A stretch of 52,396 nucleotides of DNA from a virus, in IMG/VR virus record IMGVR_UViG_3300036829_000063, positions 1-52,396 of that record; one strand, written 5' to 3'. Each line of letters opens with the position of its first letter. The stretch's first letter is position 1. Position numbers and translations under genes: made by a program. Of the stretch, positions 1 through 52,396 are shown piece by piece. The notes under the pieces are model-generated. The model was given only the letters and a program-made list of their open reading frames with translations. It was not told where the DNA came from and made no database searches.

Positions 1-530
1 GCCAGCTCCCGGTCCAGAGGCCGGAACACATCCAGGTCGATCATGTGAGGCACATACAGCGCCCGGGTGTGCCCAGCCGCCTTGATCAGCTCCAGGCCGT
101 GACGAGACATAGCGATCGGGCGGAGCCTCGTCCCCTCCAGGAGAGCCTGATCCGCCACGCCCAGCTCATCCTCCACATCCACCGGCATCCACGCCGCCAC
201 CGGAATCCTGGCCATCAGGCACTCCAGGACCGCGCTCTCTGGCATCACCCACGCATCCATCAGCATCAGGACCAGATCCGCCTGGACACTCTTGGCGTGC
301 TTAGCCATCACATCCGCGCCGTACTCCGCCCGGCCCATCGGGAGAACCGTGATCCCCTCCCACGTCGTAGCCGAGCCCTGGAGCCCGTAGAACGCCCCGA
401 TGACCACCCGGTAACCCAGCTTGGTCAGCTCCCGGGCCAGAGTCGCGCACTGGGTGCCATACCCAGACCCCACCCACGGGGCATTGCTGTGAATGTAGAT
501 GGTCTTGGACTGGCCCTCGGGGCTAGTCAT
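1..530 (-). CDS. GT4-like glycosyltransferase, N-terminal part (3' end outside window)
   Basis: Read by eye from the ATG at 530; the frame stays open to base 1, giving about 176 residues. The N-terminus reads IYIHSNAPWVGSGYGTQ, followed by a helix ending ELTKLGYRVVI. This is the sugar-acceptor Rossmann half of GT-B family 4 glycosyltransferases, in which the glycine-rich GSGYG loop is typical. MPVDVEDELG and the later IAMSRHG/YVPHMIDLDVF segments also fit GT4 enzymes, where a VPHGVD-like motif precedes the nucleotide-sugar half. The donor-binding domain would lie beyond the window. The start overlaps the stop of the upstream gene by 8 bases. It lies just downstream of the capsid gene, so virion protein glycosylation is one possibility and surface or DNA glycosylation another; the substrate cannot be read from sequence. 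Confidence 0.8.
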   Translation of the reverse strand, partial: MTSPEGQSKTIYIHSNAPWVGSGYGTQCATLARELTKLGYRVVIGAFYGLQGSATTWEGITVLPMGRAEYGADVMAKHAKSVQADLVLMLMDAWVMPESAVLECLMARIPVAAWMPVDVEDELGVADQALLEGTRLRPIAMSRHGLELIKAAGHTRALYVPHMIDLDVFRPLDREL

Positions 531-945
531 CGTAGGAGAGCTGAATCAGCAGAGGAGTGAGGCTCCCGCCGTCGAACCCGGCCACCGGGGGAGTCTCCAG
601 CCACACCCGGCCACGCTGGTCCAGCCACCCAACCTGGCGCATCCGGATTGGGGCCACCAACTTACTGGCCTCATCCTCCGTGAACGGCCCCGCAACACGG
701 CCCAGCGCCGTGAAGTCAACCGAAGCGCTCAGAGACAGCCCAGTCTCCCAGCACGGCACATCCCCCGCCGTCCTACCGGGAGCCCCATCCTCGGGCGTTG
801 CCTGGTGTTCACTGCGCACCACTTCCCCGCTGTTCTCCTGAGCCCTGGCCGTGGCCTTGGCCAAGCCGCCGTACATCGGCCGCACCAGCGCCGGGTCAGC
901 GTGGGGAAGCTCCGGGCCTGGACGTGGATCATTCTCAGTCGCCAT
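523..945 (-). CDS. hypothetical protein downstream of capsid gene
   Basis: 140 residues, start chosen at the ATG (MATENDPRPG) that follows a GGAGAGGAAA ribosome-binding leader; a longer upstream start would run into the preceding hairpin. I do not recognise a family. The first half is polar and probably disordered (Pro, Glu, Ala rich). The second half (SLSASVDFTALGRV onward) looks like a small beta-rich domain with VGWLDQRGRVWLE. It lies between the capsid coding region and the glycosyltransferase, and is translationally coupled to the latter. A head-associated or decoration role is a guess from position only. Confidence 0.7.
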   Translation of the reverse strand: MATENDPRPGPELPHADPALVRPMYGGLAKATARAQENSGEVVRSEHQATPEDGAPGRTAGDVPCWETGLSLSASVDFTALGRVAGPFTEDEASKLVAPIRMRQVGWLDQRGRVWLETPPVAGFDGGSLTPLLIQLSYDD

Positions 946-973
946 GGGTCTATTTCCTCTCCGGAATACCGAA

Positions 974-1001
974 CGGGGCCAGACCATCCGGCCCGGCCCC
1001 G
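974..1001 (-). terminator. hairpin after the capsid coding region
   Basis: CGGGGCC (974-980) pairs with GGCCCCG (995-1001) across a 14-base loop, 26 bases past the stop of the portal-protease-capsid frame. There is no clear T-run. It probably attenuates or ends the head-gene transcript before the next gene. Confidence 0.5.
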
Positions 1002-1026
1002 CTCAGATTACCGCTACGCGTGGTGG

Positions 1027-4000
1027 TTAGCGGACCACCAGCATCTTGAGCGCCGCCGCCGCCCTGATCATGGAGTTGTTCCTCCACCAGCAGAAGTAGC
1101 CCCGCTGGCCGGTCGGGTAGCCCACACCGGACCCAGCGGTTGCCTGCTGGAAGAGCTGGGGCACAAGCTCCATGTTCATGCCCACCCGGTCCACGATCAA
1201 GAACCCGGTCTTGAAGTCCCCGAAGATCAGGATCTTCTTGCCCGAGGTCGTGGCCGTGTCCATCGTGGACAGCTCACGCGCCGGGTAGCCCACGAGCTGG
1301 GGCGGACGCCCCGCACCCAGGTCCACCCACACGTTGGCCATGGTGCCCGTACCGAACTGGCGCACCAGGTCGTAGATGGCCGAGTCCGTCAGGAACTGGC
1401 CACGGCTCCGGAACCGGGGACCGACCGCGTTCTTGACCGCGTACACATCCGCCACCGTGAACGCCGCCGAGCCCGCCGTGAGCACCTGCTGGGCCGTGCC
1501 GAAAGTCGTGATCAGGCCACCCGCGTGGGGAGCCGTCCCATCACCCAGCACGAACCCGTTTGCGCCGGTTGCCTCCTCCTGGTCCTTGGCGTCCGCCAGG
1601 AGACCCATCATCTCGGCCTGGAGCCCGGCCCAGTCACCCTCGATCTCCACGGAGAACGGGATGAACCCCTGGACACGCTGGGGCTTGATCGTGGGCTGGG
1701 TCAGCGTCGGGCTGTTGTCCGTGTTGACCGCGTTCTCAGACCCACGGCTCACGGTCACCCCGGCCGTGTTCACCAGGTCCAGCTCCTTGGAGCTGATCTG
1801 GCGAACATCCGCCATGTCCCGGAGCGGGTTGATCGACCCATCGGAAGTCAGGGTCACGGACGGGTCCAGCTCGAAAGGAACCGCGAAACCGCCGTCAGCC
1901 CCGGAGTTGGTGCTGGTGCCCAGCGCTCCAAGGATCTGCTGGTCCCGAGGGTTGAGCATGTGCGGGCCGCCCGAGCGGAGCGCCAGGCCGAACACCCGGG
2001 AGTACTCCGGGTTACCCGTGGCCAGGATGCGCTGGGCGATCTCGCCGTCCTTGTCCGGCACCCGGGCCAGGAGCTTGGCCACCCGGCCCTGGACCGCCGC
2101 CGTGTCATCGTGGCCGGGGAACTTGGCCCGCTCGATCGCACGGAGCGCGTTGTCCTTGTAGGCCGCCCCCAGCTCGTCCGAGGAGCGCACGGTCTGGCGG
2201 ATGGCCGCCAGGTCGTAGATCTCGCTGCCACGGTCCCGGATGAACGCCGGGGCACCGTACATCGGGGCCGCACCCGGAGCCGCACCCTGGGCCGCACCCG
2301 CCGAGCCGTCGCGCGGGGCGTCACCAGCGAACCCGCCGGCCGCCGCCATCTGGGCCTGGCGGATACCGGCCAGCGCCGCCGCGTTCTCCATCTCGGTGGC
2401 CCGCGCAGCCACGGCCTGGAGGTTGAGCGCGTGGTCGCGCTGTTCCGCCAGGAGCTTCTCCCACTCGCCCTGCATCTCGGTGGGGAACTGGGATGACGGG
2501 TACTGGGCCGCCATGCTGTTGAGCAGGCCCGCGATCTCCTCCACACGGGACCGGCGGCCCTCAATCGTCCACTCCATGGTGGACCCTCCTCCACTTGTAT
2601 GGGTGGCCACCTGACCACCGTCTGGTGACGCCTGGGCGTGAACCGTGGGCGTCGAACCGGCCGCCGATGCCGCCGGGGGCTCATAATCGGGGTTGATGTC
2701 TTTCATCAGCCCCTCCAGCTTGGATCTGGCCGCCGCCTCATTGGTGAGGCCCTGAGCCTGGGGCAGCCGGGACAACGCCTGGCGGACCCCCTCAGCGTTG
2801 GGCGGGCTGTCCGGGGTGTAGCGGTACGGGAGCGCGTAGGCCGCCTGGGTGTTTGGGTCCTCACCGGACCGGCGGCCCGCCGTGATCCCCGCGTAAAACG
2901 CCGCCTTGTCATCAGCCGCCGCACCGTTGGCCCACGCCTTGGCCGCGTCCCATGCCGAGTTGTCCACGCTGGCCGCCCTCGGGAGCTGGGTGGCCGCGTT
3001 AGCCGGCATGGGGACAGCGCCAGTCCCGGTGGCCGGGTTGACCGGGATTGGCCTGAGCTGAGTCCCGTCCTCAGCCCAGTAATCGTGGTCCGTGTCCGTC
3101 CCGGGCTTGGAGTCGTCCTCCCCATCACCGTCCGGGTCGAACTGCCATGTCCCTCCCCGGTAGACCCAGCCGTTGTTATCCCCGGTGGCCGCCTCGGCCG
3201 CCGCTGTGGCCTCGGAGCTGGTGTTGCCCTGAGGCTGAGGCTCCGGGGCCGTGATCACCGGGCCGGGAGACGGCCGCACCCCAGCCGCTATCTGGTCACG
3301 CTCAGCCCGCCGGACAGCCAGGCTCGTGACGCTGGCCGCCACGGGCTCCGCCCCATCCACCTGGCTCTTGTCCGCCCGGCTGGACACGATGATCCCCGTC
3401 AGGAGACCAGCGTCAAGAGCCTGATCCGCCGTATACCAGGTTTCCGCTTGCATCACGGCCCGCCACTCAGCGTCCGTCCCGCCCACCGTCTGGGCCAGTA
3501 CCCGGGCCATCTGCTGGCTCACGGTCTCCAGCCGGGCCGCCATGGCCGTGAGCGCCGCCGCGTTCCCATCGGTGCCGGACCACGCCTCGTGGAGCATGAC
3601 CTGGCTCAGCTCGGCCCCGTAGCGCTCCTCCCCGGCCATCATCAGGAGAGCCGCCGAGGAGGCCGCCAGGCCGTCGTTATAGGTGTTCACGCCCTCACGC
3701 GCAATGAGCGCGTTAAAGATGGCGTACGCGTCGAACACTTCCCCGCCGGGAGAGTTGATGTGGAGATCCACCGCGCCGTCGATCTGGGCCAGGTCCGAGA
3801 TGAACTCCGAGGCCGTGACGCCCCAAAACCCGATCTCGTCGTACACATCCATCCGGGTGGGGCCGCTGGAGCCCTGAGCCTTGGCGTGGATGCGATACCA
3901 GGAGCGCCCCTCCACGCGCTGATGCCTATCCTCACGGGCCATGGCGTGAATCCTTCCCGGCCGACCGTGGCCGTTAGACGTGGCGTTGACCGCTCGGGCC

Positions 4001-5448
4001 GCCGCCGCTTGCCTCGCGCTCGGGGCCGGGGCATCGCCCGAGCCGCTATCTGGGGTGGTCTTGGCCGCATCGGCCGCCGGATCATCAGCCCCCGGAGTCT
4101 CCAGGTTGGGATCAGGCTCACCAGGCCCAGGAGGCTGGAGCTGGATAGAGGTCAACCCGGTGTGCTTGAGCACGCCCCAGTCGTTGGTCCGGACCGCCTC
4201 GGTAACGGTGTCCGGCTCGTAGCCCTCACGGATCAGCGTGGACATGGTGGTGGCCTCGGCCATCTGGACGTTGGCCCGGTCCTGGGCGTCCTGGCGCATG
4301 AACGGGACACGCATGTCATACCAGAGCGTGGCCTGGGGGCTGGGCTTGGTCAGGAGAGGCTCCAGGCTGGCCGCCGCCTCACCCCACAGATCCACCATCG
4401 TGCCGTCAGAGAACCGCCGCCGCGCGCTGTCAAAGTTGCCCGCGTTGAGCGCTGAGCCCTTGAGGCCCTCGGACATGCCAACCCAGCTCGGGGGAACCCC
4501 GGCCGCTGATGCCATCCTCAGCTCAGCGCTGGCCTGGAGGAGCGCATAGTCCATGTCCTTGAAATTGAGGCCCACCGCCACCGGGTCCGCCCCGCCACCC
4601 AGATACATGGTCTTGTATGCGTTGGCGATCCCGGCGTGCTCCTCCTCCAGCAGCTCTATGAACTGGCGCACCCGGTCAATGTCCTGAGCCGCGTCGAACT
4701 TGATAGCCAGGTTGGGCGTGGCCGCGTTGCGGAAAAACTCATCCTTGTGGTCGATGGCCGCCAGGTCTGCGCTCAGCTCCCGCATCACCGGAGTGATCCA
4801 CGACTGGCCCAGCCAGGAACAGTCCGGGTCCGGGATCGGGGCATAGTGCCCGATCTGCTGGGGAAAGAACCACTGAATCTGGCCGCCCGGCGGGCCGTAG
4901 ATGTAGCCCACCCTCTCGATATCCGCCGCCCACGCCGGATTATCCGGGCTCTCCTGAGATCCCAGGACCACGGTCATCCACTGGGGCTCCAGGACAAAGA
5001 TCTGGTTACCGCGCCGCCGCACGTACGCCTGCCCGGCGCTGGACCCATACCACTCCATGCGCTTGAGGAGGCTCTGGGTCGTGCCACCCGGCCACGGCCG
5101 CTCCAGCACCGCCAGTTCTTTGGACCCGTACAGGTCACCAGGCTGGGAGCCGGACATGTTGGTCCACTGGAAACGGGTCTGGCCGAACACCTGGGAACGG
5201 GCCAGGATCAGGGAGAACACCGTCGACGTGTACTTACCGGCCGACCGCTGATCCCGGACGATCTTCTCACGGTTGGTCTTGTTCATGGTGGTGTTGAGCA
5301 AGGGATAGCCCAACCCGCCATATGTCATCCACTGAGCCCACTGGCCAAAGTCCAGGCTCTCGATCGAAGCCCTCAGACTCTCCCGGGACACCCGGCCAGG
5401 GTCCGCCCGGCGGGCCAGCCTCGCCCTAGTCCGGTCGACCGCGCTCAC
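1027..5448 (-). CDS. portal - ClpP-like prohead protease - HK97-type major capsid protein in one frame
   Basis: A single uninterrupted frame of 1473 residues from a GTG start that overlaps the upstream small gene by 23 bases. Residues 1 to about 502 are a phage portal: MTYGGLGYPLLN start, SADLAAIDHKDEFFRNAATP, LKGSALNAGNFDSARRRF. From 503 (MAREDRHQ) comes a ClpP/S14-type prohead protease with DLHINSPGGEVFDAYAI, the Ser region GLAASSAALLMMAG (about 593-606), VMLHEAW with the likely catalytic His (about 620), and TADQALDAGL. A long disordered linker includes an Asp-rich stretch (DPDGDGEDD). From 958 (MEWTIEGRR) a 516-residue HK97-type capsid protein begins with a helical scaffold-like delta region, then the coat domain (GADGGFAVPFELDP, EIEGDWAG, LVGYPARELSTM). 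These three functions are usually separate genes. Two internal ATGs carry good ribosome-binding sites (separate entries), so single proteins may also be made. Functions are secure from family resemblance; the processing route is inferred. Confidence 0.93.
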   Translation of the reverse strand: MSAVDRTRARLARRADPGRVSRESLRASIESLDFGQWAQWMTYGGLGYPLLNTTMNKTNREKIVRDQRSAGKYTSTVFSLILARSQVFGQTRFQWTNMSGSQPGDLYGSKELAVLERPWPGGTTQSLLKRMEWYGSSAGQAYVRRRGNQIFVLEPQWMTVVLGSQESPDNPAWAADIERVGYIYGPPGGQIQWFFPQQIGHYAPIPDPDCSWLGQSWITPVMRELSADLAAIDHKDEFFRNAATPNLAIKFDAAQDIDRVRQFIELLEEEHAGIANAYKTMYLGGGADPVAVGLNFKDMDYALLQASAELRMASAAGVPPSWVGMSEGLKGSALNAGNFDSARRRFSDGTMVDLWGEAAASLEPLLTKPSPQATLWYDMRVPFMRQDAQDRANVQMAEATTMSTLIREGYEPDTVTEAVRTNDWGVLKHTGLTSIQLQPPGPGEPDPNLETPGADDPAADAAKTTPDSGSGDAPAPSARQAAAARAVNATSNGHGRPGRIHAMAREDRHQRVEGRSWYRIHAKAQGSSGPTRMDVYDEIGFWGVTASEFISDLAQIDGAVDLHINSPGGEVFDAYAIFNALIAREGVNTYNDGLAASSAALLMMAGEERYGAELSQVMLHEAWSGTDGNAAALTAMAARLETVSQQMARVLAQTVGGTDAEWRAVMQAETWYTADQALDAGLLTGIIVSSRADKSQVDGAEPVAASVTSLAVRRAERDQIAAGVRPSPGPVITAPEPQPQGNTSSEATAAAEAATGDNNGWVYRGGTWQFDPDGDGEDDSKPGTDTDHDYWAEDGTQLRPIPVNPATGTGAVPMPANAATQLPRAASVDNSAWDAAKAWANGAAADDKAAFYAGITAGRRSGEDPNTQAAYALPYRYTPDSPPNAEGVRQALSRLPQAQGLTNEAAARSKLEGLMKDINPDYEPPAASAAGSTPTVHAQASPDGGQVATHTSGGGSTMEWTIEGRRSRVEEIAGLLNSMAAQYPSSQFPTEMQGEWEKLLAEQRDHALNLQAVAARATEMENAAALAGIRQAQMAAAGGFAGDAPRDGSAGAAQGAAPGAAPMYGAPAFIRDRGSEIYDLAAIRQTVRSSDELGAAYKDNALRAIERAKFPGHDDTAAVQGRVAKLLARVPDKDGEIAQRILATGNPEYSRVFGLALRSGGPHMLNPRDQQILGALGTSTNSGADGGFAVPFELDPSVTLTSDGSINPLRDMADVRQISSKELDLVNTAGVTVSRGSENAVNTDNSPTLTQPTIKPQRVQGFIPFSVEIEGDWAGLQAEMMGLLADAKDQEEATGANGFVLGDGTAPHAGGLITTFGTAQQVLTAGSAAFTVADVYAVKNAVGPRFRSRGQFLTDSAIYDLVRQFGTGTMANVWVDLGAGRPPQLVGYPARELSTMDTATTSGKKILIFGDFKTGFLIVDRVGMNMELVPQLFQQATAGSGVGYPTGQRGYFCWWRNNSMIRAAAALKMLVVR
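2575..2592 (-). promoter_or_regulatory. internal ribosome-binding site and ATG for a stand-alone capsid protein
   Basis: GGAGGAGGG (2592-2584) lies 6 bases before an in-frame ATG (2577) that begins MEWTIEGRR, exactly where the capsid protein should start. Inside a coding frame such a strong site is unlikely to be chance. It would let capsid protein be made in excess over portal. Confidence 0.6.
3940..3956 (-). promoter_or_regulatory. internal ribosome-binding site and ATG for a stand-alone protease
   Basis: GGAAGGA lies 8 bases before an in-frame ATG (3942) that starts MAREDRHQ at the head of the protease domain. It is weaker than the capsid site but well placed, so separate synthesis of the protease-scaffold-capsid part is plausible. 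Confidence 0.45.
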
Positions 5449-5689
5449 GTGCCCGGATTCCCTCCGCGAAGCCCTCCGCGACAGCCGCGCATATCCAAGC
5501 TATGCACTGCCATCCGAACCGGAGCGTCCTGGCGGAGACGTATCCGAGGCAAAACAACACGTTGGTGATCAGGGCCAGTATGGCCTTACCCGTACCCCGG
5601 GCCACCCGGCCCGGCTGGATCTCACGGGCTCGGGCGTCCACGCGCTCCAGCACGACCGACCGCTCATCACCGGCTGGCCACACTGACAT
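5426..5689 (-). CDS. small membrane protein upstream of portal
   Basis: 87 residues from an ATG with GAGGA at the right distance. After a polar N-terminus (VVLERVDARAREIQPGRV) come one long or two short hydrophobic segments (AILALITNVLFCLGYVSA and FGWQCIAWICAAVAEGFA), then a basic tail RARERGRP. One or two membrane spans are likely. The stop overlaps the portal GTG by 23 bases, so the two are translationally linked. A holin-like role is conceivable from size and topology, but its place in the head operon gives no support and no lysin is adjacent. Confidence 0.7.
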   Translation of the reverse strand: MSVWPAGDERSVVLERVDARAREIQPGRVARGTGKAILALITNVLFCLGYVSARTLRFGWQCIAWICAAVAEGFAEGIRARERGRPD

Positions 5690-5766
5690 GGACGGGTCCT
5701 CCCCAAGTGGATCACTGGCTGAGGGCCAGGGTAGCAGCCATATCCCAGCCGGTGGAGTCTGGCGCG

Positions 5767-6117
5767 CTACCCGATGCGCTCCAGCCAGTACCCGCCCACG
5801 CTGGGCAGATAGTCCGTGATCTCATACCGGACCACCAGATTGGTCCCGTTCACCGTCAAGATCCCGCCCACCAGACGGAACCCATCAGGAGCCAGCCCAA
5901 GGTGAGATGGCATCACCGGAGGCTTGATCGTGAACTCAGGCCACCACGCCGGAAACCCCAGGATGTGCCACAGCCGCTCCCCAGAGGTCACGAACTCCAC
6001 CGGAGCCGAGTCGACCACCAGCTCCCCCCACTCCAGCCGCCGCACCACCAGCTCACCCTGAGGGAGATGCTCCAGGTCCACTACCGGCGGGATCTCAGGC
6101 CGGGGCTCACCGCTCAC
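5767..6117 (-). CDS. hypothetical protein between terminase and portal
   Basis: About 116 residues. The start is uncertain: GTG at 6117 overlaps the terminase stop, and GTG at 6126 is also possible. The protein looks beta-rich: LPQGELVVRRLEWGELVV, FVTSGERLWHILGFPAWWPEFTI, LTVNGTNLVVRYEITDYLP. I recognise no family. Position between large terminase and portal suggests a head or packaging role, but nothing in the sequence shows one. The overlap with the terminase gene suggests coupled translation. Confidence 0.65.
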   Translation of the reverse strand: MSGEPRPEIPPVVDLEHLPQGELVVRRLEWGELVVDSAPVEFVTSGERLWHILGFPAWWPEFTIKPPVMPSHLGLAPDGFRLVGGILTVNGTNLVVRYEITDYLPSVGGYWLERIG

Positions 6118-7660
6118 GGCCTCCACGCCTACGGGCCGAGGAGATGATGAACGGGGCAGGGAGGGCCGTGGCCTCACCGTGGATGAACGCATACCGGGCC
6201 AGCGTGACCGCATCCATCGGAGTGACGTCGACAGCATCCGGACCCGTCCCCATTCCCCACGCCCACGCGCCCGCCAGTGGCCGCTTGACCGAGGTCTTAG
6301 CCGCTCCGTCCAGCTCGGTCTGGCCGATGTGCCACACCCGCCGGTTATCCAGGTCGTCCACCAGAGCGCCGCACGCCTGGGCGAACTCACGGGAACCTAC
6401 CAGGATCAGCTCCCGCTTGCGGGGCCGTTTCTTGTCCGCGTGGATGCCCTTTAGCGCCAGGTCATCCTCTGAGATCTTCTCCCGGGCACCAGGAGCGATA
6501 GCCACCGCCACGGCCGCGTGACGCTCGGCCAGGTCCGCTATCTGGTCAATGTGGCCGAGCGCTCCCAGTTCCCGCCAGACCAGCTCCACATGGAGGTCCC
6601 CGTCCTCCCGCCGGCCACACACCGCGATGTAGGTAACCGAGCGGTCCGGAGCGATGGCCGCACCGATCCCCAGCGTTCCCGTGAGCCTGCTCTCCACGTC
6701 CGCCTGGCGATCCCAGACCTCAGGAATCAGGCACTTGAGCGTGATGCTGGACTCATCCCGCCAGCCCATCATCTCCCGGCCATACTCGGCCGGTGTCATC
6801 GACGTTCGCAACGTCAGGAACGTCTCCGGGCGTGCCCGGCCGCCGTACTGAGGATTAGCTATCGCTATCATCTCGGGCTTGTCACAGCCACACCCTGGCG
6901 TCCCCCGCAGATGCTTGCAACGCTTCCCCAGGTCGCACGCTATCTCCGGATCAGGAGCCTTGTACTCCATGTAAAACATCGTGGGATCAGACCCCACCCG
7001 GCCCTGGTCTTGCATGTCCCGGAGCCAGTCCGACTCCGCCTTAGGGTGACTAGATCCCGTGAGGATCTGAGGATCTGCCTGGGCCGTGATCGTGGGCATC
7101 AGCGCGCCAACGTGAGCCGGCTTCACCGCGTAACCCTCATCCAGGATCACCCTCGGGGCCGACAGGGACCGGCCGTTGGCTGGCGTCCGCACCCGGAACA
7201 GCATCCGGCCGCCCCAGATCGTCTCCAGCGTCACGCCCGCGTCGTTGGTGCTGATATCCACGGTCTCCGCCGCCAGGTCCGGGCACCCCAGGATTAGCTC
7301 CCTCATGCCCTCCACCATCTCCTCATACGCCATGGAGTTGTGGGCCGAGTAGACCACCAAAGGAATCTGCTCTACGTAGAGCCAGCCAATCGACGCTTGC
7401 TTGAATAGCCCGGTCTTGCCCGTGGACTGGCGTGGCCCGACGATCACCCCGTGACGGACCGCCAGGAGCCCCTCCTCAGTCCGCCCGAAAATCGCATCCA
7501 ACATGAGCTGTTGCTGATCATCCGGAGGGAACCCAGCCTTGAGGCACAATAGAGCCACGTCCCGCCCGGTCGTCAGCACGTACTCCGGAGAGTGCAGATA
7601 CGCCGGGGGCTTGGGCCTCAGAGGCCGCTCCAGATCAAACGGGATCGGATCAGCCAGCAT
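6107..7660 (-). CDS. terminase large subunit
   Basis: 517 residues, the usual size. It is the ATP-driven DNA packaging motor and headful/cos nuclease acting at the portal. The start at ATG 7660 (MLADPIPF) has GGAGAGG upstream. Walker A is GPRQSTGKT (about 75-83) and Walker B is VILDEG (about 171-176). A Cys cluster (CDLGKRCKHLRGTPGCGC) sits between the ATPase and nuclease halves, as in many actinophage terminases. The C-terminal part shows LDGAAKTSVKRPLAGAWAW and VDVTPMDAVTLARYA, where the last nuclease Asp is expected. Two positions where I expect acidic residues read AAIAPDRS and AIAPGARE, so nuclease Asp residues may be replaced (see findings). The gene overlaps its neighbours on both sides. 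Confidence 0.93.
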   Translation of the reverse strand: MLADPIPFDLERPLRPKPPAYLHSPEYVLTTGRDVALLCLKAGFPPDDQQQLMLDAIFGRTEEGLLAVRHGVIVGPRQSTGKTGLFKQASIGWLYVEQIPLVVYSAHNSMAYEEMVEGMRELILGCPDLAAETVDISTNDAGVTLETIWGGRMLFRVRTPANGRSLSAPRVILDEGYAVKPAHVGALMPTITAQADPQILTGSSHPKAESDWLRDMQDQGRVGSDPTMFYMEYKAPDPEIACDLGKRCKHLRGTPGCGCDKPEMIAIANPQYGGRARPETFLTLRTSMTPAEYGREMMGWRDESSITLKCLIPEVWDRQADVESRLTGTLGIGAAIAPDRSVTYIAVCGRREDGDLHVELVWRELGALGHIDQIADLAERHAAVAVAIAPGAREKISEDDLALKGIHADKKRPRKRELILVGSREFAQACGALVDDLDNRRVWHIGQTELDGAAKTSVKRPLAGAWAWGMGTGPDAVDVTPMDAVTLARYAFIHGEATALPAPFIISSARRRGGRER

Positions 7661-7823
7661 CACGCCGCCTCTCCAGCTCAGCGTCCAGGTGGAGCACCGC
7701 ATCCGCCAAGCCCTGACCCTCCCGGCACCACAAGCCGCCGCTCACATGGCAAGGCTGGCACGCCTGCCGGTGGGCCACGAATCGGTCCAGCGCCCGGTCC
7801 CGCTCGGCCAGGAGATCAGGCAT
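7650..7823 (-). CDS. 57-residue zinc-ribbon-like microprotein
   Basis: Read by eye: ATG at 7823, starting MPDLLAERDRALDRFVAHR, stop overlapping the terminase start. It carries CQPCHVSGGLWC, three cysteines and a histidine in a short span that could hold one zinc. The rest is helical and charged (HLDAELERRRDAG). It overlaps the preceding gene's stop by 8 bases. Such CxxC microproteins are common in actinophage small-gene blocks; no function is known to me. Confidence 0.65.
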   Translation of the reverse strand: MPDLLAERDRALDRFVAHRQACQPCHVSGGLWCREGQGLADAVLHLDAELERRRDAG

Positions 7824-7992
7824 CATCGGGAGCCGCCTCCAACGCGCGCCGCTCCAGCTCCTCGGCCGTCAGGCCCTCCCGGCCACACGCCAGCGCATCC
7901 GCCATCTCGTCATGCATCCACGCGTCGTCGTCATCCCACCGACCCTGGCCGCCGCACCCCGGAGCCCGGCACGCGCTCGGCTGGCTACTCAC
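7816..7992 (-). CDS. 58-residue hypothetical protein
   Basis: The start is set at GTG 7992 because GGAGG lies 7 bases upstream and the GTGAGTAG overlap with the upstream stop is compact; a longer ATG version at 8019 would run far back into that gene. Two cysteines occur close together (CRAPGCGGQG), then an acidic stretch (WDDDDAWMHDEMADAL) and a helix (LTAEELERRALEAA). Function unknown. It belongs to a string of four coupled small genes upstream of terminase. Confidence 0.6.
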   Translation of the reverse strand: MSSQPSACRAPGCGGQGRWDDDDAWMHDEMADALACGREGLTAEELERRALEAAPDDA

Positions 7993-8161
7993 CGCGCATC
8001 CTCCGCCGGGCCAGCTCATCCCGGGCCAGCTCCGCCCGGCTAGCGTTGAGATATTCCTTGAGCGCCGCCAGCTCCTCGTCCATCGCCCGGTACAACTCCC
8101 GGGACGGAGACCGCACCACCCCCAGCCGGACTAGGAGCCGATAGAACAGGTCAGCTAGCAC
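7985..8161 (-). CDS. 58-residue hypothetical, amphipathic helical
   Basis: Starts at GTG 8161, overlapping the upstream stop by 11 bases. LADLFYRLLVRLGVV is followed by a charged helix LYRAMDEELAALKEYLNASR and a very basic end (RRRMRG). It looks like a short coiled-coil protein. No family recognised; coupled to the genes on both sides. Confidence 0.6.
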   Translation of the reverse strand: MLADLFYRLLVRLGVVRSPSRELYRAMDEELAALKEYLNASRAELARDELARRRMRGE

Positions 8162-8642
8162 GGGCCGCCGCCAACCGGAAGATCTTGGCCTGAGCCGACC
8201 GCCGCGCCGCCACAGCCGCACTCTCCGTCTCCTCAGACGAGGCCACGGCCGCGCTCACAGCCTCACGATGCGCCTTGATCAAAGACCCCAGCGCCGCGCC
8301 GGACTCGTGGTAGCCATTCTCAATCCGGTACGCCAGCGCCAGCGCTGGCCCCGCCAGCTCCGAATCTTCCACACCCGCCTTGGCCAGCCTCGCCTTGGTG
8401 ATCTCCACCATCGGCCCGATCGTTTCCCGGAAAGCCGACTCCCGGGCCTTGATCTCCTCGGCCACAGGATCGGGAGCTGGAGCCGCCGCCATCTGAGCCA
8501 GCCCAGCCATCCGCCGCTCTTGCTTCCGGTCCAGCGCCGCCTGAGCCCGGCACCCACCAGAGTGATACCGGGCCGACGACCGCTCGGGAGCGAACATCAC
8601 GGAGCACCCGTTACGCGCGCACTCCCGCTCTGGCAACGCCAC
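8151..8642 (-). CDS. probable terminase small subunit / zinc-finger DNA-binding protein
   Basis: 163 residues from GTG 8642, with a strong GGAGAGGAGGG leader. The N-terminus holds a zinc-knuckle pattern: CARNGC, then RYHSGGC after a short spacer, resembling the YCS-x2-C zinc ribbons of DNA-binding phage proteins. The remainder is alpha-helical with Ala/Glu-rich segments (VAEEIKARESAFRETIGPM, LGSLIKAHREAVSAAVASS). Its place a few hundred bases before the large terminase, as second gene of the head operon, and its size fit a small terminase that recognises the packaging site. The assignment rests on context and zinc-finger character, not on a diagnostic motif. Confidence 0.55.
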   Translation of the reverse strand: MALPERECARNGCSVMFAPERSSARYHSGGCRAQAALDRKQERRMAGLAQMAAAPAPDPVAEEIKARESAFRETIGPMVEITKARLAKAGVEDSELAGPALALAYRIENGYHESGAALGSLIKAHREAVSAAVASSEETESAAVAARRSAQAKIFRLAAARAS

Positions 8643-8672
8643 GACGATCCCTCCTCTCCGTGACCAGGATAG

Positions 8673-9797
8673 CTACCGCGCCATCTGGGCAAACAACTTG
8701 TGGATCAGCACCCCATCCCCCTGAGGAGGCCGGGACACGCTCCGGTAATCCATCGTGGCGTTGAGAGCCCCCGGGAGCAACGACCACGCCATCACCCCGA
8801 TGTGGTGAGCCTTGCAGTACGCGAAATAGCGCCGCACCGTCCGGCCCATGTGCTTCCAATGGAAGCTCCCCCGGTAGTTGGCAAACTCAGCGTCCAGCAC
8901 CGGGACGTGATGATCCGCCAGAAGCCCGAAATTCTCATCCCACGTGGCCTTGGTCGGAGCCGCCTGATAGTCCCACGGGGAACCCGGGTGATGGTATGTG
9001 TAGACCAGCGGAGGGAAGCCCTTGGGCTGGCGGAGCATCGGCACCCCGGCCAGCGTCGACGCCCACCGGATGCCCTCCAGCCAGATCGAGTTGGTGGCCC
9101 CGGACGCCCGGATGGTGTCCACGAGGCCCTGGAAAGCCACCCGCCACTGATCCCACGACGCGTGCCGGGGCTCATTAAACAGGTCCAGGACCACGCGCGG
9201 ATTGTCCCGCCAGGCCCGCACCCCGAGCACATGACGCCAAAACGCATACGTGGCCGCCGTGGGCAACGGCTCAGACAGATCCCAGCCCGTGGCCAGCTCC
9301 GTCTGAGCATTGAGCACCATCCGGAGACCCAGCCTCAGGCCGTACCGCATCACCCGCCGGACATAACCCCAGTAGCGCCGGTTAAGATCCCGGCCGCTGG
9401 CTCCCATCGCGCGATCCTGCTGGACCTGGAGACGGATGGTGTCCGCGTGCCACCACACCTTGGCCGCGTAGATCTTCCGCTCCATGGTCGTGACCGTGGT
9501 ATCGCTCACCAGGTACGACTGGAGGTCAGACAGCGTGATCCCGTGCGGGATATCCCCACCAGGCCACTGATAGACGCCCACCGGGCCGCTGAAATGCTGG
9601 CCCTGGTCACTCCGGGCCGCCCCCAGCAGCGGAACCACCACGGCCACGGCCGCGACCAGCGCCACCAGGCCGACCAGCCACCGCCTCCACGGCCGCCGCT
9701 TCCGCCGCTTCCCCCGCTTGATCTGCTCTGCCAGCTCCCACAGCTCGTCCAGCGTGTAGAGCGCCGGCCTCGTGTCCAGGCACGCGTCAACCTCCAT
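8673..9797 (-). CDS. membrane-anchored glycoside hydrolase family 5 (cellulase/mannanase-like)
   Basis: 374 residues; start at ATG 9797 after GGAGAGAGGAG. About 40 cytoplasmic residues ending in a basic patch (KRGKRRKRRPWRRW) precede one transmembrane helix (LVGLVALVAAVAVVVPLL), so it should be a type II membrane protein with its catalytic domain outside. That domain shows GH5 features: the acid/base motif DLFNEPRHAS, the nucleophile region VPVLDAEFANY, VYTYHHPG and a late Trp strand GVMAWSLLPG. GH5 enzymes cut beta-1,4-linked glucans or mannans; the actual substrate is open. It is the first gene of the head operon and is headed by a palindromic promoter. Options are plant-polymer breakdown for the host, action on host capsule or wall glycan, or help with release. 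No similar gene lies elsewhere in the window. Confidence 0.85.
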   Translation of the reverse strand: MEVDACLDTRPALYTLDELWELAEQIKRGKRRKRRPWRRWLVGLVALVAAVAVVVPLLGAARSDQGQHFSGPVGVYQWPGGDIPHGITLSDLQSYLVSDTTVTTMERKIYAAKVWWHADTIRLQVQQDRAMGASGRDLNRRYWGYVRRVMRYGLRLGLRMVLNAQTELATGWDLSEPLPTAATYAFWRHVLGVRAWRDNPRVVLDLFNEPRHASWDQWRVAFQGLVDTIRASGATNSIWLEGIRWASTLAGVPMLRQPKGFPPLVYTYHHPGSPWDYQAAPTKATWDENFGLLADHHVPVLDAEFANYRGSFHWKHMGRTVRRYFAYCKAHHIGVMAWSLLPGALNATMDYRSVSRPPQGDGVLIHKLFAQMAR

Positions 9798-9830
9798 GGT
9801 GGATCTCCTCTCTCCACCGGACACGATACA

Positions 9831-9840
9831 CCACGCGTGG
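9831..9840 (-). promoter_or_regulatory. palindromic operator-promoter for the head operon
   Basis: CCACGCGTGG, a shorter member of the CCACACGTGTGG family. Reading leftward it is followed at once by TGTATC as a -10-like hexamer and then the GGAGAGAGGAG leader of the GH5 gene. Confidence 0.6.
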
Positions 9841-9870
9841 GGAATATCCACCACGCTCTTGCCGTTACTC

Positions 9871-9886
9871 TCACGCGTGGGTTAAT
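9871..9886 (+). promoter_or_regulatory. rightward-facing palindrome copy, back to back with the head promoter
   Basis: TCACGCGTGG followed by GTTAAT, matching the plus-strand promoter copies (palindrome then TTTAAT). It points away from the head operon into a 500-base region with no credible gene, so it may drive an untranslated RNA or be a relic. Confidence 0.4.
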
Positions 9887-10384
9887 CTGCCTGCTAGAGG
9901 CCCTCCACGGCCCTCCTGGGGATCTCCCACCATCCGGACGCTGATCACAGTCCGTAGCCGAAAACGGCCCTCCGTGCTTGCGTAAAAAGTGACCAAACCG
10001 AGCGCGGAAAGAAAGACTGCGGCGGGGTCATAGCCCGCTCACGATCCGTGTCGACCCGCCCCCCTACCCCGTGGTTTGCGTGATCGTGGTTGTGTTTGCG
10101 CTGGTCAGGGTCATGACTGCGGGATGGTGGGGGTCTGGTGGATCTGGTGACCGTGTGCTGGGGGTGTCTGTCCCTCCATGGTTCGGGACTCCTGGGTGGT
10201 CACTGTGTGTGGGGGTGGTGACCTGTGACCTGGTGGGGTGGTTGGTCTGCTGGTTGGTTGGCTTGGGCTTTTCGTTTAGCCGTTTAGGTACTACATGCAG
10301 CGTTGGGGGTGGTGTGGATGGCTGGTCGTTGGTGTGTGCGGGCTGGTGTGGATGTGGATGGGCTGGCTGGCCTTGTAGACAGCA
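9887..10384. other. non-coding, G+T-skewed region
   Basis: No reading frame here has phage-like codon use. The first part (9950-10020) is relatively A-rich with short A-runs. From about 10060 to 10370 the plus strand is dominated by G and T (repeated GGTTGG, TGGTGG, GTGTG). Translations are low-complexity: Pro/Thr/His on the minus strand, Gly/Trp/Val on the plus strand. Candidates are a non-coding RNA, a strand-biased replication or packaging landmark, or spacer DNA. No repeats long enough for an origin were seen. Confidence 0.5.
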
Positions 10385-10417
10385 CCGAGCCCCAGCGCTC
10401 TGGGCACCGGGGCTCGG
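10385..10417 (-). terminator. GC-rich hairpin closing the 12.4-10.5 kb unit
   Basis: CCGAGCCCC (10385-10393) pairs with GGGGCTCGG (10409-10417) across a 15-base loop. It lies about 70 bases past the stop of the last gene of the leftward unit. It could also end a rightward RNA from the 9871 promoter. Confidence 0.6.
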
Positions 10418-10485
10418 GCTGAGACCCATGGCTATGGACTCAGGTCACATGGTAGACGGGTGGGGGTCTATTCGGGGTGGTAGCC

Positions 10486-10716
10486 CTACCGGGTCCGTAT
10501 GTGGGGTGGATGGCTGGCGTGCTTGGGGTGGTGGTCCATCAGCTCCTCACGCCGGTACTCACCCACCCGCTGTGGGTTGTGGCCAGCTACCCGCACCCGT
10601 AGCTGCCACCATGAGGCTGTGGCTGTGGTGATCTCTGCTACCTCGCACCAGTGGGCACCAGGTAGCCCGTATGGGGTGGTGTCCACCAGCACCCGGTCTC
10701 CGGGCTTGATCTCCAT
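10486..10716 (-). CDS. hypothetical, SH3-like beta protein
   Basis: 76 residues from ATG 10716, three bases after the upstream stop. MEIKPGDRVLVDTTPYGLPGA, then WCEVAEITTA and WWQLRVRV look like alternating short strands with a PGDRV turn, a pattern seen in small SH3-like barrels. The C-terminus is His/Lys-rich (DHHPKHASHPPH). No function recognised. Last gene of a five- or six-gene coupled unit. Confidence 0.7.
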   Translation of the reverse strand: MEIKPGDRVLVDTTPYGLPGAHWCEVAEITTATASWWQLRVRVAGHNPQRVGEYRREELMDHHPKHASHPPHIRTR

Positions 10717-10719
10717 GGG

Positions 10720-11010
10720 CTAGGTGTGGATCTGTTCACGGGTGGTGGTCTCCACCGTGACCTCATGGCCTGGGTTGAGCTGGGCGTGGATCTCCGGGGA
10801 TGTGTCGTCTGGTCTGCCAGCTCCGATTACCAGGCAGGAACAGGCCCACGTCCTGAGTCCCTGGAGTTTGATCCGGGCTATGGGCCGGCCGTCTGCTATG
10901 GGGACTGGGTGGGCCGCTATGGCCGCCGCCGCGCGCTCATCCTCGGCTACCTGCTGGAGATGCTGGGCTGTCCAGGCCAGGCTCCCGATCTCGGGCTCTG
11001 GGGTGGTCAT
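10720..11010 (-). CDS. hypothetical with zinc-finger-like C/H motif
   Basis: 96 residues; ATG at 11010 overlaps the upstream stop by 4 bases. The first half is helical (IGSLAWTAQHLQQVAEDE). The second half has WACSC and then EIHAQLNPGHEVTVE, that is C-x-C-x15-H-x6-H. This resembles a C2H2 zinc finger and closely echoes the IHA-x-L-x2-GH-x-V element of the gene two places upstream. I infer zinc binding and perhaps nucleic-acid or protein contact; nothing else is known. Confidence 0.7.
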   Translation of the reverse strand: MTTPEPEIGSLAWTAQHLQQVAEDERAAAAIAAHPVPIADGRPIARIKLQGLRTWACSCLVIGAGRPDDTSPEIHAQLNPGHEVTVETTTREQIHT

Positions 11011-11240
11011 GCTGGGCCAGCGTCCGGAATGACTGGCTCCGTGGACTTGGCCGGGACGTTCTCCGCTTGGGGGTCGTCACTGATGATCTGGACCACCAGC
11101 CAGGTCTTGGCCGCCGCTGTGGCTATGACCGTTCCGTCAGCGTCCATCATGTCCAGACCGCCGTCTGAGTCCTCCTCGTAGGTCTCACCGGGGATGATCA
11201 GGTGGTCCGCTGGGGTGAGCCAGAGCTTGATATGGGTCAT
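11007..11240 (-). CDS. hypothetical acidic protein
   Basis: 77 residues (MTHIKLWLTPADHLIIPGE), coupled by 4-base overlaps to both neighbours. A short beta-rich domain with a very acidic middle (YEEDSDGGLDMMDADG) and TWLVVQIISDD, ending in a Pro/Ala-rich tail. No family recognised. Confidence 0.7.
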   Translation of the reverse strand: MTHIKLWLTPADHLIIPGETYEEDSDGGLDMMDADGTVIATAAAKTWLVVQIISDDPQAENVPAKSTEPVIPDAGPA

Positions 11241-11641
11241 TGGGTGGTCCTCATCCGTCGTGTGGTCATGGCCAGTGGGCTGGGTGGTGGTCCGCCACCG
11301 CCGAGCGGGACACCGGGTGGCGGACCCACATGGACCTCTAGCCGCTGGCCGTGGGGGTTGGAGCTGGACGTGACCGGCTGATAATCGCTGGTCAGGTCGT
11401 CCGGGTTGACCTCAAACGGGATGGATGCTGGGCCGAGGCCGGTTTGCTTGGTCTCCACGGGGATGGGCGGGTCACCAGCCGGATACACGAGATAGATCGT
11501 GGAGATGGTGACCTGGACCTTGTGGCCGGTCAGGTCCGCATGGACCTGGGCTGGCGGGGCCTTGTGGTGGCGTCCGTTGCTTGGACAGCCCATGCATTGC
11601 CAGGTGGTGTAGCCGCCCAGATCCATCCGGGTCTCGGTCAT
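11237..11641 (-). CDS. hypothetical with C2H2-like zinc motif
   Basis: 134 residues. Near the start CMGC and QVHADLTGHKVQV give C-x2-C-x14-H-x5-H, a spacing close to classical C2H2 fingers. A beta-rich stretch follows (VTISTIYLVYPAG) and then a Pro/Gly-rich, probably disordered C-terminus. It shares the zinc-motif style with the adjacent 11638 and 10720 genes, suggesting related small zinc proteins in one operon. Function unknown. Confidence 0.7.
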   Translation of the reverse strand: MTETRMDLGGYTTWQCMGCPSNGRHHKAPPAQVHADLTGHKVQVTISTIYLVYPAGDPPIPVETKQTGLGPASIPFEVNPDDLTSDYQPVTSSSNPHGQRLEVHVGPPPGVPLGGGGPPPSPLAMTTRRMRTTQ

Positions 11642-12117
11642 CGCTCGGGCCTTGTCCGCCGTGTGCCGGTCTCCGGATGGTCCAGGAACTCATCCGGGCC
11701 GGTTGACAGGCCGCTAGGCCGGTATCCGGCCAAGACCTCGGGACCGCCTGAGCGGATCAGGTGGCCGGTGTTCCGGTGGTCCTTGGCTGTGAGGGCTGAG
11801 CCGGGCCATCCGCCCGCATCGCACTGAGTGCAGATCCACACCTTGCCGACCTCGGCCGTCTGCTGGTCCTTGCGTGTCTGCCAGCGGTAGATCTGGCTGG
11901 TGACGCCCAGCGCCAGGATGGAGACCACGAGGCCGGCCCATGCGGGATGGATGAGCGCTGGCCACGCGATAACGGCCGTGGCCGAGATTGGCGGGTCGAT
12001 GGCGTGGACCGCGTTCCACACAGCCACACAGGTGGCGATGAGGGCCAGCATGGTGAGCCAGCCCGCGAACCACCGCCGGGAACCGGGTTTGGTGGCCTTG
12101 TCTGTCTCGGTGTTCAT
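11638..12117 (-). CDS. two-span membrane protein with cytoplasmic zinc finger
   Basis: 159 residues. After a basic N-terminus (KPGSRRWFAGW) come two hydrophobic helices (WLTMLALIATCVAVWNAV and HPAWAGLVVSILALGVTS), a charged loop (YRWQTRKDQQTAEVG), then CTQC and KDHRNTGH, a C-x2-C-x14-H-x4-H motif. The basic flanks place both ends inside the cell. It follows the DUF4190-like gene by one base. Together they look like an envelope-directed pair; a role in excluding other phages or altering the host membrane is possible but unproven. Confidence 0.75.
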   Translation of the reverse strand: MNTETDKATKPGSRRWFAGWLTMLALIATCVAVWNAVHAIDPPISATAVIAWPALIHPAWAGLVVSILALGVTSQIYRWQTRKDQQTAEVGKVWICTQCDAGGWPGSALTAKDHRNTGHLIRSGGPEVLAGYRPSGLSTGPDEFLDHPETGTRRTRPER

Positions 12118-12118
12118 G

Positions 12119-12436
12119 TCAGCTCCCGGAACCGATCGACCCGAGGATGGTCACGAGGATGACGAACGCCGCTGTTCCGGTGCCGATCCATCCCAGGACC
12201 ATCCCGGCCACGGCCAGCCCGGATGGCTTGTATCCGGCCCGGCGGGCTTGCTTGGCGGAGATGTTGCCGAAGATCAGCGCCAGGGCCGAGCCGACCCAGA
12301 ATAGCCAGAGGATGCCGAGCACGAGGGACGCGATGGCGAAGCCGTCCGCGCGCTGGCGTGGCTGGACTGGCTGGGGCTGATAGTAGGCCGGCGGGGTGGG
12401 GTTGGGCGGGTACTCGGGGCGTGGGGTTTCGTACAT
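12119..12436 (-). CDS. DUF4190-like membrane protein
   Basis: 105 residues from ATG 12436 after GGAGAGGAG. A Pro/Tyr-rich cytosolic head (PEYPPNPTPPAYYQPQP) is followed by two spans: GFAIASLVLGILWLFWVG with ALALIFGNISAKQARR, then GLAVAGMVLGWIGTGTAAF. This matches DUF4190 proteins, which are chromosomally common in Actinobacteria and of unknown function. First gene of the unit, with its own palindromic promoter. The gene is probably of host origin. Confidence 0.8.
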   Translation of the reverse strand: MYETPRPEYPPNPTPPAYYQPQPVQPRQRADGFAIASLVLGILWLFWVGSALALIFGNISAKQARRAGYKPSGLAVAGMVLGWIGTGTAAFVILVTILGSIGSGS

Positions 12437-12515
12437 GGTGGGCTCCTCTCCAGGATGCGTCTGTGTGACGCTGATCTCACATGGAGAGGCTAGCACCAGG
12501 TCAGGGCCGTATATT

Positions 12516-12527
12516 CCCACGCGTGGG
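12516..12527 (-). promoter_or_regulatory. palindromic operator-promoter for the DUF4190-like unit
   Basis: CCCACGCGTGGG, perfect 12-base palindrome, followed leftward by AATATAC as an A/T-rich -10-like segment. About 80 bases separate it from the gene start, longer than at other copies. Confidence 0.6.
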
Positions 12528-12560
12528 GCCTAGCCTGGGTCGGAGGCCAGGCTAGGCCCC
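12525..12560 (-). terminator. strong hairpin overlapping the operator
   Basis: GGGGCCTAGCCTGG (12525-12538) pairs perfectly with CCAGGCTAGGCCCC (12547-12560) over an 8-base loop. It overlaps the palindrome by three bases and sits just upstream of the leftward promoter, so it would stop read-through into it. Confidence 0.6.
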
Positions 12561-12644
12561 ACGTTTGATCCCCGGCCGTGGGGATCTCTAACACCATTAC
12601 GTCGGGCCGCCGTCTGGACGGCCTGGAGGTCATCTTAAACGGCT

Positions 12645-12677
12645 GAGAGCCGGGCTAGGATCACCAGCCCGGCTCTC
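12645..12677. terminator. hairpin, stem shared with 12889
   Basis: GAGAGCCGGGCT (12645-12656) and AGCCCGGCTCTC (12666-12677), 9-base loop, perfect stem. Orientation uncertain because no gene abuts it. Confidence 0.55.
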
Positions 12678-12744
12678 TGCGCCATACCTACCCCAACGTG
12701 TCCCACCCGAGGGAACACCACGAGCATACAACAGGTGGTTGGAG

Positions 12745-12773
12745 GGCCTGGCCGCATGGCTGGCCGGGCCTTT
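12745..12773 (+). terminator. rightward intrinsic-type terminator without an upstream gene
   Basis: GGCCTGGCC (12745-12753) pairs with GGCCGGGCC (12762-12770), one wobble, followed by TTT. The T-run on the plus strand suggests a rightward transcript, yet no plus-strand gene precedes it. Confidence 0.4.
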
Positions 12774-12888
12774 ATGCGGGGCGGAGACCGCCGTCCGTGG
12801 AGCTTGAGATACCGGCCACGTCTGGTCCCGTTCCAAGCGTCCCAACCTATGCCCGCTCTTGGAGAGCATCTCCGAGCTTACCAATGCC

Positions 12889-12922
12889 GAGAGCCGGGCT
12901 GTTCTCATCCAGCCCGGCTCTC
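12889..12922 (-). terminator. hairpin after the HNH gene
   Basis: GAGAGCCGGGCT (12889-12900) and AGCCCGGCTCTC (12911-12922), 10-base loop. It lies 57 bases past the HNH stop and probably ends the 19.6-13 kb leftward unit. It has the same stem as the hairpin at 12645 with a different loop. Confidence 0.6.
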
Positions 12923-12978
12923 GTCCCCTTGGAACAGCAGCGCCGACCCGCTAGGACAGCACCGACCGCACCGTCAGG

Positions 12979-13320
12979 TTACCAGCGCTGGGAGGTCCGG
13001 AGCGGAGCGATCGGGGCCGGTGGGCGTCTGGGGATACGCGCGCCGCCTCGGCCCCAATTACCGCGACGCGCGCCGTCTGCCCGATTACAGGTCCGGTGTT
13101 CGGGGCCACGCCACTGGCCGGTCACGTGGTCGTGGCCCAGATCCCACTCCTGGTCCGGGTCGATGAGCCGGGCCTGGGGATCTCCGGTCTTTCGCACCAG
13201 CTTGCATATGTCCGCGTGACACAGGATGTGGCCGGTGGCCACCGCCGGCTCCCACTTCCGCCGCTCGGCCTGATGGTCAGAGCCGTATCCTCGGGCTGTG
13301 GTGTTGCCGTTCCGGGGCAT
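12979..13320 (-). CDS. HNH endonuclease
   Basis: 113 residues from ATG 13320, which shares a base with the upstream stop. TGHILCHADICKLV, then EWDLGHDHVTGQWRG and PEHRTCNRADGARRGN form the beta-beta-alpha metal site: the HDH pair supplies the catalytic His and the later His and Asn complete it. Small HNH nucleases occur in phages as homing enzymes or packaging helpers. This one is at the end of the tail-fibre unit, away from terminase, so homing or host-DNA cleavage is equally likely. The domain call is firm, the role is not. Confidence 0.85.
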   Translation of the reverse strand: MPRNGNTTARGYGSDHQAERRKWEPAVATGHILCHADICKLVRKTGDPQARLIDPDQEWDLGHDHVTGQWRGPEHRTCNRADGARRGNWGRGGARIPRRPPAPIAPLRTSQRW

Positions 13321-13604
13321 CAGGAGGAGCCCAGGAACTCGGTGGCCGGTGTCTCCGCCCATGCGATGGAGTCCTGGCCGAAGTCGGCCGCCAGGTCTGC
13401 CAGGCGATTCTTGAGTGCCACGGTGTCCCGGACCTCAGCACAAACACACATGTTCTGATAGGGGGAAGCCGCCGAGGAGTACCACACGCCGTGGAGGGCC
13501 TGGGCTCCCTGATTTACTTCCGCCACCAGACGGAGCTGGAGATTTGACCACGCCGCTTGGGTCAGCTTGTCATCACTGTTTCCCGCGCTGATGTAGACGA
13601 TCAT
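13320..13604 (-). CDS. conserved-looking small phage protein, function unknown
   Basis: 94 residues beginning MIVYISAGNSDDKLTQ and containing VHG-like LHGVWYSSAASPYQNMCVC and FGQDSIAWAE. The alternation of strands and helices suggests a compact folded protein, and I recall similar short actinophage hypotheticals. The start overlaps the previous stop (TGATG). No catalytic motif seen. Confidence 0.75.
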   Translation of the reverse strand: MIVYISAGNSDDKLTQAAWSNLQLRLVAEVNQGAQALHGVWYSSAASPYQNMCVCAEVRDTVALKNRLADLAADFGQDSIAWAETPATEFLGSS

Positions 13605-13891
13605 CAGTAGCCGACTCCGATCACCGGGCCTGGGATGACCTTGGTCTCCTGGCCGGTCACGACCTTGACCCACAGCTTGTACCGGCCCGCCGTGGTGATG
13701 CCCTGGTCTGCCAGCTTGGTGGCCGCCTCACCGTCGACCCAGCTTCCCAGCACGTAGTCACCATCTGTGGGCTCTCCTGAGCCGTCCAGCAGCATGGCGA
13801 TGTGGACCGGGTAGACCGTCACGTCTGGCACGTCCGGTGGTGGGGTGACTGGGGTCAGGATGAAACCGCCGTCTGAGAGTGGGACTTGCAT
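13604..13891 (-). CDS. hypothetical, tail-region associated
   Basis: 95 residues: MQVPLSDGGFILTPVTPP, then VTVYPVHIAMLLDGSGE, YVLGSWVDGEAATKLADQG, YKLWVKVVTGQE. It looks like a small beta-sandwich domain of the kind found beside tail-fibre genes. Located 10 bases after the large tail-fibre-like gene. A virion role is inferred only from position. Confidence 0.7.
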   Translation of the reverse strand: MQVPLSDGGFILTPVTPPPDVPDVTVYPVHIAMLLDGSGEPTDGDYVLGSWVDGEAATKLADQGITTAGRYKLWVKVVTGQETKVIPGPVIGVGY

Positions 13892-13900
13892 GGTGGCTCC

Positions 13901-16900
13901 TCAGCCGGAATGGACAGAGCCGAGGCCCCATCGCTGGCTAGCGTCTCCAGCAGCGTAACCGGAGCTGTGGGCCGGGCCAATGATCCACCGCACGTGGACC
14001 TCACCAAGTCGCCACGGGCCGGGGTTGTATGGCTTGGCCGCCACCACTGTGGGTGAGGCCAGGACCGCCGCGCAAGCGATCACCACGGCCTGGACGAGGG
14101 AGCCGGTGTGCATCGCTGGGATCGAGATGGTGGCTGTGGCCGTGATCACACCGGGGCTGGCCTGAGCGCCGCCGTGGGGGCTGGCTGTCCCGATCGTGGC
14201 TGTGACCGAGACGACCGAGGGCGTGGCCTTGGTGATGGTCGACACCACGGGCGTGGTGATGGTGGCCGATACGGAGATGACAACTGGGTTGGCAACTGCG
14301 CCCGTGTTGGGTGCCGGGTTGCCAACTGTTGCGATCCCCGGCACCACTCCTGGGGTGACTTTGGTCCCGGTGTTGGGTGTGGTCGTCCCGAACGTTGCGA
14401 GAGCCGGCACCACGCCCGGGGTGGCAGTGCTGGCCGCACCCACCACGGCCGCCCCGATGGTGGCCAGGGCTGGCACCACGCCGGGCTTGGCTGTGGAGCT
14501 GGCCTGGATTACCGCCGCCCCGACCGTGGCGACCGAGGCCACCACGCCGGGCTTGGCTGTTTCCCCGGTGCTGGGGGCCGCCGCCCCGATCGTGGCCACG
14601 CTGGACACGACCGCCGGGGCCGGGATGCTGGCTGGCGAGGATGCGCCGATGGTGGCCACAGCCGGGACCACGGCTGGGGACGCGTTCTGATCCACGTAGG
14701 CCGTGGTGGTGAGCCTCAGCCGATCCCAGTAGTAATCCACCGAGGCCACGGCCGCACCCACACCCGGCCGGATGGCCGTGATCGTGCCGCCCGTGTTTTG
14801 GTTGGCCGCGCTGGTGTGGACCTCGGCTGGGGCACCGTCGTTTTTACCCGCGTAGAACCTCAGCTCACCCTGGCCGACGCTGGCGTCCCCGAGGATGAAC
14901 CCGGCTACCCGGAACCACTGGCCAGCGGTCCACGTGCCGGTTAGCTGAGCCATGACGCCAGCCGCCGCGTTAACAAGCTGGACGTTGCCCGCCGTGGTGA
15001 GCTGGATATACCCGGCCAGGGAGCTAGCGCCGGTCACGAACGTGATGACTCTGTGGTTGTGCGCCGGGAACGCTGAGAGCCAGAGGTCGATGGTGAAAAA
15101 CCACAACGGCTGGGTGCCGATGCTGGCCTTGTACTCCCCATAGACCGCCTCTCCCGTGGCGTCCGTGGTGATGTGATAGCTGAGCGTCCCCTCAGCTACC
15201 TGGGTACTGGAATAGGTGAAGGTCCCGCCAGCAGCAATTGGGACCGAATCGAATGCGTCCCCCGACGCGCCGCCACTGTTTCCGGCCGTGACCGTTACCC
15301 CGTTGGTGCCTCCCTCAGCGTTGAGGGAGAGCGCTGTTTTGGTGGCGCTTACCGTGGGAGCGCCGATGGTGGCCACGCCGGGCACCACCGAGGGCGTGAC
15401 CTTGCTCCCGGTATTGGGAGCTGGGCTGGGCACCGAGGCCACACAGGCCACCACGGCCGGTGTGACGGTTTCCCCGGTCTTGACCACCGTGGAGCCGACG
15501 CTGGCCGGGCAGGCAACCACCGGGGGTGTGGCCATGCTCCCGGCCCCGACTGTGGGTGAGCCGATGGTGGCCACACAAGAGATCACGCTGGGCTGGGTGG
15601 TGTTGAACGTGTCCGTCTGGGAGACCTGGGCCACCGCGTTGGTGGCATCCCAGCCTTGGAAGTTGACCGAGATCACCGAGCCGGTGTCCGTGATCGTGAT
15701 CCGGCCGTACTGGCGGGCCTCCCCGCCCGTGTTGTTATACAGGGCTGAGAACGTGGATTGCATCAGGCCGCCGCCCGTATTCAGCAGCGGGGCCGCGCAG
15801 TAGACCGGGAACCCTCCCCACGTGTTCTTAGCGGACGTGGCGTAACCCACCAGGTGGCTGTCACCATGCCAGAGCATCAGGTTTTTGACGGCCGCCCGGT
15901 TGGCGTTGATGTAGCTGATGATGGCCTGGCGCTCAGTGTCGTATGACCACCACTTGTCCGGCCCGTTGCTGATGGTGGGCGTCCCCATCCAAGCCACATC
16001 ACTGATGATGACCTTGAGTGGTTCGGACTGGACCAGCTCCGATTCCAGCCACGCCAACTGGGTGGCCCCGAGCATGGTCTTGGAGCCGTCATCGGTGTTG
16101 CCGCCGGGGCTCCGGTCCGTGTTCCGGATATCCACCATGATGAACCGGACGCGCCCGACCACCCATGATTGGTAGAGGCCGTGGACTGGGGTGTTGACGG
16201 TATCCCCGAGCGTCCCGAACGGGAATACCTGGCGGGCCGCTGCGATGTTGGCCGCCGTATACGCGTTATTGGAGTCCCCGTTGTCCGGGCCGGCCTCGTG
16301 GTCCGAACGGCAGTAGTAGCCCCAGGTGGTCTCCACCATGGCCGCCAGGCCGGGGATGCCAGCTATCTGGCTCTCGTAGACACCACGCTGGGTGTCGGTG
16401 CTGGTGGCCGTGCTCCCCGAGTAATCGAAGTCCCCGGTAAAGATCGTCAGGTCCGGAGCCCATGCCACCAGGTCATTGATGGCCGTGTTTTGGGCTGGGC
16501 TGGTCACATCTTGCTCAGCGACACAGGCCGCCAGGGCCACAGTGAAGCTAGCCGGGCTCCCCGAGGCCGCCAGGGTCTTACAGGAGCCGATGGGGCCGAC
16601 CAGCGTCTCCGCCCCGCCAGTGGGCGTGTCCGCCGCCTGGACGTAGTACCTCGTGGCCGCGCTGAGGCCGCTCACCGCGTGGGTGACGTACCCGTTTGCG
16701 TCTGGGGTCTGGGCGGATACAAAGCTCGGGCTGGTCATGCTCGGGCTGGTGGAGTACGCCAGCCGGACCGAGGTAGCGCCGGACAGTTTGGTGATGACAC
16801 CAAACCCGCTCGGGGTCGGTGCGCCAGCCACAAGCTGGGCCACGGTCCCCGGGAGCGGGACGATCGGGGCCGCCTTGATACCCAGGAGGAGACCAGCGGT

Positions 16901-18466
16901 TATCTGGGTGGTGCCAGTGAATGATCCGGCCACCGAGCCCGTGGTCCCATGCGCCACCTGGGCCTGGATAGCCGCGATCGTGCCCGTGTTGACCGTGCCT
17001 GAGCCCGAGCCGTTGGCCTGGCTACAGGCCGCCGTGTAGCCCGCCGGGACCGTGATATCCGGGGGTGTGCCACCAGAGCCGATGCGGTCCGCGCCAAGCC
17101 AGACCAGGAGGAGGCCGTCCGTGGTCGTGGTGATCCCGGCCGCCGTGATGGCGTTGCTGGCCGCGTTGCTCTGGCCAGAGCCCGGGGTGTCGGATGGGTC
17201 AAACGGGTGGGTGGTGCTAGTCACCGGGACCACACCGATAATCGCGTTCCACGTGTGGCTGATCGAGATGGTGAGCGTGTAGCTCCCCGAGGCCGCCGCC
17301 TTGGCCACGTCCGAGCTGTCCGCGATCTTGCTAAATAGCTGGGTGGACTCCGCTGGGGAGCTGGAGCTGTTGGCTGTCTCGGCCGAGAGGCTGTCCGCCG
17401 GGTCTGAGGTCCATGTGTGGCTGGCGAAACCGGCCACGGCCCAGATAAAGATCAGGTCACCGATGGCGCATGGCTGGGCCGGGACAGCCAGTGTCAGGGA
17501 ACCGCCGCCCGTGGTGACGGACTGGCACGAGCGGAGCGCCAGCGGGTTGACCAGCGGAGAGCCGATCGTGGCCGTGGCCGCCACCACGCTGGGAGTGACC
17601 TTTTCGCCCGTGTTCACGATGGCCGAGCCGATGGACGCCACGCACGCCACGACCGCCGGGGTGGGCTTGCTCACCGGGCTGGACGCCCCGATGGACGCCA
17701 CCGCCGCCACGACCGAGGGCGTTACCGTCTCCCCGGTAGTCACCGTGGCCGAGCCAACAGACGCCACGCACGCCACGACCGATGGTGTGGGTGTGGGAGC
17801 TGGTGGTTGGAACACCACCACGGCCCCGGCCAGGAACGCCCCAAGATTGGTGTAGCTGAAAGACTCGGACAGCGTGGCCCCGGATGTGGGGTTGGATTGC
17901 GTCCCGTAGATCCAATGCGCCCGAGTGCTGGTCGTCCCGTTGTCTCCGGTGTTGGTCCAGCCCGAGCCAGCTCCCAGAGTGGACGTGCCCTGAGCGCTCA
18001 GCGCGATGGACGCCGCACCGAGGGCGTAACAACCCGTCTGGGGCACATTGCCACTGGTGGTGACCACAAACGGGCTGGCTGTGGTGCCGGTAGCTGTCCC
18101 CGAAGCCCCCACGGGGGTGGTGGCGTCGACGCCGGCCAGCTCGTGGAGTTGAGCGGACAGCGTGGAGAACGTGGCCGTCCCGGTGTTCGTGGCCGAGACT
18201 GTGGGAGCCGCATCCGAACCGGCCGCCACCTTGCCGAAGTAGGTAACACTGGCCCGGCTGGAGCCCTTGATCGTGAGGAGCTGGGTCCAGCCCGCCGGCG
18301 TGCCCGGTGTCCCGCCGGTCGTGCCGCCCCAGTTGGTGACCTTGCAGACCAGGTAGTTACCGGCCGTCCGGGTCTGGCTGGCATCCCAGCTCGGGGACAC
18401 CGATGGGGCGTTAGTCCCCGAGCTAACCGCTGGCGCTGCCGGTGTGCCGACCTCAGTTACGGACAC
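13901..18466 (-). CDS. giant tail-fibre-like protein with embedded PhoD-like phosphatase and repeat arrays
   Basis: 1521 residues from GTG 18466 with GGGGAGG upstream. Apparent order: two beta-rich domains (about 1-224 and 306-545), an FN3-like segment (VRLAYSTSPSMTSPS, RYYVQAADTP), a PhoD/purple-acid-phosphatase-like domain (about 635-955), a concanavalin/LamG-like beta-sandwich (about 1040-1255), and three arrays of 20-22-residue repeats. The phosphatase keeps likely metal ligands: IFTGDFDYSG, YYCRSDHEAGPD (DHE) and LMLWHGDSHLVG (GDSH). The C-terminus ends HVRWIIGPAHSSGYAAGD. A minor tail or receptor-binding protein that cuts a phosphodiester in the host envelope, for example teichoic acid or phospholipid, is the natural reading; PhoD enzymes have such substrates. 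The substrate is not shown by sequence. The gene could also be a secreted phosphatase, but the repeats and neighbours favour a virion fibre. Confidence 0.85.
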   Translation of the reverse strand: MSVTEVGTPAAPAVSSGTNAPSVSPSWDASQTRTAGNYLVCKVTNWGGTTGGTPGTPAGWTQLLTIKGSSRASVTYFGKVAAGSDAAPTVSATNTGTATFSTLSAQLHELAGVDATTPVGASGTATGTTASPFVVTTSGNVPQTGCYALGAASIALSAQGTSTLGAGSGWTNTGDNGTTSTRAHWIYGTQSNPTSGATLSESFSYTNLGAFLAGAVVVFQPPAPTPTPSVVACVASVGSATVTTGETVTPSVVAAVASIGASSPVSKPTPAVVACVASIGSAIVNTGEKVTPSVVAATATIGSPLVNPLALRSCQSVTTGGGSLTLAVPAQPCAIGDLIFIWAVAGFASHTWTSDPADSLSAETANSSSSPAESTQLFSKIADSSDVAKAAASGSYTLTISISHTWNAIIGVVPVTSTTHPFDPSDTPGSGQSNAASNAITAAGITTTTDGLLLVWLGADRIGSGGTPPDITVPAGYTAACSQANGSGSGTVNTGTIAAIQAQVAHGTTGSVAGSFTGTTQITAGLLLGIKAAPIVPLPGTVAQLVAGAPTPSGFGVITKLSGATSVRLAYSTSPSMTSPSFVSAQTPDANGYVTHAVSGLSAATRYYVQAADTPTGGAETLVGPIGSCKTLAASGSPASFTVALAACVAEQDVTSPAQNTAINDLVAWAPDLTIFTGDFDYSGSTATSTDTQRGVYESQIAGIPGLAAMVETTWGYYCRSDHEAGPDNGDSNNAYTAANIAAARQVFPFGTLGDTVNTPVHGLYQSWVVGRVRFIMVDIRNTDRSPGGNTDDGSKTMLGATQLAWLESELVQSEPLKVIISDVAWMGTPTISNGPDKWWSYDTERQAIISYINANRAAVKNLMLWHGDSHLVGYATSAKNTWGGFPVYCAAPLLNTGGGLMQSTFSALYNNTGGEARQYGRITITDTGSVISVNFQGWDATNAVAQVSQTDTFNTTQPSVISCVATIGSPTVGAGSMATPPVVACPASVGSTVVKTGETVTPAVVACVASVPSPAPNTGSKVTPSVVPGVATIGAPTVSATKTALSLNAEGGTNGVTVTAGNSGGASGDAFDSVPIAAGGTFTYSSTQVAEGTLSYHITTDATGEAVYGEYKASIGTQPLWFFTIDLWLSAFPAHNHRVITFVTGASSLAGYIQLTTAGNVQLVNAAAGVMAQLTGTWTAGQWFRVAGFILGDASVGQGELRFYAGKNDGAPAEVHTSAANQNTGGTITAIRPGVGAAVASVDYYWDRLRLTTTAYVDQNASPAVVPAVATIGASSPASIPAPAVVSSVATIGAAAPSTGETAKPGVVASVATVGAAVIQASSTAKPGVVPALATIGAAVVGAASTATPGVVPALATFGTTTPNTGTKVTPGVVPGIATVGNPAPNTGAVANPVVISVSATITTPVVSTITKATPSVVSVTATIGTASPHGGAQASPGVITATATISIPAMHTGSLVQAVVIACAAVLASPTVVAAKPYNPGPWRLGEVHVRWIIGPAHSSGYAAGDASQRWGLGSVHSG
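14043..14693 (-). repeat. C-terminal repeat array, about ten units of 20-22 residues
   Basis: Degenerate units of the form TP-x-VV-x-x-VATIG-x(8-10), for example PGVVPALATIGAAV and PSVVSVTATIGTAS, encoded in the giant tail protein. Ala, Val, Thr and Gly dominate, without charge. A beta-solenoid or stalk is likely. Confidence 0.8.
15354..15597 (-). repeat. middle repeat array, about four units
   Basis: Same unit as the C-terminal array (PSVISCVATIGSPTV, PAVVACVASVPSPAP), placed between the phosphatase and the LamG-like domain. Confidence 0.75.
17553..17793 (-). repeat. N-proximal repeat array, about four units
   Basis: Same unit (PSVVACVASVGSATV, PAVVACVASIGSAIV), linking the first two beta-rich domains. 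All three arrays act as interdomain spacers. Confidence 0.75.
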
Positions 18467-18502
18467 CGCACGCCTCCCCGGAGCCGGTTAGAGCTGGAGA
18501 GA

Positions 18503-19012
18503 TTACGGGGTGATGTCGATCTCGGTTAGCCCGGTAGCGGACCACTGGATACCGAAGATCCCGGCCACGGTGGAGAAGTCCGCGCCGAAGTTGACCAGAA
18601 TCCACAGCGCGTCCACCAGGTCCGATGGGGCCGTGACCGGATCAGCGTAGATCAGGCACGCGTGGGCCAGGGACAGCGTGGTCCCGGACACAGCGATATC
18701 CGCCATATCCCAGCGGACAGCGCCAGCCGTGCCCTCCGCCACGGTGGGAGCTGTGGATGTGGCACCCGAGGCCGCCGCGCTCAGCGCTACACCACCCGTG
18801 GCCCAGCCGGTCCCGGAGATCTCATTGGTGTTGGCCCAGTTGGGGGTGGCCGAGGAGAAGTTAGCCAGCCCGGACCCGTCCGTGGGTGCGCTGGACAACA
18901 GGCTGATCTTGGCCCCGGTGTCCGTCAACCGCATGGTGCCGGTTGTGAGGGCCGTCCCCTTAAGGAACTCCTGGAGCGTGTGGACGTAGAGCCCGCTCTT
19001 GGTGAATGCCAC
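18503..19012 (-). CDS. phage structural protein of the MAFTKSGLY type
   Basis: 169 residues from GTG 19012 (AGAGGG upstream). The opening AFTKSGLYVHTLQEFL, the central NWANTNEISGTGWATGGVAL and the end NFGADFSTVAGIFGIQW match a widespread small virion-associated family of tailed phages, whose members begin similarly and carry an NEVSGTGY-like motif. Biochemical function is not established in what I know; members sit next to tail or head genes. Here it precedes the giant fibre gene by 36 bases, consistent with a tail-tip or decoration role. Confidence 0.75.
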   Translation of the reverse strand: MAFTKSGLYVHTLQEFLKGTALTTGTMRLTDTGAKISLLSSAPTDGSGLANFSSATPNWANTNEISGTGWATGGVALSAAASGATSTAPTVAEGTAGAVRWDMADIAVSGTTLSLAHACLIYADPVTAPSDLVDALWILVNFGADFSTVAGIFGIQWSATGLTEIDITP

Positions 19013-19016
19013 CGGA

Positions 19017-19397
19017 TTACCCTCTCACCGCATCGCCAGCCACCCGGAATCCCGGCTGGCCATGTGCTTCCCTGATCCGCTGGCGGGCTGTCTGTAGGTC
19101 CAAGGCTCTGGCTTGCTCGGCCTGGCGGATCTCACCGTCCATGCTTCCGTCTGCCAACTCCTGGGCCGCCGCGTACTCATCGGCCAGGCCACCGGGATCG
19201 TGGACATGAGCCATGGCGTCCGCGCGGGCCTCGTCCAGCCGCCGGGCCGTGACCAGCGCCATGGGCATGTCATACGGCCCGTCGTCTGTGGGGACGCTGA
19301 CGGTCCGACCAGGCTCGGCCAGCGCCTCGGTGTGGGCCTCAGCAGCCGAGGCCACCCGGTCCACATGATCGTCTAGTGTTACGGGCTGGTCAGCCAC
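19017..19397 (-). CDS. hypothetical helical protein
   Basis: 126 residues from GTG 19397 in an 8-base overlap with the preceding stop. It is mostly charged helix (LDDHVDRVASAAEAHTEAL, LDEARADAMAHVHDPG, IRQAEQARALDLQTARQR). Possibly a coiled coil. Function unknown; gene order places it with the tail-fibre unit. Confidence 0.7.
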   Translation of the reverse strand: MADQPVTLDDHVDRVASAAEAHTEALAEPGRTVSVPTDDGPYDMPMALVTARRLDEARADAMAHVHDPGGLADEYAAAQELADGSMDGEIRQAEQARALDLQTARQRIREAHGQPGFRVAGDAVRG

Positions 19398-19629
19398 GAT
19401 CGGGCCACCTAACTGTCTGGGGAGTCACCAGGGCGTCCAGCCGGTGGCTAACGCCGCTCCCGGGCCTGGAGTGTTCGGTTTGTGAACCCTCCGGGATGGT
19501 GGTGGTCTTGGTCCTGGTGCCATCCTCGGCCGTGGCCGTGGTGACCTTGGGCTTACCCGGACGACCGCCTGGCGCGTAGCTCAGTCCCATGATCTTGTCC
19601 CGGAGCGCTTGGCCCGTCTCACCAGCCAT
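19390..19629 (-). CDS. hypothetical, basic and Thr-rich
   Basis: 79 residues; the start at ATG 19629 (MAGETGQALRDKI) has GAGGGATGG upstream. An upstream in-frame ATG exists but lies closer to the hairpin at 19658. The middle is Lys/Thr rich (KPKVTTATAEDGTRTKTTT) and likely disordered. First gene after that terminator, so it probably heads the fibre unit. Confidence 0.6.
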   Translation of the reverse strand: MAGETGQALRDKIMGLSYAPGGRPGKPKVTTATAEDGTRTKTTTIPEGSQTEHSRPGSGVSHRLDALVTPQTVRWPDRG

Positions 19630-19657
19630 GATCACCATCCCTCTGGGTGCAAATGGT

Positions 19658-19691
19658 AGCGCCACCGGCCGTGGTCGTGGCCGGTGGCGCT
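19658..19691 (-). terminator. hairpin between small-gene block and fibre unit
   Basis: AGCGCCACCGGCC (19658-19670) and GGCCGGTGGCGCT (19679-19691), perfect 13-base stem, 8-base loop, 18 bases after the stop of the 19709 gene. Confidence 0.7.
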
Positions 19692-19708
19692 CCGTTGGGG
19701 TGATCTAG

Positions 19709-20026
19709 TTACTTGCTTGCTGGTGGCTTCCCGCCGCCGAACGCACGCCCCAGGGCCGCCATGGCCGCCCCCAACCGGGTCGTCATCACGATGGAGACCT
19801 CCCGGCTAACCTCCGCCAGGTTGGCCATAGCCCACACCGACATGGTCTTGCATCCCGGGCATGTCACCAGAGACGCCAGCGCTGTTAGCTCCGCCCCGGT
19901 TGGGGCGTGGCCGCACGCTGCCTGACCCAGCCACGCATAGTGGATCTTGTCAGCCGTAATCTCCTGGGCCAGCTTTCGCCGCTGAGCCCATGCGGCCCGC
20001 ATTCCCCAGACCTCCCGGGCCGCCAT
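19709..20026 (-). CDS. hypothetical with His/Cys pairs
   Basis: 105 residues: a basic start (MAAREVWGMRAAWAQRRKLA), then IHYAWLGQAACGHAPTG and LVTCPGCKTM. CGH and CPGC could make a zinc site; actinophage proteins with a similar H-C-H-CxxC layout are common. A long helix follows (VSIVMTTRLGAAMAALGRAF). Coupled to its upstream neighbour by a one-base overlap. Confidence 0.7.
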   Translation of the reverse strand: MAAREVWGMRAAWAQRRKLAQEITADKIHYAWLGQAACGHAPTGAELTALASLVTCPGCKTMSVWAMANLAEVSREVSIVMTTRLGAAMAALGRAFGGGKPPASK

Positions 20027-20361
20027 CAGGTCCGCCCTCCCTCGTGTGGGTCGAACAGGGTCACGCCGTCCCGCTTAAACCACTCGTCAGATTCATGGAT
20101 GGCCACATCCCGGAACAGCCGCTTGAGATGGTCCAGCATCCATCCCTCCGCGTGCTCCGGGGCTATGCCATACATCTCCAGATCCGGGAGCGGGTACGTG
20201 TGGACGATGGCGGTAGGTTGCCCGGTGCGCGTGTCCATGGTCTTGACGATCACCCGGAGCCGACACTCCAGATGGCCCAGGATCGGATCACGGACCGCAT
20301 CCACTTTCAGCTCTGTGAGTGGCATCCACGTACATTCCGCCACCAGTTCATCCCACCGCAT
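20026..20361 (-). CDS. hypothetical protein
   Basis: 111 residues; start at ATG 20361 (MRWDELVAECTWMPL), overlapping the upstream gene by 14 bases, with GGGGAGG very close by. LECRLRVIVKTMDTR and PTAIVHTYPLPDLEMYG suggest a beta-hairpin, followed by helices with GWMLDHLKRLFRDVAIHES. No known motif. Confidence 0.7.
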   Translation of the reverse strand: MRWDELVAECTWMPLTELKVDAVRDPILGHLECRLRVIVKTMDTRTGQPTAIVHTYPLPDLEMYGIAPEHAEGWMLDHLKRLFRDVAIHESDEWFKRDGVTLFDPHEGGRT

Positions 20362-20563
20362 CGGGCCTCCCCATGGCCTCCAGGACACCCACCAGCGCGT
20401 CCACCCGGTCCCCCACGTAGAGCATCGCGTGGACCTGGGCCAGCGCGCACCCGTCCGCCATGGACACGTTGGCCAGATCCGGGGGTGTGGTGTCCAGTGT
20501 GGCCATGATGTTCCCCGTGATCCGCTCGGCCTCCGCCTTGTGATCTACCCGGAGCGTGGCCAT
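20348..20563 (-). CDS. hypothetical protein
   Basis: 71 residues from ATG 20563, coupled to the upstream stop (TGATG). Predicted helical throughout (LRVDHKAEAERITGNIM, CALAQVHAMLYVGDRVDALVGVLEAM). No family recognised. Confidence 0.7.
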   Translation of the reverse strand: MATLRVDHKAEAERITGNIMATLDTTPPDLANVSMADGCALAQVHAMLYVGDRVDALVGVLEAMGRPDAVG

Positions 20564-21114
20564 CACTCACCACCCAGCATGGAGTCCACCCAGTCCGGAT
20601 GGTTGACCGCCATGTTTACGGCCGCCTGGATACGCGCCGCCGTCTCCTCGGACCCGATCTCGTGGCCGATGGCCAGCACCAGGACAGTCCGCTCCGGAAG
20701 TGGGGGCCGCTTATCCCCATCCAGGTGAGACGCCTCCAGCACATCCTGTAGCTCCCCGGCCGCCGTCATCAGGCCACGGTCCAGACTCGTGGGCTGGCCG
20801 GGCCTCGTGGGCGTCTCCCACGCCTTGACCAGCTCAGCCAGCCGGGCCTCCACCCACTGGAGCCGGGCCAGCTCACCATCCGCCGCCACCACGTCGAAGC
20901 ACACCCGGAGGAGATTCTGGGCGGAGATCTTGGTCTGGCTCCCGGTAAACCGCATCCCAGCCACCATGTAGGCCGCCGCCACCTGGCCCATCTCCAGCGC
21001 CTCGGCCGTGGACAGCTTCCCGTCCTGGGCCTTGATCAGAGCCTCACCTGGGGTGAGGCTGGCCTTGGCCTTAAGATCCCGAGCGATGCCCTCCAGGACC
21101 GGCTCCCCGGTCAT
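20563..21114 (-). CDS. hypothetical, helical
   Basis: 183 residues from ATG 21114 (MTGEPVLEGIARDLKAKA), coupled to the stop of the zinc-ribbon gene. All-helical with LSTAEALEMGQVAAAYMVAG and RTVLVLAIGHEIGSEETAA. No enzyme motif seen. It may work with the upstream multi-zinc protein, given shared translation, but this is only context. Confidence 0.7.
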   Translation of the reverse strand: MTGEPVLEGIARDLKAKASLTPGEALIKAQDGKLSTAEALEMGQVAAAYMVAGMRFTGSQTKISAQNLLRVCFDVVAADGELARLQWVEARLAELVKAWETPTRPGQPTSLDRGLMTAAGELQDVLEASHLDGDKRPPLPERTVLVLAIGHEIGSEETAARIQAAVNMAVNHPDWVDSMLGGE

Positions 21115-22403
21115 CACCCAGCCGCCTTTCCCCGGATCTCCGAGAGGATGGCCATCAGGTCCATCACGCACGTGATGACCTCGGCCTCGTCCATCTCCTC
21201 CAGCATCAGATTCCCAGCCCAGATCTGGGCCGCCGTGGCGTCCTCCGACAGCCTCAGCTCCAGTGTCTTGGGCATCATGTCCATGAGGCCGAGCGCGTCC
21301 AGCAGATCACCCCACTGAGGCGAGATCTGGCCGTTGGGCATCATCTCCCGGATCAGGAGCCGGGCCGCCACCCGGTGGATCTCCTGGTCCGTCATCGCCA
21401 GCTCCCGGATGAGCGCCACGGCCTCCATCGGGGTGAGCGTGAAACGCCGGTCTCCGGGCATGTGGAGCTGGGCACCTGGGCCGCCTATCGGGAGCCCGGC
21501 CCCGTTCACTGGCATGGTGGCCCGGACCGCCGGGGCTGGCATGTGGGGCATGGCGTCATCCGGGGCCATGCCGCAGATCTCAAACTCCCGTTGAGGATCG
21601 TCTATGCCGATTCCGGTCCGCCGCCACACAGCGGCCCCGTTAGCGTCGACGCCAGCTCTCCGGATGGACTTGAGGCACCATCGGCACGAGGTCGACTCCG
21701 GGCCGGCGTGGTGGCGGGCCGCCCCCGGTGGCGGAGCACACGCCAGGAACCCATCCCGGTTGGTCCATAGCTTGTCCTGACGTTGCCAGACTTGCTCTCC
21801 ACAGCCCGAGCATCGCCCGGTGGGAGCCTCGTCAAGCGGGTAATTGATCTGTCCGGCCACCTGGTGAAGTCTCCCCGGTCGATGTGTCAGGCCGCCAAGA
21901 CAAGGCCGCCCGTCCGGGGCTACCCACGGAGCCGCCTCGGATGCGTTCCCGAGCTTGCTCCCCCGGACGACCGCCGTCCCGCATATGGAGCACCGGGGGT
22001 TATCCGAATCCCACGACCGCACCGAATCGTAGAGCTTGCCCCAGTCCACCGTGACGCCAGGGTCACCTGGCGGATAGCTCGGCCGCCGCGTCCGGTACGG
22101 GTCAACGTGGGCCGCCGGGCCGGGGTCCATCACATCCTCCGGGCTCGGCTTCCCGGCCGCCCACGCGCCGAGATAGCCAATGTTGGCGATCGGAACCGTG
22201 TCCACCCACGGGACACCGACCATCATCGGGCCGAGTGCTTCCGGGGCCACATGGGCTATCCCAGCGTCCGGGTTTCGCTGATGCCGATGGTGGGCCGTCT
22301 CCGAACAGTAGAAAGTGCCAGTCTGGGTGTTGGCCCAGTGGCTTCCCGCATCCCATCGGATCAGATTCGCTCCGCACGGCCCGCAGGTCGTGACCTCTAT
22401 CAT
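21114..22403 (-). CDS. multi-zinc-ribbon protein
   Basis: 429 residues from ATG 22403 (MIEVTTCGPCGANLI) after GGAGAGGAG. At least four CxxC knuckles are visible: CGPC near the start with FYCSETAHHRH after it, CSICGTAVV, CSGCGEQVW and CRWCLKSI. The C-terminal third is helical (FTLTPMEAVALIRELAMTD, MEEMDE-like LMLEEMDEAEVI). Several zinc ribbons in one protein suggest nucleic-acid or transcription-machinery contact, but no catalytic motif is present. It heads a leftward unit and has its own palindrome. I do not know the family. Confidence 0.75.
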   Translation of the reverse strand: MIEVTTCGPCGANLIRWDAGSHWANTQTGTFYCSETAHHRHQRNPDAGIAHVAPEALGPMMVGVPWVDTVPIANIGYLGAWAAGKPSPEDVMDPGPAAHVDPYRTRRPSYPPGDPGVTVDWGKLYDSVRSWDSDNPRCSICGTAVVRGSKLGNASEAAPWVAPDGRPCLGGLTHRPGRLHQVAGQINYPLDEAPTGRCSGCGEQVWQRQDKLWTNRDGFLACAPPPGAARHHAGPESTSCRWCLKSIRRAGVDANGAAVWRRTGIGIDDPQREFEICGMAPDDAMPHMPAPAVRATMPVNGAGLPIGGPGAQLHMPGDRRFTLTPMEAVALIRELAMTDQEIHRVAARLLIREMMPNGQISPQWGDLLDALGLMDMMPKTLELRLSEDATAAQIWAGNLMLEEMDEAEVITCVMDLMAILSEIRGKAAG

Positions 22404-22424
22404 CGTGGACTCCTCTCCGTAGAT

Positions 22425-22436
22425 CCCCACGTGTGG
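22425..22436 (-). promoter_or_regulatory. palindromic operator for the zinc-ribbon unit
   Basis: CCCCACGTGTGG with core CACGTG, 21 bases before the gene start and directly upstream of GGAGAGGAG. The spacing to the start is too short for a promoter with a normal leader, so repression by occlusion or a leaderless-like start are options. Confidence 0.5.
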
Positions 22437-22447
22437 TCTGTCTAACG

Positions 22448-22726
22448 CTACTCGGGCTGGGTCTCATCCTCATACGGCTGGACCGTCCCGCCTGTGACCT
22501 CCTCACCGTTCACCAGGAGCCGCCACGCCGTACCCCGGTCTCTGGCCATGGCCACCGCGATGATCCGCCCCAGCCGCCACGCCGCATTACCAGCCACGTC
22601 TCTGACTACCGGATAGGCCAGGTCTCCCGCCTGGACCACAAGATCATCATCGGGATACGCGCCGCCGAACTGGGCCAGGAGCGCGTCCATCTCCGGGACA
22701 CCCGGCCGCGTAAGGTCGACTCTCAA
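22448..22726 (-). CDS. hypothetical, small beta-rich protein
   Basis: 92 residues if it starts at TTG 22726, which overlaps the upstream stop by four bases; an internal ATG would give a shorter form. LVVQAGDLAYPVVRDVAG, WRLGRIIAVAMARDRG and WRLLVNGEEVTGG look like a small beta-barrel. Function unknown. Last gene before the 22425 palindrome. Confidence 0.55.
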   Translation of the reverse strand: MRVDLTRPGVPEMDALLAQFGGAYPDDDLVVQAGDLAYPVVRDVAGNAAWRLGRIIAVAMARDRGTAWRLLVNGEEVTGGTVQPYEDETQPE

Positions 22727-23397
22727 TCCATCGCCTCAGTCCACCGCCTGAGCCGGGCCTGGCGATCCACGTCGGTGGACGGGAGCAGTATCCCGATCAC
22801 GTCCGCCCGCCCCGTCCGGGGTGAGATGGACGGCCCCTCATCCATCCACCACACGAGCGTCTCCATGTCCGGGAGATACGGGTGGGAGATGTGACCGAGG
22901 TAGATACGCTCACAAGTCCCATCCGGGTACTCCTGGAGGTTCGTCACCACATCCCCCGGGATCAGCCCCATAGGCCGAGCCTTGAGCTTGGCCCCCGGCT
23001 CCACAAACTCAGGATGACCAGACGGCCCCACATGGCTCCGCAAAACCCCAGCAGGTTGGTGCGTCCCATGCACCAGCGCCGCCACGGTGGGAGGCTGGCC
23101 GGTGTCGTCGTCCGTCTCGGTGGGCTCAGCGCCGCTCTGTGGCTCTGAGAGCCGCGCCGTGACAGTTCCGAGGATCGGTGCGAGAGACCGCATGGCCGCC
23201 AGCCCGGTCTGGGTGGCTGAGACCATTGTGTCCTGGAGTCCGGTCACCTGATCCGAGAGCGCCAGGGCCAGCCGGACGAGGATCTCCAGGAGGAGCGTGT
23301 CCGCCTCGGGGTGGGCTCGGTCGTCGCCTCGGGCCTTTATGTGGGTGAGCTGGCTCAGGAGCCGCTCCGCCTCGGTCCGCTCGGGATGCTCGGTCAT
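22723..23397 (-). CDS. hypothetical, two-domain protein
   Basis: 224 residues from ATG 23397 with GGAGAGGAG. The first half is helical (EAERLLSQLTHIKARGDDR, LLEILVRLALALSDQV), a linker is rich in Pro and Thr, and the second half seems beta-rich (GLIPGDVVTNLQEYPDGTC, METLVWWMDEGP). No motif recognised. The GDVV and LVWW strands are reminiscent of small SH3-like modules in other proteins of this window. Confidence 0.7.
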   Translation of the reverse strand: MTEHPERTEAERLLSQLTHIKARGDDRAHPEADTLLLEILVRLALALSDQVTGLQDTMVSATQTGLAAMRSLAPILGTVTARLSEPQSGAEPTETDDDTGQPPTVAALVHGTHQPAGVLRSHVGPSGHPEFVEPGAKLKARPMGLIPGDVVTNLQEYPDGTCERIYLGHISHPYLPDMETLVWWMDEGPSISPRTGRADVIGILLPSTDVDRQARLRRWTEAMD

Positions 23398-23768
23398 GGC
23401 GTTCTCCTCTCCGTTTCATGCTGGCCGACGCGCCGCGCGCCGATGTAGGGATGCATAGCCGCTTTGCTTCCGATGCACCAGGGCAAGAGAATCCGGTGGC
23501 CGCTCAGGAGGTCCGCAGGGATGCATGCCCGGATGGAGACCGTGTGCAACCGGAGCCGGATCAGCCCGGCTATGGCTCCCTCCGTGATGACGGAGCCAGG
23601 ACAGATCAGCGTGCAAACCGGGCACTTGGCCGCGTAGCAACCCCTGGCCGCCGCTACCTGGTCCGCCGCCATCACGCGCACCCGGCCACGGTTCTCCTCG
23701 TCCAGGACAGCATCCACGCCCAGCATCGCGTCCGCCTCAGCGTCCGAGATCCATAGATCATCACGCAT
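23394..23768 (-). CDS. hypothetical cysteine-cluster protein
   Basis: 124 residues from ATG 23768 in an 8-base overlap with the exonuclease stop. CYAAKCPVCTLICPG packs four cysteines, enough for zinc or an Fe-S cluster. IRLRLHTVSIRACIPADLL and ILLPWCIGSKAAMHPYIG follow. Sequence alone does not distinguish metal types. Coupling to a DnaQ-like exonuclease gene hints at nucleic-acid work. Confidence 0.65.
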   Translation of the reverse strand: MRDDLWISDAEADAMLGVDAVLDEENRGRVRVMAADQVAAARGCYAAKCPVCTLICPGSVITEGAIAGLIRLRLHTVSIRACIPADLLSGHRILLPWCIGSKAAMHPYIGARRVGQHETERRTP

Positions 23769-24519
23769 AGTGCCGCTCATCCTCTGGCCACGGGATCATG
23801 GGCCAGTCCAGGGACACACGCTCGGGCTTGCCCTGGCTCCGGAAATACTTGGCCAGGCTAAGGCCCTGTTCTTTGGCCGCTGAGGCTTGCAAGTGCATCA
23901 GGGCTTCCGCCGAGTAGTTAGCCACCCGGCCGTGGGTGTGAGCTATTTTCCAGCCCACCCGCATGGCTGCCAGAGCGTCCGCGCTGGCCTCGTGGGCTCC
24001 GTCGGTCGTCACCCCGTAGTGCCGGCATTGGTCCGTGAGCTTGCGGGAGCCGGGCCGGTACTTGTCCAGGAACTTGTCCAGGACAAACGGGTCGATCACC
24101 AGCGCGCCAGCTCCCAGGACCAGAGGCTCCAGGCCGTGGCGTCTGCATTCCCGGTCCAGGACCGTGAGGTCATAGCGTGCGTTGAAGATCACCAGCGGGG
24201 CGTGGGCTCCGAGGATGGCCGCCACGTAGTCCCGGATCTGGAGTGTGGCGTCGGCCGCGTCCATGCCCTCCCGGGCTTGGGCTGTGGTGATGCCGTGGAT
24301 GTTCGTGGCGTCGGGCGGGATCTCGATCCCCGGGTCGATCCGCCACACTGTGTCCCCGGTGGTGATGGTGTGGCCCTCGGGCCAGCCTCTCCGGGTGATG
24401 GCTGTCTGGACCATCCGGGCATCCTCTGGGTCTGCTCCGGTCGATTCGATATCAAATCCGGCCAGCGGGCCGAGATGCCAGCCCGTGGTGGGACGACTCG
24501 GTGGGCATCGGCTAGTCAT
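23761..24519 (-). CDS. DnaQ-like 3'-5' exonuclease (DEDDh)
   Basis: 252 residues. Exo I is GFDIESTGADPEDARMV (Asp and Glu), IDPGIEIPPDATNIHGIT is the typical following strand, Exo II is VIFNARYDLTVLDREC, and Exo III is HEASADALAAMRV with the His and final Asp. All metal ligands are in place, so it should be active as a proofreading-type or DNA-degrading nuclease. No DNA polymerase was seen in the window, so it may serve host or missing phage polymerase, or host DNA breakdown. It overlaps the methyltransferase gene upstream by 8 bases. Confidence 0.9.
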   Translation of the reverse strand: MTSRCPPSRPTTGWHLGPLAGFDIESTGADPEDARMVQTAITRRGWPEGHTITTGDTVWRIDPGIEIPPDATNIHGITTAQAREGMDAADATLQIRDYVAAILGAHAPLVIFNARYDLTVLDRECRRHGLEPLVLGAGALVIDPFVLDKFLDKYRPGSRKLTDQCRHYGVTTDGAHEASADALAAMRVGWKIAHTHGRVANYSAEALMHLQASAAKEQGLSLAKYFRSQGKPERVSLDWPMIPWPEDERHYA

Positions 24520-25273
24520 CGAAACTCAGCGCTCCCTGTTTGAGCCGGGCCACGATCCGCTCACAGTTGGGCTCCTCCAGCTCCACGGCCAGCACACTGA
24601 GGCCGAGGTTACGGGCCGCCACGATCGTGGAGCCAGCTCCCGCGAACGGGTCCGCCACGGTCCATGGCTGGGTGTGAGCTTTCACCGGCCACATGGTTAG
24701 CCGGACTAGCTCCTCCATCACGTCCACGGGCTTGGCGTGCTGGTGGCCGTAGCGGGCCGCTGGGCCGCCGGGGCCGCCGACTGAGCGGGCTCCGGTGGTG
24801 AGCACCGAGGAGCGTCCGCCGATATCGGTAGGCCACAAGCCAGGCCGTCCCATCAGGTAGACAGCCTCCACGTCGTGGCGGAACCCGGCCACGGCCCCGT
24901 GGGTGCCAGCGTCCGGGGGTTTGCGATAGATCAGGGTCTTACGGGTTGGATATGGAGCCTCCATGCCTACGGCTCCGAACACCACAGCGGGACGGCCCCA
25001 CCAGGCATCCACGGGGATGGTGGTGTCACCCGGGAGCGCCCGTTGTGCCCACATGCCCAAGATGGTGTCCCGGACCTCGGTGTCCGTGTCCCCAGCGATG
25101 GCGTCCGCGCGCTCCTCTGGCATGGACCAGGTTCCGCGCCGCCGCTTAGCCTGGACGCCGTATGGCGGATCGGTCACCAGCACGTCAGCCGCCAGCCAGG
25201 TGGCGATCTGGCGGGCATCCCCACACCAGAGCGTCACCTGGCCATCGTGGTAATACGGGTCCGGGCTCACCAT
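24512..25273 (-). CDS. DNA methyltransferase, beta-class (DPPY)
   Basis: 253 residues from ATG 25273, shared with the preceding stop. DVLVTDPPYGVQAKRRRG is catalytic motif IV near the N-terminus, and VADPFAGAGSTIVAARN near the C-terminus is AdoMet-binding motif I. This order marks the beta class of N6-adenine/N4-cytosine enzymes. The HAKPVDVMEELVRL segment is typical too. No restriction partner is next to it, so it is an orphan modifying phage DNA, probably against host restriction or for regulation. It is a clear paralogue of the gene at 35504. Confidence 0.92.
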   Translation of the reverse strand: MVSPDPYYHDGQVTLWCGDARQIATWLAADVLVTDPPYGVQAKRRRGTWSMPEERADAIAGDTDTEVRDTILGMWAQRALPGDTTIPVDAWWGRPAVVFGAVGMEAPYPTRKTLIYRKPPDAGTHGAVAGFRHDVEAVYLMGRPGLWPTDIGGRSSVLTTGARSVGGPGGPAARYGHQHAKPVDVMEELVRLTMWPVKAHTQPWTVADPFAGAGSTIVAARNLGLSVLAVELEEPNCERIVARLKQGALSFDD

Positions 25274-25434
25274 TACCTCCGGTGCCTCGGTGCGCGTTTG
25301 GTCTTGGCCTCGGACCGCTTGGGGACATGGGCCGCGCGCCGCTCGGCTCTCTCGATACTCCGGAGCTTCCGCCGCCGGGCCTTGATCATGGCCACAGCAT
25401 CACCGATGAGGCCGCTCCGCCGGGGCTCAGCCAT
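25273..25434 (-). CDS. 53-residue very basic microprotein
   Basis: Read by eye: MAEPRRSGLIGDAVAMIKA from ATG 25434, then about every third residue is Arg or Lys (KARRRKLRSIERAERRAAH) to the end. It overlaps the upstream membrane gene by 8 bases and shares its last base with the methyltransferase start. Likely nucleic-acid binding or simply structural; no family known. Confidence 0.6.
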   Translation of the reverse strand: MAEPRRSGLIGDAVAMIKARRRKLRSIERAERRAAHVPKRSEAKTKRAPRHRR

Positions 25435-25654
25435 AACGACGCTTGGCCTTGCGGTAGGTCAGCCAGGTGAGCGTGGCCACGCTGGTGATGGCCACCGGCC
25501 ACGAGGCCGCCGAGATCCACACCGGGGATGTGCGGCCCGGGATTGCCGTGGCCGCGTACGCCGCACCGATGGCCGCGAACGCCACCATGAACAGCGTCGA
25601 CGTCACCCACCGGGCATCCACCCAGGTCTTGCGTCGGGCCTTGGCTTCAGCCAT
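25427..25654 (-). CDS. small two-span membrane protein
   Basis: 75 residues. After a basic start (MAEAKARRKTWVDARW) come two hydrophobic helices, STLFMVAFAAIGAAYAATA and PVWISAASWPVAITSVATL, then a basic tail TYRKAKRRYG. Both ends should be cytoplasmic. Holin-like in size and topology, but no lysin is nearby. Coupled to both neighbours by 8-base overlaps. Confidence 0.7.
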   Translation of the reverse strand: MAEAKARRKTWVDARWVTSTLFMVAFAAIGAAYAATAIPGRTSPVWISAASWPVAITSVATLTWLTYRKAKRRYG

Positions 25655-25892
25655 TGGACGGCCGCTGATACCTCGGCCGTGCCGGGGGCCGGCTCGGGAG
25701 ATACAGCCTGGGAGCTGAGCGCCGGATGCTGGTGGCCGCTCGGGCCGCGTTCCTGCCCCGGCCCGGTGTCACCGTGTGGTGCCGGTAGCCCTTTTTAGAG
25801 CCCGGATGGCTGGTGCTGGCCGCCGTCCGGAACGTCCTGGCCTTTTCCTTCCGGCTCGTGACCGAGCCACTGGGCCTTGATCCCGCTTCCAT
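25647..25892 (-). CDS. basic, Arg/Ser/Pro-rich hypothetical
   Basis: 81 residues from ATG 25892 with GGGAGG upstream. Low in hydrophobics and rich in Arg, Ser and Pro (GSVTSRKEKARTFRTAAST, RPPARPRYQRPSNG), so likely disordered and nucleic-acid binding. Codon use still fits the neighbours and the stop couples to the next gene. A disordered basic protein of this type could also be a remnant reading frame. Confidence 0.5.
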   Translation of the reverse strand: MEAGSRPSGSVTSRKEKARTFRTAASTSHPGSKKGYRHHTVTPGRGRNAARAATSIRRSAPRLYLPSRPPARPRYQRPSNG

Positions 25893-25894
25893 GT

Positions 25895-26080
25895 CTACCT
25901 CCCGATGTTGAGCTTGAGCTGGTGACTCTGGTCTGTCCGCCACTCCTCGTGGCGTGGGGTCTTGTCTGGGAGTATGTCCGGGCTTGCCTCCTCACCCACG
26001 AGCTGGACGGCCACGCCGTGAAGCTCCAGGTCGTCCGGCTCCCGGACCGGCCACATCCGCCGGGGGCTCAGGTGACCCAT
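25895..26080 (-). CDS. 61-residue hypothetical
   Basis: Start at ATG 26080 (MGHLSPRRMWPVREPDD), inside the last codons of the upstream membrane microprotein. ELHGVAVQLVGEEASPDIL and HEEWRTDQSHQLKLNIG. Polar and charged; no motif. Ends 3 bases before the next gene start. Confidence 0.55.
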   Translation of the reverse strand: MGHLSPRRMWPVREPDDLELHGVAVQLVGEEASPDILPDKTPRHEEWRTDQSHQLKLNIGR

Positions 26081-26211
26081 CGGCCGACCACCACTAGGGC
26101 CGCCATGATGGCCACCCAGACGAGGAGCCAGAGACCGTAGGGCATCCACAACACCCAGATGCCCAGCGCATACGCCCCGAACGCCGCCAGGAGCATGACC
26201 GTGAGCCTCAT
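26068..26211 (-). CDS. 47-residue membrane microprotein
   Basis: ATG 26211 overlaps the upstream stop by four bases. Almost the whole protein is hydrophobic: MRLTVMLLAAFGAYALGI, then WLLVWVAIMAALVVVGRW. Two short spans joined by WMPYG. Too short for a confident function. Confidence 0.6.
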   Translation of the reverse strand: MRLTVMLLAAFGAYALGIWVLWMPYGLWLLVWVAIMAALVVVGRWVT

Positions 26212-26411
26212 GTGTTGTCCTTGAGCCAGCGGACACACTCCGCCATGGCCTTACGGTGGGCCGGGGTGAACCGGCCACGGCCGCTGGCATAGGCAACGTT
26301 GAGAGCATGGCGGAGAGGCTCGGGGAGCATCCACCAGTGGGTCCGGCAAGCCAGCTTTCCGTCCGCCACGTTGGTGACCTTGCACTCGGGGGATGGGCAA
26401 TCGTGTGGCAT
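26208..26411 (-). CDS. 67-residue zinc-binding hypothetical
   Basis: MPHDCPSPECKVTNVADGK followed by CRTHWWMLPEPLRHAL. C-x4-C and C-x2-H give a likely zinc site, as in many actinophage small proteins annotated only as hypothetical. HRKAMAECVRWLKDN forms a closing helix. Coupled to the TOPRIM gene by one base. Confidence 0.7.
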   Translation of the reverse strand: MPHDCPSPECKVTNVADGKLACRTHWWMLPEPLRHALNVAYASGRGRFTPAHRKAMAECVRWLKDNT

Positions 26412-27343
26412 CAGGAGCCCTCCAGGAAATCCACGACCTCATCCCAGCGCTCAGAGCACTGGGTGAGGATGCTCCGCCGCTCCTCTACCTCGGCCACCCT
26501 GGCGTCGAACATGGGCCGGTCCAGCCGAGCCCGGATCTCCCGGTCAATCAGGTCGTCCAGGTAGGCAGGCTGGAGCGCGTCCAGCTCCCAGGACTGGGCC
26601 TCTCCGGACTCGTCCATCACCTGATCTCCCCAATCGGAGATGTAGCCCTCCGCCCGGGAGTCCGTGAGCTTGGCCGGGTTAGGTGGCGGGCTCTGGTCCT
26701 CCACCTGGTCCAGATTGAGCGCCACCCGGACCACCCGGACACTGGCACCGAACCCCAGGAGCCGGTCCTGAATGTCCCGGGTCATGTCCAGGCCGCTGGG
26801 GTCATGGTCTCCCAGATGGATGATGGCCGCCCGCTGGTGGCCGCCATTCAACTCCCGCCGGATACGCCGGGCCGCCCCCCACATCTCCGACTGTGAGACG
26901 TAGCCGCGACAGCAGAACCACGGGACCTGGTAACGCTGGGCCGGACGCTGGACCACGCCAGCCAGGGCCTCCTTTTCCACCCAGACCTCCACGTGCCACT
27001 CCTGGCCCGCCCAGAGGTTCTCCGTGTAGCCACGGGCCGCCGAGTAGATCACGTCAGCCGGGCTATCCCAGCCCACCGTCCGGACCAGGCTCCGGGTCCG
27101 GTCGACTATGTGAAGCCAGTCGATGAGCCCCGCCATCCGGCCGTCGTTGACCGCCGTCCCCAGATTCTTGTATTCACGCTGGCTGTTAGGGATCAGGCCA
27201 CGGGCCACAAACTGGTAATAGAGCTGGCGGAGGGTCAGTTCATAGCCTTGCCGCTCGTACTCCTCACAGATCTGGCGGGCCGTGGCGATGGTGGCCAGCT
27301 TGCTGTCCCGGAAGTTTTCCGCCACGTAGCTGATGCGTGGCAT
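26411..27343 (-). CDS. TOPRIM-domain protein related to Topo VI-A / Spo11
   Basis: 310 residues from ATG 27343. The N-terminal half has ELTLRQLYYQFVARGLIP, resembling the winged-helix strand-cleaving domain of Topo VI subunit A. The TOPRIM part follows: VWVEKEALAGVV with the metal-binding Glu, PWFCCRGYVSQSEMWGAARR, then IIHLGDHDPSGLDMTRDI with the D-x-D pair. This layout matches phage and bacterial Topo VI-A-like proteins of unknown role. No subunit B ATPase gene was seen. The Tyr of QLYYQF is in a suitable place for the catalytic residue, but I cannot confirm it. Nicking or cutting DNA is the likely activity. Confidence 0.75.
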   Translation of the reverse strand: MPRISYVAENFRDSKLATIATARQICEEYERQGYELTLRQLYYQFVARGLIPNSQREYKNLGTAVNDGRMAGLIDWLHIVDRTRSLVRTVGWDSPADVIYSAARGYTENLWAGQEWHVEVWVEKEALAGVVQRPAQRYQVPWFCCRGYVSQSEMWGAARRIRRELNGGHQRAAIIHLGDHDPSGLDMTRDIQDRLLGFGASVRVVRVALNLDQVEDQSPPPNPAKLTDSRAEGYISDWGDQVMDESGEAQSWELDALQPAYLDDLIDREIRARLDRPMFDARVAEVEERRSILTQCSERWDEVVDFLEGS

Positions 27344-27579
27344 CAGATCCCGCCCTTCCCGCGCTCCTCATTGCGCCGGGCCTGGGCCATGGTCCGGGCC
27401 TCAGCCTGACGACGCGCCCGGCGTTCCGCCCGCCGGGCCTTACGGGCCTCACGAGCCGCCTTGCGCCGGGCCTTACGCTGAGCCCGCTCCCAATGGCGGG
27501 CCGCCTGCTGGCGCTCCCACCGGGCCTGGCGTGCTTGCTCCTCGGGGCCTTTGCCCCAGTGGCTCCAGTCCAATGGCAT
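27343..27579 (-). CDS. Arg/Ala-rich coiled-coil-like protein
   Basis: 78 residues from ATG 27579 with a CTTGGAGAGGAG leader. MPLDWSHWGKGPEEQARQA, then a continuous helix of Arg, Ala, Lys and Glu (RKARRKAAREARKARRAERR). Strong positive charge, no hydrophobic core: probably a single long basic helix binding nucleic acid. Coupled to the TOPRIM gene by one base. Confidence 0.65.
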   Translation of the reverse strand: MPLDWSHWGKGPEEQARQARWERQQAARHWERAQRKARRKAAREARKARRAERRARRQAEARTMAQARRNEERGKGGI

Positions 27580-27623
27580 GGTGTGTGGATCTCCTCTCCA
27601 AGAGACTTAGACGATAGGACGGA

Positions 27624-27968
27624 TCAGGAGGCTTGAGCCGCCCCCTCCTCGGCTCCCTCCGGTTTGTTGGGCCGCCTCCCCGGGCCGCGCTTGTTCTCCT
27701 CGTAACGGTCCGCCGTGGCCGGGAGCCAGTACGGGGACACAGCGGTCCGCTCATGGCCACCCGTGGTGGTGATCTTCCGCTTGGCGTTCCCGTCCGGCTC
27801 GGGGAAGTCCATAGCCGTAACCTCAGGCTTGGCCGCGTCCGCCTCGTGCTCCTCCCGACGCCGCCTCGTCTGGCTGGCCGCCCACCGGGCCGCCGCAGCG
27901 TCCCGGAGATTGAATCGGGCCGCCATGTCCTCAGGCCACAGCGCACCCTCCGGGGCAACGTCCGCCAT
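27624..27968 (-). CDS. hypothetical protein
   Basis: 114 residues from ATG 27968 after GGAGAGGAG. A helical first part (FNLRDAAAARWAASQTRRRR) precedes a Lys/Thr segment (GNAKRKITTTGGHERTA) and a Pro/Glu-rich tail (GPGRRPNKPEGAEEGAA). The preceding terminators and own leader suggest it starts a small unit. Function unknown. Confidence 0.65.
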   Translation of the reverse strand: MADVAPEGALWPEDMAARFNLRDAAAARWAASQTRRRREEHEADAAKPEVTAMDFPEPDGNAKRKITTTGGHERTAVSPYWLPATADRYEENKRGPGRRPNKPEGAEEGAAQAS

Positions 27969-28022
27969 GATCGTCTCCTCTCTCATCGTGATCCGTGAAT
28001 CTTCACCCACGGACCTCCTGGC

Positions 28023-28054
28023 AGTGCCGGGCCTCGGTCTGGAGGTCCGGCACT
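28023..28054 (-). terminator. hairpin, first of a tandem pair
   Basis: AGTGCCGGGCC (28023-28033) with GGTCCGGCACT (28044-28054), one G-T wobble, 10-base loop. Second in line after the DUF932-like gene. Confidence 0.6.
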
Positions 28055-28065
28055 CTCAGCAGGTG

Positions 28066-28105
28066 AGGAGCCCGGCCCGTGAACACCAGGCCGGGCCGGG
28101 CTCCT
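28066..28105 (-). terminator. hairpin, second of a tandem pair
   Basis: AGGAGCCCGGCCC (28066-28078) and GGGCCGGGCTCCT (28093-28105), perfect 13-base stem, 12 bases past the DUF932-like stop. Confidence 0.7.
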
Positions 28106-28116
28106 CTGGGTGGTGA

Positions 28117-29430
28117 CTAACTCCGGGCGTACTGTGCAGCGCGCCGCATCAGCTCGGCCGCCTCATCCTCAAGGGAGGCCGCCAGCGCCGGATCTGCCAC
28201 CGTCTGGGCCACGGCCGTGGCAGCGTTAGCCACGCCACCCGCCGTGTTCATTCCGCCGGCCACAAACGCGTTGAGGATCTCCGCCGCGATCTCGTCCGAG
28301 AACATGGACTCCGCCATCACGGCCTTGATCGTCTCGGTGGCCTTGCCGATCGGAGCGCCAGCGTCGGCCTCCATCTGGGCCACGGCCTCGGTCAGGTACT
28401 CCGGGGCCAGGAACTTGGCCACCGCGTCCCGGGCCTGGAGGGCCACCAGCTCCAGCGCCTTGCGCTGGGTGTCGGCCGAGTAGGACACCGAGCCCACGCC
28501 CTTGTCCACGCCCAGGTGATTCCGGGCGTATGCGTCGGCCGTGATGGTGTAGCCGTTGGCGCAGATCTGGGCCACGATGCGGGGCGTGATCGAGATCCGG
28601 CCGTCCCCGGTCTCACTGTTCTTGATCACGATTCCCGCGAACATGACCGGCTCCTGGCCTGCTGGGTAGCCGAGGCCCTCCCGCTGGGCCAGTGCGCGGA
28701 TGCGGTCCACGTCGCTGCCCAGGTGGCCGCCGCGCACCATCCCGCCGTCACCGAACGGGTTGCGGTAGCCCTGGAGGAGTGTGGGGGCCATGGCCTGGAT
28801 CTGGGGGGCCACGATGCGGACGTACATGTTTTTTTCGGTGAGGTCACAGCCGTCGATGTGGACCCCATCGCCCTTGAGCCCCGCCTCATCCAGGCCACGA
28901 AGCGCCGCCAGGAGAACGTCCAGATTGTCCACGGCAAAGAACTTGGACGAGACCAGCGCCCGCATCACGCCGTCGTCCGTGGTGTCCCCACGGAACAGGC
29001 GGAGCATGAGCTTGCGCTGGTCCGGCTTGTAGCCCGGCTCATCCCAGCCCTCGGGCCGGTCCGCCACCGGGATACCCGCCCACGCCAGCTCGTGGTCGAC
29101 GCTGGAGAGCTGGCCGTGGAGCAGCGCATTGAGGTTCTCCGCGAACAGGTCCGGCCGGTCGGAGTACAGCCGCCGCAGATAGCGGAGGTCGATCTTGAGC
29201 TTCTCCGCGAAACCCTCCACCGCCGTCCGGGTCATCTCATACGAGCCGCCCGCGTCCGTGACGCCGGACTCATCCATGACCGTGGTCCCGGACGGAATGA
29301 CGATCTTGTTACCCATGGCCTGGATCTGGTGGCCGCGCATCACGAGGTCGATCCGGCGTGCCCGCTGGTCCTTGAGAATCCCGGCCATCGTGCCGAGGTC
29401 CGCATAACGGGCTTCCATCTGTACTGGCAT
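28117..29430 (-). CDS. DUF932-like phage/plasmid protein
   Basis: 437 residues from ATG 29430 (MPVQMEARYADLGTM), with GGAGAGGGG upstream. FAEKLKIDLRYLRRLYSD, ALVSSKFFAVDNLDVLLAAL and GIVIKNSETGDGRISITPRIVAQICANGYTI (here split) match the DUF932 pattern: an R/KY-x3-DN strand and a NSE-x-G plus C-x-NG block. The family is widespread on plasmids and phages and its activity is unknown; it often accompanies recombination or anti-restriction genes. It stands as its own unit between the 38-base palindromic element and tandem terminators, which suggests high, separately regulated expression. Confidence 0.75.
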   Translation of the reverse strand: MPVQMEARYADLGTMAGILKDQRARRIDLVMRGHQIQAMGNKIVIPSGTTVMDESGVTDAGGSYEMTRTAVEGFAEKLKIDLRYLRRLYSDRPDLFAENLNALLHGQLSSVDHELAWAGIPVADRPEGWDEPGYKPDQRKLMLRLFRGDTTDDGVMRALVSSKFFAVDNLDVLLAALRGLDEAGLKGDGVHIDGCDLTEKNMYVRIVAPQIQAMAPTLLQGYRNPFGDGGMVRGGHLGSDVDRIRALAQREGLGYPAGQEPVMFAGIVIKNSETGDGRISITPRIVAQICANGYTITADAYARNHLGVDKGVGSVSYSADTQRKALELVALQARDAVAKFLAPEYLTEAVAQMEADAGAPIGKATETIKAVMAESMFSDEIAAEILNAFVAGGMNTAGGVANAATAVAQTVADPALAASLEDEAAELMRRAAQYARS

Positions 29431-29470
29431 GTAGGTCCCCTCTCCAAGAGACTCCGTTGTGGTCTGTGTG

Positions 29471-29512
29471 CCGCAACTCCCCACACAGTACCACACGTGT
29501 GGGGAGTTGCGG
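29471..29512 (-). promoter_or_regulatory. extended palindromic operator-promoter, copy 1
   Basis: Contains a perfect CCACACGTGTGG (29491-29502). Leftward it is followed directly by TACTGT, a good actinobacterial -10. Outer arms CCGCAACTCCCCACAC (29471-29486) and GTGTGGGGAGTTGCGG (29497-29512) make a 16-base inverted repeat, so it may also fold as a terminator for the 29529 gene. Drives the DUF932-like gene. Confidence 0.7.
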
Positions 29513-29528
29513 AAGGTCCTTGGGGCCT

Positions 29529-29732
29529 CTACCTCGGGCCGCCGGACCCCCGGCCGCCACCACCTAGCGGACCGCTTCCGCCACGCCCCGGGCCACGGTT
29601 ACGGGCCGAGCCGCCACCGAAACCCTTAGCCGGGCGGACGTTCTCCGTACGGTCCGCACGGGGAGCCCGGCCAGCCCGGCCACCGATCACAAATCGCCGG
29701 CTCCCGTTCTCAATCGGGACCTTGCCTGTCAT
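29529..29732 (-). CDS. Gly/Arg-rich (RGG-like) small protein
   Basis: 67 residues from ATG 29732 after GAGAGGAG. A short ordered start (MTGKVPIENGSRRFVIGG) leads into a Gly/Arg/Pro tail with GGGSARNRGPGRGGSGP and GGGGRGSGGPR. Such RGG-like tails bind RNA or other nucleic acids and are rare in phages. It is a single-gene unit between two extended operators, so it may be strongly expressed early. A single-stranded DNA or RNA-binding accessory is a reasonable guess. Confidence 0.65.
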   Translation of the reverse strand: MTGKVPIENGSRRFVIGGRAGRAPRADRTENVRPAKGFGGGSARNRGPGRGGSGPLGGGGRGSGGPR

Positions 29733-29750
29733 CAGATCTCCTCTCGACTG

Positions 29751-29788
29751 GCAACACCCCACACGTTACCGCACATGTGGGGAGTTGC
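29751..29788 (-). promoter_or_regulatory. extended palindromic operator-promoter, copy 2
   Basis: Same layout as copy 1: imperfect palindrome CCGCACATGTGG (29769-29780), then leftward TAACGT as -10, within outer arms GCAACACCCCACA and TGTGGGGAGTTGC (one mismatch). Drives the Gly/Arg-rich gene. Confidence 0.65.
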
Positions 29789-29794
29789 ACGTGT

Positions 29795-29832
29795 GCGGCC
29801 CCGCACACCTTTGCGAATGTGTGCGGGGCCGC
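29795..29832 (-). terminator. 14-base-stem hairpin after the cysteine peptidase gene
   Basis: GCGGCCCCGCACAC (29795-29808) and GTGTGCGGGGCCGC (29819-29832), 10-base loop, 20 bases past the peptidase stop. Confidence 0.75.
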
Positions 29833-29851
29833 CGTCGTGCTCGGGGCTCGG

Positions 29852-30727
29852 TCAGGTGGTAAGCAGTCCCTTACCTCTGGCCCAGGTGTCCAGCGCACCC
29901 TGGAGGATCACCAGGTCCGGGCGGGTCCGCCGCTGGGCCGCCCACGGGCCGGCGATCTGCCACAGCGCCTCGTCCAGGTCCGCCGGGGGAGTGGGCGTGG
30001 GAGCTGGCGTCGAGTTGGGCAGGAACACCGTGCAGTCCCCACCCTCGGAGAACAGCTCATCCATGGTCTCCATGGTGAACCGCATGTTTCCGCCCTGGCC
30101 CCACGAGGAGCCCCAGGAGTTGCGGGCATGGAAGTAGCCGCCAGCCACGTCGACACCATGGACCAGGAACTCATGGCCGCCACGGACCTGGGCACCCTTG
30201 GCGATGGCGATCGTTCCCTGAGCGTCCGGCTCATCGAACGAATCGAACCACGAGACGCCCACGATGACCGGGCCGTCCTGGAGCGCGTCCGTCATGTCGT
30301 CCACGTCCGCGCAGTGGGTGTAACCGGAGATGAACCCGGCCGCCTTGGTGGCCTTGGCCCCGCTGAGGCCGTCCGAGCCGGTGTCGGTGGGCGGATACTG
30401 CCCACGGTACGGGTCCAGCTTGGTGGCCGCCGAGTACAGGGCCACGGCCTCGGCCTCGTCCAGGACCGCGTGGCCCGCCGGGAGCGCCGCCTCTATGGGG
30501 TCCGTAGCCGAGCACCCACACGACGCGTTACCCACGCATGAACCCAGGTCTCCCTGGTCCAGCGGGTTGATGCTGATCGTCCACTCCTCGGATACCGGGG
30601 TGGCCGCCGACCGCTGGTGGCGGTAGAACATCAGCGATCGGAGGTCGTGGCGGATGTGACGGCCCAGCCGCTTGTCCGGGACCACCAGCTCCGGGATATG
30701 CACCGTGTGAATCAGTGGGTTAGCCAT
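29852..30727 (-). CDS. papain-like (C1) cysteine peptidase
   Basis: 291 residues from ATG 30727 (MANPLIHTVHIPELVVPDK) after GGAGGAGAGATCC. The catalytic triad is visible: oxyanion Gln and nucleophile Cys in LDQGDLGSCVGNASCGCS, His in RGGHEFLVHGVDVAGG, and Asn in HARNSWGSSWGQGGNMRF, with the classic NSWG-x-SWG. No signal peptide, so it should act in the cytosol. The C-terminal 50 residues after a Pro/Thr linker (PAPTPTPPADLDEALWQI) form a small helical extra domain, perhaps for targeting. C1 peptidases are uncommon in phages; the target could be a host or phage protein. It is not next to structural genes, which speaks against a head-maturation role. Confidence 0.85.
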   Translation of the reverse strand: MANPLIHTVHIPELVVPDKRLGRHIRHDLRSLMFYRHQRSAATPVSEEWTISINPLDQGDLGSCVGNASCGCSATDPIEAALPAGHAVLDEAEAVALYSAATKLDPYRGQYPPTDTGSDGLSGAKATKAAGFISGYTHCADVDDMTDALQDGPVIVGVSWFDSFDEPDAQGTIAIAKGAQVRGGHEFLVHGVDVAGGYFHARNSWGSSWGQGGNMRFTMETMDELFSEGGDCTVFLPNSTPAPTPTPPADLDEALWQIAGPWAAQRRTRPDLVILQGALDTWARGKGLLTT

Positions 30728-30759
30728 GTGTGGATCTCTCCTCCATCGTGGGAATGGGA

Positions 30760-30797
30760 CGGCCCGGCCGTCCCTGAGGGTCAGGATAGCCGGGCCG
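30760..30797 (-). terminator. hairpin upstream of the peptidase gene
   Basis: CGGCCCGGC (30760-30768) and GCCGGGCCG (30789-30797), 20-base loop, 22 bases past the stop of the preceding gene. Confidence 0.5.
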
Positions 30798-30818
30798 CCT
30801 GAGGGAGGCTGGGAGCCT

Positions 30819-31304
30819 TTACCTGGAGTTGTCCTCCTGGTCCGCCGGGCCGGGGGTGTTGGCGATCGGGTCGTCATCCCGGGCCGGGAGGATGCCAGTC
30901 CGGGGCTCACGCGCTCGGGCCGCCTCCTCATCACTCACGGGCTCGGTGCCGTGGTCCTCCGGTGGGACCTCCCGCTCCTGGGGGATGATCCCGCCATCAG
31001 CGTCCCGCTGGGTCTCCTGGTCCTTGTTCTCCGCCATGGCTGGCTCCATTCCTGGCGGGCCACCGTGGCCGCCTGGGCCGCCGCTACCCTGCTGGGCCGC
31101 CACCATGCGGTCCGTCAGGTAGTGGAGGAGGTCCAGCGCACCCTCCCGCCAGCACATCCGGATGGACTCCGCCAGATCCGGCCATCCCGGGAGCGTCTCC
31201 CCGGAGACCATGGACACGCCCCCGGACTGGCGGACGTAACCCTCATAGCAGATCTGGCCAGGGTCCGGTCCTGGGAGCTGGAGATTGGCCCACTCGTCAG
31301 TCAC
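30819..31304 (-). CDS. hypothetical, acidic C-terminus
   Basis: 161 residues from GTG 31304, overlapping the upstream stop by 8 bases. The first half looks folded (GPDPGQICYEGYVRQSGGV, SIRMCWREGALDLLHYLTD). A Gly/Pro linker and a long acidic disordered tail follow (DADGGIIPQEREVPPEDHG). No motif recognised. Confidence 0.7.
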   Translation of the reverse strand: MTDEWANLQLPGPDPGQICYEGYVRQSGGVSMVSGETLPGWPDLAESIRMCWREGALDLLHYLTDRMVAAQQGSGGPGGHGGPPGMEPAMAENKDQETQRDADGGIIPQEREVPPEDHGTEPVSDEEAARAREPRTGILPARDDDPIANTPGPADQEDNSR

Positions 31305-31512
31305 CCCGACCTACCTCCTCAGAGCCACCCAGCCGCTTGGGCGGGACGTTCTCCGGGGCCATCGGGATCTCCGACACCAGCTCCCGGACACGGCTCCGGG
31401 TCCAGCCGAGCACTCGGAGCCGGGCCTCTGGGTCCAGCGCCAGGGCCTTGGTCAGAGCGCGCTCCAGCGCCCGCATGGCCGAGACCTCATCCTCCAAAGA
31501 TGCCACCTGCAT
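31297..31512 (-). CDS. hypothetical helical microprotein
   Basis: 71 residues from ATG 31512 (MQVASLEDEVSAMRALERAL) after GGAGAGGAG. Charged helices ending in RVLGWTRSRVRELVSEI, then a short tail. Possibly a helix-turn-helix-sized domain (LRVLGWTRSRV), but too short to be sure. Confidence 0.65.
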   Translation of the reverse strand: MQVASLEDEVSAMRALERALTKALALDPEARLRVLGWTRSRVRELVSEIPMAPENVPPKRLGGSEEVGRGD

Positions 31513-31561
31513 ATCTCCTCTCCGTTTGGTCTTGCCTGTCTGCCTGCTACCGCGTAGCGGG

Positions 31562-31933
31562 CTACTCCTCCGGGTCGTCGTCCTTGTCCCCGGTGTTGAA
31601 CGCCGGGTCGTCCGGGAATGCGTCACCCTTGGCCGGGACCACGCCGCCAGCCTCAAACGGAAGCTCCGCCGCGCCGGTCCGAGCCGCCAGCCGCCGTCCC
31701 ACGATCTCCGCGTGAGCCTTGATATCGCCCTCGTCCGTGACGACCTCCCAGTGCAACAGCGCCAAGGTGGGAAACTCCTCCCCGGTCCGGACCTTGCGCG
31801 TCACCTTGTCCACGGCCAGGAACGCCACCACCGGCACGACGACCTTTTCGTGGCTCATGAAGTCTTCCGAGAACGCCGCCAACCCGTTCCCGATCTCGTC
31901 CGGCATCGCTCCGCTAATCGTGATCTTGCCCAT
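31562..31933 (-). CDS. hypothetical protein
   Basis: 123 residues from ATG 31933 (MGKITISGAMPDEIG) with GGAGAGGAG. Mixed strands and helices (KVVVPVVAFLAVDKVTRKV, LALLHWEVVTDEGDI, EIVGRRLAARTGAAELPF), ending in an acidic tail with DKDDDPEE. No family recognised. Confidence 0.7.
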   Translation of the reverse strand: MGKITISGAMPDEIGNGLAAFSEDFMSHEKVVVPVVAFLAVDKVTRKVRTGEEFPTLALLHWEVVTDEGDIKAHAEIVGRRLAARTGAAELPFEAGGVVPAKGDAFPDDPAFNTGDKDDDPEE

Positions 31934-31986
31934 CTGATCTCCTCTCCTCATGCGGGCCGGTTGCCCACACGAAACCTATTCGGGGC

Positions 31987-32520
31987 CTAGCGGTCGTCTC
32001 CGTCCGATGGATCATCCTCAGCGCCAGCCGGCCCGTTGTTCCACCTGAGGGTCTCCCGGATGAACGTGTCGAACGTGATCACATCCGCGCTCTTGCCCTC
32101 CATGAGCTGGACCATCGCCCAGTCCGCGTAAGGCTTGTATTCATTTAGCCGCCGCTTGGCCTGGAGCTGGTAACGCTCCGCCTTGGCTTGCGCCCGCTGG
32201 GCATCGGAGCCCTTGTGATCCGGCCGAGCCTTGGAGTTTTCGATCACCTTTTTTCCGTCGTAGGGGATGAGCCGGTCCGGCTCATATGCGTAGGGCTCCA
32301 TCCCCTCTAGGGCCAGTTGGCCGTCCGGTGTGGTCTGCCCCGGCCGCTTGTGGCGATTGATGATCTCCCGGGCCTTGGCTTCCTTGGCCGCGTCAGGGTC
32401 GAACTCCATCTCCTCCATGAGCTGGGCCTGGAGCATGGACTCATCCACGCCGCCGTCCGGGTTGCGCGGGGCCTTGGCCAGCGCGTTCTGATACGCGTCC
32501 TGGTCCTTGTTCGTTTTCAT
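31987..32520 (-). CDS. hypothetical, partner of ParB-like gene
   Basis: 177 residues from ATG 32520, sharing bases with the stop of the ParB-like gene (TGATG). Charged and helical (ESMLQAQLMEEMEFDPDAA, QRAQAKAERYQLQAKRRL), with a Lys-rich centre and an acidic end. VITFDTFIRETLRWNN closes it. No motif. Coupling suggests it works with, or in proportion to, the ParB-like protein. Confidence 0.7.
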   Translation of the reverse strand: MKTNKDQDAYQNALAKAPRNPDGGVDESMLQAQLMEEMEFDPDAAKEAKAREIINRHKRPGQTTPDGQLALEGMEPYAYEPDRLIPYDGKKVIENSKARPDHKGSDAQRAQAKAERYQLQAKRRLNEYKPYADWAMVQLMEGKSADVITFDTFIRETLRWNNGPAGAEDDPSDGDDR

Positions 32521-33332
32521 CACGACTCCAGTTGATCGATGGTTTCCCGGAGCTTGGCCAGCTCGGCCGCTCCGATTAGATCGGTTCCGCCAAGTTGACG
32601 GCCGATGAGGATTGAGGCCACCGCAGACTGGACGGTGGGGATGATGCTGTCCGCCGCGCGCCGGGCCGAGTCGATATCGCGCGCCCGAGTCACGGAGTCC
32701 TCATGGGCCTGGCGTTCCGCATCGGAGCGTCGACTCTCCAGGATGGCCAGGGCCTCTCCGAGCGTGAGGCTGTCCCGCTCATCATCCACGCGCTCGGCCA
32801 GATCTGGGGCCGCCTGAGCCAGCTTGGCCTGTTGCTCGGTCATGGCCTTGGCCCGAGTGTCGCGCCGTACACGCTCGTCCCGGGCACACGCCAGGGTCTC
32901 CTCCCCGGAGCGCACAGACTCAGCTAGATCCGGGTAACTCCAGACACCCCGAGCTTGCGAAATCGTGGCCGGGGACACGTCCAGGAGGGCCGCCAGCCGC
33001 TTACCGCCGCCGAAATTTACTGAGTAAATTTTGGGGTCCGTGGCGATTATGGCCGCTTGCCCCTTGGAGAGATTCCGCCGGGCCAAGTTGACCGCCAGCG
33101 CGTAGCCCTCCGGGTCGTCCCCGGTGTACTCCTCCGTGATGGGGTCGACGCCCGCGATTTCACACGCCCGGTATCGGTTCCGGCCGTCCAGGATCAGGCC
33201 GTCCCGGATCATGATGGGCTGGAGCTGGCCGCGTTCCCGGATATCGGCCGCCATGTCCTCCAGCTCGGCCTCTGTGAGCATCGGGAACAGGGCCGCTACT
33301 GGGTGGGCCTCCAGCTTGGTGGTCTTAGCCAT
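32520..33332 (-). CDS. ParB/Srx-like nuclease-fold protein
   Basis: 270 residues from ATG 33332 with GAGGAG. The N-terminal domain has HPVAALFPMLTEAELEDMA, RGQLQPIMIRDGLILDGRNRYRACEIAG (given here in two parts as GQLQPIMI and LDGRNRYRA), then ALAVNLARRNLSKGQAA: the ParB/sulfiredoxin signature. A helix-turn-helix follows (LAALLDVSPATISQARGVW), then a long coiled region. No ParA is nearby, so classical plasmid-type partition is doubtful. Phage ParB-like proteins can be CTPase/nucleases, regulators or DNA-modification partners. It has its own palindromic operator. Confidence 0.85.
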   Translation of the reverse strand: MAKTTKLEAHPVAALFPMLTEAELEDMAADIRERGQLQPIMIRDGLILDGRNRYRACEIAGVDPITEEYTGDDPEGYALAVNLARRNLSKGQAAIIATDPKIYSVNFGGGKRLAALLDVSPATISQARGVWSYPDLAESVRSGEETLACARDERVRRDTRAKAMTEQQAKLAQAAPDLAERVDDERDSLTLGEALAILESRRSDAERQAHEDSVTRARDIDSARRAADSIIPTVQSAVASILIGRQLGGTDLIGAAELAKLRETIDQLES

Positions 33333-33352
33333 GGGTCTCCTCACTTATGTAT

Positions 33353-33544
33353 CTATGATGCCCCACGCGTGGGGGCTAACTTGCCCGCAGGGTAGCAGGT
33401 GGAGCGCTCAATCTCGGTGCTAGCGCGCTCCAGGATCTCGGCCAGCCGAGCCCGGAACCGAGCCAGCCGCTCCGGGTCTGGTGGCTCGGCAAACTCTCTC
33501 CGGTCAGGAGGGCCGCCGATCAGGTCGTAAAGGATGCGGGTCAC
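33353..33544 (-). CDS. 63-residue hypothetical overlapping an operator
   Basis: Starts at GTG 33544 (VTRILYDLIGGPPDRREF), overlapping the RuvC-like stop by four bases. Helix RLARFRARLAEILERASTE. Its last codons encode the palindrome at 33361-33374, so the gene end and the next unit's operator share DNA. Function unknown. Confidence 0.6.
   Translation of the reverse strand: MTRILYDLIGGPPDRREFAEPPDPERLARFRARLAEILERASTEIERSTCYPAGKLAPTRGAS
33361..33374 (-). promoter_or_regulatory. palindromic operator-promoter for the ParB-like unit
   Basis: CCCCACGCGTGGGG, perfect 14-base palindrome, 28 bases before the ParB-like ATG. Leftward the following CATCATAGATAC supplies an A/T-rich -10-like stretch. 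Confidence 0.6.
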
Positions 33545-34176
33545 GCGCTGAGCATTCCCTGAGTCCCCGGGCCGACTGGCCGGGGCTCTCCCAGCATGGC
33601 CTGGCGTCCAGGTCCACGCTCGGGCCATGCCGCACCCGTGAGGCCACGGGTGTGGGTCTTGGGGAAGTTGGCCACCGGGTGGCCCTCGTGGGCCGCGCAC
33701 ATGGCCACCAGCGTGAATGCGTCCGCTGTGTCCTCACCCGTGATCATCGCCCATGGACAGCGCCGCACCATGTGGAGCATGACCTCCGCCTTGTCCGCCC
33801 GGCCGTTGCCGGTGGCGTAGATCTTCACGTTGGACGGCGGGATCTGGGCCACCGGAACATCCCGCCGGAACAGCTCCAGCCGGATACACCACCAGAGGCC
33901 GCCGCGTTCCCAGTGACCACGGGCCTGGCCTGGCCGGGCCGAGCCGAACGACGGACCCTCCAGGCCCACCAGGTCCGAGCCCTCACACCACGCCAGGATC
34001 TCCGTGGTGAGCCGGTCCAGCCGGGCCAGGTTGTCAGTAAGCGGACGCTTGGCCCCGGTGGGCTGTTTCGGTAGCGGGCCGCGTAGCCGCCTCAGCTCCA
34101 CGATGCCAGGGATCTCCGTGTCCAGCTTGGCCAGGCCGGTCGACGCCAGGCTGAGGTCCAGACCTGTGATGATCAT
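33541..34176 (-). CDS. RuvC-like Holliday-junction resolvase
   Basis: 211 residues from ATG 34176, overlapping the helicase stop (ATGA). The RNase H-fold acidic set is visible: IITGLDLSLASTGLA (first Asp), LVGLEGPSFGSARPG (Glu), then GNGRADKAEVMLHMV and ITGEDTADAFTLVAM (last Asp pair). RuvC-family phage enzymes cut branched DNA during recombination or before packaging. It follows the replicative helicase directly. The C-terminal 40 residues are Pro/Gly-rich and may be flexible. Confidence 0.85.
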   Translation of the reverse strand: MIITGLDLSLASTGLAKLDTEIPGIVELRRLRGPLPKQPTGAKRPLTDNLARLDRLTTEILAWCEGSDLVGLEGPSFGSARPGQARGHWERGGLWWCIRLELFRRDVPVAQIPPSNVKIYATGNGRADKAEVMLHMVRRCPWAMITGEDTADAFTLVAMCAAHEGHPVANFPKTHTRGLTGAAWPERGPGRQAMLGEPRPVGPGTQGMLSA

Positions 34177-35483
34177 CCGGTCCTCACTTCCGGCTCCTCG
34201 TCCAAGGGCATGTTGGGTAGCCCGCTGTTGTAAGTCCCGATCCACGGCCACTGAGCACCCCACCCGTTGGTCCGGGAGATCTCATCCGGGAAGCTACGGC
34301 CCTCCTCCCGGTCACCCTTGAATCGCTCAAACGTCCACACGCCCGAGGTCTTGGACCGGGCCATCCCCAGCCCGAACTCTGGCCACCGCGAGTAGATACC
34401 CGAGCCATAGGGACGGAGCGGAGCCTTTTCCCCCACGGGTGGGTGAGTCTCCAGCCACAGAGCCGGGCCGAACATCGCCCGGATCTTGTCCCAATAGGCC
34501 GTGATCCCGGAGTGTAGATGCTCGGCACCCTCCCCTTGGTCCATCAGCATCTTGTAAATCGGGCCGCCCACGATGAGGTCCGGCTGGATACGCCGGATCA
34601 CCCCGGTTAGCTCCTGGGCGTCCTTGGCCACCCGGAGGTCCAGCCCGCCGGGCCGGGAGAAAATGTGGATGTTCCGGTCGTCATAGGTCCCCACAGACTG
34701 GGCCGTCTCCCGGAACTTCCGGATACGCCGCTGGAGGATCGCATGAGGATTCTCCAGATCCAGCACCAGCACCCGCTTGGGCGGGATCGGGGCCAGCGCG
34801 AACGGATGCAACCCGGCCGCCGTGCAAAACGCCACCTGGAGCCCCACCATGGTCTTACCCTCGCCACCCTTGGCCACGAGGATTACCCGGTCCATCAGGT
34901 CCAGCATCCCCGGGATCACCGGGGCCGCCCGAGCCCACGTCCGGGTAGCGAACTCCGCCATAGTCATGACGCCATCCGAGCCGGCCTGATGCTCAGCCAG
35001 GCTCCGGATCTCCTGGAGCTGGGCCTCCATCTCCTCCAGCATCGTGGCCGCCGAGGAGTCCCGCCATGCGGACCTCTGCTGGATCTTGATACCCATCCGG
35101 GCCAATTTCTGGCGGACCGCAAACTCCCGGATGATCCGGGCGTGATGCGGAGCACCAACCCGGACGGCCCCATAGTCGTAGAGGTTGTGGAGGTACATCC
35201 GGTCATCACCGATGGCCCGGGTGTCGCCCTCCTGGACCATGTAATCCCACAGCGTCACGGGGTCCACGGGGATCTCCTGAGCCCACATAGAGATCATGTC
35301 CCGCGCAATGATCTTGTGGCCCTCCCGGTAGAAGTCGCCCGGCTCCAGGATCTCCACGACCTCGGCCAGCACTTCCGGGTCGAACATGCCACACAGGCAC
35401 GCCCGCTCGGCCTCCAGGTCCCACATCTCGTCCAGCCGGTACTCAGTAGCCGGGTCGACGCGATGGTCAGTCTTTACCGCCAC
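34173..35483 (-). CDS. replicative helicase, DnaB N-domain with RepA/RecA-like ATPase
   Basis: 436 residues from GTG 35483 with CTTGGAGAGGAG. Residues 20-125 match the DnaB N-terminal domain (LEAERACLCGMFDPEVLAEV, GDFYREGHKIIARDMISMW). A linker is followed by a RecA-type core with Walker A VAKGGEGKTMVG, VLVLDLENPHAILQRRIRK, PDLIVGGPIYKML as the Walker B region, and a His finger (WLETHPP). The core looks closer to RepA/AAA-25 helicases than to DnaB itself. It should unwind the phage fork, with the initiator and small protein upstream as loader candidates. Confidence 0.88.
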   Translation of the reverse strand: MAVKTDHRVDPATEYRLDEMWDLEAERACLCGMFDPEVLAEVVEILEPGDFYREGHKIIARDMISMWAQEIPVDPVTLWDYMVQEGDTRAIGDDRMYLHNLYDYGAVRVGAPHHARIIREFAVRQKLARMGIKIQQRSAWRDSSAATMLEEMEAQLQEIRSLAEHQAGSDGVMTMAEFATRTWARAAPVIPGMLDLMDRVILVAKGGEGKTMVGLQVAFCTAAGLHPFALAPIPPKRVLVLDLENPHAILQRRIRKFRETAQSVGTYDDRNIHIFSRPGGLDLRVAKDAQELTGVIRRIQPDLIVGGPIYKMLMDQGEGAEHLHSGITAYWDKIRAMFGPALWLETHPPVGEKAPLRPYGSGIYSRWPEFGLGMARSKTSGVWTFERFKGDREEGRSFPDEISRTNGWGAQWPWIGTYNSGLPNMPLDEEPEVRTG

Positions 35484-35503
35484 GGAATCTCCTCTCCAAG
35501 AGA

Positions 35504-36175
35504 TCAGGCTAGAACCTGCTGAGACAGCCGCTTGGCGGCCATCTCGCAGTAACGCTCCTCCAGCTCCACGCCGATGACCGGCCGACCCTGATTCCGGGCC
35601 GCCACCAGACCGGACCCCGAGCCTGAGGCTGGGTCAGCTATCACGCCCGCTGGACATGCTGAGATCAGCTCCTCCATCACGTCGACCGGCTTAGCGTGCG
35701 GATGGCTGTAACGGGTGGCGTACCCCGAATATCCAGACGCCGCTGGCGCACGAGTGACGATCACAGCGCTAAACGTGGGCGTTTGATCCGGCCATCGCCC
35801 GCACACGAAAACCGGCTCCCAGTTAGCGAACCACGGACTCCGTGTCCCCACCAGGCCCGCATGGCGAGGCTTGCCAAACACCAGCATCCGATGCCAGCCC
35901 TCCGGATACGACGCCCGCAGCGAACCGAACACCAGCGCCGGACGCTCCGGACCCCACGCTGTCAGTATCGCGTCACGGATCACAGTGTCAGCATCGCCCT
36001 GGATACCCGCGTTGGCGTCCGGGTTGTGTTGGCCTTTAGTCCACTGGCCCTTACGCCAGCTCACCCCATATGGCGGGTCAGTCACCAGCACATCAGCCGA
36101 CAGCCAGTCCGTGATCTCCCGGCAGTCCCCGTGATACAGCGTCACCAGGTCATCCCGGTAATACGGCTCAGACAT
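35504..36175 (-). CDS. DNA methyltransferase, beta-class, paralogue of the 24512 gene
   Basis: 223 residues from ATG 36175 (MSEPYYRDDLVTLYHGD), in an 8-base overlap with the upstream stop. DVLVTDPPYGVSWRKGQ is motif IV, and VIADPASGSGSGLVAARN is motif I. HAKPVDVMEELISA is shared with the other methyltransferase. Compared with that gene (DPFAGAGST), motif I here reads DPASGSGSG, still able to bind AdoMet. It is inserted among replication genes and has no restriction partner. Self-protection against host restriction is the usual explanation. Confidence 0.9.
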   Translation of the reverse strand: MSEPYYRDDLVTLYHGDCREITDWLSADVLVTDPPYGVSWRKGQWTKGQHNPDANAGIQGDADTVIRDAILTAWGPERPALVFGSLRASYPEGWHRMLVFGKPRHAGLVGTRSPWFANWEPVFVCGRWPDQTPTFSAVIVTRAPAASGYSGYATRYSHPHAKPVDVMEELISACPAGVIADPASGSGSGLVAARNQGRPVIGVELEERYCEMAAKRLSQQVLA

Positions 36176-36548
36176 GTGGACGCCACGCTGGCTCGTCCAG
36201 GTGACCTCCCACCATGTCCTGGAGATCACCGGGCGTCATGCGCCGGGTGTTCCGGAGGTAGAACTCATCCACGGCCTTGAGACACAGCTCAATCTCCAGG
36301 TGGCCGAGCAAGGACCACCACGCCCGGACCGTCTCCCGCGTGATCTGCCTGCCGTCGATATTCACGAGCTTGGTAAGGATGAGAGCCACCTGATCCATCC
36401 GCATGACCTCAGGATCGGGAGCCGGGTGGAGCTTCTCCAGCATCGCGCGCCGATTCTCCGCCTCGGCCGCATGATCCCGCCGGGCCACCGTCCCCGTGCG
36501 TGACTCAGGCCCGAACAGGTCCGCCAGAGTAAACTCCGGGACGGTCAC
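36168..36548 (-). CDS. small replication-associated protein, possible helicase loader
   Basis: 126 residues from GTG 36548, overlapping the initiator stop (GTGA). VALILTKLVNIDGRQI, TVRAWWSLLGHLEIELCLK and TRRMTPGDLQDMV resemble the short helical proteins beside actinophage replication genes, which have a Leu-x3-Asp-x-R-x6-W-x3-G-L layout. No ATPase motif. Sitting between the initiator and the helicase block, it is a candidate loader or replisome organiser, by position and shape only. Confidence 0.6.
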   Translation of the reverse strand: MTVPEFTLADLFGPESRTGTVARRDHAAEAENRRAMLEKLHPAPDPEVMRMDQVALILTKLVNIDGRQITRETVRAWWSLLGHLEIELCLKAVDEFYLRNTRRMTPGDLQDMVGGHLDEPAWRPHV

Positions 36549-37339
36549 CGGGCCGCCTGCCTTTCCATGTGGAACTCCTCCAGGATTCTCATGGCGTTGG
36601 CTTGATTCTCCGCCTGAGTGGGCATCCGCCGATGGCCCGAACGCGCCAGCCGGACCTGGCGCTCCAGGTCATTCCACGGCCCCGCACCCATCAGCCGCCC
36701 AGCCTCCATCAACTCCTCCGGGTCCGAGCCCTCACCGATGAGCCGCTTGGCATCCCGGGCCACACGCCCGATATACGCCTTAGACGGGACCGGCATCCCC
36801 GCCTCCTCGGCCCCGTCGACGTAGGCCGCCACCACATCCCGGGCCGTTGGTGTCTTGACGACGATCTCCACCGAGGGCATGGCCACGAGGAGACCGGGCA
36901 TGGCCTCTTGGCCGTCCACCTGCTGGGCCGCCGCGCGCTTGCGCGTAGTAGTCACTTCACTTACTCCCTTCACTTGCTTACTTCGGGGGGCCTGTTTCGA
37001 CCCCACCGTGGGGGCCTGTTTTGGGAGTACCGTGGGGGCCTGTTTCGACACCACCCCCGCTGGAGCAGCCAAAACGTAACGGTTGGTGTCTCGATCTCCC
37101 GCTTTGGTGGTCCGGGCATGAACACGGACCCACCCGCCCTCGGCCAGCTCGGCCAGGGCTCGGCGGACGGTAGGAACACGCATGGCGCAGTCGTCAGCCA
37201 GCGTTGGCATAGATGGATGAGCGTCCAGGCCCCGGTAATCCAGCATGGCCCAGACGAGTTTGGCCGCCTTGGAAAGCGTCCGGTCGTTACGGAGTGCCCA
37301 CCGGGCCTCGGCCCGGGATGGCTCCCCCCCGGGAGCCAC
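36545..37339 (-). CDS. winged-helix replication initiator-like protein
   Basis: 264 residues from GTG 37339, chosen because codon use turns phage-like only here and the GTG overlaps the stop of a 19-codon leader; an upstream GTG at 37534 would give 329 residues. WALRNDRTLSKAAKLVWAM, HPSMPTLADDCAMRVPTVRR and ALAELAEGGWVRVHART form a winged helix-turn-helix like that of phage Rep/DnaD-type initiators. A Lys/Gln-rich linker has three KQAPTV/KQAPR repeats. The C-terminal part (PSKAYIGRVARDAKRLIGE) is helical. It heads the replication arm, upstream of loader and helicase genes, so origin recognition is likely. Confidence 0.7.
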   Translation of the reverse strand: MAPGGEPSRAEARWALRNDRTLSKAAKLVWAMLDYRGLDAHPSMPTLADDCAMRVPTVRRALAELAEGGWVRVHARTTKAGDRDTNRYVLAAPAGVVSKQAPTVLPKQAPTVGSKQAPRSKQVKGVSEVTTTRKRAAAQQVDGQEAMPGLLVAMPSVEIVVKTPTARDVVAAYVDGAEEAGMPVPSKAYIGRVARDAKRLIGEGSDPEELMEAGRLMGAGPWNDLERQVRLARSGHRRMPTQAENQANAMRILEEFHMERQAAR

Positions 37340-37398
37340 TAACCGGCGTCGATCACGTGCCGCGATGTTTGCGACTGGGGATGCTGGTAATCTGTCAT
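37339..37398 (-). CDS. possible 19-residue leader peptide before the initiator
   Basis: ATG 37398 with GGAGG 9 bases upstream encodes MTDYQHPQSQTSRHVIDAG and stops at TAG, whose G begins the GTG of the initiator (TAGTG). This is a typical termination-reinitiation layout. Alternatively these codons are the true N-terminus of the initiator and a frameshift joins them. Confidence 0.4.
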   Translation of the reverse strand: MTDYQHPQSQTSRHVIDAG

Positions 37399-37560
37399 CG
37401 CGCAGAGCCTCCAGAGGCTTGGTTTGGTCGGGGCCGGTCCTTGTCGGGGGGCCGGTCCCGGAGCATGTGAGGCCCCACCCTACTCCCGCCACAAGGGCAT
37501 CCCAAGCCCCGATAGTCAAGGCCCTCAGCGCCACGGAGCCGCGTTTACCCAGGTCACCCC

Positions 37561-37570
37561 CACACGTGTG
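37561..37570 (-). promoter_or_regulatory. palindromic operator of the replication arm
   Basis: CACACGTGTG, perfect and flanked by further G/C. Orientation is uncertain. On the minus strand GGTAAACG lies about 20 bases on, before the initiator; on the plus strand TTTGAT follows at 3 bases. Confidence 0.5.
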
Positions 37571-37652
37571 TGGCTTTGATCTGGGAGGCTGTCAGGTGGT
37601 GCAAGTAGCGCACCAGGTTGCTGGACTTTTCTCCGTAATCCCTGGTCAAACT

Positions 37653-37672
37653 CCCCACGCGTGTGGTCCAAT
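37653..37672 (+). promoter_or_regulatory. palindromic operator-promoter of the rightward arm
   Basis: CCCCACGCGTGTGG (37653-37666) followed directly by TCCAAT as -10-like hexamer, 39 bases before the HTH gene start. Confidence 0.65.
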
Positions 37673-37710
37673 AGGTATTGGAGATGGAGACCACCACGGA
37701 GGGCAGAGAG

Positions 37711-37992
37711 ATGGCCAAGCGGGAGAGCACCGGAGAGACCTACCGGGCCGACGACACCGAATACATCAAGATGGTTACCCGGATGATCCGGGCCGCTGGC
37801 AAGCGTGGGGCCAAGGCCGACCCGTACATGCTCCGCCTGATCCACGAGATGCACGCCGCTGTGGACGAGGCCGAGCAGCTTTGCGCCGATGGTCTCCACG
37901 AGGAGCAGGACTATTCCTGGGCCGAGATCGGAGCCGACCTCGGGATCGGGCGTCACGCCGCGATGCGCCGCTACGGCAAAGATGACGCCTGA
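37711..37992 (+). CDS. HTH regulator candidate
   Basis: 93 residues from ATG 37711 with GGAGGG upstream. DDTEYIKMVTRMIRAAGKR, ADPYMLRLIHEMHAAVDEA and a C-terminal helix-turn-helix YSWAEIGADLGIGRHAAMRR. Almost the whole protein is repeated as the N-terminal half of the next gene, so they arose by duplication. As first gene of the rightward arm, directly behind an operator, it is the best candidate for the protein that binds the CCACACGTGTGG sites and represses its own promoter; this is inference. Confidence 0.75.
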   Translation: MAKRESTGETYRADDTEYIKMVTRMIRAAGKRGAKADPYMLRLIHEMHAAVDEAEQLCADGLHEEQDYSWAEIGADLGIGRHAAMRRYGKDDA

Positions 37993-38609
37993 TGGGCCGG
38001 GAGCTGGAGCTGGAGACCGGCCCGCTGGTGGACGTGGTGGACGCCATCTGGGCCGAGCCCGACACAGCCGAGGATTACCGGCTGGACGATATCCAGTACA
38101 GCGAACAGCTAGCCACGCTCATCCGCACGCTGGGTGAGCGTGGCGCTCAGGCCGACCCGTATGCGCTCAAGCTGATAGAGGATCTCCGGGACGCCGTGGA
38201 GGAGGCCGCTCAGATCTGCGCCCGTGGCCTCCGGGCTCAGGGCTACTCGTGGGATGCCCTCGGAGCGGACCAGGGCCTTAACCGCCAAGCCGTTCTCCGC
38301 CGGTACAACATCCCGGGAACAGGTGGCCATGTCTACCGGGCGTATGACGCCAACGACGGCCTTCTCTATATCGGCTCGGCCAAGAACGCCGCCAGCCGGA
38401 TCTCTGCCCACAAGCGGAGCGCGCCGTGGCGTCACCTGGTGGCCCGCTGGGCCGTGGAGGAGTATCCGAACATCAGAGCCGCCCGTAAGGCCGAGCGTGA
38501 GGCCATCCGGGCCGAGAGCCCGGAGTGGAATCTGGCCGGGGTAGACCACGCCACGTGTTCACATGCTCGGTGCCGCCATCCTCCCCGCCGGGTGACGATC
38601 TCCGCCTGA
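37992..38609 (+). CDS. HTH domain fused to GIY-YIG endonuclease
   Basis: 205 residues from ATG 37992, sharing bases with the previous stop. Residues 1-110 repeat the upstream protein (ADPYALKLIEDLRDAVEEAA, then YSWDALGADQGLNRQAVLRR). From about 113 a GIY-YIG nuclease follows: VYRAYDANDGLLYIGSAKNA, ASRISAHKRSAPW with the Arg, and KAEREAIRAESPEWNLAG with the metal-binding Glu and Asn. The C-terminus has CSHARC and HPP, perhaps a zinc pair. A DNA-binding domain joined to a GIY-YIG nuclease looks like a site-specific or homing nuclease that uses the regulator's own binding site. Confidence 0.8.
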   Translation: MGRELELETGPLVDVVDAIWAEPDTAEDYRLDDIQYSEQLATLIRTLGERGAQADPYALKLIEDLRDAVEEAAQICARGLRAQGYSWDALGADQGLNRQAVLRRYNIPGTGGHVYRAYDANDGLLYIGSAKNAASRISAHKRSAPWRHLVARWAVEEYPNIRAARKAEREAIRAESPEWNLAGVDHATCSHARCRHPPRRVTISA

Positions 38610-38623
38610 CCTCCAGCTCCCAG

Positions 38624-38653
38624 ACTGGCCTCCACCTGATGGTGGGGGCCAGT
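38624..38653 (+). terminator. hairpin after the HTH-GIY-YIG gene
   Basis: ACTGGCCTCCACC (38624-38636) and GGTGGGGGCCAGT (38641-38653), one wobble, tight TGAT loop, followed by TCCGTATT. Confidence 0.7.
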
Positions 38654-38663
38654 TCCGTATTCC

Positions 38664-38681
38664 CCACACGTGTGGTTTAAT
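38664..38681 (+). promoter_or_regulatory. palindromic operator-promoter of the DpdA-like unit
   Basis: Perfect CCACACGTGTGG (38664-38675) abutting TTTAAT. About 38 bases to the gene start. Confidence 0.75.
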
Positions 38682-38719
38682 GGGTGCTGGAGAGAGACCA
38701 CCACCCGAGGAGCCCACGG

Positions 38720-39619
38720 ATGCCAGCAGCGCTGTTGTCGGAACCCTCTCAATCTCCTGGAGATCAACTGTCCGGGACGTTGGAGCTATCCCACAACGGG
38801 CTGATCTTCTACCTGGGCACCCATAAGCCCCGGTGGCTGTGGGCTCCGGAGGTCAACGTCCCGTTGTGCGTGTCCTACCGGACGTTGAGCAAGTACAAGA
38901 TCCGGGCGTCCAAGCCGCGCCGCGCGCTCCAGCCGTGGATCTTGGACTCCGGGGGATTCTCGGAGCTGGCCCGCCACGGCCGGTGGACGATCACCCCGGA
39001 GGAGTACGTGGAGGCCGTGCTCCTCTACGCCACTGAGCTGGGCAACCTGGCTTGGGCCGCTCCTCAGGACATGATGTGTGAGCCTGCCATGATCACGGGC
39101 GGGATGGCCGGGAAGGTCCGTTGCGTGGGGACCGGGCTGGACCTCCCCACGCATCAGTGGCGGACGCTGGCCAACTTCATCCACCTGTGTGATCTGTGGC
39201 GTGAGCGGACCGACCTCCCGTGCCCGTTTATCCCCGTGCTCCAGGGCTGGGTGATGAGCGATTACCGCCGGATGGTGGAGATGTACGAGGCCGCCGGGAT
39301 CGACCTGGCCAGCTTCCCGGCCGTGGGTGTGGGCTCGGTTTGCCGGCGGTCTGAGTCGCTGTCCATCAGCTACATCATGATGAGCCTGGCGATGGAAAAC
39401 CCGGGGATCAGGCTCCACGGGTTTGGTGTTAAAACTCAGGGCCTCGGGAGCTACGCCAAGTGGCTGGCGTCCGCCGACTCCACCGCGTGGAGTCTGGACG
39501 CCACCCACAATCCGCCCCTCCCGGGGCACACCCACCAGCACTGTGGCAATTGCCTAATCTGGGCGTTGCGCTGGCGGGCCAACATGCTGGGCCGGGAACT
39601 CCTCGGCCTGGCCGTCTGA
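38720..39619 (+). CDS. DpdA-like (tRNA-guanine transglycosylase homologue), DNA deazaguanine modification
   Basis: 299 residues from ATG 38720 with GAGGAG. IFYLGTHKPRWLWAPEVNV, VSYRTLSKYK, WILDSGGFSELARHGRW, LAWAAPQDMMCEP, FIPVLQGWVMSDY, PAVGVGSVCRR and LHGFGVKTQGLGSYAKWL are the conserved blocks of phage DpdA-type proteins, which descend from tRNA-guanine transglycosylase; DSGGF corresponds to the catalytic Asp motif. Known DpdA enzymes swap guanine in DNA for preQ0-type 7-deazaguanines and protect phage from restriction. A Cys/His site (HTHQHCGNC) sits near the end. No deazaguanine synthesis genes (folE, queD, queE, queC) appear in the window, so the base would have to come from the host or from genes outside it. 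Confidence 0.82.
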   Translation: MPAALLSEPSQSPGDQLSGTLELSHNGLIFYLGTHKPRWLWAPEVNVPLCVSYRTLSKYKIRASKPRRALQPWILDSGGFSELARHGRWTITPEEYVEAVLLYATELGNLAWAAPQDMMCEPAMITGGMAGKVRCVGTGLDLPTHQWRTLANFIHLCDLWRERTDLPCPFIPVLQGWVMSDYRRMVEMYEAAGIDLASFPAVGVGSVCRRSESLSISYIMMSLAMENPGIRLHGFGVKTQGLGSYAKWLASADSTAWSLDATHNPPLPGHTHQHCGNCLIWALRWRANMLGRELLGLAV

Positions 39620-39640
39620 TCTCTTGGAGAGGAGACCAAC

Positions 39641-39970
39641 ATGGCGAACGATGCGAACAAGGCCGCTGGGATCACGGGCGGAGGGCCGACCATCCGGGAG
39701 TGGCTCACCACCCATCTGGGTCTGTACCTGCCCGGGGCTACCGGGCCGTCCGGCTGGGATATGGCTCTGACCGCTTGCGCGGGACTGGTCACGGTGGAAG
39801 CTGAGCTGGAGGCTATGGAGACCGCCGGCCTCGTCCAGCGGACCTATCCGGGGCTACTCCCCGGGGAGCGTTCGCTCCCCCCTGGTCTCCCGCCACGGTG
39901 GACGCTCACGGAGTCCGGCTGGGCCGCCGTCCGCGAGACGCTAGCCAAGCTCGACCAGGCCCATGGCTAA
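39641..39970 (+). CDS. winged-helix-like hypothetical
   Basis: 109 residues from ATG 39641 after CTCTTGGAGAGGAG. TIREWLTTHLGLYLPGATG, LTACAGLVTVEAELEAMET and AGLVQRTYPGLL, then PPRWTLTESGWAAVRETL. The spacing of helices and a final TLTESG strand resemble small winged-helix DNA-binding proteins. A regulator is possible. Coupled to the next gene by an 8-base overlap. Confidence 0.6.
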   Translation: MANDANKAAGITGGGPTIREWLTTHLGLYLPGATGPSGWDMALTACAGLVTVEAELEAMETAGLVQRTYPGLLPGERSLPPGLPPRWTLTESGWAAVRETLAKLDQAHG

Positions 39971-40184
39971 GCCCGAGCCCGTGGAGGAGATCCAAGTCGT
40001 GATCCCCACGTGGTTTAGGCCATCCATGGATGTGGTCCTGGCCGCTACCCAGACCGAGCTTTACCGCATCCCCAGCCGCTCGGACGATCTGCCCACGTTC
40101 GGGATCAGGTATACCGACGCGTTTATCGACGCTGCCATGAAAACCGCCGCCGAAAACAACCGGCGTAGAGAGGAGACACCGTGA
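39963..40184 (+). CDS. hypothetical protein
   Basis: 73 residues (MAKPEPVEEIQVVIPTWFRP), with LYRIPSRSDDLPTFGIRYT and a Lys/Arg-rich end. ATG lies within the previous gene's last codons. No motif. Confidence 0.65.
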   Translation: MAKPEPVEEIQVVIPTWFRPSMDVVLAATQTELYRIPSRSDDLPTFGIRYTDAFIDAAMKTAAENNRRREETP

Positions 40185-41437
40185 CCACGGATGACGTGAA
40201 GATCACCGATGAGCTGGAGGTCTGGCACTCCGAGGATGGCCGCGTGGGCCTCCACGTGGAGGTCTTGGCCACCGAGGGTCCGGAGCACTGGCAGATGTTC
40301 GGGGAGGTCGACGTCCCGGACGTGGCCGCTCTGGTCCACGTGCTCCTGGACCAGCTCACCGAGGAGGCCAGGGCTGAGCTGATATTCAACCGGGCCGCTG
40401 ATTTCATGGCCCAGCCGGTCGTCTACCGGCCCGAGCCGGTCACCCATGAGGCCACCGACCCTGAGCTGTGGGACACGGACGTGGAGATCTATGTCCTGGC
40501 TTGCACATGCGGGACCTGGGAGACGCGCGGGACCACCGCTGAGATCACGGCCGCGTTTGAGGCTCACCTGGACGCTGAGGGAGTCCCGGCCAACGACCTG
40601 GCCCAGCTAGAGGCAGACCAGCGGGAAGCCCGGACGGACACACTGGCGGCCGTTCGCGCGCTACGCCAGGCCCGGACCTGGCCCCGGACCTCCGCTCTGA
40701 TGAAGGCCGCCGAGCGTCTGGCGTTGACCATCCCCGCCAACAGCCCCGGGGCCGGGGAGGAGATCACGATCACGCCCGGTCCCGAGCTGGCCGCCGCGAT
40801 AGCCGCCCAGGAGGTCCCGGAGATGATCGTTACCGAGGTCACGCCGTATAACTGGAATCCGGTCATAATCGCCACGCTGGCGACTCAGACCACGGACCCA
40901 GCGGACAAGACCACGGCCTATGACGCTCTCCACAAGGCCCAGCGCCAGCTTGTGGCTGAGATCCTGGCCGAGCCCGTGGAGAGCCTAGCCAGCGTGGCCA
41001 AGGCTCTGAGGATCAGCGTGGGACCGCGTACGCCCCGGGAGTTGGCCATCATGGCCGTGGCCACCATCCTCCACCGGGAGCGCGTCAAGAACGCCACCGA
41101 GCTGAGCCGGGCCGTGAGCCAACTCCCGGAGATCCTGGCCACAGCCGCCCCGGAGCTACGCTCGGCCCTCCGGACCATGCTGGCGGACGCCGCCGATGCG
41201 CTGGCCGAGCCGGACCCAGCAACGACCACCGGGACCGCCGCCGCCATGGCCTACATGGCGGACCGCTACGCCCCTCGGGCTGGGAGGTCCGATGCGGAGG
41301 AGGCCCTGGAGATGTACTCCCACACCTATCCCGAGGTCTCCCGGACGCCCCCCCACCAGATTGGTGGGCGTTGCTGGTGCCGGGTGGCCCACAGCCAGGC
41401 CGAGGCCATAGAGCTAAACCGGAGAGCCGGATTCTGA
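40181..41437 (+). CDS. large hypothetical protein of the early arm
   Basis: 418 residues from GTG 40181, overlapping the previous stop (GTGA). The first part is beta-rich (ELEVWHSEDGRVGLHVEVL, EIYVLACTCGTWETRG with a Cys pair). The middle is a long Ala/Leu/Arg helix region (RTSALMKAAERLALTIP, LVAEILAEPVESLASVA, ELSRAVSQLPEILATAA), and the end has RCWCRVAHSQAEAIELN. I recognise no domain. It is the longest gene of unknown role on this strand and sits between the DpdA-like and recombination genes. Confidence 0.75.
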   Translation: MTTDDVKITDELEVWHSEDGRVGLHVEVLATEGPEHWQMFGEVDVPDVAALVHVLLDQLTEEARAELIFNRAADFMAQPVVYRPEPVTHEATDPELWDTDVEIYVLACTCGTWETRGTTAEITAAFEAHLDAEGVPANDLAQLEADQREARTDTLAAVRALRQARTWPRTSALMKAAERLALTIPANSPGAGEEITITPGPELAAAIAAQEVPEMIVTEVTPYNWNPVIIATLATQTTDPADKTTAYDALHKAQRQLVAEILAEPVESLASVAKALRISVGPRTPRELAIMAVATILHRERVKNATELSRAVSQLPEILATAAPELRSALRTMLADAADALAEPDPATTTGTAAAMAYMADRYAPRAGRSDAEEALEMYSHTYPEVSRTPPHQIGGRCWCRVAHSQAEAIELNRRAGF

Positions 41438-41598
41438 TGGCCCTCCACCGCAACCCGGCCGAACTGGGCCGCCGTGGTGGCCGCCGTGGATTCCATCGGC
41501 CCAACTGGGTGACCGTGGCCACGGGCGTCCACAGACGTGACAAATTCTGGGATCAGCGATGCTCCGTGTGCGGCCGTACCCGCCGGATCTGGCGCTGA
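41437..41598 (+). CDS. 53-residue CxxC microprotein
   Basis: MALHRNPAELGRRGGRRGFH from ATG 41437, sharing a base with the previous stop. Basic N-terminal half and CSVCGRTRRIW near the end, a two-Cys knuckle typical of very small phage proteins. Function unknown. Confidence 0.6.
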   Translation: MALHRNPAELGRRGGRRGFHRPNWVTVATGVHRRDKFWDQRCSVCGRTRRIWR

Positions 41599-41798
41599 GA
41601 CCACCACGGCCCAGCAAGCCCTACCGGATAGTGATCCGCCGGGTAGGGCTCCGCTGGGTCTGGGAGTGCGGCCTCTGCCATCCGGCCGTGCTCGGTGGGA
41701 CTGGGAGCTGGGAGCGCACCATGGGCAACGTGGCCCGGCACCAGCGGAACCGCCACTATCACCACGAGTGGACGATCCGGACTCGGGCGTGGGGCTGA
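41559..41798 (+). CDS. 79-residue C2H2-like zinc protein
   Basis: ATG 41559 gives a 40-base overlap with the upstream gene; a later GTG (VIRRVGLRW) is possible. WECGLC followed by ARHQRNRHYHHEW makes C-x2-C-x20-H-x4-H, a C2H2-like finger with extra His. The N-terminus is Pro/Arg-rich. A terminator follows 18 bases later. Confidence 0.6.
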   Translation: MLRVRPYPPDLALRPPRPSKPYRIVIRRVGLRWVWECGLCHPAVLGGTGSWERTMGNVARHQRNRHYHHEWTIRTRAWG

Positions 41799-41815
41799 GG
41801 CCCTCTCCTCTCGCC

Positions 41816-41843
41816 GGCCCGCCGTTCCGGAGACCGGCGGGCC
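41816..41843 (+). terminator. hairpin closing the DpdA-like unit
   Basis: GGCCCGCCG (41816-41824) and CGGCGGGCC (41835-41843), 10-base loop. Confidence 0.65.
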
Positions 41844-42048
41844 AGCTTGGAGAGGAGATTCACACCACACGAGAGCCGCAGCAACCGCGCGGGAGAACGG
41901 GGCCAGAGGCCCCACACAGCCACCAGATAGCGGCCGTGCTTCCAAGCCACACCTTAGCTGATCAAATCGTCCGACCGATACGCGAGAGTGGCAGGGAATC
42001 ACCGCCACCACATCCCGGTTAATCCACCACAGGAGAGGAGTTTCACCG
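41844..42048 (+). other. intergenic region with an orphan ribosome-binding leader
   Basis: CTTGGAGAGGAG (41847-41858) is identical to the leader used by several genes, but no ATG, GTG or TTG with a phage-like frame follows. The rest is unlike coding DNA. GGTTAAT before the next gene (42017-42023) may be a -10. Probably a decayed small gene or a promoter region. Confidence 0.4.
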
Positions 42049-42216
42049 ATGGAAACACCCGCCCAGCGGACGCTCAAGGGCCGGGTGGCCGGGCTCAGCC
42101 ACGATCAAATGAGGTTCGCGCTGTTCCTGCTGGCGAACCTGGAGCCGGACGTGGCGGACAAGATCCTGGACACAGCCGAGCGCACCCCAACAGGAGACCA
42201 ACCATGCAATTGCTGA
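42049..42216 (+). CDS. 55-residue hypothetical before the exonuclease
   Basis: Read by eye: METPAQRTLKGRVAGLSHDQ from ATG 42049, preceded by GGAGAGGAG. MRFALFLLANLEPDVADKIL is a hydrophobic helix, and the end reads GDQPCNC. It overlaps the YqaJ start by 13 bases, so the two are co-translated. No family known. Confidence 0.65.
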   Translation: METPAQRTLKGRVAGLSHDQMRFALFLLANLEPDVADKILDTAERTPTGDQPCNC

Positions 42217-43178
42217 TGGACGCCGCAGACGTAGAGACCCACCGGGATGAGTGGCTCCAGCTCCGCCTGGGCACCCTCGGAGCGTCGGAGATCGGTGGAG
42301 TGGTGGGCCGCGCGCCCGCCACGTACAGCTCCCGATTCCAGCTCTATTGGGACAAGCTCCAGGGCCACGTCAACGACCCCGAGGAGGAGACCGAAGCTCA
42401 AGCCCGGGGCCGTCACCTGGAGCCCTACGTCCTGGAGCGCTGGGTGAGGGAGTATCCCCACAAGCTGGACGTGAGGACCGGGGGTTACTACCGGGCGGAC
42501 CACGCGCCGTGGCAGACAGCCACGTTTGACGCGCTGGGATTCTCGGACCCGATACTCCCCGCCACAGTGGTGGAGATCAAGACCACCCAGAGCCGGTACG
42601 GGGCGGATGGGGAGCTGGTCTGGGGTGAGCCCGGAACGGACCAGATCCCCGATCACTACCTTTGTCAGGTTTACCAGCAGATGGACGTGGCCGGGGCTGT
42701 CCGGGCGTACGTTCCGGCGCTGTTCATGCAAACGTGGCGGTTGGAGGAGTACGTCGTCCACCGGGACGAGGATGTGGAGGCCGACCTGGCTTACCTCCGC
42801 CAGGAGGGCCACAGCTTTATGGACTCTGTGGCCGCCCAGGAGGCACCGGACCCACGGTGGTGTCCCGGCCCGGCCACCATGCGGACCCTCCAGCGCATCC
42901 ACCGGCCCGTGGCCACGGACTTGTCCGTAGAGATCCCCTCCGAGCTGGCGGACCGCCGGGTCCAGCTCAAGAACCGTGTCAAGAACGCAGAGACCGAGCT
43001 GGAGGCCATCGACACCGAGATCCGCCACCTGATGGGGCCAGCCGCTCGGGCCGTGGCCGTGGCCTCCGATGGTGAACTCCGGACCGTGGTGTCCCGGCTG
43101 ATCTACCCCCGCCGGGGCTACGAGGTCAGGCCCACCGAGATAGACATGCTCCGCCCCGGTAACTACGGAAAGGTCTAA
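42204..43178 (+). CDS. YqaJ-type viral recombinase exonuclease
   Basis: 324 residues from ATG 42204 with AGGAGA. EWLQLRLGTLGASEIGGVVG, EAQARGRHLEPYVLERW, then ATFDALGF and VVEIKTTQSR (Asp and Glu-x-Lys of the PD-(D/E)XK site), and HYLCQVYQQMDVAG. These are the YqaJ/lambda-Exo family motifs. The enzyme degrades one strand of double-stranded DNA from ends and feeds the annealing protein encoded directly downstream. The C-terminal 100 residues form a coiled extension (RVQLKNRVKNAETELEAID). Confidence 0.9.
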   Translation: MQLLMDAADVETHRDEWLQLRLGTLGASEIGGVVGRAPATYSSRFQLYWDKLQGHVNDPEEETEAQARGRHLEPYVLERWVREYPHKLDVRTGGYYRADHAPWQTATFDALGFSDPILPATVVEIKTTQSRYGADGELVWGEPGTDQIPDHYLCQVYQQMDVAGAVRAYVPALFMQTWRLEEYVVHRDEDVEADLAYLRQEGHSFMDSVAAQEAPDPRWCPGPATMRTLQRIHRPVATDLSVEIPSELADRRVQLKNRVKNAETELEAIDTEIRHLMGPAARAVAVASDGELRTVVSRLIYPRRGYEVRPTEIDMLRPGNYGKV

Positions 43179-43182
43179 ACCC

Positions 43183-44274
43183 ATGGCACCGACTCAGGAC
43201 CCGCCGACCGAACCCCAGAGCCAGGTCTGGTCCGCCGACCTGGCCATCCGCCCGGATCAGTCCTGGTGGACAGATGGCCAGATCGTGGCCCTCAAGGGGA
43301 CGCTGGGCCTCCAGTCTGCTAGCGCCGCTGAGCTGGCCGTGTTCTTTCACTACTGCAACCGGACCCAGCTAGACCCGTTCACCCGCCAGATCCACTACAT
43401 CATGCGCCGGAAAAAGGACAAGGAAACAGACCGCTGGGTGGAGTACTGGGTGGCCCAGATCGGGATAGACGGATTCCGGGTGATCCGGGACCGGGTGGCC
43501 CGCCGGGACAAGGTGACCGTGGAGTATGAGGACACCCTGTTTTACAACGCTGACGGGGACGCCTCGGACGTGTGGCTCCTCAAGACCCCGCCGACCGCGT
43601 GCAAGGTGGTGATTCTCAAGGATGGCCTGAGGTTCTCCGGAGTGGCCCGGTTCGACGCCTACGCCCAGACCTGGAAGCCGCGCGCCACCCGGGAGAACCC
43701 GGACCCTGAGCCGGTCCTGGTGGAGATGTGGGCCAGATCCGGAGATGGCCAGCTTGAAAAGTGCGCCGAGGCCAAGGCTCTCCGCCGGGCGTTCCCCAAC
43801 GACCTGGGTGGCCTGTATGTGGAGGAGGAGATGGCCGCCGCTGAGGATGACGCCCCGGTCCACCACTCGGGCCACACCCCCAAGACCCGCCAGCGTCCCC
43901 GGCTCCGCCCCGAGGAGCCAGACGGCCACGCCAGCTCCCAGCCGGACGGGTACTCGGAGCCACGGCCGCCGCGTAACCGGGCCGAGGCCCTGGAGCAGCT
44001 ACACGGCCTGTTCCACCGGGCTGGATTCACCGAGGAGGACCGGGCTCTCCGCCTGTTCCTTATCGGTCTGCTGGCCGTCCCGGAGAACACCGAGCCGCTG
44101 GAGGTCACCACCACGACCGCGCTCGGGGAGGCCGACGCACTGGAGGCTTGCCGGACATTCAAGCTGGTGATGCGGACAGCTCACCGGGAGGATAAGCCGC
44201 TCCGGGAGACGCTGGAGAACATCGCCCGGTCCGCTGGCTTCCCGTTCGCCGGCCCGGACGAGGAGCCCTCATGA
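43183..44274 (+). CDS. RecT/Bet single-strand annealing protein
   Basis: 363 residues, four bases after the exonuclease stop. ELAVFFHYCNRTQLDPFTRQ, GIDGFRVIRDRVARRD, FSGVARFDAYAQTW, KCAEAKALRRAFPNDLGG and LYVEEEM are the phage Bet/RecT blocks. It anneals complementary single strands exposed by the exonuclease, giving phage recombination and repair. The C-terminal third, after a Pro/Arg linker, is an extra helical domain (EALEQLHGLFHRAGFTEED) of unknown role. The pair forms a Red-like system. Confidence 0.9.
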   Translation: MAPTQDPPTEPQSQVWSADLAIRPDQSWWTDGQIVALKGTLGLQSASAAELAVFFHYCNRTQLDPFTRQIHYIMRRKKDKETDRWVEYWVAQIGIDGFRVIRDRVARRDKVTVEYEDTLFYNADGDASDVWLLKTPPTACKVVILKDGLRFSGVARFDAYAQTWKPRATRENPDPEPVLVEMWARSGDGQLEKCAEAKALRRAFPNDLGGLYVEEEMAAAEDDAPVHHSGHTPKTRQRPRLRPEEPDGHASSQPDGYSEPRPPRNRAEALEQLHGLFHRAGFTEEDRALRLFLIGLLAVPENTEPLEVTTTTALGEADALEACRTFKLVMRTAHREDKPLRETLENIARSAGFPFAGPDEEPS

Positions 44275-44573
44275 CGAGCCAAGCCCGCTGTGGAGCCCGT
44301 GACTGTGGCGCTCCGATCATGTGGACCACGACCGCCACTGGAGTCTCCCAGCCGGTGGACCAGGAGCCGAGCCCGGACGGAGTAGTGGTCGTCAAGACCG
44401 TGGGCTCCTCCCACCGTTCCTGCGTGGTCATGGATCTGAGCGCGCCGATAGACAAGGATGAGGCCCGGCATAAGCCGCACCACCAGACGTGTCCCTCCTC
44501 GGGCCAGTTCCGCCGGGCCTCGGGGACGGCCACGCTCCGGGATAAGCCCCCGGAGGGTCCGGTCCTTTTCTGA
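44271..44573 (+). CDS. zinc-ribbon protein
   Basis: 100 residues, ATGA overlap with the annealing protein. CGARDCGAPIMWTTTATGV, VDQEPSPDGVVVVK, then HKPHHQTCPSS. The C-x4-C-GAPI-x-W plus H-x3-C pattern is a familiar small zinc ribbon of actinophages. A helper in recombination or transcription is possible from context. A rare AAA-rich or Lys signature is absent. Confidence 0.75.
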   Translation: MTSQARCGARDCGAPIMWTTTATGVSQPVDQEPSPDGVVVVKTVGSSHRSCVVMDLSAPIDKDEARHKPHHQTCPSSGQFRRASGTATLRDKPPEGPVLF

Positions 44574-44797
44574 TGCCCAGCCTCAACATCTCCAAGGGCA
44601 CACCGTGGGAGAACGGTGGCGTTTACTGCGCTGAGCCCTCATGCCCGTGGTCTGAGGAGTTGCCTGGCGGCCCGGTAGGCCGTGGGTACACCAACGCGCT
44701 ACAGGCCGCCCAGCGTCACCTGGCGGAGGAGCCCGGCCACCGGGTGGACGCTGTGGTGGTCCGCACCCTGAGCGCCACGTTCCGGATGGACCCGTGA
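44573..44797 (+). CDS. 74-residue C2H2-like zinc protein
   Basis: VYCAEPSCPWSEELPG and QAAQRHLAEEPGHRVDAVV make C-x4-C-x24-H-x6-H. The AQRHLAEEPGHRV end resembles the zinc-finger endings of the 10720 and 11237 genes. Coupled on both sides by single-base overlaps. Confidence 0.7.
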   Translation: MPSLNISKGTPWENGGVYCAEPSCPWSEELPGGPVGRGYTNALQAAQRHLAEEPGHRVDAVVVRTLSATFRMDP

Positions 44798-45153
44798 TGG
44801 CCAGTATGGATGAGGTCCGGGCGGTCGTCTGGGAACGGGATCAAGGCTCGTGTGTCCGCTGTGGGGTGAACCTCTCCAGCCGGGAGGGTAGCTTTCACCA
44901 CCGCCGCTTGGGCAACCGGGCGGACAACAGGCCATCCAACCTGATCTTGCTCTGTGGCTCGGGGACGACCTACTGTCACGGCTGGGTCCACCACAACCGG
45001 ACGGCCGCGTTCGACGCCGGGTGGATCGTGTCCCGCCACGGCCGCGTGGAGAACACTCTGGAGATCTCGGTCACGTACGGCCAGCCCCGCCAGGAGGGCC
45101 AGTTCCGGCTCCTGGACGAGGCCACCGACGATAAGTGGATGCTGGCCGCATGA
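44797..45153 (+). CDS. HNH endonuclease
   Basis: 118 residues from ATG 44797. VVWERDQGSCVRCGVNL, SFHHRRLGNRADNRPSNLI, then LLCGSGTTYCHGWVHHN: a zinc-stabilised HNH fold with the H-H pair, the Asn and the closing His. Sequences of this form are common next to phage recombination genes. Cutting of host or phage DNA is expected; its exact role is unknown. Confidence 0.88.
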   Translation: MASMDEVRAVVWERDQGSCVRCGVNLSSREGSFHHRRLGNRADNRPSNLILLCGSGTTYCHGWVHHNRTAAFDAGWIVSRHGRVENTLEISVTYGQPRQEGQFRLLDEATDDKWMLAA

Positions 45154-45329
45154 GGAGCCCGAGAGCCAGGCTCCGCCGCTGGCGATACAGCCGCAAGATG
45201 GAGCGCGCATTCTGGCGGGCCTCGTCCGTGGCCACCGCCAAGTGGCGGGCCGGGGAGGACTTCTCCCCGTGGGTCCGCCTCGTGGAGGAGCTGGAGCATC
45301 TCCCGGACGAGGATCTGGCCGCCCTGTAA
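45150..45329 (+). CDS. 59-residue basic helical protein
   Basis: ATG 45150 overlaps the HNH stop (ATGA). RSPRARLRRWRYSRKMERAF then WVRLVEELEHLPDEDLAAL: a basic N-terminal half and an acidic helical end. Function unknown. Confidence 0.65.
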   Translation: MRSPRARLRRWRYSRKMERAFWRASSVATAKWRAGEDFSPWVRLVEELEHLPDEDLAAL

Positions 45330-45383
45330 ACCTCCCGGCCCCGCCGGGCGTCACACACCACGGAGAGGAGCATCCCGCACGAC

Positions 45384-45403
45384 CGCCCGCTCGGGCGTAA
45401 ACT
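45384..45403 (+). promoter_or_regulatory. different palindrome abutting a -10, upstream of the secreted protein
   Basis: CGCCCG-CT-CGGGCG (45384-45397) is directly followed by TAAACT. The design, palindrome touching the -10, is the same as the CACGTG sites but with another sequence, so another regulator is possible. A GGAGAGGAG with no gene lies just before it (45361-45370). Confidence 0.45.
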
Positions 45404-45472
45404 CACCATCCGTCGAGAGAGAGCCCGGGGACACTCCCCCGGAGATCACACCACCGAACAGAGGAGAGAACC

Positions 45473-46132
45473 ATGGCAGGAAAGCACAGCATCCGGAAGA
45501 TCCGCGAACGGCTCAGCCTCAAGGCCCAGGTGGCCGTCCTGGCCGGCCTCGGTCTGGCCATTACCGGAGCCGTCGCGCTGGACAGCCTCGTGGGGTCCGC
45601 CTCGGTCACCGCCGAGTGCTCGGCCGCCACGTACACCAACGCCGCGAACCCGTCCGGGGCCTACTGCGGAGATCTGGAGCTGGTGGGCAAGTCCCTGGCG
45701 GTCTCCGCCACCAACCGTCCCGTTGCCGGGGCCAAGGTCCAGGTCTTGGCCCTGGCCAAGACCAACGGCAAGGAGGATCTTCTCCAGCTCCACCCCTACC
45801 TGGGGAGTGGCCAGGTCAAGGTGTTCGCCTACGCCCCCCATGGCGTGCTCTACACCGATAACGGGAAGTACGCCAACGGGCTGTGCATCACCGCCAGCTC
45901 CGCCGCCGTCCGCGCGCCGCTGGTCTGGGAGGGCTGTTTCAATAACCTGGCCCAGAAGTTCACGCCCGTGGCCGTCGACGGTGGCTTCCACTGGCGGTCC
46001 AACCTGTCTGGCTACTACATGGCCGACCCCAAGGGGGGCCCGGAGTACACCCAGATGCAGCTCCGCAACTGGTCCAGCAACCCTAACCAGGTGTTCACCG
46101 CTACCGGATTCGCTGGGCCGCCCACGCCCTGA
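45473..46132 (+). CDS. exported lectin-like protein
   Basis: 219 residues from ATG 45473 with GAGGAG. The N-terminus RERLSLKAQVAVLAGLGLAI with ITGAVALDSLVGSASV is a signal peptide or anchor. The exported part has four cysteines (AEC, AYC, GLC, EGC) able to form two disulfides. The C-terminal half (NGLCITASSAAVRAPLVWEG, YYMADPKGGPEYTQMQLRN, SNPNQVFTATG) resembles a ricin-B-type beta-trefoil repeat with an NQ-x-F ending. A sugar-binding secreted protein could coat the host surface and block other phages. It has its own promoter and terminator. The fold assignment is tentative. Confidence 0.65.
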   Translation: MAGKHSIRKIRERLSLKAQVAVLAGLGLAITGAVALDSLVGSASVTAECSAATYTNAANPSGAYCGDLELVGKSLAVSATNRPVAGAKVQVLALAKTNGKEDLLQLHPYLGSGQVKVFAYAPHGVLYTDNGKYANGLCITASSAAVRAPLVWEGCFNNLAQKFTPVAVDGGFHWRSNLSGYYMADPKGGPEYTQMQLRNWSSNPNQVFTATGFAGPPTP

Positions 46133-46151
46133 CGTGTAGCGCTCAGCCGCT

Positions 46152-46196
46152 GGCGGCCCGCTCTGGTGATGCACCCGAGCGGGCCGCCGTCGTTTT
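46152..46196 (+). terminator. intrinsic terminator after the lectin-like gene
   Basis: GGCGGCCCGCTC (46152-46163) and GAGCGGGCCGCC (46177-46188), followed by GTCGTTTT, so a stem plus T-run. Confidence 0.8.
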
Positions 46197-46223
46197 ACCC
46201 GGCTAACCCCGTTGCACGCATCC

Positions 46224-46241
46224 CCACACGTGTGGTTTAAT
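46224..46241 (+). promoter_or_regulatory. palindromic operator-promoter
   Basis: Perfect CCACACGTGTGG (46224-46235) abutting TTTAAT. The next bases also match those at 38664, so the whole promoter looks duplicated. Confidence 0.75.
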
Positions 46242-46280
46242 GGGTGGTGGAGAGAGACACGCCAACCTGAGGAGCACCAC

Positions 46281-46577
46281 ATGGTCACCACCGCCGAGAT
46301 CACGGACAAGGGTTACAGCATCGGAATCCCCGCGACGTGGGACACGCTGGCCGAGCCGATGGCCGAGGCCCACCGCCTGGTCATCACCTGGCAGGATGCG
46401 CCGGTCCACGACCGCACCGTGACCTACCTCACCGACGACCAGGCCGCGCGGGACACGTACGAGGCCCTGGCCGAGTGCAAGGATGCCGTGGAGGTTCTCT
46501 GGCAGACCAGAGGCAAGACCGGCCGCCCCCGTTTCGTGGCCGTCCGCGCTACCATCCACACCACGCTCCCGATCTGA
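46281..46577 (+). CDS. hypothetical, single-gene unit
   Basis: 98 residues from ATG 46281 with GAGGAG. A beta-alpha protein: IPATWDTLAEPMAEAHRLVI, VHDRTVTYLTDDQAARDTY, ALAECKDAVEVLWQTRGKT, RFVAVRATIHTT. It stands alone between its own operator-promoter and a terminator, so it is likely expressed early and strongly. Unknown family; a host-takeover function is plausible for such genes. Confidence 0.7.
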   Translation: MVTTAEITDKGYSIGIPATWDTLAEPMAEAHRLVITWQDAPVHDRTVTYLTDDQAARDTYEALAECKDAVEVLWQTRGKTGRPRFVAVRATIHTTLPI

Positions 46578-46590
46578 TCCCCACCCAGAC

Positions 46591-46627
46591 GAGGCCCGGT
46601 CCATTACCCCCCGATGGACCGGGCCTC
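46591..46627 (+). terminator. 14-base-stem terminator
   Basis: GAGGCCCGGTCCAT (46591-46604) and ATGGACCGGGCCTC (46614-46627), 9-base loop. Confidence 0.75.
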
Positions 46628-46659
46628 CTGGCATCTACAGCTCTTGGAGAGGAGCCACC

Positions 46660-46995
46660 ATGCCCACCATCCCCTCACTCTCGGTCCGCCTCGGCCACCT
46701 GAGCCCCCGGGAGTTGGCCGCCGTCCGGGGCTATCACTGCACTGCTCCGCTATGCCAGGCCATCCCCGGCGTGATGTGCCGCCGCCAGCGTGGCCTCTAC
46801 GTCCAGTGGGGCCGGGACCTCAAATATCCTCATCCCGTCCGGATGCGGGCCGAGGCCCGGGGGCTCCAGGAGGAGCGTTATCTGGTCTCCCAGGTGGAGC
46901 TGATCCTCCGGGAGCTGGGAGAGCCCGTGAGCCGCCGCCGCCTGTTCACGGTCCTGGAGATCCTCCGCAACGTCCGGGAGAGGCCGGGCTGGTGA
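46660..46995 (+). CDS. hypothetical with Cys cluster
   Basis: 111 residues from ATG 46660 after CTCTTGGAGAGGAG. YHCTAPLCQAIPGVMCRR holds C-x4-C-x6-C, the C-x-A-x-PG-x2-C zinc motif seen in many actinophage proteins, with His nearby. The C-terminus is a helix (YLVSQVELILRELGEPVSRR). Function unknown. Confidence 0.7.
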   Translation: MPTIPSLSVRLGHLSPRELAAVRGYHCTAPLCQAIPGVMCRRQRGLYVQWGRDLKYPHPVRMRAEARGLQEERYLVSQVELILRELGEPVSRRRLFTVLEILRNVRERPGW

Positions 46996-47315
46996 AACCT
47001 CTATCCAGCTTTAAGGAACACGGGACCGGGCTGGTATACGTCCGGGTGAAGTTTTCGCCCAAAGGCCGCCCGTATCACTACAGCGCCCCGGCGGGCCTCG
47101 TACGGCCCGGGGACGTGGTGGCTGTCCCGTGTAACTGGGTGAGCCCGGAGGGCACCCTGGCGGACGTGGTGGCTGTCCTGGGTGAACCCCCGGAGATCCC
47201 GGGCGTGGACACGTTCGCTGCCATCTGGCGCGTGATCCCGCCGGACCAGCTCCCGCTATTTGGCCGGGAGGGCTATCCGATGCCCCACGCGTACGGCCCC
47301 GAGGCCAGCCAGTGA
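46992..47315 (+). CDS. hypothetical beta-barrel-like protein
   Basis: 107 residues from GTG 46992, overlapping the previous stop. GLVYVRVKFSPKGRPYHYSA, GLVRPGDVVAVPCNWVS and TLADVVAVLGEPPEIPG look like the N-terminal DNA-binding domain of PriA and related short phage proteins (Y-x-V-x-F-x5-RPY-x-Y and PGD-x-V-x-VP). Nucleic-acid contact is a reasonable guess. Confidence 0.65.
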   Translation: MKPLSSFKEHGTGLVYVRVKFSPKGRPYHYSAPAGLVRPGDVVAVPCNWVSPEGTLADVVAVLGEPPEIPGVDTFAAIWRVIPPDQLPLFGREGYPMPHAYGPEASQ

Positions 47316-47503
47316 GCGCCGACCGTGGCTCCCTGGAGCCCCTAGAGGAGCGTTGCCTGAGGCCGGGCCACTGGGTGATAGAGGGCTACTGGGCCGAACG
47401 TGGAGCCGGGCGTCGGTGGGATCTGACAGACCCCGGCGGGGTCCTAGTGGCGCGTCCGGCCACGCTGGACGAGGCCCGGGAATGGATCAGGGAACACCGC
47501 TAG
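47312..47503 (+). CDS. 63-residue hypothetical
   Basis: GTG 47312 overlaps the previous stop. CLRPGHWVIEGYWAERGAG and TLDEAREWIREHR suggest a small beta-hairpin-plus-helix protein. No family. Confidence 0.6.
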   Translation: MSADRGSLEPLEERCLRPGHWVIEGYWAERGAGRRWDLTDPGGVLVARPATLDEAREWIREHR

Positions 47504-47509
47504 ACAACT

Positions 47510-47529
47510 CCCCACGCGTGTGGTTTACT
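47510..47529 (+). promoter_or_regulatory. palindromic operator-promoter
   Basis: CCCCACGCGTGTGG (47510-47523) abutting TTTACT, 7 bases past the preceding stop. Confidence 0.7.
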
Positions 47530-47568
47530 CGGTGTTGGAGAGAGACACCACACACCGAGGAGCACACC

Positions 47569-47784
47569 ATGGGATCACTAGCCACCACCGACCGCCCCAT
47601 AGAGGTCCGCTGTGGAGCTTGCAAGGGCCGCCATCCCAGCTCTCACGAGGTCCGCGCGTGCTACGCCGCCAAGCGTGAGGCTCAGGCTGAGGAGCGTTAC
47701 TGGGCGGACCAGGAGGCCCACAACGACGCGCTCACCGCTGAGCTGGAGGTGGAGCGGCTCCTGGAGGAGTATGGCGCGCTCTGA
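47569..47784 (+). CDS. 71-residue zinc-binding hypothetical
   Basis: ATG 47569 with GAGGAG. IEVRCGACKGRHPSSHEV then RACYAAKREAQAEERYW: C-x2-C-x4-H-x3-H-x4-C, a compact zinc site of a type very common in actinophage early genes. The rest is a charged helix (ALTAELEVERLLEEYG). Single-gene unit with its own promoter and terminator. Confidence 0.7.
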   Translation: MGSLATTDRPIEVRCGACKGRHPSSHEVRACYAAKREAQAEERYWADQEAHNDALTAELEVERLLEEYGAL

Positions 47785-47798
47785 CCTAGCCAGGCTGA

Positions 47799-47832
47799 GG
47801 GCCACCGATCGGGGAAACCCGGCCGGTGGCCC
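47799..47832 (+). terminator. hairpin terminator
   Basis: GGGCCACCG (47799-47807) and CGGTGGCCC (47824-47832), with an inner partial stem, followed by TTCCCCTTTA. Confidence 0.65.
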
Positions 47833-47844
47833 TTCCCCTTTACT

Positions 47845-47862
47845 CCACACGTGTGGTTTAAT
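47845..47862 (+). promoter_or_regulatory. palindromic operator-promoter
   Basis: Perfect CCACACGTGTGG (47845-47856) abutting TTTAAT. Confidence 0.75.
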
Positions 47863-47901
47863 TCGTAGTGGAGAGAGACACCCACACACGAGGAGCCCCA
47901 G

Positions 47902-48249
47902 ATGACCTACACCGACCACGCAGCCGAGGCCCGCAGCAACAGCCGCCGCGCCGCCGCCGCCACGCGTAGGGCCAAGCGGGACGCCCAGGAGGCTGAGCGG
48001 TTCTACCTGCTGGCCGCCGAACTCCGCCGCCAGGCCGCATGGCTCACCGGCCGCCCGAGTCTGTGGGACGAGAGCTACACCCCGGCCGAGCTGGAGCGCC
48101 GCGCCCGCTCCTGGACCAGGAATGGGGACACGTACCTCCGGGGAAGCTTCCGCGCCGACGACAGCGCCGTGTTTTACAAGGGCATAGCCGCCAGCTACCG
48201 CAAGATGGCCGCCAGTCACGCCGCGTGGATGAGCGCCGCACTGGTCTAG
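47902..48249 (+). CDS. hypothetical helical protein, single-gene unit
   Basis: 115 residues from ATG 47902 with GAGGAG. Long Ala/Arg/Glu helices (SNSRRAAAATRRAKRDAQEA, YLLAAELRRQAAWLTG) and YRKMAASHAAWMSAALV at the end, so a helical bundle or coiled coil. Own promoter and strong terminator. No family recognised. Confidence 0.7.
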   Translation: MTYTDHAAEARSNSRRAAAATRRAKRDAQEAERFYLLAAELRRQAAWLTGRPSLWDESYTPAELERRARSWTRNGDTYLRGSFRADDSAVFYKGIAASYRKMAASHAAWMSAALV

Positions 48250-48261
48250 CCTGAGCTCCCG

Positions 48262-48300
48262 AACGGGCCGCCATCCCAGCCGGGTGGCGGCCCGTTTATT
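48262..48300 (+). terminator. intrinsic terminator with T-rich tail
   Basis: AACGGGCCGCCA (48262-48273) and TGGCGGCCCGTT (48285-48296), continuing TATT. Confidence 0.8.
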
Positions 48301-48304
48301 TGTC

Positions 48305-48322
48305 CCACACGCGTGGTAGATT
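48305..48322 (+). promoter_or_regulatory. palindromic operator-promoter, last rightward copy
   Basis: CCACACGCGTGG (48305-48316) abutting TAGATT. It probably drives the whole 48.3-51.8 kb gene string, in which no further promoter is visible. Confidence 0.7.
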
Positions 48323-48348
48323 GATGGACGGAGAGAGAGGAGCACCAC

Positions 48349-48510
48349 ATGACCAAGCGCAAGGACCCGCTGGAGCGCACACGCCGGGGGATGTACCTCG
48401 GCCAGCGGACCATAGGCGACTATCAGGCCCTCCGCCGGGGCCGCCTCCCCCAGAGGCTCATCCGCCGGGCCGTCACCCGCCGGGTGATGCGCAAGATCTG
48501 GAGCCGGTAA
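48349..48510 (+). CDS. 53-residue very basic microprotein
   Basis: MTKRKDPLERTRRGMYLGQR from ATG 48349 with GAGGAG; later RGRLPQRLIRRAVTRRVMRK. More than a quarter Arg/Lys, so nucleic-acid binding is likely. First gene of the last rightward unit; its stop shares bases with the next start. Confidence 0.65.
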   Translation: MTKRKDPLERTRRGMYLGQRTIGDYQALRRGRLPQRLIRRAVTRRVMRKIWSR

Positions 48511-48701
48511 TGGCCATCAGCGTGATCGAGTTGGGGCCGGATCTCCACATCAGCGTGGAGCCAGCCACGGACGGGAACACCCGGGTAACCGTCACGGTGC
48601 CAGACCCGTCCTATATCGGACGCGTGGATTACTCCGTCAGCTACCCCGTGAGCCCCGAGGTCATCACCGAGCTGGTGGCCGCGCTGGAGGGAGGATTCTG
48701 A
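48510..48701 (+). CDS. 63-residue beta-rich hypothetical
   Basis: MAISVIELGPDLHISVEP, TRVTVTVPDPS, YSVSYPVSPEVITELVAAL: a meander of strands then one helix. The STSYPIS/YPVS-helix ending is also found in the 49922 gene, so the two may be distant relatives. Confidence 0.65.
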   Translation: MAISVIELGPDLHISVEPATDGNTRVTVTVPDPSYIGRVDYSVSYPVSPEVITELVAALEGGF

Positions 48702-49105
48702 TGGCCACCATCTACCTGGCATGGTCCGGGGACGATCCTGAGGAGCGCCGGCTGGAGGCCGCGTTCACCCGCCGGAAAGATGCCGAGGCCCTGGAGCTGT
48801 CCAATGACGTGGAGGAGATCCAACTCCGGGACGGCCCGGCCGAGGTCCGGGACTGGCATGGCGTGATCTGGTATCTGGGCCGCCCGCTCCAGACCCCCGA
48901 GGAGACACGCCCCGGGAGTGTGCCCAATCCTTACCCGTATTCAGGTGGGTCTCAGCGCATGATCTACGACGGCCAGCCGGACTGTGTGACCGTCTCCAAG
49001 GGGATGCCCAACGCCATTGGTTACGGGACCGTGTGGGTGTGGGGCTGGGATCTGGAGCTGGTCATGGCTGAGGGCAACCGGATCTATCGAGAGGAGACAA
49101 GCTGA
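48701..49105 (+). CDS. hypothetical protein
   Basis: 134 residues (MATIYLAWSGDDPEERRLEA). WSGDD-PEERRLEAAFTRRK, DWHGVIWYLGRPLQTPEE and YGTVWVWGWDLELVMAEG. Trp-rich and probably alpha/beta; no motif recognised. Coupled to both neighbours by single-base overlaps. Confidence 0.7.
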   Translation: MATIYLAWSGDDPEERRLEAAFTRRKDAEALELSNDVEEIQLRDGPAEVRDWHGVIWYLGRPLQTPEETRPGSVPNPYPYSGGSQRMIYDGQPDCVTVSKGMPNAIGYGTVWVWGWDLELVMAEGNRIYREETS

Positions 49106-49644
49106 TGGCTAACCCACCGCATGACGAACATCTCCTCAGCCTCCATGAGGCCCACCTGGCTCTCCTGGCCGCCGTCACTCAAGGCCATGGCGTCACGGCA
49201 GAGGCCGCGCTGGAGGAGGCCCGGAACTGTATAACGCGCCACGCCACCGAGGCTCCCAGCCTGGAGTCCGCCGCCCAGCTCGTGGCGGAGATGCGCCACT
49301 GGGCCATCACGCAGGCTCCCCAGCGCCAGCGGGCCGGGGAGATGGATCTCCGGGTGGAGTGGTCCGGGGACGACGGAGCGTGGGCCGCTGTGTTCATCCG
49401 GGACGGCCAGCCGTGGTGGCTGGACGGAGCCCTGATGGGCATGGCCGCCACGCCCCCCAAGGCTCTGGAGGAGTTGCTGGGCGTGGCCCGCCACCTGGTG
49501 GTGGAGGGCTCCAATTTCCTGATGCAAGACAAGCCGCCGCTGAGCGCCGCCGACCGCCGCTGGCTGTTCAATCTCACCGACGTGGGAGTTAGTGACGACG
49601 TGGCTTACCAGGCTGTCCGCAACGCTGAGGAGGCCGAGCGATGA
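49105..49644 (+). CDS. hypothetical protein
   Basis: 179 residues. A helical first half (LLSLHEAHLALLAAVTQGHG, AALEEARNCITRHATEA) and a mixed second half (RVEWSGDDGAWAAVFIRDG, LLGVARHLVVEGSNFLMQD). The EWSGDD element recalls the AWSGDD start of the preceding gene. No function seen. Confidence 0.7.
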   Translation: MANPPHDEHLLSLHEAHLALLAAVTQGHGVTAEAALEEARNCITRHATEAPSLESAAQLVAEMRHWAITQAPQRQRAGEMDLRVEWSGDDGAWAAVFIRDGQPWWLDGALMGMAATPPKALEELLGVARHLVVEGSNFLMQDKPPLSAADRRWLFNLTDVGVSDDVAYQAVRNAEEAER

Positions 49645-49925
49645 CAGACCCACTCGTCCTGGGGATCGGGACGTGTTACCTCCACAACGGCCCCATCACG
49701 TTTGATCCGGAGAGCATCACCACCGTCTGGATTGATCCCCAGACCAATCTCCCGCCGGACGTCGACGCCAACGCCAAGCCCATCACCCCGGACCCCGAGG
49801 CCATGGACCGCCTCGTCCAGCGTCCCATCTGTGATCCTTGCGTGGCCAAGGTCAATCGCCGTCTAGCCGCTGAGGGCCGCCCCACGTGGGAGACCTCGGC
49901 CACATACCGGATGGGGCCGGGATGA
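49641..49925 (+). CDS. hypothetical with CxxC
   Basis: 94 residues (MTDPLVLGIGTCYLHNGPIT), with TTVWIDPQTNLPPDVD and RPICDPCVAKVNRRL. The CYLHNG and ICDPC pairs give a plausible C-x2-H plus C-x2-C zinc site, a frequent actinophage hypothetical pattern. Confidence 0.7.
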   Translation: MTDPLVLGIGTCYLHNGPITFDPESITTVWIDPQTNLPPDVDANAKPITPDPEAMDRLVQRPICDPCVAKVNRRLAAEGRPTWETSATYRMGPG

Positions 49926-50296
49926 GCACCGCGTGGGGTCACGTCGACGTGGTCACCCTCGTGGCCATGGGGATCATCCTGGTGGCACTGGCCGCCGTCA
50001 TCGCCCTGACTGTGTGGGGCCGCCGTAACGCTGCCGTAGCCAGGGAGGCCGCCGATCGGGCCGAGGCCGCCACCCAGCCCCCGGACCGTCCCGTGGCCGC
50101 CGCTCAGGTGGGGACCTCCCGGACATTCCAGATCGGTATAGGTCTCTCGATCTACATCGCGCAACTCCAGACCGGGCTCCAGCTCCGGGTCACCATCCAC
50201 AACGCCATGGGTGGAGGAGACCTGAGTACCTCCTATCCGATCTCCGATGAGCTGGCCCGCGAGATAGCCGCCAAGCTCACCCGTAGCCGTGACTGA
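49922..50296 (+). CDS. single-span membrane protein
   Basis: 124 residues from ATG 49922, overlapping the previous stop. One hydrophobic helix near the N-terminus (VVTLVAMGIILVALAAVIAL), then RRNAAVAREAADRAEAATQ and a cytoplasmic beta-rich domain (QIGIGLSIYIAQLQTGLQL, STSYPISDELAREIAAKL). Basic residues after the span place the domain inside. Function unknown. Confidence 0.7.
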   Translation: MSTAWGHVDVVTLVAMGIILVALAAVIALTVWGRRNAAVAREAADRAEAATQPPDRPVAAAQVGTSRTFQIGIGLSIYIAQLQTGLQLRVTIHNAMGGGDLSTSYPISDELAREIAAKLTRSRD

Positions 50297-50579
50297 GCCC
50301 GAGACGGGAGGCTGGCTCGTGCCTCATCCGCTGGAGCCCGAGCTGGACGACCGCTGGCATTGGGTCAACGTCCAGGGCCTCGGAGACTCCGGGCCGGTCT
50401 GGATACAGGGCCGGTGCCGCCACGTGGAGCTGGTCTCCGTCGACTCGTGCGTGACCGGCCAGCAGCTAGCCCGGTTGTGTCTGACCTGTGACCGGCAACT
50501 CCCGCCCCGGGTGATGCCAGCCATGTGGACTCAGTTCCCGGAGCCTGAGCTGTGGATGACCACGGAAAGGATCAGATGA
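50289..50579 (+). CDS. hypothetical with Cys/His cluster
   Basis: 96 residues from GTG 50289, overlapping the membrane gene by 8 bases. GRCRHVELVSVDSCVTGQQL and LCLTCDRQLPPRV give C-x-H, C and C-x2-C, a likely zinc site. The CRHVELVSVDS pattern is a known actinophage small-protein style. No function known. Confidence 0.65.
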   Translation: MTEPETGGWLVPHPLEPELDDRWHWVNVQGLGDSGPVWIQGRCRHVELVSVDSCVTGQQLARLCLTCDRQLPPRVMPAMWTQFPEPELWMTTERIR

Positions 50580-51250
50580 TGCCCACCGATCCGCACGCCG
50601 ACGCCTACCGGGACCGCGCACACGCCATCATGACCACCATCTACCGGGCGTGGGCCGCTATAGACCCGATGATCCGCCACCATCCCACCGCACGGTTTGA
50701 GATGAGCCAGGACTGGTATCGGAGGCTCCGCGCGCTCCAGGTGGTGGGAGCCGGGGAAGATGAGCCCTCGGCCGAGGAGATGGCCAAGTGGGTGATCTCC
50801 CCCGGGGACACGATGCTGGACCTCCCGATCACCGAGGGCCAGGGAGATCCCGTGGTGGTGGCCGATGTTAAACCCGTCCGGCTGGCCGATTACATCCCCG
50901 GCGTTACCTGGACGACCTACGAGGAGGGAGGACCGATGCCCAGGAGCCACTGGGATGCGGCCGTGGACCTTGGGGCTTGGATCAAGCGCCAGATGGTCAC
51001 GGACGCCCAGGTAATCCAGATGACCGTGGCCGGGCCGCCAGCCGCCAATGAGGAGGCTCACGTGGCCCACCAGATCCGCCGCCGCCTCCTCAAGCTCCAC
51101 GGCTGGGATGATCAGGACCGTGGCATGTATTGCCCGGCGTGTGAGTCAGAGGATTGGTGGCCGTGTCAGACAGTCCGGCTCGTGATACTGATCTGGGCCA
51201 ACCGGGAGGGCTACGACCCACGGTGGACTCCTGAGACGGAGATCTCCTGA
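50576..51250 (+). CDS. hypothetical protein
   Basis: 224 residues from ATG 50576 (a second ATG follows at 50579). HADAYRDRAHAIMTTIYRAW, RFEMSQDWYRRLRAL, then LADYIPGVTWTTYEEGGPMP and a C-terminal zinc-like CPACESEDWWPCQTV. Mixed fold. Unknown family. Part of the uncharacterised 48.3-51.8 kb string. Confidence 0.7.
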   Translation: MMPTDPHADAYRDRAHAIMTTIYRAWAAIDPMIRHHPTARFEMSQDWYRRLRALQVVGAGEDEPSAEEMAKWVISPGDTMLDLPITEGQGDPVVVADVKPVRLADYIPGVTWTTYEEGGPMPRSHWDAAVDLGAWIKRQMVTDAQVIQMTVAGPPAANEEAHVAHQIRRRLLKLHGWDDQDRGMYCPACESEDWWPCQTVRLVILIWANREGYDPRWTPETEIS

Positions 51251-51657
51251 TGGCCGAGCACGAACGCCCGTTCGGGGAGATGCTGAGGGAATACCTAGAG
51301 GCCGCCGTCCGGGCCAACGGGCTCCGGATTGGAGAGGTCACCCCGGAGGCCCGGGAGTGGCTGGGTAAGGCTGGTGTCCCCGTGGCTGGCCTGGCCACCC
51401 CCGAGGAGATCAAGGCCCGGTTCACTGGCTCGGAGCCGCCCCAGCTCACGGTCCACAAGGTGGAGGGCTACCTCCCGGTGTCGGAGGATCTACTCATGGA
51501 TGAGGGAGTCATCCCGGACACCCGGCCGCCACGGCCACGGCCACGCTGGCGGACCAGGCTCCGCTGGTGGACCACCACCAAGCGGGAACGCCTCGGCCTC
51601 TGGGCCTATTGGGTGATCACCGGGGACCGGATCAGGACCGATGATGACGAGGGCTAA
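51250..51657 (+). CDS. hypothetical protein
   Basis: 135 residues (MAEHERPFGEMLREYLEAAV). VTPEAREWLGKAGVPVAGL, VHKVEGYLPVSEDLLMDEG, then a Pro/Arg-rich stretch and TKRERLGLWAYWVITGDRI. No motif. It overlaps both neighbours. Confidence 0.65.
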   Translation: MAEHERPFGEMLREYLEAAVRANGLRIGEVTPEAREWLGKAGVPVAGLATPEEIKARFTGSEPPQLTVHKVEGYLPVSEDLLMDEGVIPDTRPPRPRPRWRTRLRWWTTTKRERLGLWAYWVITGDRIRTDDDEG

Positions 51658-51793
51658 GGGCCGCCCGCGTGGGCCACAGATCATCCCGGTAAAGACCCAC
51701 GCCCAGGTGGACGCTGAGCGCCGGGCCGCCGCCAAGGCCGTGCGCAAGCTGGCCCGGGTGAACCGCAAACGCTGGCGTGGTTTGCTCAGGTAG
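51641..51793 (+). CDS. 50-residue basic microprotein
   Basis: MMTRAKGRPRGPQIIPVKTH from ATG 51641, overlapping the previous gene by 17 bases; RRAAAKAVRKLARVNRKRWR follows. Highly basic. Last gene of the rightward arm, just before a strong terminator. Confidence 0.55.
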   Translation: MMTRAKGRPRGPQIIPVKTHAQVDAERRAAAKAVRKLARVNRKRWRGLLR

Positions 51794-51803
51794 CCGGAAC
51801 GTA

Positions 51804-51843
51804 CAGAGAGCCCGGGTGGGCCATCAACCACCCGGGCTCTCTG
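51804..51843. terminator. bidirectional terminator between converging units
   Basis: CAGAGAGCCCGGGTGG (51804-51819) and CCACCCGGGCTCTCTG (51828-51843), perfect 16-base stem, 8-base loop, lying between the last rightward gene and the leftward transglycosylase. Confidence 0.8.
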
Positions 51844-51906
51844 CTACAGATCACACACCGAGCCCCCCGCCAGGGATGCCCAGCTACCGATCACCAAGGC
51901 CCGATA

Positions 51907-52396
51907 CTAATACGACTGGGCCACTTGCCAGTGAGCCCACGCCGCACAAGGTGAGCCGTACGTGGCCGTCATGTAGCCCAGTCCCCACCGGATCTGGGTG
52001 GACGCGCTGGTCTGCCAGTCCGCCCCGGCCGACGCCATCTTGGAGCCGGGCAACGCCTGAGGTATGCCGTACGCGCCCGAGCTGGGGTTGGTGGCCGTCA
52101 CGACTCCTCCTGACTCCCGCTCAAAGATCGAGATGGCACACGAGGCCGAGGATGGGTCTGTCTGGGCCTCCACGATGCTCTCCCAGCTCCCGGACACGCT
52201 GGGGGTTACTGGGGTATGGCTGGGAGCTGGGGCTGTCTGAGCCGCAGCCAGGGCCGCGCGCCGGGCCGCTTCCCGCCGGGCTCGGGCTCGGACCTTGGCC
52301 CGGTGGACACGCCGGGCCTGGACAGCCAGCCACGCGTGGGCCGTCGCGTGGTGAGCCTCGGCCACGTCGTTGGGTGTGGGCACGGGTGGAGCCGCT
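51907..52396 (-). CDS. SLT-type transglycosylase (5' end may lie outside window)
   Basis: At least 158 residues from GTG 52383; the frame remains open to the window edge, so the true start may lie beyond. A basic helical N-terminal part (RRVHRAKVRARARREAARRA) and a Pro/Thr linker precede the domain CAISIFERESGGVVTA, SGAYGIPQALPGSKMASAG, TQIRWGLGYMTATYGSPCAA. The Glu of ERESGG is the likely catalytic acid. This is the actinobacterial SLT/Rpf-like fold with a TQI-x-WGL-x-Y ending, which cleaves peptidoglycan. It could be a lysin or a tail-borne wall-opening enzyme. No signal peptide is visible in the part seen. Confidence 0.85.
   Translation of the reverse strand, partial: AAPPVPTPNDVAEAHHATAHAWLAVQARRVHRAKVRARARREAARRAALAAAQTAPAPSHTPVTPSVSGSWESIVEAQTDPSSASCAISIFERESGGVVTATNPSSGAYGIPQALPGSKMASAGADWQTSASTQIRWGLGYMTATYGSPCAAWAHWQVAQSY

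Follow-up and report, generated by a model that had tools for sequence, protein, structure and literature searches.

How could a phage supply about 12 portal subunits and hundreds of capsid subunits to the same head if portal, protease and capsid protein were all encoded by one uninterrupted reading frame? The question is raised by the window analysed here, the 52,396 bases (67% GC) at positions 1 to 52,396 of the viral record IMGVR_UViG_3300036829_000063, in which a simple check found no terminal repeats. A sequence-only reading had described a continuous frame of 1473 residues in the order portal, protease, capsid. The frame is present at exactly the positions then given, on the minus strand (which that reading had left unstated), and the same order is recovered from Pfam and from PHROGs, whose labels for it are portal, head maturation protease and major head protein. 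The coordinates are collected in Table 1.

Table 1. Features of the three-way frame and its surroundings in the window (residues are numbered from the GTG start).
Feature	Position	Strand	Remarks
Terminase large subunit gene	6107-7702	minus	three-way frame lies downstream of terminase, on the same strand
Three-way open frame portal-protease-capsid, 1473 aa	1027..5448	minus	GTG start at 5448, stop at 1029-1027
Phage_portal domain (residues 108-393)	4270..5127	minus	Pfam; similarity to relatives kept until about residue 430
Portal tail / linker 1 (residues 431-502)	3943..4158	minus	Ala/Pro/Gly/Ser/Thr-rich (62%), SNGHG motif
Shine-Dalgarno-like GGGAAGGA upstream of ATG 503	3951..3958	minus	duplex -6.5 kcal/mol, seventh best of 93 in-frame ATG/GTG
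Internal ATG (residue 503), candidate protease start	3940..3942	minus	homology with separate protease-capsid genes
ClpP-type protease domain (residues 558-688)	3385..3777	minus	Pfam; triad positions Ser597, His620, Glu669
Protease C-terminal region and linker 2 (residues 701-957)	2578..3348	minus	block ~825-935 common to L002, partly to L024 and L028
Shine-Dalgarno-like GGAGGAGGG upstream of ATG 958	2584..2592	minus	duplex -11.9 kcal/mol, best of 93 in-frame starts
Internal ATG (residue 958), capsid N-terminus	2575..2577	minus	confidently modelled part starts here
Delta/scaffold-like N-terminal capsid region (residues 958 to ~1173)	1930..2577	minus	mostly helical, ~216 residues; putative cut point
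HK97-fold capsid domain (residues 1186-1469)	1042..1893	minus	Pfam, profile and structure matches

The frame contains no stop over its 1473 codons and measures 1490 codons from stop to stop. Length alone is little proof of coding in DNA of this GC content, because the antisense strand of the same region holds open frames of 665 and 605 codons, and stop-to-stop length was therefore dropped as evidence. The portal part matches PF04860 (E value 2.5e-21) with 76.6 bits against a curated cut-off of 39.1 and has the expected position downstream of the terminase. The protease part matches PF00574 (E value 8.9e-23) and phrog_2976 (E value 5.1e-55), and the capsid part matches PF05065 (E value 6.6e-26). 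A search of the whole record with the portal and capsid Pfam models gave one match each, both within the frame, and no second portal or capsid. The domains flanking each linker share one reading frame. A codon-usage test clearly favoured this frame for residues 431-466, for residues 503-560 in the protease and for residues 701-930, favoured it weakly for residues 467-502, and gave it no support in the 27 codons immediately before ATG 958, a loss of coding signal that is as expected of a ribosome-binding region. The domains, the codon usage and an in-frame portal-tail motif described below support coding in one phase across the frame.

The protease was assigned to the ClpP-type head maturation proteases by its profile match together with the conserved Ser, His and acid positions. 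The acid is Glu669 where ClpP has Asp, so the protease is a putative one, although this Glu is invariant among the nine aligned relatives. An AlphaFold model of the 971-residue protease-capsid chain, built from nine sequences, reached a pLDDT of 40 and was discarded. The earlier description of long disordered linkers is too simple for linker 2 (residues ~701-957), where a recognisable block is kept in some relatives and absent from others.

The capsid part matches the Mycofy1 capsid (9lw6; E value 4.6e-153), as well as GTA and HK97 chains. Its AlphaFold model has a mean pLDDT of 86, and a Foldseek search with this model returned HK97-fold capsids at a probability of 1.00, so that fold and profile both identify an HK97-fold major capsid protein. 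Confidence in the model is high from the N-terminus onward, so the nested Met at residue 958 falls on a domain boundary. The Mycofy1 homologue is 543 residues long, only about 290 of which appear in the mature-head model, and this is consistent with removal of the N-terminal half. A cut of this kind in the window phage would also release the portal-protease part from the shell.

The relatives were surveyed in IMG/VR, in the GTDB species genomes and in phage collections, with the portal, the protease-capsid part and the whole frame as queries. With phage records added, this gave 219 sequences (including the window); the genome censuses covered samples of 397 and 395 genomes. Protease and capsid are fused, as they are in the window, in 59 related loci, the protease being of the ClpP type in 24 and of another prohead-protease type in 35. 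Portal and protease were both seen in 130 loci, and only in the window do they share a frame, the portal there not being a separate gene. This bears out the rarity claimed for the three-way fusion. Each of the 24 loci with the same ClpP-capsid fusion reads its portal in a different frame, the end of which usually overlaps the protease start as ATGA. The sequence-only reading had also held that the three core head genes are normally separate. This needs adjusting for protease and capsid, the fusion of which is the common state in the window's clade and has been published in other actinophages. The pattern named there as speaking against the fusion, three separate genes in all close relatives, did not appear; two genes were found, a portal and a protease-capsid. 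The homologue search proposed at the same time was run and yielded no second sequence with a portal-protease-capsid fusion. The junction peptide has no match in IMG/VR, and in the sample of 395 genomes of the class a capsid-profile search gave no frame above 965 aa. Two actinobacterial genomes have portal frames of around 1000 aa; these were set aside, as they have no protease or capsid profile match and by eye resemble portal-MuF fusions.

On the portal tree, the smallest supported set holding the window consists of the window and 18 ClpP-capsid fusions, and the protease-capsid fusion state changed repeatedly along the tree. As the window lies within this set, the two-way fusion is most likely ancestral, with the portal joined later. 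The three-way state looks derived and is so far a singleton, in searches that may miss records very close to the window. Among these related phages, one and the same capsid protein has a ClpP-type protease as its fusion partner in some loci (the window, L002, L024-L029 in our numbering) and an S78-like protease in others (L005, L020-L022, L030-L048), so that the protease module upstream of the nested capsid start has been swapped. Extra DNA lies between the portal and protease genes in two loci (L004:3985-4515 and L025:3471-4021), and the former insert resembles by eye a homing-endonuclease-type gene. In a prophage-like region of an Acidimicrobiia MAG (L144), the portal, protease and capsid matches are spread over many short frames, suggesting a decayed prophage or poor sequence.

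With the fusion confined to one contig, the junction of portal and protease has to be weighed against error. It is possible, though in our view unlikely, that the junction is an artefact of assembly or sequencing, or that a recent mutation has damaged a now defective genome, and that the portal of the living phage has its own stop. Such an origin would fit a state seen in one sequence only when every relative has a separate portal. Also in its favour are a run of five G in linker 1 near residue 452, stops nearby in the -1 frame at 454, 455, 467, 491, 505 and 507, and the weak coding signal of residues 467-502. Against it stands the motif SNGHG in the portal tail, which matches the portal C-terminus SNGNGAR of many relatives. 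This SNG-G motif is in phase with the portal about 11 codons upstream of ATG 503, and an indel upstream would part the two. The SNGxG motif occurs only in frame 0; by shuffling, its chance of arising is about 0.003 for frame 0 and 0.0085 if any frame is allowed. The relatives also allow the junction itself to be compared. The portal TGA and the protease ATG overlap as ATGA in 17 of the 22 ClpP-capsid loci with an assignable start; in the window this ATGA is replaced by ATGG, because of which the ancestral +1 frame, if read onward, meets its first stop only at residue 587. From the AAC of SNGNG to the ATG there are 20 nt in loci of the L028 type against 33 nt in the window, a junction about 13 nt longer, so that portal and protease are in phase. 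The two junctions are thus at least two changes apart, and one miscalled base is an insufficient explanation, as it does not restore the ancestral junction; an error on top of natural divergence is possible. The other large genes tested in the contig appear intact. We favour an account in which the portal lost its ancestral stop, the TGA of the ATGA shared with the protease start, and in which both genes would have come into phase through a net change of about 13 nt.

If the fused frame is real, the abundance of its products would depend on where translation starts. Shine-Dalgarno strength was calculated as the predicted duplex energy with the 16S tail and compared with that of in-frame ATG/GTG codons and of synonymous shuffles. 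The N-termini that had been placed near residues 503 and 958 coincide exactly with ATG codons preceded by Shine-Dalgarno-like sites. At ATG 958, GGAGGAGGG was equalled by none of 500 synonymous shuffles; at ATG 503, GGGAAGGA is a moderate site (synonymous-shuffle p ~0.11). Both sites have the form of nested genes, i.e., in-frame internal start codons with ribosome-binding-like sequences, and the earlier proposal of internal starts, cleavage or both was judged right. Across the protease-capsid fusions, an in-frame ATG/GTG is found at the capsid N-terminus in 59 of 60 (window among them), and a duplex of -4.5 kcal/mol or better in 46 of 49 distinct upstream sequences, compared with about 3.5 expected from windows elsewhere in the same frames. 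In synonymous shuffling over the fusions the mean was -6.5 observed against -5.4 shuffled (Wilcoxon p 0.015, among relatives that are not independent). This excess is modest, as a purine-rich sequence is already favoured by the amino acids encoded there. The capsid-start site of the window is the strongest among the protease-capsid fusions. It is thus a near-general trait of protease-capsid fusion genes, distant ones included, that the capsid N-terminus has an in-frame start preceded by a Shine-Dalgarno-like site.

We consider it reasonably probable that the frame consists of three nested, 3'-coterminal cistrons in a tailed actinobacterial phage, and that it arose by loss of the portal stop on a two-way fusion. 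Most translation would begin from the strong site at ATG 958 and give free capsid protein (516 aa, 55 kDa). Less protease-capsid (971 aa, 102 kDa) would come from the weaker site at ATG 503, and a little of the full chain (157 kDa), the sole portal source in the contig, from the portal start. Because no stop follows the portal, every portal would be born attached. The predicted rise in initiation strength from ATG 503 to ATG 958 matches what a head requires, namely few protease copies against capsid subunits in the hundreds. Portal C-terminus, protease and capsid delta region are all directed inward in the proheads of HK97 and lambda, and by analogy with these phages the full chain could co-assemble. 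Linker 1, in which no cleavage site was identified, and the delta region would then probably be cut by the internal protease within the prohead, which would release the portal from the shell. We propose more tentatively, and with slightly less than even confidence, a viable phage whose only portal source is the 1473-residue chain, in which nested starts of rising strength set the copy numbers and the protease is tethered at the portal vertex until the maturation cut, so that vertex nucleation, protease recruitment and shell assembly are coupled.

The single uninterrupted frame, its long flexible linkers and its internal protease would also suit a true polyprotein, in which no internal start is used and proteolysis of one 157 kDa chain supplies all capsid, protease and portal, a strategy of some eukaryotic viruses. 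We regard this as improbable: portal and capsid would be made 1:1, and there are Shine-Dalgarno-like start sites at both internal N-termini, the capsid one recurring across fusions. Least credible is programmed -1 frameshifting where the portal tail ends, making free portal that stops at TGA (505) or TAG (507) with the fusion as a minor product, since, although these stops lie directly past ATG 503 beside a Shine-Dalgarno-like sequence that could promote slippage, residues 428-508 contain no X-XXY-YYZ slippery heptamer, -1 stops are frequent anyway (48 across the whole frame), and the relatives, all with a normal portal stop, were never seen to need such a signal.

Three nested cistrons would have a partial precedent in the C/Nu3 genes of lambda, where an in-frame start inside the head-protease gene yields a more abundant, shorter product with the same C-terminus. 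Both systems have an in-frame internal start in a head-protease gene, that of the window being a candidate. In lambda, however, it is the scaffold that is made from the nested start, and portal (gpB) and capsid (gpE) have genes of their own, whereas in the window the nested product would be the capsid and the portal is in frame. The closest counterparts are uncultured and prophage relatives (L002, L024, L026, L028, L029, L102, L103, L149-L163; among them Streptomyces sp. Ag109_O5-1 as L102 and Actinacidiphila cocklensis as L103), which share with the window the portal (at best 62% identity), the ClpP-type protease-capsid fusion and a Shine-Dalgarno-like site with an ATG at the capsid N-terminus. 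They differ in that the portal has its own stop in another frame, mostly in an ATGA overlap with the protease start.

Single genes for protease, scaffold and capsid have been described in phages of Arthrobacter (clusters AM, AU and AN; PMC5513430), Microbacterium (cluster EE; PMC7302621) and Rhodococcus (RRH1 and the cluster CF phages Jflix2 and Shagrat; PMC13313380), and in gp5 of Pseudomonas phage MD8 (PMC8508860). As in the window, a head protease, a delta or scaffold region and an HK97-fold capsid are joined in one gene; unlike in the window, the portal is a separate gene in those checked, and the Rhodococcus fusions have another prohead-protease type in place of the ClpP type. The portal and capsid parts of Shagrat, REQ1 and Madraxi are homologous to those of the window. 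Similar nested capsid start sites were noted in the distant published fusions of RRH1 (L221:5258), GMA5 (L222), GRU3 (L230), KylieMac and Noely; Whytu has a weaker site, and none is evident in SallySpecial or EricDab. Portal-MuF fusions in phages of Arthrobacter (cluster AK; PMC5513430) and Microbacterium (clusters EA and EB; PMC7302621) likewise join the portal to a downstream head protein, but to a MuF-type domain and not to protease and capsid. A portal-protease-capsid fusion was not found in the published open-access papers searched. The protease-capsid fusion is thus already known; new is the portal joined to the protease-capsid frame, which rests on one contig.

Other genes of the contig, all on the minus strand, also carry recognisable domains. 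Near the terminase, the gene at 8673-9854 encodes a glycosyl hydrolase family 5 (cellulase) domain (PF00150; E value 1.2e-18) with a hydrophobic N-terminal stretch. The gene at 13901-18466 encodes a 1521-residue protein with a PhoD-like phosphatase domain (PF09423; E value 1.2e-9) and repeated TPxVVAxVASIGS motifs; no tandem repeat was detected in its DNA. A papain-family cysteine protease domain (PF00112, E value 1.5e-6; phrog_16701, E value 8.9e-49) is encoded at 29852-30934.

It has long been asked how exactly one vertex of the head acquires a portal and by what route the protease comes to lie inside. If the proposal is true, a chain linking portal, protease and capsid subunit would physically couple these steps and make them testable. 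The wider observation, that capsid start sites are retained in protease-capsid fusions, may outweigh the three-way fusion in importance. Fusions are usually annotated as one protein; since a start site at the capsid N-terminus is nearly always kept, many annotated 'fusion capsids' probably encode free capsid too, which bears on both virion proteomics and gene calling.
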